Source: Rubrobacter sp. (GTDB taxonomy: Bacteria; Chloroflexota; Chloroflexia; Thermobaculales; Thermobaculaceae). From it: a stretch of 38,458 nucleotides of DNA. The stretch lies in NCBI GenBank assembly GCA_016781735.1, contig JADDPT010000121.1, positions 1 to 38,458 of the forward strand, given 5' to 3'. A program made the translations under genes and the position numbers. Shown here piece after piece: positions 1 through 38,458 of this stretch. The notes under the pieces are model-generated. The model was not told the DNA's origin. It saw nothing but the letters and a program-made list of their open reading frames with translations, and made no database searches. Each line of letters opens with the position of its first letter. Positions within the stretch are counted from its first letter, which is position 1.

Positions 1-22
1 AGGCGTGTGGGATCTCCCATGT

Positions 23-46
23 CCCGCTGTAGATCCGGAGAGCGGG
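23..46 (+). other. short inverted repeat upstream of acpS
   Basis: Six-base arms (CCCGCT at 23-28, AGCGGG at 41-46) enclose a 12-base loop. It lies just upstream of the acpS -10 box. It could be the end of an upstream gene's terminator or an operator. No T-run follows, so its role is undecided. Confidence 0.25.
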
Positions 47-66
47 CACCGCGTCAAAGGCTCGTG

Positions 67-72
67 TATAAT
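67..72 (+). promoter_or_regulatory. -10 box of the acpS-nnr-alr operon
   Basis: A perfect TATAAT lies 26 bases before the acpS ATG. No good TTGACA-like hexamer is seen 17 bases upstream, so the call rests on the -10 box and its position. Transcription would begin near base 79, giving a leader of about 20 bases that contains the GAAGGA ribosome binding site. Confidence 0.45.
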
Positions 73-98
73 CCCACCTTGCGTGAAGGAACACGAGA

Positions 99-509
99 AT
101 GGGTGAGCCCGTTTGCTGTCGGCCGTATTGTGGAATTGACATAACAGAAGTACCGCGCATTGTGGCTGCGCTGGAGCGGTGGGGGGACCGGTTTCGGAAC
201 CGCATCTATACTCCGGCCGAGCTCGCGCGTTACTCTCACAAGCCGCTCTCCCTGGCCGCTCGATTTGCCGCAAAGGAGGCGGTAATGAAGGCGCTCGGCA
301 CCGGGATACGCGGCGTTGGCTGGAAGGATATCGAGGTTCTGCCCGACCGGCGGGGTAAGCCTACGCTCACGCTGTACGGCAGGGCAAGAGATCGAGCGGA
401 GCTGCTCAACATAACGATATGGGAAATCAGCCTGACTCACTCGAGGGAAACAGCCATCGCGAGCGTCGTTGCGCTCGCCCCTCGGCTACACGATACGGCG
501 GACCAGTGA
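99..509 (+). CDS. acpS: holo-[acyl-carrier-protein] synthase
   Basis: Transfers the 4'-phosphopantetheine arm of coenzyme A to a serine of acyl carrier protein, activating it for fatty-acid synthesis in the cytosol. The 136-residue length fits AcpS. The N-terminal GIDITEVPRI segment carries the magnesium-binding Asp, and the middle holds the family signature RFAAKEAVMKALGTG with its Glu and Lys. The LTHSRETAIA segment matches the family's C-terminal SHS-type motif. The ATG start follows GAAGGA by 8 bases. The stop TGA overlaps the GTG of nnr, a GTGA overlap implying translational coupling. AcpS and NAD(P)HX repair genes are neighbours in many bacteria. The N-terminus has an unusual CCRPYC stretch before the usual start of the domain, so a slightly later start is possible but no better codon is present. 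Confidence 0.93.
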   Translation: MGEPVCCRPYCGIDITEVPRIVAALERWGDRFRNRIYTPAELARYSHKPLSLAARFAAKEAVMKALGTGIRGVGWKDIEVLPDRRGKPTLTLYGRARDRAELLNITIWEISLTHSRETAIASVVALAPRLHDTADQ

Positions 510-2068
510 GACCGGTCGTGACGGCGGACCAGATGCGGGCGATAGAAGCTGCAGCGTTCGCGCGTGGTGTAAGTAAGGAGGAGCTGACCGACAGAGCCGC
601 CGATGCGATCACTCGCCACCTCCTGCGACCGCCTTTCGATGCAGGATCTGTGCTGGTCCTCGCAGGCCCCGGTAACAACGGTCTCGATGCGGTGAAGGTG
701 TATGCGAGACTGACGGCGCTGGGACGGCAGGCGCGCCTTTACTGCCTGAAGCGGACGGATTGCGAGGGCGTTCTGCGCCTGGAAGGTCTGGCCGCGGCCT
801 TGAACGAGGCGGCGGTGGTTCTGGATGGGCTTTTCGGCATCGGCTTATCACGGGACTTGGAGGGGGAGGCGGTCTCTGTCATCGAAGCGGTCGAGAGGGA
901 GAGGGCTCGACGGCAGGGGGCAGCAAGCCAACACAATGTGGTGGCCGTGGACATCCCGAGCGGTCTGAACGCGGATTCAGGGTCCATTATGGGTCGTGCG
1001 CTGAGAGCTGACATGACCGTGACGCTCGGGCTACCCAAGCTCGGACTGTTTAGCGGCAGCGGACCGTCATTAGCGGGAAGAATAGTGCAGGAAGGGATCG
1101 GCTTGGACCAAGAACGATTACAGCAGGCGGGGACGACTGGTTTCGACAGCACGCTTAACGTGGAACTCCCGCGGCGTGCGGTCGGATCACACAAGAACGA
1201 CAACGGCCGAGTGCTGGTGATCGGCGGGAGCCTGAGGTATCCACTAGCGCCCGTCATGGTGGCGCTCGCGGCCCATCGCGCAGGCGCCGGCTACGTGACG
1301 GTGGGTTTTCCGAGATCCCTCCTGGGTCCTGTTGCGGCGCACCTGCTGGAACAGACGCTACTGCCGCTTGCAGAAGCGGAGCTTGGCGCTATAGGTCCCT
1401 TCGCGCTCGAAGAGGCGCGGGAGCAGGCCAGCTCGTATAAGGCACTCGTCATCGGCAACGGACTCGACCGAGAGCCGGAGACGCAGTCCTTCGTGCTTCA
1501 GTTGCTCGGAGCGCCGGCCTCAAACCAGAAGCGCTCGGTCGGCTTCCGCACCGGCGGAGAGGCTACGACTGGAGCACAAGGTCACTCGCTGCCGCCAGTC
1601 ATGGTAGATGGCGATGGTCTGTATGCGCTGGCGTCGCAGGACGCCTGGCACGAGAGCGCGGAGGCTGTCGCACTGCTGACGCCGCATCCCGGCGAGATGG
1701 CCCGTCTGCTTGACATATCTACGGAGGAGGTGGAGGCGGACAGGATCGGCGTCGCGAGGAAGGCGGCATCAACCTGGCGCAAGACTGTGCTGCTCAAGGG
1801 CGACTATCCTGTAGTCGCCAGCCCGGATGGGGCGGTACAGGTGCTGACGGAAAGCCATCCGGAGCTGGGCACAGCAGGCACCGGAGACGTGCTGGCCGGC
1901 CTGTGCGGATGGGCGCTCGCCCTGGGCATGGAGCCACCGCTGGCGGCGCAGGCTGCTCTCGTGCTCGGAGCACGGGCGGCGCGAATTGCAACCGAGCGAG
2001 TGGGCGCCGACTGTGTCGGCGCAGGCGACCTGATACGCGCGCTGCCGGACGCGAGGCGGGCGGGGTGA
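506..2068 (+). CDS. nnr: bifunctional NAD(P)H-hydrate epimerase / ADP-dependent NAD(P)HX dehydratase
   Basis: Repairs hydrated NADH and NADPH: the N-terminal domain (about residues 1-220) epimerises R- and S-NAD(P)HX, and the C-terminal domain (about 230-520) dehydrates the S form using ADP. The N-domain shows GPGNNGLDAVKVYARL, corresponding to the usual GNNGGDG loop with the first part kept, and DGLFGIGLSRDLEG. The C-domain shows NGRVLVIGGS, VDGDGLYAL, LTPHPGEMARLL, KTVLLKGDYPVV and the nucleotide-site GTAGTGDVLAG. I chose GTG at 506 because it overlaps the acpS stop (GTGA) and places the first helix (MRAIEAAA) as in the family. GTG at 518 is a second option. The total of 520 residues is normal for the fused protein. 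The gene ends in another GTGA overlap with alr, so acpS, nnr and alr form one transcript. Confidence 0.93.
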   Translation: MRPVVTADQMRAIEAAAFARGVSKEELTDRAADAITRHLLRPPFDAGSVLVLAGPGNNGLDAVKVYARLTALGRQARLYCLKRTDCEGVLRLEGLAAALNEAAVVLDGLFGIGLSRDLEGEAVSVIEAVERERARRQGAASQHNVVAVDIPSGLNADSGSIMGRALRADMTVTLGLPKLGLFSGSGPSLAGRIVQEGIGLDQERLQQAGTTGFDSTLNVELPRRAVGSHKNDNGRVLVIGGSLRYPLAPVMVALAAHRAGAGYVTVGFPRSLLGPVAAHLLEQTLLPLAEAELGAIGPFALEEAREQASSYKALVIGNGLDREPETQSFVLQLLGAPASNQKRSVGFRTGGEATTGAQGHSLPPVMVDGDGLYALASQDAWHESAEAVALLTPHPGEMARLLDISTEEVEADRIGVARKAASTWRKTVLLKGDYPVVASPDGAVQVLTESHPELGTAGTGDVLAGLCGWALALGMEPPLAAQAALVLGARAARIATERVGADCVGAGDLIRALPDARRAG

Positions 2069-3222
2069 GCACGCGAGCTGAGCCACGCCCGGACGTTGCC
2101 GCTTTGTCGGCGCCCGACGAACCGACCTGGCTTGAGATCGACCTCGCCGCAGTGCGTCACAACGTGTCACTCCTCCGGTCGAACTGCTCGCCAGAAACGA
2201 GACTCATCGCCGTTGTGAAGGCCGATGCCTACGGTCACGGCGCCGTGCCCGTCGCCTCGGCGGCCCTCTCAGCGGGTGCCTGGGCGCTGGCAGTGGCGCG
2301 CGTGCGTGAAGGAATGCAGCTTCGGGCGGCGGGCATCCGCGTTCCCATACTCGTCTTAGGACACGCGACGGACCAAGACCTCGCTCTGGCGCTCGAGGCA
2401 GACCTTGCCGTCACGATATGTGGCTGGCGATCGGCCCTCGTCATCTCTGCGCTCGCCGACTCCGCGGGCATCCGCGCTCGGGTGCACCTGAAGGTCGATA
2501 CGGGCATGCACCGGTATGGAGTGGCGATAGAGGACGCGCCCCGCTTCGCGTCCGCGCTGCGCGGTCTGCCGGGTATTATGCTCGAGGGCGTATATACCCA
2601 TTACGCGACGGCCGACGAGCCGGAGGGAGAAGCATACCTTCGGCAGGCCTCCCGATTCTTGGAGTTGGTAAATGAGCTGGAGCGACAGGGACTGCGTCCA
2701 CCTATAGTGCACGCTGCCAACAGCGCGGCCGCTTTGTCGGGATCCGAGGACTGCTACGACGCAATCAGACCCGGGCTGGCCCTGTACGGTGCTCAGCCAT
2801 TGATCGGCCGAACGGTGCCGTTGAAGCCTGCCATGACCGTGAAAGCTAGGGTCGCGCGGGTACTTGACGTGCCTCGCGGGGAAGGGGTAAGCTACGGGGA
2901 AACTTGGGTAGCGCCGCGACAAACCCGCGCCGCTGTGGTAGCTTGTGGCTATGCCGACGGTTACTCCAGGCTGCTCAGCAACCGCGGTGACGTGCTGGTT
3001 GGGGGTCACCGGTGCCGGGTGCTCGGCCGCGTGTGCATGGACGCCCTGGTGGTGGGGCTGCCGCAAGGCTGTGAGGCATCCGTCGGAGACGAGGCCGTGC
3101 TGATGGGCGCGCAGGACAGTGAGCGGGTTACCGCCGAGGAGTTGGCTGAGCGCAGCGGCCTTAGCTCGTACGAGGTCTTGTGCGGCATGGGCAGACGTAG
3201 CGTTCGGGTCTACAGTGGCTGA
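2065..3222 (+). CDS. alr: alanine racemase
   Basis: PLP enzyme interconverting L- and D-alanine, supplying D-alanine for peptidoglycan. The 385 residues match the family. The PLP lysine is in AVVKADAYGHG (Lys about 52). The catalytic tyrosine is in GVSYGETW (about 277) on the second domain, and GRVCMD follows as in other Alr proteins. The GTG start at 2065 shares bases with the nnr stop TGA (GTGA). A longer reading frame runs further upstream within nnr, but homology begins near residue 20 with TWLEIDLAAVRHN, supporting the overlapping GTG. The gene is a marker that the cell makes D-Ala, consistent with murE at 24779-26323. A short gap of 68 bases follows before the bactofilin gene, so the bactofilin gene may be read from the same transcript or from its own promoter. 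Confidence 0.95.
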   Translation: MSTRAEPRPDVAALSAPDEPTWLEIDLAAVRHNVSLLRSNCSPETRLIAVVKADAYGHGAVPVASAALSAGAWALAVARVREGMQLRAAGIRVPILVLGHATDQDLALALEADLAVTICGWRSALVISALADSAGIRARVHLKVDTGMHRYGVAIEDAPRFASALRGLPGIMLEGVYTHYATADEPEGEAYLRQASRFLELVNELERQGLRPPIVHAANSAAALSGSEDCYDAIRPGLALYGAQPLIGRTVPLKPAMTVKARVARVLDVPRGEGVSYGETWVAPRQTRAAVVACGYADGYSRLLSNRGDVLVGGHRCRVLGRVCMDALVVGLPQGCEASVGDEAVLMGAQDSERVTAEELAERSGLSSYEVLCGMGRRSVRVYSG

Positions 3223-3290
3223 CATTACATAAGCGTCATTATCGGAAGTTGGGGCAGGCATCGCCCCGTAGTGCATGGAGGGACATACGT

Positions 3291-3926
3291 ATGCTAAGAC
3301 GACGCGATCTCAAGGGGCAGGACGAAGCTACAACCGACACCGCTCCCGATATGCACTCGGAGCCACAGTCCGCTACGCCTGACGCGACCCAGCCTCAGCC
3401 GGCGGCGTCCAATGCTAACATCACTCCCGGTGGACTTGCCTGGAAGCCGATGCGTCAGACGAATGAGGAATGGCGTCCTCAGCCACGGTCGCAGGCAGCC
3501 CCGGGCGACGAGAGCCTGATTGGCGCTGAAGACTTCTTCAATGGTGCGTACAGGTCCGAGCGCGGCGTGCGCGTACAGGGCCGCGTGGAAGGCTCCGTTG
3601 AGTCCTCCAAGCACATTTACATTGAGGAGAACGCGCAGGTCATGGCGGACATGAACGCCGAGGACATCATCGTCGCCGGTCGCTACAACGGCAAGGTGGA
3701 ATGCAGGCGCCGCTTCGAGATCACACCGACCGGTGTGGTCACGGGCGAGATCAACACAGACCTCCTGGTCGTACAGGAAGGCGGCTACTTCGATGGCAAG
3801 CTCAAGATGAAGGAGCGCTCCAGCAGCGGCCGAGCGACTAGCGTCCAGTTGACGCCTGGTTCCGCGACCCGAGGAGACTCCAGGGCAGCTACGCCAGAGG
3901 AGGAGCAGTCGCCCGCTCAGGTATAA
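3291..3926 (+). CDS. bactofilin family polymer-forming protein
   Basis: Bactofilins form beta-helical filaments without nucleotide and act as scaffolds for cell shape or envelope enzymes. This 211-residue protein has a polar, proline- and glutamine-rich N-terminal tail (about 1-75), a central beta-helix domain (about 80-180) with the repeating hydrophobic/glycine pattern of the family (VQGRVEGSVESSKHIYIEE, ADMNAEDIIVAGRYNGKVEC, TGVVTGEINTDLLVVQEGG) and a polar C-terminal tail. The start is ATG 3291, preceded by GGAGGG with 8 bases of spacing. An upstream in-frame start at 3249 lacks a ribosome binding site. Its stop codon lies inside a TATAAT that probably serves the next gene. Its position after alr and two genes before pgeF is suggestive of cell-wall work, but that is inference. 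Confidence 0.85.
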   Translation: MLRRRDLKGQDEATTDTAPDMHSEPQSATPDATQPQPAASNANITPGGLAWKPMRQTNEEWRPQPRSQAAPGDESLIGAEDFFNGAYRSERGVRVQGRVEGSVESSKHIYIEENAQVMADMNAEDIIVAGRYNGKVECRRRFEITPTGVVTGEINTDLLVVQEGGYFDGKLKMKERSSSGRATSVQLTPGSATRGDSRAATPEEEQSPAQV

Positions 3927-3927
3927 T
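3922..3927 (+). promoter_or_regulatory. possible -10 box overlapping the bactofilin stop
   Basis: TATAAT spans the TAA stop of the bactofilin gene and lies 37 bases before the ATG of the following membrane gene. No matching -35 hexamer is visible at 17-18 bases upstream, so this may be coincidental. Confidence 0.3.
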
Positions 3928-3964
3928 AGGGCAGTACTAGCCTTAGCCTGAACAGGATTACTGC

Positions 3965-5539
3965 ATGCGAGCACCCCGCGACCCCCTACTCCTCTTCGTC
4001 GTCTTCTTTGCGGGTGCGTCGGTTATGTCAACTGAGATGGGCGCGAGCAGGCTGCTCGCGCCCTTCTTCGGTACCTCGCTCCTCATCTGGGCCGCACTCA
4101 TCGGTCTGGTGCTGATCTACCTGACCGTCGGTTACACCATCGGCGGCAGGCTGGCGGACAGGTACCCCACTCACGAAGCGCTATACAGGCTGACAGCCTG
4201 GGCCGGGTTCACAATCGTACTCATACCCATCGTGGCCCAGCCGCTGCTCTCCTGGTCTTCACAGGGCTTCGCAAGGCTCTCACAGAACATCTTTCTCGGC
4301 TCACTCTTCTCGATCCTGCTGCTGTTCGCGATCCCGCTGACACTGCTGGGTACCGTCTCGCCGTGGGCGGTTCGGCTGCGCGTCCAGGACGTTTCCGGGG
4401 CGGGCAACGCCGCTGGCTCCGTGTACGCTCTGTCGACCGTCGGCTCGATAGTCGGCACCTTTCTCCCAGTTCTCTTCCTCCAGCCTGAGATCGGCACCCG
4501 TGCGAGCATCTGGGTATTCGGCATACTACTGCTCTCTCTGTCGCTCGTCGGGCTACTGAGGGCCGTTGGGAGACGGGCCGTACCCTACGCCGCGATGCTC
4601 GGTCTGGCCGTGCTATTGGTGGTGTTCTTCAATGGAGGCGGCATCCGCTCGGCAGAGGCGGGTAATAGACTTCTGTACGAGGACGAGTCTGCTTACAACT
4701 ACATTCAGGTTACTGAGGACACGCAGGGCACTAGACGCCTCATCCTCAACGAGGGCCAGGCGACACACTCCGTATACAACCCTGATTACATGCTTACGGG
4801 CGGACCATGGGACTACTTCCTGCTCGCGCCGCTGTTCCGGCCCGAGGGCTTAGAAAAGCCGGTCGAGAACGTTCTGCTCATAGGTCTTGCCGCGGGCACA
4901 GTGTCGAACCAGTACTCGGCGGTCTATCCCCGAGCGAAGATGGACGGCGTGGAGATTGACGGCCAGATCGTAGAAGTGGGCCGCCGGTACTTTGAGATGA
5001 ACAAGCCGCAACTCCAGGCCCACGTGCAGGACGGTCGAAGCTTTGTGCTCCAGACGGAGGAGCGCTATGACGTGGTTGGCATCGATGCTTACCGCCAGCC
5101 GTACATACCCTTCCACCTGGCGACGAAAGAGTTCTTTGAGTCCGTACGCGAGAAGCTACGCCCAGGAGGCGTTGTCGTGATCAACACGGGCAGGACCCCT
5201 GGGGACTACCGGCTTCCCCGCGCCATGGGCAGTACTATGGGCGCAGTGTTTCCGTCCGTTTTCTTTGTAGACACCGACCAGTATTACAACACGCTCGTCT
5301 TCGCGACTAGCGAGCCAATGACCGTCGAACAGTTTCGGGCGAACGCAGCCAAAGCAGACGACCCCCGCCTGAGGGCGGTGATCGAGCTCGCATACGAATC
5401 GGGCAACCTCCAGGCCTTCGAACCTAATCAAGCGGCCTTCACAGACGACCTGGCCCCCATCGAGCGGGTCATAGACCAGATAATCCTTGACTACGTGCAG
5501 GAAGAACCACGCGAGGACGGCCGGGACCAGAACGGCTAG
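3965..5539 (+). CDS. fused multi-pass membrane / spermidine-synthase-like protein
   Basis: The N-terminal half (about 1-225) is a membrane domain with several hydrophobic helices; its early segment SVMSTEMGASRLLAPFFG is typical of fused MFS/spermidine-synthase-like proteins. The C-terminal part (about 230-450) has the Rossmann methyltransferase/aminopropyltransferase fold: ENVLLIGLAAGTVSNQY in the SAM-site position (the usual GGGDG is replaced by GLAAGT), then the acidic MDGVEIDGQIVEVGRRYF and DVVGIDAYRQPYIPFHLATKEFF. The usual polyamine-site Asp motif (GGGDG...DAP) is altered, so spermidine synthesis is doubtful; such proteins are often mis-named. ATG 3965 has an AGGA about 8 bases before it. 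A stretch of about 60 residues follows the Rossmann core and ends in an acidic tail. The substrate is unknown. It lies between the bactofilin and pgeF genes on the same strand. Confidence 0.8.
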   Translation: MRAPRDPLLLFVVFFAGASVMSTEMGASRLLAPFFGTSLLIWAALIGLVLIYLTVGYTIGGRLADRYPTHEALYRLTAWAGFTIVLIPIVAQPLLSWSSQGFARLSQNIFLGSLFSILLLFAIPLTLLGTVSPWAVRLRVQDVSGAGNAAGSVYALSTVGSIVGTFLPVLFLQPEIGTRASIWVFGILLLSLSLVGLLRAVGRRAVPYAAMLGLAVLLVVFFNGGGIRSAEAGNRLLYEDESAYNYIQVTEDTQGTRRLILNEGQATHSVYNPDYMLTGGPWDYFLLAPLFRPEGLEKPVENVLLIGLAAGTVSNQYSAVYPRAKMDGVEIDGQIVEVGRRYFEMNKPQLQAHVQDGRSFVLQTEERYDVVGIDAYRQPYIPFHLATKEFFESVREKLRPGGVVVINTGRTPGDYRLPRAMGSTMGAVFPSVFFVDTDQYYNTLVFATSEPMTVEQFRANAAKADDPRLRAVIELAYESGNLQAFEPNQAAFTDDLAPIERVIDQIILDYVQEEPREDGRDQNG

Positions 5540-5621
5540 CGGCGACGATTTTGCCACGCGGCTTTAGGCTCGTGTGCACGCCTACGCCCCTGGTCAGCAC
5601 CGGACACCCGAAGGAGCTATC

Positions 5622-6347
5622 GTGAATCTCTCCGTGCCCCTGCACCCCTTTCCTGGTGCTCCCTTTGACGGGCTTGTTACCGGAGTCACCGCGCCCACCG
5701 ATTCGGGCGGCGCACCGCTGGACCTGCGAGATCCCGCTCCGGTGATCGCTCGCCTCGCGGCAACTCAGTCCGCTCCCATCGGGCATTTCGCGTGGCTGCG
5801 GCAGGTACACGGTACCACAGTGCTACCCGTCGAGGGCACGCCGAGCGGAATCCAGGGTGAGGCTGATGCTATGGTAACCAGTACTCCCGGCGTGGTACTG
5901 CTGACCAGGCACGCCGACTGTCCACCAATCGTCGTCTGGGACCGGGAGAACCGAGCCGTGGGGCTTGCCCACTCCGGTCGCCGCGGCACAGTGGCCAACA
6001 TTGCGGGTTCTATGGTGGCAACCATGGAGCAGACGTTCCGCTCGAAGCACGGCGAACTAAGGGCGTCCATCGGTCCAGGCGTCCGCGCCTGCTGCTATGC
6101 GATCTCCGAGGACACCCTGAGCGAGCGGGAGCGCGTGCTCGCCGCCCCCTTCCTCGAGTGTCACGACGGAGCGCTGTATCTCGACCTGCACGCCATGATT
6201 GCTGCCCAGCTGCACCGCTGCGGCGTAGATGAAGTCTTCGGCGCGGAGGACGCGGAGTGCACCTGTTGCGGCATCACTGGCTACCACTCGTACCGTCGGG
6301 ATAAGACGACGATGCGGTTTGCCGCCCTGGCGGGGATCCTGCCCTGA
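5622..6347 (+). CDS. pgeF: peptidoglycan editing factor / laccase-domain protein (YfiH/YlmD family)
   Basis: Members of this family are zinc-binding purine nucleoside phosphorylase/adenosine deaminase-like enzymes, and in Escherichia coli PgeF removes wrongly incorporated amino acids from peptidoglycan precursors. All three catalytic metal ligands are present: His63 in RQVHGTTV, Cys100 in RHADCPPI and His117 in GLAHSGRRGT. The family usually has HAGWRG at the last site; here Trp is replaced by Arg. The C-terminal CTCCGITGYHSYRRD and the SIGPGVRACCY segment also fit. Start chosen as GTG 5622 because GAAGGAG lies 5 bases before it; a longer reading frame from 5574 lacks a ribosome binding site. 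The 241-residue length is normal. The TGA stop overlaps a CTG that probably starts yggS, the gene commonly found next to it. Confidence 0.9.
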   Translation: MNLSVPLHPFPGAPFDGLVTGVTAPTDSGGAPLDLRDPAPVIARLAATQSAPIGHFAWLRQVHGTTVLPVEGTPSGIQGEADAMVTSTPGVVLLTRHADCPPIVVWDRENRAVGLAHSGRRGTVANIAGSMVATMEQTFRSKHGELRASIGPGVRACCYAISEDTLSERERVLAAPFLECHDGALYLDLHAMIAAQLHRCGVDEVFGAEDAECTCCGITGYHSYRRDKTTMRFAALAGILP

Positions 6348-7039
6348 GCGACCTTGCAAGGGTAACCGATAACGCTGCACGGGTACTGGAGCGGTGTAGC
6401 CATGCCGCAGTGCGCTCGGGACGCGAGGCAGGGGCCGTCAGGCTTGTCGCTGCCTGCAAGACCCAACCATTGGAGCGCGCCCTTGCGGTGACCAGGGCAG
6501 GGGTGATGGACCTTGGGGAGAACCGCGTCCAGGAAGCCGAAGCGAAATGGGGCAACACCCGCGAGCCCGGGGTCGTCCTCCACATGATCGGTCAACTGCA
6601 GAGGAATAAGGCTCGCAGGGCGCTAGCCCTGTTCGATACCATCCACAGCTGCGACAGCCTGGAGGTTGCGCGGCGGATCTCCGACCTGGTAGGCGACCGT
6701 TCGGCAACCGTGCTCCTTCAGGTGAACGTGGCCGCCGAGCCGACGAAGGCCGGCTTCTCACCTACACAGTTGCGGGCACAGCTTGCGCATATCATTACTC
6801 TTCCAGATCTGAAACTGGGAGGATTGATGACCATTGCCCCCGCTTTTGGAGATCCAGAGCGAGCACGACCTGTGTTCGCGCAACTACGACTCCTCTCGGA
6901 AGAGCTAAGGGCCGAGCATCCGGCGCTCGGGGATGGCCTCTCGATGGGCATGACAGACGACTACGAGGTTGCGATCGAGGAAGGAGCCACTATAGTGCGT
7001 GTTGGCCGCGCAATCTATGGGGAGCGGCCGCTACCCTAA
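6344..7039 (+). CDS. yggS: PLP homeostasis protein, YggS family
   Basis: PLP-binding alanine-racemase-fold protein without racemase activity that buffers pyridoxal phosphate and influences amino-acid metabolism. The PLP lysine is in LVAACKTQPLE (Lys 39). HMIGQLQRNKARRAL, LLQVNVAAEPTKAGF, GLMTIAP and LSMGMTDDYEVAIEEGATIVRVG are family signatures. Between an in-frame TAA at 6302 and the GTG at 6410 there is no ATG, GTG or TTG. Starting at GTG 6410 would remove the first helix. The same frame upstream encodes SDLARVTDNAARVLERC, typical of the family N-terminus, beginning at a CTG whose TG is shared with the pgeF stop (CTGA). I therefore place the start at CTG 6344, giving 231 residues, the usual size. 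The alternative is GTG 6410 (209 residues) or a sequencing change of an ATG. The 3' end overlaps parB by 9 bases, tail to tail. Confidence 0.9.
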   Translation: MSDLARVTDNAARVLERCSHAAVRSGREAGAVRLVAACKTQPLERALAVTRAGVMDLGENRVQEAEAKWGNTREPGVVLHMIGQLQRNKARRALALFDTIHSCDSLEVARRISDLVGDRSATVLLQVNVAAEPTKAGFSPTQLRAQLAHIITLPDLKLGGLMTIAPAFGDPERARPVFAQLRLLSEELRAEHPALGDGLSMGMTDDYEVAIEEGATIVRVGRAIYGERPLP

Positions 7040-8272
7040 CAAGGCGCGCGCGTCATCGTTCGCGGGCTCCATCGAGCCGTCGGGTTGGTACATCCACTCC
7101 AGTACTCGCGGCTCTTCGTCGAGCTTGTAGCTGAAGCTGGTCAGGTAGCGACCGTCCGATGCCGGCACGGCCCTCCACTCGCCGGGCGTGAAGATGTAGC
7201 CGCGCCGCTCAAGGTTCATCCAGTAGACGCGGATGAGGTTCACCAGCGTGTAGCCTCTGTCGTCGCGGAACTCCTTTGCCCGCGCGATAACCTTCCTGCT
7301 GTCGGCGCTGATCGGCTCAGGTGCATGACGGGTATGCTCTTGAGGCGGTGGTGGTGCCGCCGGACTCTCGCTGCCGGCAGGACTCAGCCTGAGGCCCAAC
7401 CGCTCCGCCGCTCGCGCGGTGAGCGTATACAATGTCCGCAGGTCGTCCTCCGAGAGTTCCTCCGGCAACTGCTCGATGAGGGCCAGCGCTCCACCTAACG
7501 ACGGAGCCTCCGCGTCACCCCGCTCTGCCCTCTCCTGGGCCTCCGCGGTCGCGGGCGTCAACTCCCCAAGGAAGACCTGAACCTGTCGATGCAGCGCCGC
7601 GCCACGAAGGCTGCTGTCAGCGGCCGCCTGCAGCAACTCCTTGCGACTCGCTTCATCAGGCACACGGGCAAGCTGGATGGCGTCTGCAATCCCCAGCCGC
7701 TTCTCTTCGACGGCGACCCGCACGTCCTCGTGCTCCAACAGCTGTAGGCGACCGTGGACGTGGGCGACGCTTCGTCCCGCCAGGCGCGCAAGGTCACGGT
7801 ACGAGAGCCCAAAGCGACGTATGAGAGTGCGGAACGCCAGGGCCTCTTCCAGCGCGCCGAGGTTCTTACGCTGGAGGTTCTCGGCGAGCGCTATCTGCAG
7901 CTCATCCTGTTCATCTCGAGGCTCGACTATGCGCACGGGAACACGTTCAAGTCCAAGCAACTGGCAGGCGCGGTAACGGCGCTCGCCCGCGACGATCTGG
8001 TAGAAGCGCCCCGTATCCTTTACGAGTATCGGCTGTAGAAGGCCGTGCTCACGGATGTTGGCTGCCAGGTCCTCCAGGCTCGATTCCGAGAAACCTGCGG
8101 AGTCGCTCTTCCGTGGCTGGTTCGGGTTCGGACGGATCCTTCCCAGCTCCAACTCAAGTACCTGCCCGGTCTCGACGCTTTCCTGCTCCTCCGGCACCGC
8201 TGCCATCAGCCCCTTTAGGGAGGTGAAGGTGGCACGGGCCGCGTCGTTCGTCATCCTGGCTCTCTTCGTCAT
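7031..8272 (-). CDS. parB: chromosome partitioning protein ParB
   Basis: DNA-binding CTP switch that loads at parS and works with ParA in chromosome segregation. The N-domain (about 45-130) has the ParB/Sulfiredoxin fold with the CTP-site [19 protein letters not shown] and the Arg-rich [10 protein letters not shown] segment. A helix-turn-helix follows ([19 protein letters not shown], about 160-180). The remaining C-terminal part is long for ParB, and residues 320-413 ([19 protein letters not shown] ... [13 protein letters not shown]) form an added domain I do not recognise. The 413 residues exceed the usual 280-300. The ATG start is in an ATGA overlap with the parA stop, so the pair is co-translated. 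No parS-like palindrome was seen nearby. Confidence 0.92.
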
Positions 8273-9054
8273 GCCGCCTCTCCATCTAGTTCCCTGGCCA
8301 GCTCTCGGTATGCCCTCGCCGCGGAGGTATCCCCCGCGTACGTCAGCACGCTTTGACCGGCCATCGGAGCTTCCTTCAATTTCACATTGAGCCTCACCAC
8401 CGTCTCAAACACTCGCACAGAGCCGTGCAGAGCCTCTCGGGCGGTGCTGATGACGTCCCTGGAGTGCAGCGTGCGGACGTCCGCCATGGTGAGTAGCACT
8501 CCCTCTATCCTTAGACCCCTATTCAGCTTGCGTTGGACCTGCGTCACAGTACGGAGCAGCAGGTCAACACCCTTCATCGCCAGATAGTCAGCCTGCAGCG
8601 GGATCAGGACCGCGTCGGCTGCGGCCAGCGCGTTCACCGTCAGAAGCCCCAGCGATGGCTGGCAGTCCACGATGACCATGTCGTACTGTGCTCGCACCTT
8701 TTCGATCATCTCGCGCAGGACGAGCTCGCCCAGCGTAGCCCTGAACAGGTCCAACTCGCCCTGAGACAGTTCAATGTTGGACGGCGCCAGAAATACTTTC
8801 TGCTTCGTCTTGACTATTATGTCACCCAGCCTCGGTGCAGGACGTTCTTCGATCGTCGCCGCCAGCACGTCGTAGATGGTGGACTCGAGCTCGTCCGGAT
8901 GGTACCCGAGTGAGAGAGTCAGGCTTGCCTGTGGGTCGAAGTCCACAAGCAAAACGCGCTTACCCCGCTCCGCGAGCGCGGCGCCGAGGTTGAGCGCCGT
9001 GGTGGTCTTACCGACCCCACCCTTCTGATTCGCGATCGCGAGCACGCGCCCCAT
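8269..9054 (-). CDS. parA: chromosome partitioning ATPase ParA/Soj
   Basis: Deviant Walker ATPase that moves ParB-bound origins across the nucleoid. The N-terminus has the signature [17 protein letters not shown] (about residues 7-23), with the additional lysine of the deviant Walker A. Walker A' ([13 protein letters not shown]) and the switch region [19 protein letters not shown] follow. 261 residues is the normal length for chromosomal Soj. The ATG at 9054 is followed within the operon by parB via an ATGA overlap. A promoter with TAAAAT (9085-9090) and TTTACC (9108-9113) lies 31-59 bases upstream. dnaA, gidA/mnmG and other origin markers are absent from the window, so origin proximity cannot be claimed. 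Confidence 0.95.
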
Positions 9055-9084
9055 CAGCCTCGAATCTCTTTCATCGGTGGCGGT

Positions 9085-9113
9085 ATTTTATCACAGCAGC
9101 ATGGGTCGGTAAA
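9085..9113 (-). promoter_or_regulatory. parA-parB promoter
   Basis: On the minus strand TAAAAT (9085-9090) is 17 bases from TTTACC (9108-9113). Transcription would start near 9078, about 24 bases before the parA ATG. It is divergent from the promoter at 9141-9170. Confidence 0.5.
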
Positions 9114-9140
9114 GCAATTCGAGGGGGGCCTGGCCTTTGT

Positions 9141-9170
9141 TTGACACCTTCGCGGAACGGTGTGTATAGT
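9141..9170 (+). promoter_or_regulatory. promoter of the YycJ-like hydrolase gene
   Basis: Perfect TTGACA (9141-9146), 18-base spacer, TATAGT (9165-9170). This is among the best sigma-70 type promoters in the window. Transcription would begin near 9177, which lies downstream of the only canonical start codon (GTG 9160) of the gene, so the true translation start is probably later. Confidence 0.7.
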
Positions 9171-10014
9171 CCCAGAGCACACCGAGGAGGAATATCCGAC
9201 GCTCAGGGTAACGTGTCTTGCCAGCGGCAGTTCAGGCAACTCCATCCTAGTTGAGTACAACCACCGCGCTATCCTCGTGGACGCTGGTCTTTCCACTCGT
9301 AAGCTGCTAGCCCTGCTCGGCGAGCGCGGCTTGCGTCCAGGTTCTCTCGACGGCATCTTGCTCACACACGAGCATACGGATCACACTCGCGGTGCCGAAG
9401 GGGCCGCGGTCCGTATGGAAGCCCCGCTTGTGGGGAATCCACCTACCTTGGACCGCGTGTGTCTGACGGGCCGCGCGGTCCAGCAGGTCCGCTTCAGTAC
9501 AGGCGAGCCGGTAACGCTGGGAAGTTTCGAGGTAAGCTCCGTTCCGGTAAGCCACGACGCGGCGTCACCGGTTGGTTATCTGGTAGACACTGGGGACATG
9601 CGGGTCGCGGTGCTTACAGATCTCGGCAGCGTCACGCCCGAGCTTATCGAGCCGGTCTCGAGCGCGGATCTGGTCGTACTTGAGGCCAACCACGAGACCC
9701 GTCGCCTCATCGAAGGTCCGTATCCTCAGCACCTCAAGCGGAGGATTCTCAGTGACCGAGGCCACCTCTCCAACAGGCAGTCCGCTGAGCTTATCGGTAT
9801 GGTGCTTCGCAGCCGTCCTCAGACCTTCTGGCTCGCGCATCTCTCCCGCACGAACAACACAAAGCGAGAGGCCCGGAGCGGCGTGCTGAGGTATCTCGCG
9901 GGCGAGGGAGTCGCGCCTGAGGTGCTCATTACTGACCGCGACCGCCCCAGCCTCGTCTGGGAGCCGCCATCCGACGACGTTCAGCTGTCGTTGCTCGGTT
10001 CTATGAGTCGCTGA
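9160..10014 (+). CDS. metallo-beta-lactamase fold hydrolase, YycJ/WalJ-like
   Basis: Metal-dependent hydrolase of the YycJ/WalJ group, thought to act on nucleic acid in some bacteria. Visible features are VTCLASGSSGNSILVE, ILVDAGLSTRKLLALLGERG, the metal motif LLTHEHTDHTRG, VPVSHDAASPVGYLVD, AVLTDLGSV and LVVLEANHE, then LSNRQSAELI and WLAHLSRTNNT. The only ATG/GTG/TTG in frame is GTG 9160, used here as the outer limit; it has no ribosome binding site and the -10 box of a strong promoter lies inside the first codons. GAGGAGG at 9184-9190 is spaced 8 bases from an in-frame ACG at 9199 and 11 from CTC at 9202, matching the place where homologs begin. So the true protein may start at about 9199 with an unusual codon, or a base is wrong here. 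The 3' end overlaps fmt by 34 bases, tail to tail. Confidence 0.88.
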   Translation: MCIVPEHTEEEYPTLRVTCLASGSSGNSILVEYNHRAILVDAGLSTRKLLALLGERGLRPGSLDGILLTHEHTDHTRGAEGAAVRMEAPLVGNPPTLDRVCLTGRAVQQVRFSTGEPVTLGSFEVSSVPVSHDAASPVGYLVDTGDMRVAVLTDLGSVTPELIEPVSSADLVVLEANHETRRLIEGPYPQHLKRRILSDRGHLSNRQSAELIGMVLRSRPQTFWLAHLSRTNNTKREARSGVLRYLAGEGVAPEVLITDRDRPSLVWEPPSDDVQLSLLGSMSR

Positions 10015-10967
10015 GGCCCGAGGACCGCACCCCGCAGATCCGGCCGTCCCAAAAGGAACGTCTTTGCTGCCATAGGTTTGCCTCCGGCCAGTTGCACCTC
10101 CCTCAGCAGAAGCGCGCCCTCGCCACAACCCACGAGCGGGAGGCCGGAGGCGTCCTGAACGCCTACCTCACCAATCCCTAGGTGGCGCTCGTTCTTCAGC
10201 CTCTCGGCTCTCAGCACCCGTAGTTGCCGTTCGTTCCAAAACGTGTGCGACACGGGCCAGGGATTGTACGCCCTGACCTCGCGTTCGAGCAGCTCGGCTG
10301 GTTTCGACCAGTCGAGTAAAGCGCTCTCCTTCGACAGCCTCGGCGCGTACGAAGCGCGGTCGTGCTCCTGCTCCTGTTCTACCGCCCGCCCCTCCGCCAT
10401 AGCCGCCAGGGTTGGAGGTAGCATGCGCGCTCCGACCTGTGCCAGCCTGCTTGTCAACTCTCCAGCCGTCTCGTGCCGGCCGATAGCTACCTTCTCCTGA
10501 GCGAGCACGGGTCCGTCGTCGAGTCCCACGCCCATCTTGAAAAGTGATACGCCCGTCTCCTCATCACCCGCGAGGATAGGGGCGACGACGGGCGACGCCC
10601 CCCGGTATCGCGGCAGCAGAGACGGGTGTACGTTTATCCACCCAAGGGGAGGGATCTCGAGGGCCGGCCTCGGGATCAACAGGCCGTACGCCGCGAGCAC
10701 GACCACGTCCGAAGCATAGGCGCGAAGCGTGCCGAGCACCGAATCCTCGCGGATCTTCTCCGGCTGCTCAAGGCGGAGTCCCAGATTCCGCGCTGCTGTG
10801 GCGACAGGTGAAGCATGAAGCGTCCGTCCTCGGCCCGCCGGTCGGTCCGGCTGGGTGTATACGGCTCTTACGTCGTACCCGCTGTCCAGCAGCACGCGCA
10901 GCACCGGCACGGAGAAGTCCGAGGAGCCGAAGAAGATGGCGGAGAGGGGGGAGGCCATGAGCGCCAT
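9981..10967 (-). CDS. fmt: methionyl-tRNA formyltransferase
   Basis: Formylates the amino group of initiator Met-tRNA using 10-formyl-tetrahydrofolate. The N-domain begins IFFGSSDFSVPVLRVLL. The catalytic and folate-binding region holds INVHPSLLPRYRGASPVVAPILAGDEETGV with Asn and His, and GLDDGPVLAQ. A C-terminal tRNA-binding OB domain follows (VRAYNPWPVSHTFW onward). The start is ATG 10967 (or ATG 10958); the reading frame extends further upstream without homology. At 328 residues it is slightly longer than average. The gap to the divergent YYY gene is only 17 bases, so each gene's promoter must lie partly in the other. The stop lies inside the end of the YycJ-like gene. Confidence 0.94.
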   Translation of the reverse strand: MALMASPLSAIFFGSSDFSVPVLRVLLDSGYDVRAVYTQPDRPAGRGRTLHASPVATAARNLGLRLEQPEKIREDSVLGTLRAYASDVVVLAAYGLLIPRPALEIPPLGWINVHPSLLPRYRGASPVVAPILAGDEETGVSLFKMGVGLDDGPVLAQEKVAIGRHETAGELTSRLAQVGARMLPPTLAAMAEGRAVEQEQEHDRASYAPRLSKESALLDWSKPAELLEREVRAYNPWPVSHTFWNERQLRVLRAERLKNERHLGIGEVGVQDASGLPLVGCGEGALLLREVQLAGGKPMAAKTFLLGRPDLRGAVLGPQRLIEPSNDS

Positions 10968-10975
10968 GCTACAAT
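10967..10975 (+). promoter_or_regulatory. extended -10 element of the YYY gene pair
   Basis: TGCTACAAT forms an extended -10 (TGnTACAAT). No -35 box is seen, as expected for this class. Transcription would begin near 10982, only about three bases before the ATG at 10985, so the transcript should be nearly leaderless. It also overlaps the start codon of the divergent fmt gene. Confidence 0.5.
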
Positions 10976-10984
10976 GGCGCAGAT

Positions 10985-13900
10985 ATGCTTGTACAGCCTC
11001 GCCCCGCGGCCGGGCGTTCCCAGCCCCTCTCCACGTTCTCCCTCTCACTGCTGGTTTTGATAACGCTCGTGGCGCTCGTTCCGCGGCTGTTCGACCAGAA
11101 CTGGGACGGAGGCCATTACGCGCATCCCGACGAGTTACACATCGTTCAGGTGGCGTCCGAGCGGCTGTCCTGGCCCTCGGAAATTTCCGGTCTACTTCCG
11201 GCCGACAGCAGTCCGATGAACCCGCGCCGGCTTGAGGATGGCAACAGACTTAGCTACTCTTACGGATCGCTGCTCGTCTACGGCCTGAAAGCGCTGTCGA
11301 GCGTGGTTGCAGTGCTAACCGGTGAGCCCGCCTACGCTTCGTTTGACCGCATCTACCGGGTAGGACGCCCGGTCTCCGCACTTGCGGACGTCGGGACGGT
11401 TCTCGCGCTCTTCGCCCTCGGCCGTCGCCTCTTCGACACGCATGTGGGTCTGCTCGCGGCGGCGTTCTCGGCGCTGACCGTGCTGCAGGTCCAGTACAGC
11501 CACTACTACGTGGCCGAGCCGCTCATGACGCTGTTTCTCACCCTGGCGCTGCTCTACGTGGTGCGTTCTCTCCAGACGGGTGCGCGCGGTTCGGCCCTGG
11601 CTGCCGGCCTGTTTATGGGCCTAGCGGTCGCCACCAAGCCGAGTGCGGCGGCATTCGCCACGGCGGGGCTACTTATCCTGGCGTTTGGCGGTGCTGTTGC
11701 GCGTTCGGACTCGAACGCTTCATCGCATCGAACGCTCCTAATAGGAGCGCGTCACGGCCTCCAACTCTGTCTGTTGGCGGGCCTTGCCGCTTTGCTCGCC
11801 TGGGCCGTGTGGGAGCCGTATGTGGTTGCCAACTTCGCTGCATACCTCGACAACATTCGGAGCGAGAGCCGCATACAGGCCGGCGACATCGACCTGCCGT
11901 ACACGCGCCAGTACATCGGGACCGTGCCGGTGTGGTATCACTTCAGCCAGTACGTCCGGTGGGGTGTGGGCCTTCCCTTAGGCATAGCGGTGCTCGCGGG
12001 TCTCAGCTGGGGTATGGCCAGAGCGACGCGCCGTGACACTCGCGTGCTGGTACTACTGGCGTGGATCACCCCTTACATGCTCTGCGTGCTGACGCTGGAG
12101 GCGAAGTGGCTGCGCTACATGCTGCCGGTAACGCCGGTGCTCCTGCTCCTCGCGTCGGCGGCACTGTGGGGCTTGCTCGATCGGCTGCGGGCCGTCGCTG
12201 GCACGGGCTCGTACGTCCGCGCACGGATCGGATATCTTGCCATGGCGGCGGTGCTCGTCGGCTCTGCGCTGTGGGTCGCTGCCTTTGCGCGGATCTACAC
12301 GCGACCCCACACCTGGGTCCAGGCATCGGAGTGGATGTACGCCAACATCCCGAGTGGCGCTTCCATAGGTGTCGAGCACTGGGATCGTGAGCTGCCGCTC
12401 AATCTACCCGGTCGCTCCGGTGGAGATTACGAACGCGTATCTATCGAGATGTATGATGACCTGGCGCCGTCCGAGAAATTGCTGCAGGTAGAGCAGGCTC
12501 TCGCCTCATCCGATTACATCGTGCTGGCGAGCAATCGGCTATACGGTTCCATCCCGCGTTCCCCATGGCGCTATGCGGTGGCGACACGCTACTACGAGCT
12601 GCTCTTCGAGGAGCGGCTAGGCTTTCGCAAGGTAGCGAGTTTCGTCGAGAGTCCCGGTCTCGGTTCGCGGCGGGTAAGCGAGACGAGCGCGGACGAGAGC
12701 TTTTCCGTGTACGACCACCCCCCGGTGACCATTTTCCGCAAGGAGCGCAACGTCGCATCCTGGGAGCTGCAGGCCCTCTTCGCGGATGCCGTAGAGGCGC
12801 CCTGGGTGGCGGAGCGCCATGGCGAGGCAGATAAGTCCCTGCTGTTAACGCCGCTGCGCCAGGGCTACGAGAGGGCGCTGCCGTACTTTAGCGGCTCGTT
12901 CACCGGTGCGGCGGCGGTGGCGAGCTGGCTGCTCGTACTCGAGCTACTCGGCCTGGCCACATGGATCCTGCTTCTCCCTATACTTTCGGGGTTGCCCGAT
13001 AGAGGCTGGGTTCTCAGCAAGCTTATCGGTGTGCTTGCCACGGCCTGGTTTGTGTGGTGGGCAGCGTCCCTCGAAATGTTGCCCGCTACTCCAGGTGTCG
13101 CCCGAACCAATGCCTTGATCCTTGTGTGCGCGGCTCTCGCGACTTCGCTGGCCCGCAGACGAGCGGTCCGAAGGGATCTCGGTTCCGCCTGGCGTGCCAT
13201 GCTCGGCTTCGAGCTGCTGTTCTTGGGACTCTTCGCGGCTGGAGCGCTGCTGCGAGCGGCAAATCCGGACCTTTGGCACCCGATCTTCGGCGGCGAGAAG
13301 CCTATGGAACTTGCTTTCCTGAACGGCGTGCTACGTAGCTCACGGCTTCCACCATACGACCCTTGGTACTCCGGAGGGTACATCAACTACTACTACTTCG
13401 GGCAGTGGCTCGCCGCGCATCTGATGCGTCTCGCCTCCGTGGGACCGCAGTACGGATTCTCGCTAGCTGTCGCGACGGTCTGGGCCTGGACCGGCACGCT
13501 TTCAGCCGCAATCGGGTACACTCTCGCCCGGCAGTGGGGACGTGGTGCGGCAGGAGTTGTCGGAGGGCTCTCCCTGCTGTTCGTGCTGCTGGTCGGCAAC
13601 CTTGACGGCGGCGTACAGCTCATTCAGTCGATGCGAGACGACGGTGTGGCGGAGTTATGGAGGACGTTCGACTTCTGGCGGAGCACCAGACTGGAAGGCG
13701 CGTTCTTCATCCACGAGTTTCCGTTCTTTACTTTCCTGTATGGAGACCTCCACGCCCACATGATCGCCATGCCGCTCGGGCTCGCCCTCGTGCTGCTGGG
13801 CGCGTTCCTGGTTGCTCGTAGAGAACTAGTGTCAGCGCGGGATACGATCGTCGTCTCCGTACTGGGTGGTTTGCTAGCCGGTGCGTTGGTCGTAACCAAC

Positions 13901-15220
13901 CCCTGGGACGTGCCCGCCTATACGGGCCTATTCGCCCTCGCGACAACTTTGTATTGGGCGTGCAGTGGTGACACGCTCCGCAGGCGCGCCACGGGCGCAC
14001 TCGCATCGCTCGGCATCGTCGCATTGGTTGCGGGCATCGGCTACTTCCCGTTCTTTAGGTCCTTCAAGAGCTTCTACGGGGAGATCGGGTTGGTGACCAC
14101 GCCGACGCGGCCCACAATCTACCTCAACATGCTGGGACTGTTCCTCTTTCTGGCAGGCTGGCACGCCGTCACCCGAGCCTGGCACGCCGGACCGCGAGCC
14201 CGAGCTGCGACCCTCGGACTGCCGCTACTGCTCGCGGCGGCAGTGCTACTCAGAGGATCGGAGCAGTGGGTACTCGTCCTGCTCCTCTCGTTGCTCTCGT
14301 GGCTGCTCCTCGCCGCCTGGCATGACCGGCGATCCGCGCCGGCGCTGGTCTGGACTGGGCTGGCGGCCGGCGGAACGCTGATATGGGCCGGGATCGAGGT
14401 GCTCTATCTCAAAGACTTTCTCGAAGGCAGCGACTGGTACAGGCAGAACACAATCTTCAAGTTCGGCCTGCAGAGCTGGCTGCTTCTCGCCCTCGGTTGC
14501 GCGGGGCTGCTTTACCTGAGTCTAAGCGGGGCTCGTTCGCGGTTGGCTCGACTCGGGCCCATGGCTATCGTTACGGTCCTGGTCGCCGCATCGCTCGTGT
14601 ATCCGGTGTACGGCACCGCGGCACGCGTGCGATATCGGTTTCCGGAGCCGCCCACCGGCGCCACCCTCGACGGCGAGGCGTACATGAGGACGGCAACTCT
14701 TCAGAACGAGTCTGGGCGCGTCGAGCGGTATGGGGACGATTACGAGGCCATCCTGTGGATGCGGGAGAACATAAGAGAACCTGCCACTATCGTGGAGGCG
14801 GGCATAGGACCGTATCGTGGGAACGGTGGCCGGATCAGCGCCTTCACCGGCCTGCCCGCGGTCGTCGGCTGGGACAACCACGAGTCGCAGCAACGTTACC
14901 CTGAGCCGGTGGCACGCCGCAACGCCGATGTGCGCGACCTCTACAACTCGCCGAGCCCACGCCGGGCGCTGGAGGTGGTCCTGAGATACGACGTGAGATA
15001 TATCTACGTGGGGCCCGTGGAGCGCTTACACGAGTTCGGCGATGCCTCCAACGTTGAGCCCTACGGGTCTCGACGCGGCCTGGCGAAGTTTGACCGGATG
15101 GCGCGGGAGGGCGTCCTCGACGTGGCGTACTCAAACAGAGGCGTCACCGTGTATGAGGTGCCGCCTACCTGGCGCTGGTCAGCGGATCGCCTAGTACACT
15201 TCGCGGGTGCCGATGGCTGA
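10985..15220 (+). CDS. giant membrane protein: GT39-like N-half fused to a YYY (DUF2298) domain
   Basis: This 1411-residue multi-pass membrane protein has two halves. The first (about 1-560) looks like a GT-C glycosyltransferase of the PMT/ArnT type: an early HPDELH motif (about residue 47) after the first hydrophobic helix, then many hydrophobic segments including VLQVQYSHYYVAEPLMTLF and GLAVATKPSAAAFA. The second (about 640-1411) is the Chlor_Arch_YYY domain: FGGEKPMELAFLN, YDPWYSGGYINYYYFGQW (about 793-810), FFTFLYGDLHAHMIAMPLG (about 920), VTNPWDVPAY, NTIFKFGLQSWLLLALG and GRISAFTGLPAVVGWDNHE near the C-terminus. By analogy these proteins may move sugars from lipid carriers outside the membrane, but no substrate is known. 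The start is ATG 10985 right after an extended -10 box. The stop overlaps the start of a second YYY gene. Confidence 0.85.
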   Translation: MLVQPRPAAGRSQPLSTFSLSLLVLITLVALVPRLFDQNWDGGHYAHPDELHIVQVASERLSWPSEISGLLPADSSPMNPRRLEDGNRLSYSYGSLLVYGLKALSSVVAVLTGEPAYASFDRIYRVGRPVSALADVGTVLALFALGRRLFDTHVGLLAAAFSALTVLQVQYSHYYVAEPLMTLFLTLALLYVVRSLQTGARGSALAAGLFMGLAVATKPSAAAFATAGLLILAFGGAVARSDSNASSHRTLLIGARHGLQLCLLAGLAALLAWAVWEPYVVANFAAYLDNIRSESRIQAGDIDLPYTRQYIGTVPVWYHFSQYVRWGVGLPLGIAVLAGLSWGMARATRRDTRVLVLLAWITPYMLCVLTLEAKWLRYMLPVTPVLLLLASAALWGLLDRLRAVAGTGSYVRARIGYLAMAAVLVGSALWVAAFARIYTRPHTWVQASEWMYANIPSGASIGVEHWDRELPLNLPGRSGGDYERVSIEMYDDLAPSEKLLQVEQALASSDYIVLASNRLYGSIPRSPWRYAVATRYYELLFEERLGFRKVASFVESPGLGSRRVSETSADESFSVYDHPPVTIFRKERNVASWELQALFADAVEAPWVAERHGEADKSLLLTPLRQGYERALPYFSGSFTGAAAVASWLLVLELLGLATWILLLPILSGLPDRGWVLSKLIGVLATAWFVWWAASLEMLPATPGVARTNALILVCAALATSLARRRAVRRDLGSAWRAMLGFELLFLGLFAAGALLRAANPDLWHPIFGGEKPMELAFLNGVLRSSRLPPYDPWYSGGYINYYYFGQWLAAHLMRLASVGPQYGFSLAVATVWAWTGTLSAAIGYTLARQWGRGAAGVVGGLSLLFVLLVGNLDGGVQLIQSMRDDGVAELWRTFDFWRSTRLEGAFFIHEFPFFTFLYGDLHAHMIAMPLGLALVLLGAFLVARRELVSARDTIVVSVLGGLLAGALVVTNPWDVPAYTGLFALATTLYWACSGDTLRRRATGALASLGIVALVAGIGYFPFFRSFKSFYGEIGLVTTPTRPTIYLNMLGLFLFLAGWHAVTRAWHAGPRARAATLGLPLLLAAAVLLRGSEQWVLVLLLSLLSWLLLAAWHDRRSAPALVWTGLAAGGTLIWAGIEVLYLKDFLEGSDWYRQNTIFKFGLQSWLLLALGCAGLLYLSLSGARSRLARLGPMAIVTVLVAASLVYPVYGTAARVRYRFPEPPTGATLDGEAYMRTATLQNESGRVERYGDDYEAILWMRENIREPATIVEAGIGPYRGNGGRISAFTGLPAVVGWDNHESQQRYPEPVARRNADVRDLYNSPSPRRALEVVLRYDVRYIYVGPVERLHEFGDASNVEPYGSRRGLAKFDRMAREGVLDVAYSNRGVTVYEVPPTWRWSADRLVHFAGADG

Positions 15221-17450
15221 GGCGCTGCGGTGGTGGCTGACTCTCTCATTGCTCGGTCTCCTCTCGCTGCCGCTCACCGGACTAGCCTTCCGTTCCCTGC
15301 CCGATCGAGGCTACACGCTCTCCCGAGCGCTGGGCTGGACGCTGTCCAGCTGGCTCGCCTGGCTTGGCGCGGCAACGGGCTTAGTGGAGTTCGGCACATC
15401 GTCCTCCTACCTCGCAGCGGCCGTGCTAGGGCTGGCCTCAGCCGCGGCACTCCTCCTCCACAGAGGAGGCTACGGACGTGCGTGGCGGGCATTCTTCAAC
15501 GAGCGATGGATCCACGTGCTCTCGGTGGAAGCGGCCTTCAGTGTAGCGTTCGCCGCCCTAGTGCTACTGCGGGCTTTCATCCCTCACGCGTCACAGACTG
15601 AGAAGCCCATGGAGTATATGCTGCTCCAGAGCACCTACTCCGCCGCCACTATGCCACCACCGGACCTGTGGCTCGCTGGTGAGCGTGTCAATTACTACTA
15701 CTTCGGTTTCTTCATGAACGCCTTTGTGGCGCGGCTGTCCGGTGTCGAGCCGCCGATTGCCTTCAACCTGGCGCTCGCGGGCGTCTGGGCTGTGACCGCC
15801 GTCACCATAGGAGGGCTGGCTTACAACGCCGTGTCCGCGGGAACAACCGCCGGGCTGCCCCGTGTTCTCGCGGCAACCTCCGCGCCGGTCCTCGTGCTGC
15901 TGATGGGCAATCCAGCGGCACTCGAGGAGGTAGCGCGGCGGTTGAGCAGTCCCGATGTCTTCGACTGGTTTGGAGCGTCTACCCGCGTGATCTACGACCA
16001 GATCCCTGGACGTGGCCGCGTGGAGACCATCAACGAGTTCCCGGCGTTCAGCTTCCTGCTGGGGGACCTGCATCCCCACGTGCTCGCCATGCCGCTGTTT
16101 GGTCTGGGTCTTGGTTGCTCGCTGGCTCTGCTGCTATCCGCCGCGCGCCCGGTCCCCCAGTTCGCGGTTACCTCCGCGGTGGCCGGTGCGGTCTGCGGCT
16201 GGCTCTATATGTCAAACTCCTGGGACGTGCCGGTGATCGCGTCGGTGACCGTCGTAGCCTCACTGCTCGGATCCTGCGGCAACTGCCGCCACCTGCGGTA
16301 TCACCGTGCCGTCGTGGCCCTCGCGCTCATCGTGGTCCTCGGGACTGTTGTCGCTCTGCCCTTCGCGAGCCGGTTTGATGCGCCGGTCTCTGCTTCCGCG
16401 GAGATCCCTCCAAACATCGCGTCGCTACCGGTTGCAGCCTCGCTCGGCAAGGTAGTGGGGCCGGTGTGGTGGGACCGCTCGGAGGTCGGCGAGTTTCTCA
16501 GGGTCTGGGGGATCCAGCTGGCTATCGTTGTCGTCTCGCTCTTCGTTCTCGTCCTCGGCTCCAGCCGTAGCGTGTGGCGTTGGCCCGTGCTGGTGACGCT
16601 CCTGGCAGTTTCACTGGCGCTTGCCTTATCGGCCCCTGTGCTGCTCCTTGTGCCGGTCGTGGTGCTTTGCTGGCTCCTGGCAATCAACGCACAGATCGTC
16701 ACCCTCAGATGGGGGTATGCTCTCACCGCCATGGGACTGGGGCTCATCGTTCTGCCGGAGCTGCTCTACCTCCGGGACGTCTTCGAGAACAGGATGAACA
16801 CCGTGTTCAAGGTCTACTACCAGGCCTGGCAGTTGCTGGGTATCTCTGCCGTGTTGCTGCTTCTCGCGGCCGTGGAGCGCCTGCGGCTCACGGTGCGCGG
16901 TCGGATCGTCATCAGGCCGGGTATTGCCCTCCTCCCTCTACTCCTCGTGCTGGCGCTCGCGTATCCGTACGCCGGGGTTCGCGCGCGCGCGGGCGGAGAC
17001 GTGAAGGGACTGGATGCGACCGCTTTCCTTCAGGAGGAGGACCCAGGCGCCGCGCTAGCGGTGGAATGGCTACGATGGCACTCAGCCCCTGAAGATGGTG
17101 TCCTGGAGGCTACCGGCGGCCCGTACAGCCTGTACGGCCGAGTCAGTACCTACGCCGGCCGCCCGACGGTGCTTGGCTGGGCTAACCACGAGCGTCAATG
17201 GCGCGCTGGTCAGCCGGAACTGCTCGACGCGTTGAGCGAGAGGGAGCGTCTTGTCACGGAGGCATACACTTCCTCGAATCGCGGTCCCGATATCGCCGCG
17301 CTCCAGCGGCTCGACGTTCGCTATGCGTACTATGGTCGCCTCGAGCGCGAGATGCAGCGGGAGCAGGGGCTGCCGGTGCGCGACCCATTCGCCGGCCACC
17401 TGCAAAGGGTGTGGAGCTCTGATGAAGGCGCCCTGTACGAAGTGCGGTAG
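15207..17450 (+). CDS. YYY (DUF2298) domain membrane protein
   Basis: A 747-residue multi-pass membrane protein that corresponds to the second half of its upstream neighbour. The same ordered motifs recur: HASQTEKPMEYMLLQ, PPPDLWLAGERVNYYYFGFF (about 150-170), FPAFSFLLGDLHPHVLAMP (about 278-296), MSNSWDVPVI, NTVFKVYYQAWQLLG and GRVSTYAGRPTVLGWANHE. This indicates a tandem duplication of the YYY unit, after which the first copy gained, or the second lost, the GT39-like half. GTG 15207 or ATG 15213 are possible starts; both overlap the upstream stop (15218-15220), so the two proteins are translationally coupled and may act together. A probable glycosyltransferase-like role is inference from the GT-C-like layout. 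No ribosome binding site is obvious, as expected for coupling. Confidence 0.87.
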   Translation: MPMAEALRWWLTLSLLGLLSLPLTGLAFRSLPDRGYTLSRALGWTLSSWLAWLGAATGLVEFGTSSSYLAAAVLGLASAAALLLHRGGYGRAWRAFFNERWIHVLSVEAAFSVAFAALVLLRAFIPHASQTEKPMEYMLLQSTYSAATMPPPDLWLAGERVNYYYFGFFMNAFVARLSGVEPPIAFNLALAGVWAVTAVTIGGLAYNAVSAGTTAGLPRVLAATSAPVLVLLMGNPAALEEVARRLSSPDVFDWFGASTRVIYDQIPGRGRVETINEFPAFSFLLGDLHPHVLAMPLFGLGLGCSLALLLSAARPVPQFAVTSAVAGAVCGWLYMSNSWDVPVIASVTVVASLLGSCGNCRHLRYHRAVVALALIVVLGTVVALPFASRFDAPVSASAEIPPNIASLPVAASLGKVVGPVWWDRSEVGEFLRVWGIQLAIVVVSLFVLVLGSSRSVWRWPVLVTLLAVSLALALSAPVLLLVPVVVLCWLLAINAQIVTLRWGYALTAMGLGLIVLPELLYLRDVFENRMNTVFKVYYQAWQLLGISAVLLLLAAVERLRLTVRGRIVIRPGIALLPLLLVLALAYPYAGVRARAGGDVKGLDATAFLQEEDPGAALAVEWLRWHSAPEDGVLEATGGPYSLYGRVSTYAGRPTVLGWANHERQWRAGQPELLDALSERERLVTEAYTSSNRGPDIAALQRLDVRYAYYGRLEREMQREQGLPVRDPFAGHLQRVWSSDEGALYEVR

Positions 17451-17479
17451 AACGACCCGCCGTGGGGCGTGAGTGACGC

Positions 17480-17508
17480 TTGACGAGCAGCCGGGCGTTC
17501 TGTTAAGT
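17480..17508 (+). promoter_or_regulatory. tRNA-Pro/tRNA-Gly promoter
   Basis: TTGACG (17480-17485), 17-base spacer, TTAAGT (17503-17508). The predicted start is about 8 bases before the mature 5' end of tRNA-Pro, as is usual for tRNA operons. Confidence 0.6.
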
Positions 17509-17523
17509 TTGTGTATCCAGTGC

Positions 17524-17598
17524 CGGGGTGTAGCTCAGTTTGGCTAGAGCGCGCGCTTTGGGGGCGTGAGGCCGGAGGTTCGAGTCCTCTCACCCCGA
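17524..17598 (+). tRNA. tRNA-Pro (anticodon UGG)
   Basis: Cloverleaf read directly: acceptor CGGGGTG pairs with CACCCCG, D stem GCTC/GAGC, anticodon stem CGCGC/GCGTG with loop TTTGGGG (anticodon TGG), T arm GGAGG-TTCGAGT-CCTCT and discriminator A. The 3' CCA is not encoded (ACCG follows the stem). It is 10 bases from tRNA-Gly and probably cotranscribed. Confidence 0.95.
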
Positions 17599-17608
17599 CC
17601 GGCAAATT

Positions 17609-17679
17609 GCGGGTGTGGTGAAGCGGTATCATAGGTGCCTTCCAAGCACTTGGCACGGGTTCGACTCCCGTCACCCGCT
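17609..17679 (+). tRNA. tRNA-Gly (anticodon UCC)
   Basis: Acceptor GCGGGTG pairs with CACCCGC, the anticodon loop is CTTCCAA (anticodon TCC, reading GGA), the T arm is CGGGT-TCGACTC-CCGT (last pair closed by the neighbouring acceptor base) and the discriminator is T. CCA is not encoded. Confidence 0.94.
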
Positions 17680-18054
17680 CCCCTGTTCGGTGGTGAGGAA
17701 GCCAGCGAACGCCAATCCCCCTTCGCAAACCACTCTACCCTCAGCGTGCCCTTGTCCTCCCATCACGTTGTTGCGTGCGTGCGACGCCAGTACTCAACAC
17801 GTGTGAGCCGCCGCTATTGCAGCTTGTGCAGGAGTGCCCGATATGCTAAATTGTTTGTGGCACCCCGCAACGAAAGCCGCGGACGCCATGGAAGTTTTGA
17901 ACCAACACTCAAAACTTGGGAGCTGATCGCTCACGGTACAAGCGTAAGCACGAGGGGATGTCACAGTCCCGACTAGAGTAACGCAGAGTACAGAGGTAGG
18001 CGCCCACCTGCTCTTGCAGGTTCAAAACCCGGCGCGCGGCTGCGGGGTATCACT
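17680..18054 (+). other. 375-base non-coding region with several hairpins before holA
   Basis: No convincing gene lies here. A possible promoter is at 17824-17852. Downstream are a 9-base perfect stem (17892-17900 with 17909-17917, 8-base loop), a GAGC/GCTC hairpin near 17920-17932, a GGGA/TCCC hairpin near 17955-17972 and a 6-base stem (18006-18011 with 18016-18021, TCTT loop). This could be a structured holA leader or an unidentified small RNA. Signatures of tmRNA, RNase P RNA and SRP RNA were not seen. Confidence 0.3.
17824..17852 (+). promoter_or_regulatory. possible holA promoter
   Basis: TTGTGC (17824-17829), 17-base spacer, TAAATT (17847-17852). The -35 is identical to the one assigned to yebC. 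If used, it gives a leader of about 200 bases holding the hairpins described for 17680-18054. The -10 is weak. Confidence 0.3.
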
Positions 18055-19059
18055 TTGTCCGGAGCAACGCCTTTGGTCATCACCTTATGCGGCGACGACT
18101 CGTCCCGCATCACTGTCCGCCAGCAGGCTCTTGTAGAAGAGCACGTACCTGGCGATCTGTCCTCGCTAAACCTCCTTGAGCTCGACGGCGCTGCTGTTTC
18201 CGTGGAGGAGCTGCGCGCGGCGTGCGACACGATGCCCTTTCTGGGTGATCGCCGTGTGGTGCTGGTCAAGGGACTGCTGCGCCGCTTCTCCGACAAAGCG
18301 AGCGAGGAGACGCCGGCGAAGCCGGCCGACGCCGCGCTGGTTGCCGATCTAAAGAAATACCTCCCCGCCGTGCCGGACACGACGATTTTAATCTTTGTCG
18401 AGCGCAGAAGGCTCGGTTCCAGCGCCGCCGCAAACGCGCTGAAGAGCCTGACAAAGGTTGAGGAGTATTCGATGCCTGACGCCGCGCAGCTGCCCTCGTA
18501 CATAGCGATGCAGGTTCGTGATGCGGGTGGGAGTATCGATCGCAATGCCGCCGCGCTGCTGGCTCAGGCTGTGGCCGATAACCCCCTTCGCTTGGAACAG
18601 GAGCTATCCAAGCTCCTCGCCTACAAGGCCCCGGAGAAGCAGATCGCTGAACGCGACGTACGCGACCTGGTGGATATCCCTCTCGAGGTTGCGGTTTGGG
18701 ATCTCACGGACGCTCTTTTTGCGCGCGACAGCGCGCGCAGCCTCCGGTCGCTCCGATCGCTGCTCGAGCGGGGCCAGGTACCGCAGCAGGTCATGGGCGC
18801 TGTCGCGTCCCAGCTTCGCAACCTCGTGGTGGCCGACGATTACCGGGGCCAGGGAGCTGACGCGCTGGCGTCCTCGACGGGCATGAAGCCGTTCGTCGCT
18901 CGCAAGACATCTGCGGCCCTGCGGAACTTTCAGCCAGGCGAGCCACGCCGGTTGCTGTCCGCACTTGTCGATCTCGATCTGCGGTCTAAAACGGGAAAGG
19001 CCGAGCTTAGCTCGGCCTTCGAGTTCTTCGTGGTGGAAGCCTGCGCTAGGCGCCTCTAG
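18055..19059 (+). CDS. holA: DNA polymerase III subunit delta
   Basis: Clamp-loader delta subunit that opens the beta sliding clamp. Sequence features are an N-terminal LVITLCGDDSSRITVRQQALVEE corresponding to the family's LxGDDxxxI beginning, MPFLGDRRVVLVKGLLRRF, a degenerate AAA+ core, AALLAQAVADNPLRLEQELSKLLAYK, VWDLTDALFARDSARSLRSL and QVMGAVASQLRNLVV, then a C-terminal helical collar. The length of 334 residues is typical. Two TTG starts are possible: 18055, or 18073, which has GGAG 8 bases upstream and fits the domain start better. The last coding bases contain a strong stem-loop that probably terminates rpsT transcription from the other strand, and the two stop codons overlap. Confidence 0.92.
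   Translation: MSGATPLVITLCGDDSSRITVRQQALVEEHVPGDLSSLNLLELDGAAVSVEELRAACDTMPFLGDRRVVLVKGLLRRFSDKASEETPAKPADAALVADLKKYLPAVPDTTILIFVERRRLGSSAAANALKSLTKVEEYSMPDAAQLPSYIAMQVRDAGGSIDRNAAALLAQAVADNPLRLEQELSKLLAYKAPEKQIAERDVRDLVDIPLEVAVWDLTDALFARDSARSLRSLRSLLERGQVPQQVMGAVASQLRNLVVADDYRGQGADALASSTGMKPFVARKTSAALRNFQPGEPRRLLSALVDLDLRSKTGKAELSSAFEFFVVEACARRL
18997..19019 (-). terminator. rpsT terminator embedded in the holA coding end
   Basis: A perfect 10-base stem (18997-19006 with 19010-19019) with a three-base loop. Read on the minus strand, the direction of rpsT, it is followed by TTTCCCGTTTT, close to an intrinsic terminator. It lies 37 bases beyond the rpsT stop and inside the holA reading frame (residues KAELSSAF). 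Confidence 0.65.
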
Positions 19060-19334
19060 GAGGACGCGGCCTCTCTCGCCTTGGCCAGTGCCTTCGCCAG
19101 CCGGCTCTTGCGTCGAGCAGCGTTGTTCGGGTGTATGATGCCCTTCCTCGCTGCCTTGTCCAGCGCGCTGAACGCGGCAGGCAAGCCCTGCGTTGCGCCG
19201 TCAACGTCTCCGGAGGCAACTGCCTTCCGGACGCTCGCTACCACGTTGCGGGCACGGTTGCGTACGGGCTTGTTGCGCATGCGCTTCTTCTCCGCAACCT
19301 TCACGCGCTTGATCGCCGACTTGATGTTCGCCAA
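19056..19334 (-). CDS. rpsT: 30S ribosomal protein S20
   Basis: Primary 16S rRNA-binding protein of the small subunit. The 92 residues match S20: ANIKSAIKRVKVAEKKRMRNKP at the start, a lysine/arginine-rich helix bundle, and KGIIHPNNAARRKSRLAKAL near the C-terminus. The start is TTG 19334, since the family begins M-ANIKSA and GGAGG lies 8 bases upstream; an open frame continues far upstream without homology and should not be annotated. A promoter (TATAAT 19378-19383) gives a leader of about 37 bases. Its stop overlaps that of holA, its usual neighbour in bacteria, in tail-to-tail orientation. Confidence 0.96.
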   Translation of the reverse strand: MANIKSAIKRVKVAEKKRMRNKPVRNRARNVVASVRKAVASGDVDGATQGLPAAFSALDKAARKGIIHPNNAARRKSRLAKALAKAREAASS

Positions 19335-19377
19335 AGGGCCGACCTCCAACAAGTTATCTATACCAATGCAACCCGGC

Positions 19378-19407
19378 ATTATAGCAAAGCCTCCGACAGC
19401 CGGGCAA
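19378..19407 (-). promoter_or_regulatory. rpsT promoter
   Basis: On the minus strand TTGCCC (19402-19407), 18-base spacer, TATAAT (19378-19383). Its -35 box is separated by one base from the divergent lepA -35 box at 19409-19414. Confidence 0.7.
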
Positions 19408-19408
19408 C

Positions 19409-19438
19409 TTGACTTTGCGCTCTCCCTAACGCTTGAAT
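19409..19438 (+). promoter_or_regulatory. lepA-mazG promoter
   Basis: TTGACT (19409-19414), 18-base spacer, TTGAAT (19433-19438). Transcription would start near 19445, 26 bases before the lepA TTG. Confidence 0.5.
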
Positions 19439-19470
19439 AGAGTGAATCCAGAGAGCTGACGGTTGAGGTC

Positions 19471-21288
19471 TTGCGCCAAGAACTAATACGTAACTTCTCC
19501 ATCATCGCCCATATCGACCACGGGAAATCTACCCTCGCTGACCGCCTGCTCCAGATAACCGGCACCCTCACTGAGAGGGAGATGGTCGAGCAGGTGCTCG
19601 ATTCCATGGATCTCGAGCGCGAGAAGGGTATCACGATCAAGGCGCGCGCCGTACGCATGCAGTACGCAGCGAAAGACGGACAGACGTATGAGCTGAACCT
19701 CATAGACACCCCCGGACACGTCGACTTCTCATACGAGGTAAGCCGAAGCCTTGCGGCGTGCGAGGGCGCCGTGCTCGTCGTGGACGCGACGCAGGGCATA
19801 GAGGCCCAGACGCTCGCGAACGTCTATCTGGCCCTTGGCTCCGACCTGGAAATCATTCCGGTCGTCAACAAGATCGACCTCCCGAGCGCTGACGTCGAGG
19901 CTGTGTCGCACGAGATAGAGCGGGTCGTCGGGCTGCCGGCCGACGATGTCATCCCCGTCTCCGCGAAGCTGGGCACGGGCGCTGGTGACGTACTCGAGGC
20001 CCTCGTGGAGAAGATACCGCCCCCATGCGGTTCGCCGGACGCCCCGCTGCGCGCGTTGATCTTCGACTCGCACTATGACCAGTACAAGGGCGTTATAGCA
20101 TACGTCCGCGTCGTTGACGGCAGTATCAGGCAGGGCGATCGTATCAGGCTGATGTCGAACAACAAGGTTACGGAGGCGGCAGAGCTCGGCTACTTTGCTC
20201 CGGCTCTTCGCTCGACCGGTGTCCTGGAGACCGGCGAGGTAGGATACATCGCGACGGGCCTCAAGGTGGTCGGCGAATGCCGGGTGGGCGACACGATGAC
20301 GCTGGACCGCAACGGATCCAGCGAGCCGCTCGCCGGCTACCAGCCCGCAAAGCCGATGGTGTTCGCCGGCATCTTTCCCGTCAACGGCGAGGACTATCCC
20401 CTTCTCCGTGACGCTCTTGAGAAACTGAAGCTGAATGACGCCGCCCTGGCATACGAGCCGGAGACTTCCGCTGCCCTTGGTTTCGGATATCGCGCCGGAT
20501 TCCTGGGTCTCCTGCATATGGAGATCGTCCAGGAGAGGTTGGAGCGCGAGTACAACCTGGACCTGCTCACCACCGCGCCGAGCGTGGAATTCCAAGTCGA
20601 GACCACCGACGGAAACACGCTGGCCGTGCACAACCCCACCGAGATGCCGCCTCCTCAGCGCGTGAAGCGCGTCTTAGAGCCGTGGATGCAGATAACCGTG
20701 GTGGTCCCGTCAACGTACATCGGAGCGGTCATGGAGCTCGTGACGAAGCGCCGGGGGGAATTCTCCAAGCTAGACTACCTTGAGGAGAACAGGGTCCTGC
20801 TCACTTACGATATACCGCTCAGCGAGATCGTCTCGGACTTCTACGACCAGCTGAAGAGCCGGACACAGGGCTACGCCTCGCTGGATTACTCCTTCGCCGC
20901 GTACAGACCTGCGGACCTGGTCAAGCTCGATGTGCTTGTCAACACCCAGCCCGTGGACGCGCTTTCGATGATAGTCCATCGGGACGACGCCTATCAGCGT
21001 GGCAAGCTCTTGGTGGACCGGCTGCGCGATCTAATTCCACGGCAGATGTTCGAGATACCCGTGCAGGCCGCGGTGGGCAGCAAGATAATCAGCAGAGAGA
21101 CGATCCGGGCGATGCGCAAGAACGTGCTCGCCAAGTGCTACGGCGGCGATATCACCCGCAAGCGCAAGCTGCTTGAGAAGCAGCGCGCGGGCAAGGCCCG
21201 TATGAAGACAGTTGGGAACGTACAAATTCCGCAGGAAGCATTCATGGCCGTCCTCAAGCTCGACGGTGAGGAGGATAGCCGGGGATGA
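19471..21288 (+). CDS. lepA: elongation factor 4 (LepA)
   Basis: Ribosome-associated translational GTPase implicated in ribosome biogenesis and back-translocation. The G1 motif is AHIDHGKST (about residues 13-21). G2 lies in the [15 protein letters not shown] switch region, G3 is DTPGHVDF, G4 is VVNKIDLP and G5 is [17 protein letters not shown]. Domains II and III and the LepA-specific C-terminal domain follow, including [25 protein letters not shown] near the end. The 605-residue length is standard. It starts with TTG 19471, three codons before the conserved [12 protein letters not shown], with weak TTGAGG spaced close upstream. The stop overlaps the mazG ATG (ATGA). Confidence 0.97.
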
Positions 21289-22817
21289 CCGCGCCCCGTA
21301 TCGCCGTGGTGGGTCTGGGGCCAGGTGATGCGTCACTGCTGACTGTCGCAGCCAGCCGGCTGCTGGAAGCCGCGCCGCAAGTATGGGTGCGCACGGAAAA
21401 GCACCCGACGGTCACGGCCCTAACGCTTGGCCAGCGCGTCCGGAGCTTCGACGACCTGTACAACACGCTCGACTCCGTTGACGACGTGTACTCGGAAATC
21501 GCCGAGCGACTCGTTGCCGCGGCTCACGAAGCGCCAGACACGGAGGTGGTGTACGCGGTACCCGGTAGCGCCAGCACAGGGGAACGCTCCGTGGCACACC
21601 TTCGCGAGCGATGCTCGCGCGAGGGCGTCGAGTTACGGCTGGTGCCGGGGATATCCTCCCTCGAAGCCGCTCAGCTGGAGCTCGGAGTTGATGCTTTCGA
21701 TTCGGGGCTCCAAGTTGTGGACGCGCCGGAGCTTGCTCACCTGCTCGATCAGAGGCCAAGCGTGGTCTCCCAGTTTCTGAACCCTCACCTGCCCTTGCTC
21801 ATCAGTGGCATGTGGAGCCAGTCGCTCGCCTCCGCAGTTAAGCTATTTCTCCTGTCCAGCTACCCAGCGGACTGGTCGGTGAGTCTGGTTCAGGCGGGCC
21901 TTGGTCGGCCGCGTCAAGAGGTTCCTCTGGAGGACCTGGACCGTGGCGTTGCAATAGACCACCTGACAACTGCCTATGTGGCGCCGCTCGCTCTCGACTT
22001 CCCCAGTCGGCATTTCTACGGGCTTACCCATATCATCGCTCGCCTGCGAGGGCCCGATGGCTGCCCGTGGGATCGCGAGCAGACCCACGGCTCGATCAAG
22101 CGTCACCTGCTTGAGGAGGCTTACGAGGCCATGGAGGCTCTCGATACGGGCGATGCGGCGGAGTTGGAGGAGGAGTTGGGCGATGTGCTGCTCCAGGTCT
22201 CGCTGCATAGTGAGATAGGTTATTCGGACAGCGACTTCGACATAGGCGATGTTATAGGAACTTTGAACACCAAGCTCATCCGCCGGCATCCGCACGTCTT
22301 TGGAGAGGCACAGGCCGACAGCGCCGCGCAGGTGCTGGCGAACTGGCAGGAGATCAAGAAGAACGAGCGAGAGGCACGGGGCGACTCGGAGCATTCCATG
22401 CTGGACGGTGTGCCGGCTGCGCTGCCTGCTCTCGCCCGGGCACAGAGCGTGAGCCAGCGGGCCGCCAAGACTGGCTTCGACTGGAGCTCAGCGGAGGAGG
22501 TCTGGCAGAAGGTGGACGAGGAGCTGCGAGAAGTGTCGTCCGCAACCGGCCCGGACGAGCGCTTAGAGGAGCTAGGCGACCTGTTGTTCGTGCTTGTCAA
22601 CTGGGCCCGCTTTCACCACATCGAGGCGGAGGAGGCGCTGCGGCTAGCGACGGTCAAGTTTGAGCGTCGCTTCCGCGCACTCGAGCGGATGGCGCGTGAC
22701 CGCCACGCCGACCTGCGGAAACTCTCCGCACAGGAGTTGGATCTGCTGTGGAACGAGGCTAAGGCGCTCATGCGAGACGCGACTTCGGTTCCCAACGTCG
22801 TGCAGCAGCGGGCGTAG
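21285..22817 (+). CDS. mazG: SAM methylase-MazG fusion, nucleoside triphosphate pyrophosphohydrolase (YabN type)
   Basis: The N-terminal part (about 1-230) is a tetrapyrrole (corrin/porphyrin) methylase-like domain: [34 protein letters not shown] and [13 protein letters not shown]. The C-terminal part (about 240-500) is a two-module Maz[33 protein letters not shown], with the metal-binding EEAYE...[11 protein letters not shown] in module one and VDEELREV...[14 protein letters not shown] in module two. MazG hydrolyses abnormal NTPs to NMP and PPi. The methylase-like part is of unknown function in YabN proteins. The ATG overlaps the lepA stop by ATGA. The gap to aspS is 44 bases. 510 residues agrees with YabN homologs. 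Confidence 0.92.
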
Positions 22818-22861
22818 TCGAGGGCACGGATGCCTTCGGCATTTCACTACGGGGAGGTTCG

Positions 22862-24655
<1,794 letters not shown>

Positions 24656-24752
24656 CTCCGAGTTCTACACCCGTCCGGTCGGCGCACAGTACATGGCGGT
24701 GCCGCTGCTCACGCTCGGCGAGATAGCTCCGGAGTGCGGCAATGGCGAACTA

Positions 24753-24780
24753 GATGCACGCCATCTGATGTCCGTGCATC
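24753..24780. terminator. inverted repeat between convergent aspS and murE
   Basis: Perfect eight-base arms, GATGCACG (24753-24760) and CGTGCATC (24773-24780), with a 12-base loop. The right arm overlaps the murE stop. No T-run follows on either strand, so it may act as an mRNA end structure or bidirectional terminator. The rest of the 123-base gap 24656-24778 holds no visible gene. Confidence 0.35.
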
Positions 24781-26323
24781 AGGACGCGGCGCGCAACTCC
24801 ACCAGCAACTGCCTGGTGACCTCTACCTCGTTCCACGGCAAACGGTGATCGGCGTACTCGATCGAGGACTCGTGACCTTTGCCTGCCAGCAGAACCATGT
24901 CCCCCGCCCGAGCACGCACCAGAGCCTCACGGATAGCCTCCGTCCGGTCCGCCAAGCAAACGTACTCCTCACCCTCGCGCGCGCCAGCTGCTTCCGCGCC
25001 CGCCGCGATCTCTCGAAGTATGGTTGCAGAGTACTCGCCCCGAGGATCTTCGTCTGTAAGGATGGCGAAGTCGGCGTACCGTGCGGCCACCCCGCCCATC
25101 TCGGGGCGCTTCGATCGGTCACGCTCGCCGGCACTGCCGAACACGGCGATCAGCCGTCCTCGCGTGGCTTGCCGCAGCGTCCGTAGCACCTTCTCCAGGG
25201 AGTCGGCCGTGTGGGCGTAATCCACCACGACCCCGAACGGCTGCCCCTCCTCGATGCGCTGCATCCGTCCGGGGACGCCTCCAAAGCCCCTGAGCGCCTC
25301 GCTGCACGCTCCGAGAGGGATTCCCTGTGACAGCCCCACCGAGACCGCTGCCAGGGCATTGTAGACGTTGTACGCGCCCAGGAGAGGCAACCGCACGTCG
25401 ACCTCGTCCTCGGCTGTCCTCACGCGGAAGGCTAGCCCTTCCATCGAGTGCTGGACCTCCTGCGCTACCACGTCCGCCCACCGGCTAGTTCCGTACGTAA
25501 TCGTCCTGCCCGCGCAAGCGCGCTCGAACAGGTCGGCGTTGGGGTCGTCCGCGTTGATGACTCCCCACTTGCCGACTCCCTTGTCCGCGCTCTCGCCCAA
25601 CATGGAGAACAGCTTGGCCTTGTCGAGCCGGTAGCGCTCCACGCTGCCGTGCAGCTCGAGGTGCTCGCTCGTTACGTTCGTCATAACGGCCACGTCATAC
25701 GCCACGTCATCCAGCCTTGAGAGCCGCAGGCCATGGGACGAACTCTCGACGATGGCGTACTTCACGCCGGCATCCACCATCTCGCGCAGACGACGGTGCA
25801 GCGATGGCGGCTGAGGCGTCGTGACTCGCTCAGAGCTTCTCCACTGCCGCGCGCCGATCTTCACATCTACCGTCGTTATGAATCCCGTTGTATAACCTGC
25901 GGCAGCCAGCACGGCATCAGTCAGGAAGGTGGTCGTCGTCTTGCCGTCCGTGCCCGTGACGCCCAAGACACATAGCTCTCTGCTGGGGTTCCCATAGTAC
26001 TCGGAGGCGAGGCGGCTCAGCGCCTCGCGGGCATCCGGCACCTGGATTACTGGAATGCTGGCGGTTGCCTCAAAGGGACGCTGCGTAACGACGGCAGCGG
26101 CGCCGAGGCTGATGGCTCGCGGTATGTAGTCGGCGCCGTCCACATGCTCACCCGGCAGAGCTACGAACAGCTCACCACCCTTCAACTCGCGTGTATCGGC
26201 TGATATCCCTGTTACGTAACGCTCGTCCGTCCATGGCTTCGGTACGACGGCAAGGGAACCAAGGAGATCCGATAAGTTTGTCCTGAAGGCGGTCATTCGG
26301 CGGGCGGCTGGATGAGCGGGCAA
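24779..26323 (-). CDS. murE: UDP-N-acetylmuramoyl-tripeptide synthetase (divergent MurE)
   Basis: Adds the third amino acid to UDP-MurNAc-L-Ala-D-Glu during peptidoglycan precursor synthesis. The P-loop is GVTGTDGKTTTTF (about 121-133), followed by ESSSHGLRLSRL (193-204), VMTNVTSEHLELHG (213-226), KAKLFSML and the family C-terminal LLAGKGHE. Two key segments differ from textbook MurE: the DHLDYH metal-region motif reads EHLELH, and the DNPR substrate signature reads DEDPR (424-428), so meso-diaminopimelate specificity cannot be assumed. Starts are TTG 26323 or ATG 26296; neither has a good ribosome binding site. A promoter at 26344-26372 fits the TTG. The gene is alone, not in a dcw cluster. 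Confidence 0.9.
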   Translation of the reverse strand: MPAHPAARRMTAFRTNLSDLLGSLAVVPKPWTDERYVTGISADTRELKGGELFVALPGEHVDGADYIPRAISLGAAAVVTQRPFEATASIPVIQVPDAREALSRLASEYYGNPSRELCVLGVTGTDGKTTTTFLTDAVLAAAGYTTGFITTVDVKIGARQWRSSERVTTPQPPSLHRRLREMVDAGVKYAIVESSSHGLRLSRLDDVAYDVAVMTNVTSEHLELHGSVERYRLDKAKLFSMLGESADKGVGKWGVINADDPNADLFERACAGRTITYGTSRWADVVAQEVQHSMEGLAFRVRTAEDEVDVRLPLLGAYNVYNALAAVSVGLSQGIPLGACSEALRGFGGVPGRMQRIEEGQPFGVVVDYAHTADSLEKVLRTLRQATRGRLIAVFGSAGERDRSKRPEMGGVAARYADFAILTDEDPRGEYSATILREIAAGAEAAGAREGEEYVCLADRTEAIREALVRARAGDMVLLAGKGHESSIEYADHRLPWNEVEVTRQLLVELRAAS

Positions 26324-26343
26324 AGTAGCGGCATACAGCCGGA

Positions 26344-26372
26344 GTTGTAGTCTGCCAGGAGTGTACTGGCAT
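26344..26372 (-). promoter_or_regulatory. murE promoter with internal inverted repeat
   Basis: On the minus strand ATGCCA (26367-26372), 17-base spacer, TACAAC (26344-26349). The spacer and -35 contain an inverted repeat TGCCAG/CTGGCA (26353-26358 and 26366-26371), which could be a hairpin or operator site. Confidence 0.4.
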
Positions 26373-26416
26373 GGACCACATAGGTGCTGGGAGCAGGCAG
26401 CCTTGCTTCCGCCGCG

Positions 26417-27325
26417 CTACTCATTCCCGACCGCATAGACAGCCTCCGCGAGCGCGTCCTCGGCGTGGGAACTCAGCATGTCGTCAGTGTCCTGCGCTAC
26501 TGCTTTGAGCCTTCGCGTAGCTTCAGGCGTTCCAATCTGTCCGAGGGCCCAGATGGCTGCCTGACGCACCTCCAGGTCGTGGTCTTGGAGAAGGTCTCCG
26601 AGTTGCGGCACAGCATCTGTCAAACCCGCATCCCCGGCAGCACGCGAAGCGTGAAACCGAACTCGGGCGCTGTCACTGTCGAGTTGCTGGAGGATGTCTG
26701 GATGCCATCGGGCATCCATAGTACGTCCCATACCTCGAAGAGCGCTTGCCTGCTGTTGCTCGTCGTCTTCAGCATGGAAGCGGGTGATTACCCGAGCCAC
26801 CATCGGCTCGTCCGCGAAATAGGCAAGAGACTCGAGTGCCCTCATCTCTAGCTCGGAGCCCTCCGGCGCAGAGGAGAGAGTGGCCCGCAAGGCGAGCCGT
26901 AGTCGGTCGGCACTGTCTACATCGAGCGCACCCACGGCACCGGCGTAAGCAAAGCGGCCCAGAACTGACGCCGCGGCCGCCTGAACTTCCGGGGCAGGAT
27001 CCGAGTGCAGAAGGAGAAGGAGGCGGTTGAGAACCGGCAGTGCCTCCTCCTCCCAAAGTCCTTCGACTGCTCGTGCCCTCACAGAAGGGTCAAGATCGTC
27101 GAGAGCGAGGAGGAATACCTGCTTGAAGTTGTACTCCACGTCCTCCTCAGCGAGGTCGCGCAGGCCCGCAAGTATCTGCTTGCGGCGCTCGATGCTGCCC
27201 TCAGCCCACGCCGCCCGGAGCTCACGTCGCTGCTCCATGTCGAGGTCCGACAGTTTCGCGAGTGTGCCGTGCCGGAATCTGCCGCTTGTCTGCAGCAACT
27301 CGGACACTTCTTCAGCGAAGTCCAT
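26417..27325 (-). CDS. HEAT-repeat protein
   Basis: A 302-residue soluble protein built from repeated helical pairs. The pattern is seen in DLDPSVRARAVEGLWEEEALPVLNRLL, DPAPEVQAAAASVLGRFAYAGAVG, ELEMRALESLAYFADEPMVARVI, DSARVRFHASRAAGDAGLTDAVPQL and DLEVRQAAIWALGQIGTPEATRRLK. These are HEAT/PBS-lyase-like units used for protein-protein contact. The ATG at 27325 lies 7 bases after the upstream stop, with GGGAG in the preceding gene's end. An earlier in-frame ATG at 27346 would overlap the upstream gene. It forms an operon with the 578-residue protein and the microprotein at 29100-29243. Its partner and cellular role are unknown. Confidence 0.8.
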   Translation of the reverse strand: MDFAEEVSELLQTSGRFRHGTLAKLSDLDMEQRRELRAAWAEGSIERRKQILAGLRDLAEEDVEYNFKQVFLLALDDLDPSVRARAVEGLWEEEALPVLNRLLLLLHSDPAPEVQAAAASVLGRFAYAGAVGALDVDSADRLRLALRATLSSAPEGSELEMRALESLAYFADEPMVARVITRFHAEDDEQQQASALRGMGRTMDARWHPDILQQLDSDSARVRFHASRAAGDAGLTDAVPQLGDLLQDHDLEVRQAAIWALGQIGTPEATRRLKAVAQDTDDMLSSHAEDALAEAVYAVGNE

Positions 27326-27332
27326 TGCCGTG

Positions 27333-29069
27333 TTAGCTCCCAGCATAGGAGGCCAGTCCAAGGGCCTCATCCTCCAGCGTGAACTGGGGGGACTGCGCGC
27401 TCTGGATCAGCGACCTAACGTATCGACTGGAGAACGGCCGTTCGATATTGAGCACCGGTAGGAGGTCGTCAATGAGAGCGGTAAGGGTGCCACCCTCGCC
27501 AGGCTCGCCTACCAGCTCGAAAGCGCTCTGAAGCAGCCGGTCCACCCTCTTTCGGTCCGCCTCGCTTACGCGCTTCTTGCCGTTTAGTCCGCCAACCTTC
27601 TCCTCAGTGAGCAGGTAGCCCGGGTCTATAGGGCACTCGTACACCACGGGGCCGAAGTACCACCTCTCCTTACGGGAGTCGTACTGTAGAAGGCGGGACT
27701 CGGTCTGTGGCTGCCGCTCATACTCGAGCGTAAACTCGTTGCTGGTCGTGCCTTGTATCAGCGAGAAAGTCGCTCCCGGCACGAGAGCGCTTTGGTAGAA
27801 CTCCTCCAAGCCCGCGATGTACGTTCCCCTGTTGCCGAGGCCCAGCCGGAGCTCCGCCAGGTACGTTGCGTAGTTCATCGGATCCTGCAGGCGCAGCACA
27901 ACCACCGTCTGGTCCTCCATCAGAGGCTGCGGCATCATAAGCTGTGCAGAGGGACCGACGGGCAACACGCCGTTCTCGCTCTCGTACCACGTGAGCACAT
28001 GCCGGAGCACGAGTGTCCCGGCACCCCCGAGCGTGGTGGTAGGATCTTGGTCCGCGAGCTCCGGATCAGTGAGATAGCGGTAGTCCTGAGCCACCTCTGT
28101 CGCCTTGCGCACAGTCTGGCCAATGGGCGGCAGTTGGCTGGTGGCCCACAATCGGTCAGCAGCCGTTCCAACGAACCTGAAGTCCTTCTTCTCGCGTTGC
28201 AGCCGGAAGTTCAGCGTGAAGCGCTGCAGCGAGTAATCGGCATCCCCAAGCCGCCGATTCACCAGCCCGTCCGAAAGGATCTCCTCGTCGGAGAGGGGCT
28301 CCCCACGCTCCTCGATGTATTCCTTGATTTCCTTGAGCTGTCCCTTTGATAGCCTCTCGAGCCGGTCTTCAAGGTAGTACTCGTTGCCGAAGCGCACGAA
28401 ACGGAAGTCCTCCTCCAGGAAGTTGGAAAGCACCCTCTGGAAGGCGGGTCCATGCTGGGCGAGAATGGCGGCTGGGTCTTGCGTGAGGTCGACTTCTACG
28501 CCACCGACGAGCACCGAGCTCGCTTGCGTCGGTTCTGGCTCCTCCTCCACGAAGAGTTCTGCTTCAGCGGCGATCTCCGGCTCAACCTCGTCGGAGTACA
28601 CGTCGGGGAAGATCACGTTTGTGGGCTCAGGCATCACCATGATGATCTCTGGAATGTCGCGTCCGATTCCCCGGACAGCCTGCAGGTCTTCCTCCGTCGG
28701 CACCCTCGATCCCGTGAAGAGCCTGCTCTTGTAGGTATGTGCCTTATCGACCTTCGACGCGGGATCAACAGGCGGCAAGCCCGCCTTCGTCGTCGAGAAC
28801 GTGATGTCGCCGTCCGCCTCCTCGCGACCGAACACGTGGTGATTCGTTGCGAGGCTGCTGCTAATCAACTCACGAGCCATATTGGCGTCACCTGGTAGAG
28901 CTACCTGTGAAGTTGAGGTGAGGTACTCCTGCAAGTTCGTCAACCGCTGGCGGATGGGGGCGTCCTCGGAGTAGAAACGGGCACGGGCCGTCAGTAGCTC
29001 GAACACCGTCCACGCTATCTGCTGCTCCTCGACTGTCCCAGCCCACTGGATCTCCGTTGCCTGTGCCAT
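27333..29069 (-). CDS. unknown 578-residue protein with tandem winged-helix-like units
   Basis: I do not recognise a named family. Residues 1-60 are helical. Residues 64-100 look like a small wing-type unit (ARELISSSLATNHHVFGREE). Residues 150-200 form an acidic, proline-containing linker. Residues 205-310 contain two similar segments ending EEDFRFVRFGNEYYLEDRL and REKKDFRFVGTAADRLWAT, each preceded by helices, a pattern like winged-helix (HARE-HTH) domains. Residues 350-480 are mostly beta-rich and the C-terminus is helical. No signal peptide or membrane segment is seen, so a cytosolic location is likely. ATG 29069 has GAGGAGGG 11 bases upstream. The 30-base gap from the upstream microprotein and 7-base gap to the HEAT gene indicate one operon. 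A DNA- or RNA-binding role is a guess from the wing-like motif. Confidence 0.75.
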   Translation of the reverse strand: MAQATEIQWAGTVEEQQIAWTVFELLTARARFYSEDAPIRQRLTNLQEYLTSTSQVALPGDANMARELISSSLATNHHVFGREEADGDITFSTTKAGLPPVDPASKVDKAHTYKSRLFTGSRVPTEEDLQAVRGIGRDIPEIIMVMPEPTNVIFPDVYSDEVEPEIAAEAELFVEEEPEPTQASSVLVGGVEVDLTQDPAAILAQHGPAFQRVLSNFLEEDFRFVRFGNEYYLEDRLERLSKGQLKEIKEYIEERGEPLSDEEILSDGLVNRRLGDADYSLQRFTLNFRLQREKKDFRFVGTAADRLWATSQLPPIGQTVRKATEVAQDYRYLTDPELADQDPTTTLGGAGTLVLRHVLTWYESENGVLPVGPSAQLMMPQPLMEDQTVVVLRLQDPMNYATYLAELRLGLGNRGTYIAGLEEFYQSALVPGATFSLIQGTTSNEFTLEYERQPQTESRLLQYDSRKERWYFGPVVYECPIDPGYLLTEEKVGGLNGKKRVSEADRKRVDRLLQSAFELVGEPGEGGTLTALIDDLLPVLNIERPFSSRYVRSLIQSAQSPQFTLEDEALGLASYAGS

Positions 29070-29099
29070 CTGATGTACGCCCTCCTCGATAAGCGGCCG

Positions 29100-29243
29100 C
29101 TACTCGCCCGACCGCTGGTTGATGACCGCCCCAATGAACCACTGTGTCAACGTCTCGATGCCCTGCGGCGCTCCCGACGCGATCAGACGCTCGATGATCT
29201 CGCGAACGTGGGCTTCATCTACGTTCAACTCTTGTGCTTCCAC
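29100..29243 (-). CDS. 47-residue microprotein heading the 578-aa/HEAT operon
   Basis: A small acidic, all-helical frame on the minus strand, starting at GTG 29243 and stopping at TAG 29100-29102. It contains VDEAHVREIIERLIASG, PQGIETLTQWF and IGAVINQRSGE. GAGG lies 9 bases before the GTG. It is 30 bases upstream of the 578-residue gene, and the ribosome binding site of that gene lies in the gap. The codon makeup is like its neighbours. The helical heptad-like pattern suggests a binding partner. No function is known to me. Confidence 0.55.
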   Translation of the reverse strand: MEAQELNVDEAHVREIIERLIASGAPQGIETLTQWFIGAVINQRSGE

Positions 29244-29527
29244 TTCGTGTTACCTCGTCTCCCTGACCTATGCTCGCCTACAAACGGCTCTACCCCGCTC
29301 TATCATCGTCAGCGGGGTGTCGTTCACGTGGCGAGTAAGTGATACTCGTCCGCCGCTCGGGCACGGGACACACTCTTACGGACGACTCCGCCACCCTGCT
29401 CTCGCCAATACAGGCTCGAAGCTCCGAATGAGCTCTACCAGTGTCGAGGTGAGTCACCAACGTGGGAGTTCCGCTCCCATGACCAGAGAACGCTAAACTC
29501 CACGTCACCCTTGCCAATTCTACCAGT
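29244..29527. other. 284-base gap between nadK and the microprotein operon
   Basis: No gene seen. It contains two inverted repeats: CCCCGCT/AGCGGGG (29293-29299 with 29311-29317) and TGGGAG/CTCCCA (29463-29468 with 29474-29479). The first sits about 50 bases upstream of the microprotein start and could be an operator, while the second may help end nadK transcription. Neither has a T-run. No clear promoter was found. Confidence 0.4.
29293..29317. repeat. 7-base-arm inverted repeat upstream of the microprotein operon
   Basis: CCCCGCT (29293-29299) and AGCGGGG (29311-29317) enclose an 11-base centre. Its position 50 bases upstream of the GTG at 29243 suggests an operator or a stem in the leader, but a terminator for nadK read-through is also possible. 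Confidence 0.4.
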
Positions 29528-30403
29528 CTACGGCCCGGTACTTCCAGGCGGTAGTGGCCCGGTCCTTTCTGTGTTGTGCTGCAGGCGAGGTACTAGCTGC
29601 GAGTAGAAGGCGGAAGGTGGAGACAGTCGAATGAACCGGGCGCGCTCCGGGCTGGTGCTTATCAGTAGCCGCTCTCCATACAATACCGGCACGTCCAGCT
29701 GACCATCCACCGAAACCGCTGCATCCTGCGGACGCACCAAGCTTAGCTCGACAAGCGATCCCTCGGGCAGCACGGTAGAGTGCACTGTGCTGAGATGGGG
29801 AGCGATCGGCGTGAGCAGGATGTTCGACATCTCGGGCGCGAGTATCGGCCCTCCAGCGGCCAGTGAGTACGCGGTCGAGCCTGTAGCGGTTGCCGCGATG
29901 ATCCCGTCCGCGACATAGTGGCCGAGCAGCGCGCCGTCGACCTTCACGCTGATCCATACCGAGCGCGGCCTGGCACCCCGAGCGAGCACCGCGTCGTTGA
30001 GTGCCGTGTAGCGCTCGATCTGTGCTCCCTCCCTATGGTGTTCGATATTGAGCAGGCTGCGCTCTTCCTCGCGGTAATCTCCCTGCAGCAACCGCCGCAA
30101 TGCCTCGGGCAACTCATCATGGTCGGTCTCGGCCAGGAACCCCAGCCGGCCTGCCGACACTCCGAGTACTGGGATCTGATGCTGCGCGGCCGTTCGCTGA
30201 CCGCGCAGCACCGTCCCGTCTCCACCCACGGCTATCAGCAGGTCTGTTCCGCGAGTCGGTGGACAGTCACGGCCCCGCTCCCGCCTGGAGCGCTCGACCG
30301 TTACGCCTGCATCCCGCAGGGTGCGCTCGGCCAGGTCCGCCAGCTCGGCCGCCTCGCGGCTCCTGGGACGCGTGATAATGAGCACCTTGGACAGTTGATC
30401 CAT
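29528..30403 (-). CDS. nadK: NAD kinase
   Basis: Phosphorylates NAD to NADP, controlling the NADP pool. The ATP/NAD-binding motif GGDGTVLRG is at residues 60-68, followed by NDAVLARGARP and DGIIAATATGSTAYSLAAGGP, where the usual TPTGSTAY reads TATGSTAY. The 291-residue length is typical. ATG 30403 shares a base with the tlyA stop (TGATG), so the two are translationally coupled, a classic pairing in bacteria. The C-terminal 40 residues are less conserved and basic/proline-rich. Confidence 0.95.
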   Translation of the reverse strand: MDQLSKVLIITRPRSREAAELADLAERTLRDAGVTVERSRRERGRDCPPTRGTDLLIAVGGDGTVLRGQRTAAQHQIPVLGVSAGRLGFLAETDHDELPEALRRLLQGDYREEERSLLNIEHHREGAQIERYTALNDAVLARGARPRSVWISVKVDGALLGHYVADGIIAATATGSTAYSLAAGGPILAPEMSNILLTPIAPHLSTVHSTVLPEGSLVELSLVRPQDAAVSVDGQLDVPVLYGERLLISTSPERARFIRLSPPSAFYSQLVPRLQHNTERTGPLPPGSTGP

Positions 30404-31221
30404 CAGTCGGTCCCACGCGCGAGTTGCGAAGACTCCGCAAGAGCGACTTCAATCTGGGAGCGCACTTCAGGCGGGTCAGCCACTCCTGCGCCGAGCCATG
30501 CTACGAACTCTATGTTGCCCGCGGGGCCGAGCAGCGGAGATGCCGTCAGTCCCCTCACCGGCAGCCCAAGCGTCTGTGCGTGGGTCGCCACCTTGAGCAG
30601 TACCGCGCGATGAGTCTCCGGATCACGCACGACACCACCCTTGCCTACCTCGCCGCGTCCGGCCTCGAACTGCGGCTTGACCAGCAGGACGTAGTCGGCA
30701 TCCGTACGTGCCAACCGCATCAAGTTCCTGAGCACGAGGGTCAGCGAGATGAACGACAGGTCCGCCACCACCATGTCCACACGCTCGGGCAGCTCCTGCA
30801 GGTAGCGCACGTTCGTGCGCTCCAGCACGGTTACCCGTGGATCGGTGCGCAGCTTCCAGTCCAGCTGGCCGTAACCTACATCCACGGCGTAGACACGCGC
30901 GGCGCCCCACTGCAGCAGGACGTCGGTGAAGCCGCCAGTAGACGCGCCCGCGTCCAGCGCAGTACGGGACCGCGGTTCGATTCCGAACCGATCCAGCGCG
31001 TGCGCCAGCTTCTCACCCCCTCGGCTCACGTACCGGGAGCGTTCAACACAAGCTACCTCGGCACCGGTCGGCACGAGCGCAGCGGCTTTGTCCACACGCA
31101 CTCCGTCCACATGGACCGCGCCCGCGAGTATCAGAGCTTGCGCTTTCTCGCGGCTGGGACTCAGTCCCCGCTCAACCAGCAGCACGTCGAGCCTGCGCCG
31201 ATCCGCCCTGGGCCCTGTCAA
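30403..31221 (-). CDS. tlyA: TlyA-type rRNA 2'-O-methyltransferase
   Basis: S4-domain plus FtsJ-like methyltransferase of the TlyA family, which methylates ribosomal RNA. The S4 domain is at residues 10-65 (RRLDVLLVERGLSPSREKAQ and GAVHVDGVRV). The SAM-binding motif is ALDAGASTGGFTDVLLQWGA, then VYAVDVGYGQL and DLSFISLTLVL, with LLVKPQFEAGRGEVGKGG near the C-terminus. It starts with TTG 31221, whose TG is shared with the ruvC stop (TTGA). The 272-residue length is usual. It leads into nadK without a gap. Antibiotic-related roles are known for mycobacterial TlyA only, so no claim is made here. Confidence 0.92.
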   Translation of the reverse strand: MTGPRADRRRLDVLLVERGLSPSREKAQALILAGAVHVDGVRVDKAAALVPTGAEVACVERSRYVSRGGEKLAHALDRFGIEPRSRTALDAGASTGGFTDVLLQWGAARVYAVDVGYGQLDWKLRTDPRVTVLERTNVRYLQELPERVDMVVADLSFISLTLVLRNLMRLARTDADYVLLVKPQFEAGRGEVGKGGVVRDPETHRAVLLKVATHAQTLGLPVRGLTASPLLGPAGNIEFVAWLGAGVADPPEVRSQIEVALAESSQLARGTD

Positions 31222-31730
31222 GTGGTGCTCCGCGTCATGCCGGCGAGCTCGTTGAGGCGGTAGCTGTTACAGTGGCAGATCGCTACCGCAAGCGCGTCCG
31301 CCGCGTCGTCTGGCCTTGGCGTCTCATCCAGCCGCAGCAGCATCGTCATGAAGTCCTGTATCTGAGTCTTGTCCGCGCCACCGTAGCCCACCAGCGCCTG
31401 CTTGACCTGCATTGGTGTGTACTCGAAGAGAGGCAACCCCTGCTGCCGTACGGAGAGCAGCACGACGCCGCGGGCGTGGCCTACGACCAGTGCGGTCTTA
31501 GCGTTTCGGGAGAAGAACAGTTCCTCTACGCCTACGTGATCCGGTCGGAGCCGGTCCATCAGAGCGGTCAGCTGCTCGTGAATCATCAGCAATCGGTCGG
31601 ACAGGGGAATTCCGGCGGGAGTGCGTATCACGCCGTGTTCGAGACACTCGTAGTCGTACCCGTCGTAGCTTACGAGACCGAACCCCAGGATGGCGGTCCC
31701 CGGGTCTATGCCCAGCACACGCAGGTTCAA
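31218..31730 (-). CDS. ruvC: Holliday junction resolvase RuvC
   Basis: Cuts Holliday junctions in recombination with RuvAB. The catalytic acids are visible: Asp in VLGIDPGTA, Glu in VGVEELFFSRN, and the pair in RPDDAADALAVAICH. The RNase H-like fold is complete at 170 residues. It starts with TTG 31730, 6 bases after the yebC stop, with only weak AGG upstream. The TGA stop overlaps the TTG of tlyA. The yebC-ruvC neighbourhood is common across bacteria. Confidence 0.96.
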   Translation of the reverse strand: MNLRVLGIDPGTAILGFGLVSYDGYDYECLEHGVIRTPAGIPLSDRLLMIHEQLTALMDRLRPDHVGVEELFFSRNAKTALVVGHARGVVLLSVRQQGLPLFEYTPMQVKQALVGYGGADKTQIQDFMTMLLRLDETPRPDDAADALAVAICHCNSYRLNELAGMTRSTT

Positions 31731-31736
31731 GGATGC

Positions 31737-32492
31737 CTATACGGCCGAGTTGATCGCGACTTCGTCGCCCACCTGCAGGTTCGTGTACACGCCCTGCACG
31801 TCGTCAAGGTCCTCCAGCTTTTCCACTAGTCGAAGCACCGCCGCCGCCTCGCCCTCTACCGGCTCGACGCTGGTCTTCGGTGAGTACGTCTTCTCGGCGG
31901 TGATAACCGACAGTCCCTCGGAGGCGAGTGTTTCTTCGACACTCTTCAGATCCTGCAGTTGGGTCCAGACCTCTACACTGCCGTCCTCTACCTCGTTGAC
32001 GTCCTCGGCCCCCGCCTCGATGGCGAGCAGCGCGATGGCGTCACCGTCCAGACCGTCCTTTGGCTCCACGACCAGCAGGCCCCGCTCATCGAACAGCCAC
32101 CCGACTGTGCCGCTCTCGCCCATTCGTCCGCCGCCCCTGTTGAAGACGTTCCTGACTTCCGACACGGTCCTGTTACGGTTATCCGTCAGCGCCTCCACCA
32201 TCACTGCCGTTCCACCGGGGCCGTAGCCCTCGTAGAGTATGGTTTCGTAGTTGCCGCCGCCCGCTTCGCTTGTCGCCTTCTCGATCGCCCGCTTGATGTT
32301 GTCGGCAGGCATGTTGACGGCCCTCGCCTTCTGGACAGCCAGTCGTAGCCGGAAGTTGGTTTCCGGGTCGCCACCTCCCTCCCTGGCGGCCACGCTAATC
32401 TCGCGCGACACCTTCGTGAAGAGTTGCCCGCGCTTGGCGTCCGTAGCCTCCTTCTTGCGCTTGATCGTGGACCATTTGGAGTGGCCGGACAT
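31737..32492 (-). CDS. yebC: YebC/PmpR family probable transcriptional regulator
   Basis: Member of the YebC/TACO1 family; some members regulate transcription and others aid translation at proline-rich stalls. It begins MSGHSKWSTIKRKKEATDAKRG and continues FTKVSREISVAAREGGGDPE, NMPADNIKRAIEKA, YEGYGPGGTAVMVEALTDNRNRT and FNRGGGRMGESGTVGWLF. The 251-residue length is normal. I chose ATG 32492 because the family begins MSGHSKW and GGAGG lies about 7 bases upstream; the frame continues up to 32540 without homology. A promoter at 32569-32598 gives a leader of about 70 bases. The gene is divergent from guaA. Confidence 0.96.
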   Translation of the reverse strand: MSGHSKWSTIKRKKEATDAKRGQLFTKVSREISVAAREGGGDPETNFRLRLAVQKARAVNMPADNIKRAIEKATSEAGGGNYETILYEGYGPGGTAVMVEALTDNRNRTVSEVRNVFNRGGGRMGESGTVGWLFDERGLLVVEPKDGLDGDAIALLAIEAGAEDVNEVEDGSVEVWTQLQDLKSVEETLASEGLSVITAEKTYSPKTSVEPVEGEAAAVLRLVEKLEDLDDVQGVYTNLQVGDEVAINSAV

Positions 32493-32568
32493 CGGAGACC
32501 TCCAGTGGTAGGGGATTGATAGGGAGTACGGTGATCGCAAAAACTAAGCCGCCGCCTCTCGCAGGCGA

Positions 32569-32598
32569 ATTATAGCAACCCCGTCTTTTGCCGCACAA
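32569..32598 (-). promoter_or_regulatory. yebC promoter
   Basis: On the minus strand TTGTGC (32593-32598), 18-base spacer, TATAAT (32569-32574). The -35 box lies five bases from the divergent guaA -35 box at 32604-32609. Confidence 0.6.
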
Positions 32599-32603
32599 CG
32601 GCG

Positions 32604-32632
32604 TTGCCAGCGGGCTGACGTCTCCTTATAAT
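32604..32632 (+). promoter_or_regulatory. guaA promoter giving a leaderless transcript
   Basis: TTGCCA (32604-32609), exact 17-base spacer, TATAAT (32627-32632). The guaA ATG is at 32639-32641, six bases after the -10 box, where transcription itself should begin. No ribosome binding site is needed or seen. Confidence 0.75.
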
Positions 32633-32638
32633 CGGCTG

Positions 32639-34276
32639 ATGACTAATACTCCCCCCACAACTGCAGGGCTGCCCGTAGTCGCCGAGCCGCACCTGTCCGC
32701 TCAGCTAAATGCCGCGGCTGTCGAAACCGAGCCCGTTCTCCCTGTCCATCCGTCGGTTGTCGTCCTCGATTTCGGGTCCCAATACTCGCAGTTGATCACT
32801 CGCCGAGTGCGAGAACTGAACGTCTACTCCCAGCTCGTGCCAAGTGACGCGACGTGGGAGCAGGTTAGAGAGCTGAACCCCAAGGCGGTTATCCTGTCCG
32901 GCGGACCGTCTAGCGTGTATGATCCTGACGCGCCTTCTCTTCCCCCTTGGGTTGCGGACTGCGGCCTTCCGGTCCTGGCAATCTGCTACGGCCTGCAGCT
33001 TCTGGCCCACCGGCTGGGCGGGAAGGTAGAGCCAGCACACGTTCGGGAGTATGGCCCCTCGGTTCTCTCGCTCGAGCAGCAGTCGCCGCTTTTCGCGGGA
33101 CTGAGCGGTGACCTTCCGGTGTGGATGAGTCACGGCGACTCCGTCACCGAGCTGCCCGAGGGTTTTGAGCCGCTTGGCAGCACGCCGGCAGCGCGCTACA
33201 GTGCGGTGCGCAAGGGTGATGTCTACGGCCTGCAGTTTCATCCCGAGGTGGTGCACACACCCGCCGGTAAGCAGATCCTCGCGAACTTCGTGCACGGCGT
33301 GGCGGGATTGGCGCCGGACTGGACGGCCAGTGAGTTCATCGAAGATGCCGTGACGGCCATCAAGGGGCAGGTCGGGTCCGAGCGGGTACTGTGTGCGCTG
33401 AGTGGTGGCGTGGACTCCTCGGTGGCGGCGACGCTCATTCACAAAGCGATCGGTGACCAACTGACCTGCATCTTCGTGGACAATGGGCTGCTGCGCCAGG
33501 GGGAAGCAGTGCAGGTTGTGCAGGTGTTTCGCGATCAGCAGCACCTCGACCTGCGGCACGTCGATGCGAGCGATCGGTTTCTGGCGGCGTTGAGTGGTGT
33601 GGTGGATCCCGAGGAGAAGCGGCGACGGATTGGCGAGACCTTCATACGGGTTTTCGAGGAGGAGGCCCTAAAACTGGGCGACGTGCCGTATCTGGCACAG
33701 GGTACGCTCTATCCGGACGTGATAGAGAGCGCGACACCGGCCACTCGTTACGCCGCGAAGATAAAGACGCACCACAACGTCGGCGGCCTTCCCAGCGACC
33801 TCTCCTTCAAACTGATCGAGCCTCTAAGGATGCTGTTCAAGGACGAGGTCCGCGAGGTCGGCATCCGACTCGGACTTCCGCCCGAGATAGTTCATCGCCA
33901 GCCCTTCCCCGGACCTGGGTTGGCCGTCCGCGTACTGGGCGAGGTGATTCCTGGTGACCTCGAGGTCCTCCGCAGAGCAGACGCGGTTGTCAGGCGCGAG
34001 ATAGCTGCCGCGGGTCTGGAGCGCCAGATCTGGCAGAGCTTTGCCGTTCTCACCCCGCTTCGTACTGTAGGCGTCATGGGAGATGGGCGCACGTATGGGA
34101 ACGTGCTCGCCATCCGCGCCGTTACATCCGACGATGCTATGACGGCTGCCTGGGCACGTCTGCCGTACGAGGTGCTGGACAGGATCAGCACTGCCGTCGT
34201 TAACGAGGTGCGGGAGGTCACGCGGGTTGTCTATGACGTGACGAGCAAGCCTCCCGGCACCATCGAGTGGGAGTAG
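32639..34276 (+). CDS. guaA: GMP synthase (glutamine-hydrolysing)
   Basis: Converts XMP to GMP using glutamine and ATP. The glutaminase domain has [22 protein letters not shown] and the nucleophile Cys116 in [10 protein letters not shown], with FHPEV. The ATP pyrophosphatase domain has the P-loop [13 protein letters not shown] and [10 protein letters not shown], then the dimerisation domain ending [17 protein letters not shown], the classic GuaA C-terminus. ATG 32639 adds about 38 residues before the glutaminase domain, unusual compared with most GuaA proteins. The only other upstream start is TTG 32588, which lies ahead of the -10 box. The result is 545 residues. The stop overlaps purD. Confidence 0.96.
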
Positions 34277-35541
34277 GCGGCGGGGGGGCGCGTGTCCTCG
34301 TCGTTGGTTCCGGAGGTCGGGAGCACGCCCTCGTGCATTCTCTGTCGCGGAGCCCGCAGGCACCGGAACTATACGCACATCCGGGCAACCCCGGAATATT
34401 CGATCTGGCCAGCCCGCTGTCCCCTGAAGCCGACACAACACAGGCTACAGTGGCTGCCGCGTGGGAGCACGGAATCGGTCTGGTCGTAGTCGGTCCGGAG
34501 GCTTATTTGGAGCATGGTCTCGTCGACGAGTGTCTGGCTGCCGGTATCAACGCTTTCGGGCCGACTCGATCCGCGGCACGTCTGGAGACGAGCAAGACGT
34601 GGGCGAAGGCGATCATGCGGCGTGCCAGCGTACCAACCGCCGCCTACGCCTCCTTTGAGTCAATCGACGGAGTCCGACGCTATCTGAGAGAGCACCCGGC
34701 AGGGACGCGCGTTGTCGTCAAGGCCGATGGTGTGGCGGCTGGCAAGGGCGTACTCGTTACTACCGACATCGCAGCCGCTACCGAGTTCGCTAGGGCCTGC
34801 CTTCGCGAGGTGGCCGGGAGCAACGGACCACCGACGGTACTGGTGGAGCAAGCGTTGGATGGCGAGGAGGTCAGCCTCTTCTCGTTCGTATCGGGTGAGA
34901 CCGTCGTCCCGCTCGGCTGCGCGCGGGACTACAAAAGGGCCTACGATGGTCATGAGGGTCCGAACACGGGTGGAATGGGTGCAATAAGTCCCGTGGACCT
35001 CCCACCGAACTTCGTCGAGGACGCAACCGAGCTCGTGGTGCGGCCAGTGGCGCGAGAGATGGCACGATCGGGTGATCCGTTCTCAGGCATGGTCTTTACC
35101 GGGCTGATGCTGACGGCTGGCGGCCCGTACGTCCTCGAGTACAACGTGCGCTTCGGCGATCCGGAAACGCAGGTCCTGCTGCCCCGGCTGGAGACGGATC
35201 TCCTCGACCTGTTGATGCGGACAGCCACGGGCAACCTGGAGGGAGCACAGATCTCTCTGAGTGATGCATGCACTTGTGGTGTCACTATAGCCTCGGAGGG
35301 CTATCCGACCGCGCGAGCAGAGCCCCGACCTGTTCGGCTGGGAGAGCTCCCATCAGACACTATCCTCTACCATGCAGGCACCTCTAGCGACGTGTCCGGG
35401 ACGCTGATGGCGAGTGGGGGAAGGGTGTTCACGGCCGTTGGGCTTGGCGACACACCGGCAGGGGCGCGGGCTCGCGCCTACAGCCTGAGGAGCGCAGTGT
35501 CCTTCGAGGGTGGCTGGTGCCGGCAGGACATCGGGTTGTAG
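34267..35541 (+). CDS. purD: phosphoribosylamine--glycine ligase
   Basis: Second step of purine synthesis: joins phosphoribosylamine and glycine with ATP. It begins [18 protein letters not shown]. The ATP-grasp fold has [50 protein letters not shown] and [19 protein letters not shown] with the metal ligands. The 424-residue length is normal. GTG 34267 overlaps guaA by 10 bases and no ATG is nearer. The guaA-purD pair places two purine genes on one transcript. The tRNA-Cys gene follows on the other strand after only 5 bases, so no space is left for a purD terminator. Confidence 0.95.
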
Positions 35542-35546
35542 GGGTC

Positions 35547-35620
<74 letters not shown>

Positions 35621-35631
35621 GGCTGTGCCCA

Positions 35632-35661
35632 AATCTAGCAAAGCGACCTAAACAGTGTCAA
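35632..35661 (-). promoter_or_regulatory. tRNA-Cys promoter
   Basis: On the minus strand TTGACA (35656-35661), 18-base spacer, TAGATT (35632-35637). The start would be about five bases before the mature 5' end. Confidence 0.65.
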
Positions 35662-35682
35662 CGCCGAGGCTCCCCTGTCCCG

Positions 35683-35712
35683 TTGCCACGGCCAGCCAGC
35701 GCCACCTATAAT
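35683..35712 (+). promoter_or_regulatory. promoter of the 118-residue membrane-tail protein
   Basis: TTGCCA (35683-35688), 18-base spacer, TATAAT (35707-35712). Transcription would start near 35719, leaving a leader of about 57 bases before ATG 35776. Confidence 0.7.
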
Positions 35713-35775
35713 TGCCGATAGCATTGCCTGTGCGGGTCAATGGAACGGCCCGCAAGCGAAGGGAGCCAATCTAAG

Positions 35776-36132
35776 ATGCCGCGTAAAACTACTCGAGGCG
35801 GCCGACAAGCCGTACGACAGCGCAGGACGGTGGGACGAGGTCCACGCACCCTGGACCAGGCTCCAGCAAGTGTTGCGGAAATGCCACAGGACAGCGTCAT
35901 ACCGTCAATAACCGCCACTAGCCCGGCCGCACCGGTCGCCCCAGCATCAGGTCCGCGTCCCCGACCCGCGGTGGGCAGCCGGCCGACGGTCTCTGGCAGC
36001 TCGCTTTCCACTGAGCAGGTGCGCAATGAGTTCCGCTATATACGCGGCGACCTCGTGCGGCTACTTGTGACGACGGTTGCCGTAACCCTGTTCATGGTGA
36101 TAGCGCACTATATAATCAACGTTCTCAACTAA
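35776..36132 (+). CDS. small basic protein with C-terminal membrane anchor
   Basis: 118 residues. The first 25 are rich in Arg and Lys (MPRKTTRGGRQAVRQRRTVG). A long Pro/Ala/Ser-rich segment follows (about 28-78), then a charged helix (STEQVRNEFRYIRGDLVRLL) and one hydrophobic segment (about 96-115, VTTVAVTLFMVIAHYIINVL) at the very end. This is tail-anchored topology with the N-terminus expected in the cytosol. I see no known family. ATG 35776 is preceded by AAGGGAG with about 11 bases of spacing; an earlier ATG at 35740 lacks one. The strong promoter upstream and the large stem-loop downstream make a stand-alone transcript likely. Confidence 0.6.
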   Translation: MPRKTTRGGRQAVRQRRTVGRGPRTLDQAPASVAEMPQDSVIPSITATSPAAPVAPASGPRPRPAVGSRPTVSGSSLSTEQVRNEFRYIRGDLVRLLVTTVAVTLFMVIAHYIINVLN

Positions 36133-36153
36133 GCTCAGCGGTGCCTCACTCGC

Positions 36154-36189
36154 CAGAAGGGGGATGACTGCGCAGTCGTCCCCCTTCTG
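36154..36189. terminator. 16-bp stem-loop between convergent genes
   Basis: Left arm 36154-36169, GCGC loop, right arm 36174-36189. All 16 pairs form, including one T-G wobble (36165 with 36178). It lies 21 bases beyond the membrane-tail gene stop and 20 bases beyond the TPR gene stop, so it is placed as a bidirectional terminator. No long T-run follows on either side, which is unusual for intrinsic termination. Confidence 0.65.
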
Positions 36190-36208
36190 CTACTACACGG
36201 GCAAGTGG

Positions 36209-37033
36209 CTATTCCTCGTCGTCGGAGTCGTCAGTATCGACTAGTGGCTCGGTCTGGCTATCGTCCGGATCCTCCGCCTCCTCGTCGACGTCAGGCTCCG
36301 TCGTGAAGTCGTCCTCGAGGCCTGACGTCGGAACTGCCCTGCGGGCCATCGCGCCTTCCGGCGCCTGACGGGTGACTGCCGGGAAAGGTAGCTTGCCGCG
36401 TGTCTCCGCACTTCGGTACGTTTCCCGTATGAGCACGTCCATTCCGTCCGTGCTCGCGTTCAGGACCACGGCGGAGTACCGGTTCCCCGCGTTCATGAGC
36501 TCGATGAGCCTATGTGCGCGCTCCGGAGGCATGAGGCCCACCTGGTCATTCGAGGAGGTGTACAGCACGAGGTACGGCCCTTCTACCCGCAACTCCAGGG
36601 TGTCACCGGGAAGGATCGTGGCGGTCTGTTGGACAGGACTCAGGTCTTCCAAAGTCAGGACCGCGGATCGGCCCGTGTCCATGATGAAGTTCTCCGCCCG
36701 TATCTCCAGTGGGTCGGAAGGCTGGACGCTGTCCGCGTCCAGCGTCGCCAGCACGTCCCGTAGTCGGGTCGCGTTCCGCTGGGCGATTGCGTTTGCGGGC
36801 TCGATGGCGAGAGCGCGCTCGTACGACTCCAACGCCTCCCGCAGCCGTCCGAGCTTCGTCAGCGCCTTGCCGAGTCTATTGTGGCCAGAAACATCAGAGC
36901 CATCGATCTCCAGGATGGCCTGGTTCGTCTCCACGCATTCCGCCCACAACCCCTGCTCGCTCTGTTGGAGTGCGGCCTCCGTCAGCGCCGCCTTCTGCCT
37001 GCGCTGGTCAGTACTCAGTGAATCTAGGGTCAA
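36209..37033 (-). CDS. TPR protein with HIRAN-like segment and acidic tail
   Basis: A 274-residue soluble protein. Two tetratricopeptide units occupy about residues 16-82 (EQGLWAECVETNQAILEIDG, VSGHNRLGKALTKLGRLREAL and YERALAIEPANAIAQRNA). A central segment (about 130-210, LPGDTLELRVEGPYLVLYTS, QVGLMPPERAHRLIELMNAG and RYSAVVLNASTDGMDVLI) resembles HIRAN-type domains, though this is only pattern similarity. The C-terminal 35 residues are almost all acidic or polar. It starts with TTG 37033, with AGGAGGAGA upstream (37042-37050). It follows miaB after 28 bases and is probably cotranscribed. The function is unknown. Confidence 0.75.
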   Translation of the reverse strand: MTLDSLSTDQRRQKAALTEAALQQSEQGLWAECVETNQAILEIDGSDVSGHNRLGKALTKLGRLREALESYERALAIEPANAIAQRNATRLRDVLATLDADSVQPSDPLEIRAENFIMDTGRSAVLTLEDLSPVQQTATILPGDTLELRVEGPYLVLYTSSNDQVGLMPPERAHRLIELMNAGNRYSAVVLNASTDGMDVLIRETYRSAETRGKLPFPAVTRQAPEGAMARRAVPTSGLEDDFTTEPDVDEEAEDPDDSQTEPLVDTDDSDDEE

Positions 37034-37061
37034 GTTGTTCTCCTCCTAGCTGACCGCGGTG

Positions 37062-38369
37062 TCAACTCGCGGCGACTAATTCCCGCCGCGCGAGCTCGCC
37101 GACCGGCTCTGCCTGCATCGACCACGCCGTTGTCTGGTGTATCTTGACATTGAGGATCCTGCCTGTCAGGTCCTCGGCCGAGTCAACGAACACAAGCTTG
37201 TTCGTTCGTGTACGACCTTTCCACTTTCCCCGGTGCAACTCCTCGAATAGCACCTCTTGTGTTCCGCCCAGCAGCTCGGCGTTTATCTCGCCCGAGATTC
37301 GCTCGTGTTGCGCGTCGAGCGTGCGGTACCTCCCCTGCTTCTCGGCTAGTGGAATGGGATCTCCCATTTCAAACGCCTTCGTGCCGGGACGCGGAGAGTA
37401 GGCCGCGATGTGTACCTGATCGAGCCTGAGCTCTTCCAGCACGTCGTACGTACGGCGAAACTGCTCGTCCGTCTCACCGGGAAATCCAACGATTATGTCG
37501 GTAGCGATGCTCACGTTCGGTATGATCCTGCGTACCCGCTCGACGACCTCGACGTATTGTTCGATCGTATATCCCCGCCTCATCGCCCTGAGCACGGCGT
37601 TGTCGCCTGCCTGAAAGGGTATGTTTATGTGCTCGCACAGCTTCGGAAGGTCCGCCACGGCTTGCAGGATCTTGTCGGTCATCGTCCGGGGGTATGAGGT
37701 GAGGAATCGAATGCGCTCGATGTCGTCCACGGCATGCACCGCATGGAAGAGGTCGGCAAGGTCGGGCTTCCCGGGCAAGTCACGTCCGTAGTGATTTATC
37801 GTCTGGCCGAGTAGGGTGACCTCCTGTATCCCCCGCTCCGCCAGCTGACGTACGTCTCCCACTATCTCCTCGATGGTAAGAGAGCGCTCCCGGCCACGGC
37901 GATACGGTACGACACAGAAACTGCAGAACTTGTTGCATCCCATGACTACCGGCACGAATGCGGTTACCGAGGAGTTGGACGGCAGCTCGTACAGCTGCGT
38001 GCCCCACTCGTCAACGACTTCCGGCACGCAGGTTACTAATTCGTCCACGTCTCCGGCGGGAACGAAGTGGTCCACCAGCGGAAACTGCCTGTGGAGAAGT
38101 GCTCTGTCGGGGTGAACCATGCAACCCATCATCACGACGACAGCATCGGGTCTTTGCTGCTTGAGCCGGGCGAGGGCACCCACCTTACCCCGTGTGCGCC
38201 GCTCCGCGCTCTCGCGTACGCTGCACGTGTTGAGGATAACGACATCGGCGTCCATCACCTGAGACGTCTGGCTGTATCCGGCCTGCTTCAGTGCAGTTGC
38301 TGCGTGGCCGCTGTCCGCCACATTCATCTGGCAGCCGACGGTCCATATGTAGAAGTTTGGGTTTGCCAT
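37062..38369 (-). CDS. miaB: tRNA-2-methylthio-N6-dimethylallyladenosine synthase
   Basis: Radical-SAM enzyme that methylthiolates i6A37 of tRNAs reading U-starting codons. The N-terminal UPF0004 domain provides Cys13, Cys49 and Cys83 for the auxiliary cluster. The SAM cluster is CNKFCSFC (Cys145, 149, 152). SYPRTMT, IPFQAGDNAVLRAMRRGY, DIIVGFPGETDEQF and HIAAYSPRPGTKA follow, and the C-terminus is the TRAM domain (about 370-425). 435 residues is the usual MiaB length; MtaB lacks this pattern. ATG 38369 is about 52 bases from a TATAAT box. The TPR protein gene follows. Confidence 0.94.
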   Translation of the reverse strand: MANPNFYIWTVGCQMNVADSGHAATALKQAGYSQTSQVMDADVVILNTCSVRESAERRTRGKVGALARLKQQRPDAVVVMMGCMVHPDRALLHRQFPLVDHFVPAGDVDELVTCVPEVVDEWGTQLYELPSNSSVTAFVPVVMGCNKFCSFCVVPYRRGRERSLTIEEIVGDVRQLAERGIQEVTLLGQTINHYGRDLPGKPDLADLFHAVHAVDDIERIRFLTSYPRTMTDKILQAVADLPKLCEHINIPFQAGDNAVLRAMRRGYTIEQYVEVVERVRRIIPNVSIATDIIVGFPGETDEQFRRTYDVLEELRLDQVHIAAYSPRPGTKAFEMGDPIPLAEKQGRYRTLDAQHERISGEINAELLGGTQEVLFEELHRGKWKGRTRTNKLVFVDSAEDLTGRILNVKIHQTTAWSMQAEPVGELARRELVAAS

Positions 38370-38421
38370 CCGTTACCCTCTAGCTTTCCCGCGCGGCCCA
38401 GTATCGCAGCCACAAGCCTGA

Positions 38422-38451
38422 ATTATAGCCAAGCGCGCCTGGACCAGGCAA
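38422..38451 (-). promoter_or_regulatory. miaB promoter
   Basis: On the minus strand TTGCCT (38446-38451), 18-base spacer, TATAAT (38422-38427). The predicted leader is about 46 bases. Confidence 0.65.
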
Positions 38452-38458
38452 TTTCGCC

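Follow-up and report, generated by a model that had tools for sequence, protein, structure and literature searches.

Here we report that two adjacent genes in a 38,458-nucleotide stretch of a Rubrobacter sp. contig (the whole of which we call the window) encode membrane proteins that are probably GT-C glycosyltransferases, acting on polyprenyl-linked sugars at the outer face of the cytoplasmic membrane. The first, P1 (10985..15220, + strand), is a 1411-residue protein in which a predicted GT39-like GT-C module is fused to a predicted GT-C module of the YYY type (TIGR03662/DUF2298); the second, P2 (15207..17450, + strand; 747 residues when read from GTG 15207), consists of a single YYY unit. 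The window holds an ordinary member of an already described family, and its value is that of a functional lead rather than a surprise: the pair is long known, unstudied, and standard in most Chloroflexota and some archaea.

Both reading frames are intact, co-directional and overlapping. The listed GTG start of P2 at 15207 gives a 14-nt overlap with P1, and an alternative ATG at 15213 gives one of 8 nt; we take the ATG to be the likelier start because the same 8-nt overlap is found in four close relatives. On the - strand, a methionyl-tRNA formyltransferase-like ORF (9981-11048) overlaps the start of P1 in its longest version, but the conserved start, MASPLSAIFF, comes about 30 residues later, so that P1 would be divergent from it across a short gap. 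The genes for tRNA-Pro and tRNA-Gly lie directly 3' of P2, followed by holA. Within the window's own family the surroundings of the pair are unrelated housekeeping genes (fmt, tRNAs, holA and lepA) and local synteny revealed no sugar cluster around it, so the functional context is drawn from more distant relatives and from another contig of this genome.

Membership of both proteins in the YYY family is clear from the profile searches that the initial annotation had called for, all of which passed above curated cut-offs. Against TIGR03662 (Chlor_Arch_YYY; about 727 positions, curated cut-off 300.25 bits), the YYY unit of P1 (residues 644-1392; 12914..15160, + strand) scored 506.6 bits and P2 scored 468.2, both matches being near full length; PF10060 (DUF2298) gave 373.4 bits for P1 and 357.7 bits for P2 against a gathering cut-off of 27.8. 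The two units share 31% identity over 382 residues (E = 1e-34), and the six motifs first noticed in them (EKPME, NYYYFG, GDLHxH, NxWDVP, FKxxxQxW and GRxSxxxGxP) were all recovered, in the same order, in both proteins, which bears out the proposed duplication of the unit. Judged by sequence, these scores and the likeness of the two units are far above chance.

The additional half of P1 (residues 1-640; 10985..12904, + strand) had been described as glycosyltransferase-like, and can now be placed as a PMT/GT39-like GT-C module by its PMT_2 score, its alignment with the Agl23 profile and its structural model. PF13231 (PMT_2) matched residues 128-240 with 44.3 bits (gathering cut-off 26.1) and was found in 24 of 30 P1 homologues, and hhalign aligned the N-half with an Agl23 alignment at E 1.8e-14. 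Despite that profile alignment, membership of the N-half in TIGR03663/Agl23 itself was rejected, its score being 19.5 bits against a cut-off of 126.25. The N-half has an extracytoplasmic alpha/beta domain of its own, at about residues 443-605. Between the YYY and N-half profiles, the C-terminal extracytoplasmic domain alone aligned (E 7e-5, probability 62), and the YYY and Agl23 profiles gave no alignment with one another. Searches of the PDB with the P1 sequence and the P2 profile returned no relevant sequence-level match to solved GT-C structures, and the viral contigs searched held no relatives of either protein.

Structure prediction of each protein singly places both in the GT-C fold, the N-half of P1 included. 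The AlphaFold model of P2 (pLDDT 93.1, pTM 0.94) matched DPY19 (1.1e-6), AftA (6e-5), PglB (1e-3) and ArnT (4e-3) in the PDB, all of them GT-C proteins and all with probability 1.00, the whole-length TM-scores of the best matches being modest (0.34-0.54). The model of P1 residues 1-1200 has a pLDDT of 87 and a pTM of 0.57, so that the mutual placement of its halves is unsure; it matched AglB (3.7e-8), STT3/OST, ALG12 (5e-8), ALG9, PMT4, ArnT and Emb proteins. For both proteins, every structure match with probability 1.00 was a GT-C-type protein or a complex of such proteins.

Model helices, hydropathy and positive-inside counts of K and R over the alignments together suggest a consistent topology for the YYY unit, with about 16 transmembrane helices (the helix at 316-355 counted as two spans), three of which are extra N-terminal helices ahead of the GT-C core. 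The first outer loop would carry EKPM(D/E), directly after the first core transmembrane helix, together with D153xW155 and NYYYFG, and the second would carry EFP and GDLHxH; NxWDxP and RxNTxFK would lie at later outer ends, and P2 residues 596-747 would form a C-terminal outer domain. In coordinates (all + strand), EKPME is encoded at 13295..13309 in P1 (residues 771-775) and at 15600..15614 in P2 (132-136), and the loop-2 motif at 13742..13759 in P1 (GDLHAH, 920-925) and at 16062..16079 in P2 (GDLHPH, 286-291). The segment RMNTVFKVYYQAW (P2 529-541; 16791..16829) would occupy the outer end of the penultimate transmembrane helix. HPDELH, reported in the extra half of the first copy, is present in P1 only (11123..11140), where it would fall in outer loop 1 of the N-half, right after the first transmembrane helix (17-35). 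Every invariant motif is predicted to face the outer side, with neither EKPME nor HxH on the cytosolic side. Like other GT-C proteins, P1 and P2 would therefore have an acidic motif (HPDE or EKPM(D/E)) in outer loop 1, which follows the first core helix; in PglB and ArnT, two acidic motifs sit in these same first and second outer loops.

These residues are strongly conserved in both lineages. Among 70 P2-type homologues, E132, D153, W155, Y163, Y164, P279, W339, D524, R529, N531 and K535 are invariant, as are both histidines of GDLHPH (H289 and H291), and the same holds for EKPM, NYY, D921, H923, H925, R1153 and N1155 among 45 P1-type homologues. HPDE is kept in all 44 of the P1 homologues that cover its region. 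With motif residues that vary little or not at all, neither YYY copy looks degenerate. The initial annotation had read the paired acidic and His motifs as an active site; their conservation and their predicted position in outer loops 1 and 2 are consistent with this reading, in which the two motifs would share one pocket.

The pair proved to be widespread when it was looked for across Chloroflexota. In a phylum-wide sample of 301 genomes, 212 have matches to TIGR03662 and 193 have them above the cut-off, so that about two thirds have the family, as do all 41 of a closer set made up of the window genome and its 40 closest relatives searched. In most of the loci read, a P1 with the N-terminal extension precedes a single-unit P2, which usually overlaps it or lies within 100 nt, and in a minority P2 lies 1-3 kb from P1. 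In Herpetosiphon and its relatives two YYY units in P1 precede P2, the Herpetosiphon protein also having C-terminal TPRs, and the archaeal relatives (Methanoperedens and ANME-2) have single YYY units without the N-half. TIGR03662 is also found in two archaea open to genetic work, Haloferax volcanii and Methanosarcina acetivorans. Duplication and fusion are the usual state of the YYY family and are not special to this genome. The closest homologues of P1 and P2 are carried by contig JADDPP010000066.1, filed as Rubrobacter sp. LC5_2, probably under a wrong name. A local expansion of YYY genes was seen in one family (f8; genomes G309-G312 and G288), with 5 to 13 TIGR03662 matches per genome spread over several contigs, some of them split by inserts.

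A FastTree phylogeny of 217 YYY units, a single-method tree with some long branches, contains a branch with support 99 that separates all 73 P1-type units from all 53 P2-type units. The P1 side also holds most of the tandem units, and the units from archaea branch off close to the split. So clean a separation argues for a duplication before the radiation of the phylum, and on this evidence the YYY units of P1 and P2 appear to be ancient, co-inherited paralogous lineages. C-terminal additions are also recurrent in the YYY system, as NHL as well as TPR tails: a P1-type protein of Candidatus Binatia (L155:13333-18168) ends in NHL repeats, and in an Acidobacteria MAG a PMT-NHL gene (L135:4118-7198) lies between P2-type and P1-type genes.

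Outside the window's own family, gene neighbours connect the YYY genes with lipid-linked sugars, a link that had been proposed from the sequence. TIGR03663/Agl23 is the next gene downstream in 40 of the 124 YYY runs with enough sequence, confirmed by profile in 40 of 40. Genes for TIGR00374 flippase-like proteins, GT2 enzymes and an FAD-dependent oxidoreductase also recur in the neighbourhood. The last of these was seen as an amine-oxidase-like gene (PRK07233-type) near YYY and Agl23 in both archaea and Chloroflexota (L171:8005-9300 and L122:13881-15215). In ANME-type archaea the 5' end of the YYY gene overlaps with a GT2 gene of the lipid-phosphate-sugar synthase type. The present genome has an Agl23 cluster on another contig (C10; L175:4748-11369), in the order Agl23, a fusion of a PMT-type gene with NHL repeats, TIGR00374 and the undecaprenyl-diphosphatase UppP; in a complete relative (L176:9258-14909) the order is Agl23, a 507-residue ORF of no assigned family, TIGR00374 and UppP. 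Co-occurrence is strong as well, with a strong TIGR03663 match in about 190 of 198 genomes that have a strong YYY match and in 2 of 103 without one, figures that come from two phylum tables compared by eye and from genomes that are not independent. Outside Chloroflexota, TIGR03663 exceeds its cut-off in 10 of 11 YYY genomes, a set without a base-rate control.

Based on these observations, we propose that P1 and P2 provide three GT-C modules in two proteins and, working at the outer side of the cytoplasmic membrane, transfer sugars to a glycan or glycoconjugate that is a conserved part of the cell surface. The donors would most likely be polyprenyl-phosphate (or -diphosphate) carriers. In each YYY module the invariant Glu of EKPM in loop 1 and the DxHxH of loop 2 may be catalytic and metal- or phosphate-binding, in the manner of the two acidic motifs in PglB and in ArnT, and HPDE may be used likewise in the N-half. 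Since P1 and P2 appear to be ancient, co-maintained paralogues, they probably either act in steps that follow or complement each other or assemble into a heteromer. The literature searched contains no measured activity for any member of the YYY family.

The neighbouring Agl23 itself offers a counterpoint to a transferase function. The Agl23 of H. hispanica is described as a putative hexose-P-dolichol flippase, which complements yeast rft1-delta and moved lipid-linked oligosaccharide in vitro in proteoliposomes (PMC11182771), so likeness to GT-C does not by itself make a protein a transferase. The YYY proteins could by analogy be translocases of polyprenyl-linked sugars, as claimed for Agl23, and their strong co-occurrence and adjacency with TIGR03663 would fit such a role; we nevertheless consider it unlikely, as both copies keep invariant acidic and His motifs at the loops where catalytic residues canonically sit in GT-C enzymes, as an enzyme would, and the large extracytoplasmic C-terminal domain also carries invariant residues.

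Among enzymatic functions, one module alone might be catalytic while the others serve as scaffold or in acceptor binding, as in some heteromeric GT-C enzymes. Such a division of labour would suit ancient paralogues retained side by side, but in a scaffold one would expect such motifs to be lost, and the retention of HPDE in the N-half and of EKPM and DLHxH in both YYY units makes it quite improbable. Less probable still is an oligosaccharyltransferase-like pair that would move a complete lipid-linked glycan onto protein. P1 has its best fold matches in the PDB with AglB and OST, and there is a weak STT3 profile match, but that match scores 16.2 bits against a cut-off of 450, WWDYG is absent from both proteins, and the sole WWD (P2 421-423) belongs to a loop of the membrane part that shows little conservation, outside the C-terminal domain. 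Membership in the STT3/AglB/PglB family was rejected on the score and the missing motif. Transfer of polyprenyl-linked sugars by GT-C modules in both proteins is the function that we favour.

More speculatively, P1, P2 and the Agl23 cluster (Agl23, the second PMT-type gene, the TIGR00374 flippase-like gene and UppP) could belong to a single, so far undescribed pathway of extracytoplasmic glycan assembly that is widespread among Chloroflexota, occurs in ANME archaea too and includes a three-module GT-C heteromer. We offer this as a tentative idea whose correctness is doubtful. The surface glycans of Chloroflexota are little known, and about two thirds of the genomes sampled there carry the YYY family. 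Its placement among GT-C proteins, its two ancient and separately kept paralogues, their intact putative active sites and their ties to Agl23, GT2 lipid-sugar synthases and UppP turn a domain of undefined function, named merely in passing in the literature searched, into a testable pathway.

Compared with known systems, both YYY units belong to TIGR03662 (PF10060), and the multi-copy architecture of the family has already been described by NCBI, whose TIGR03662 text covers single-copy proteins as well as proteins with an N-terminal region, two copies and TPRs, in Chloroflexi and archaea. Our additions are its structural place, its history as two lineages and its link to a pathway: a family without a defined function is now tied to the GT-C fold, to an ancient pair of paralogues and to an Agl23-linked setting. 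TIGR03663/Agl23 resembles the pair in being GT39-like, in co-occurring with it, often as the next gene, and in aligning by profile with the P1 N-half, and differs in that this half falls below its cut-off and its profile gives no alignment with the YYY units. Relative to oligosaccharyltransferases the YYY proteins lack WWDYG. With the GT-C enzymes at large (PglB/AglB/STT3, ArnT, PMT, DPY19, AftA and ALG12), the YYY proteins share the predicted fold, the loop-1 and loop-2 motifs and an extracytoplasmic C-terminal domain, and they are set apart by a sequence with no detectable match to those enzymes, by three more N-terminal transmembrane helices and by their DxHxH motif in loop 2.
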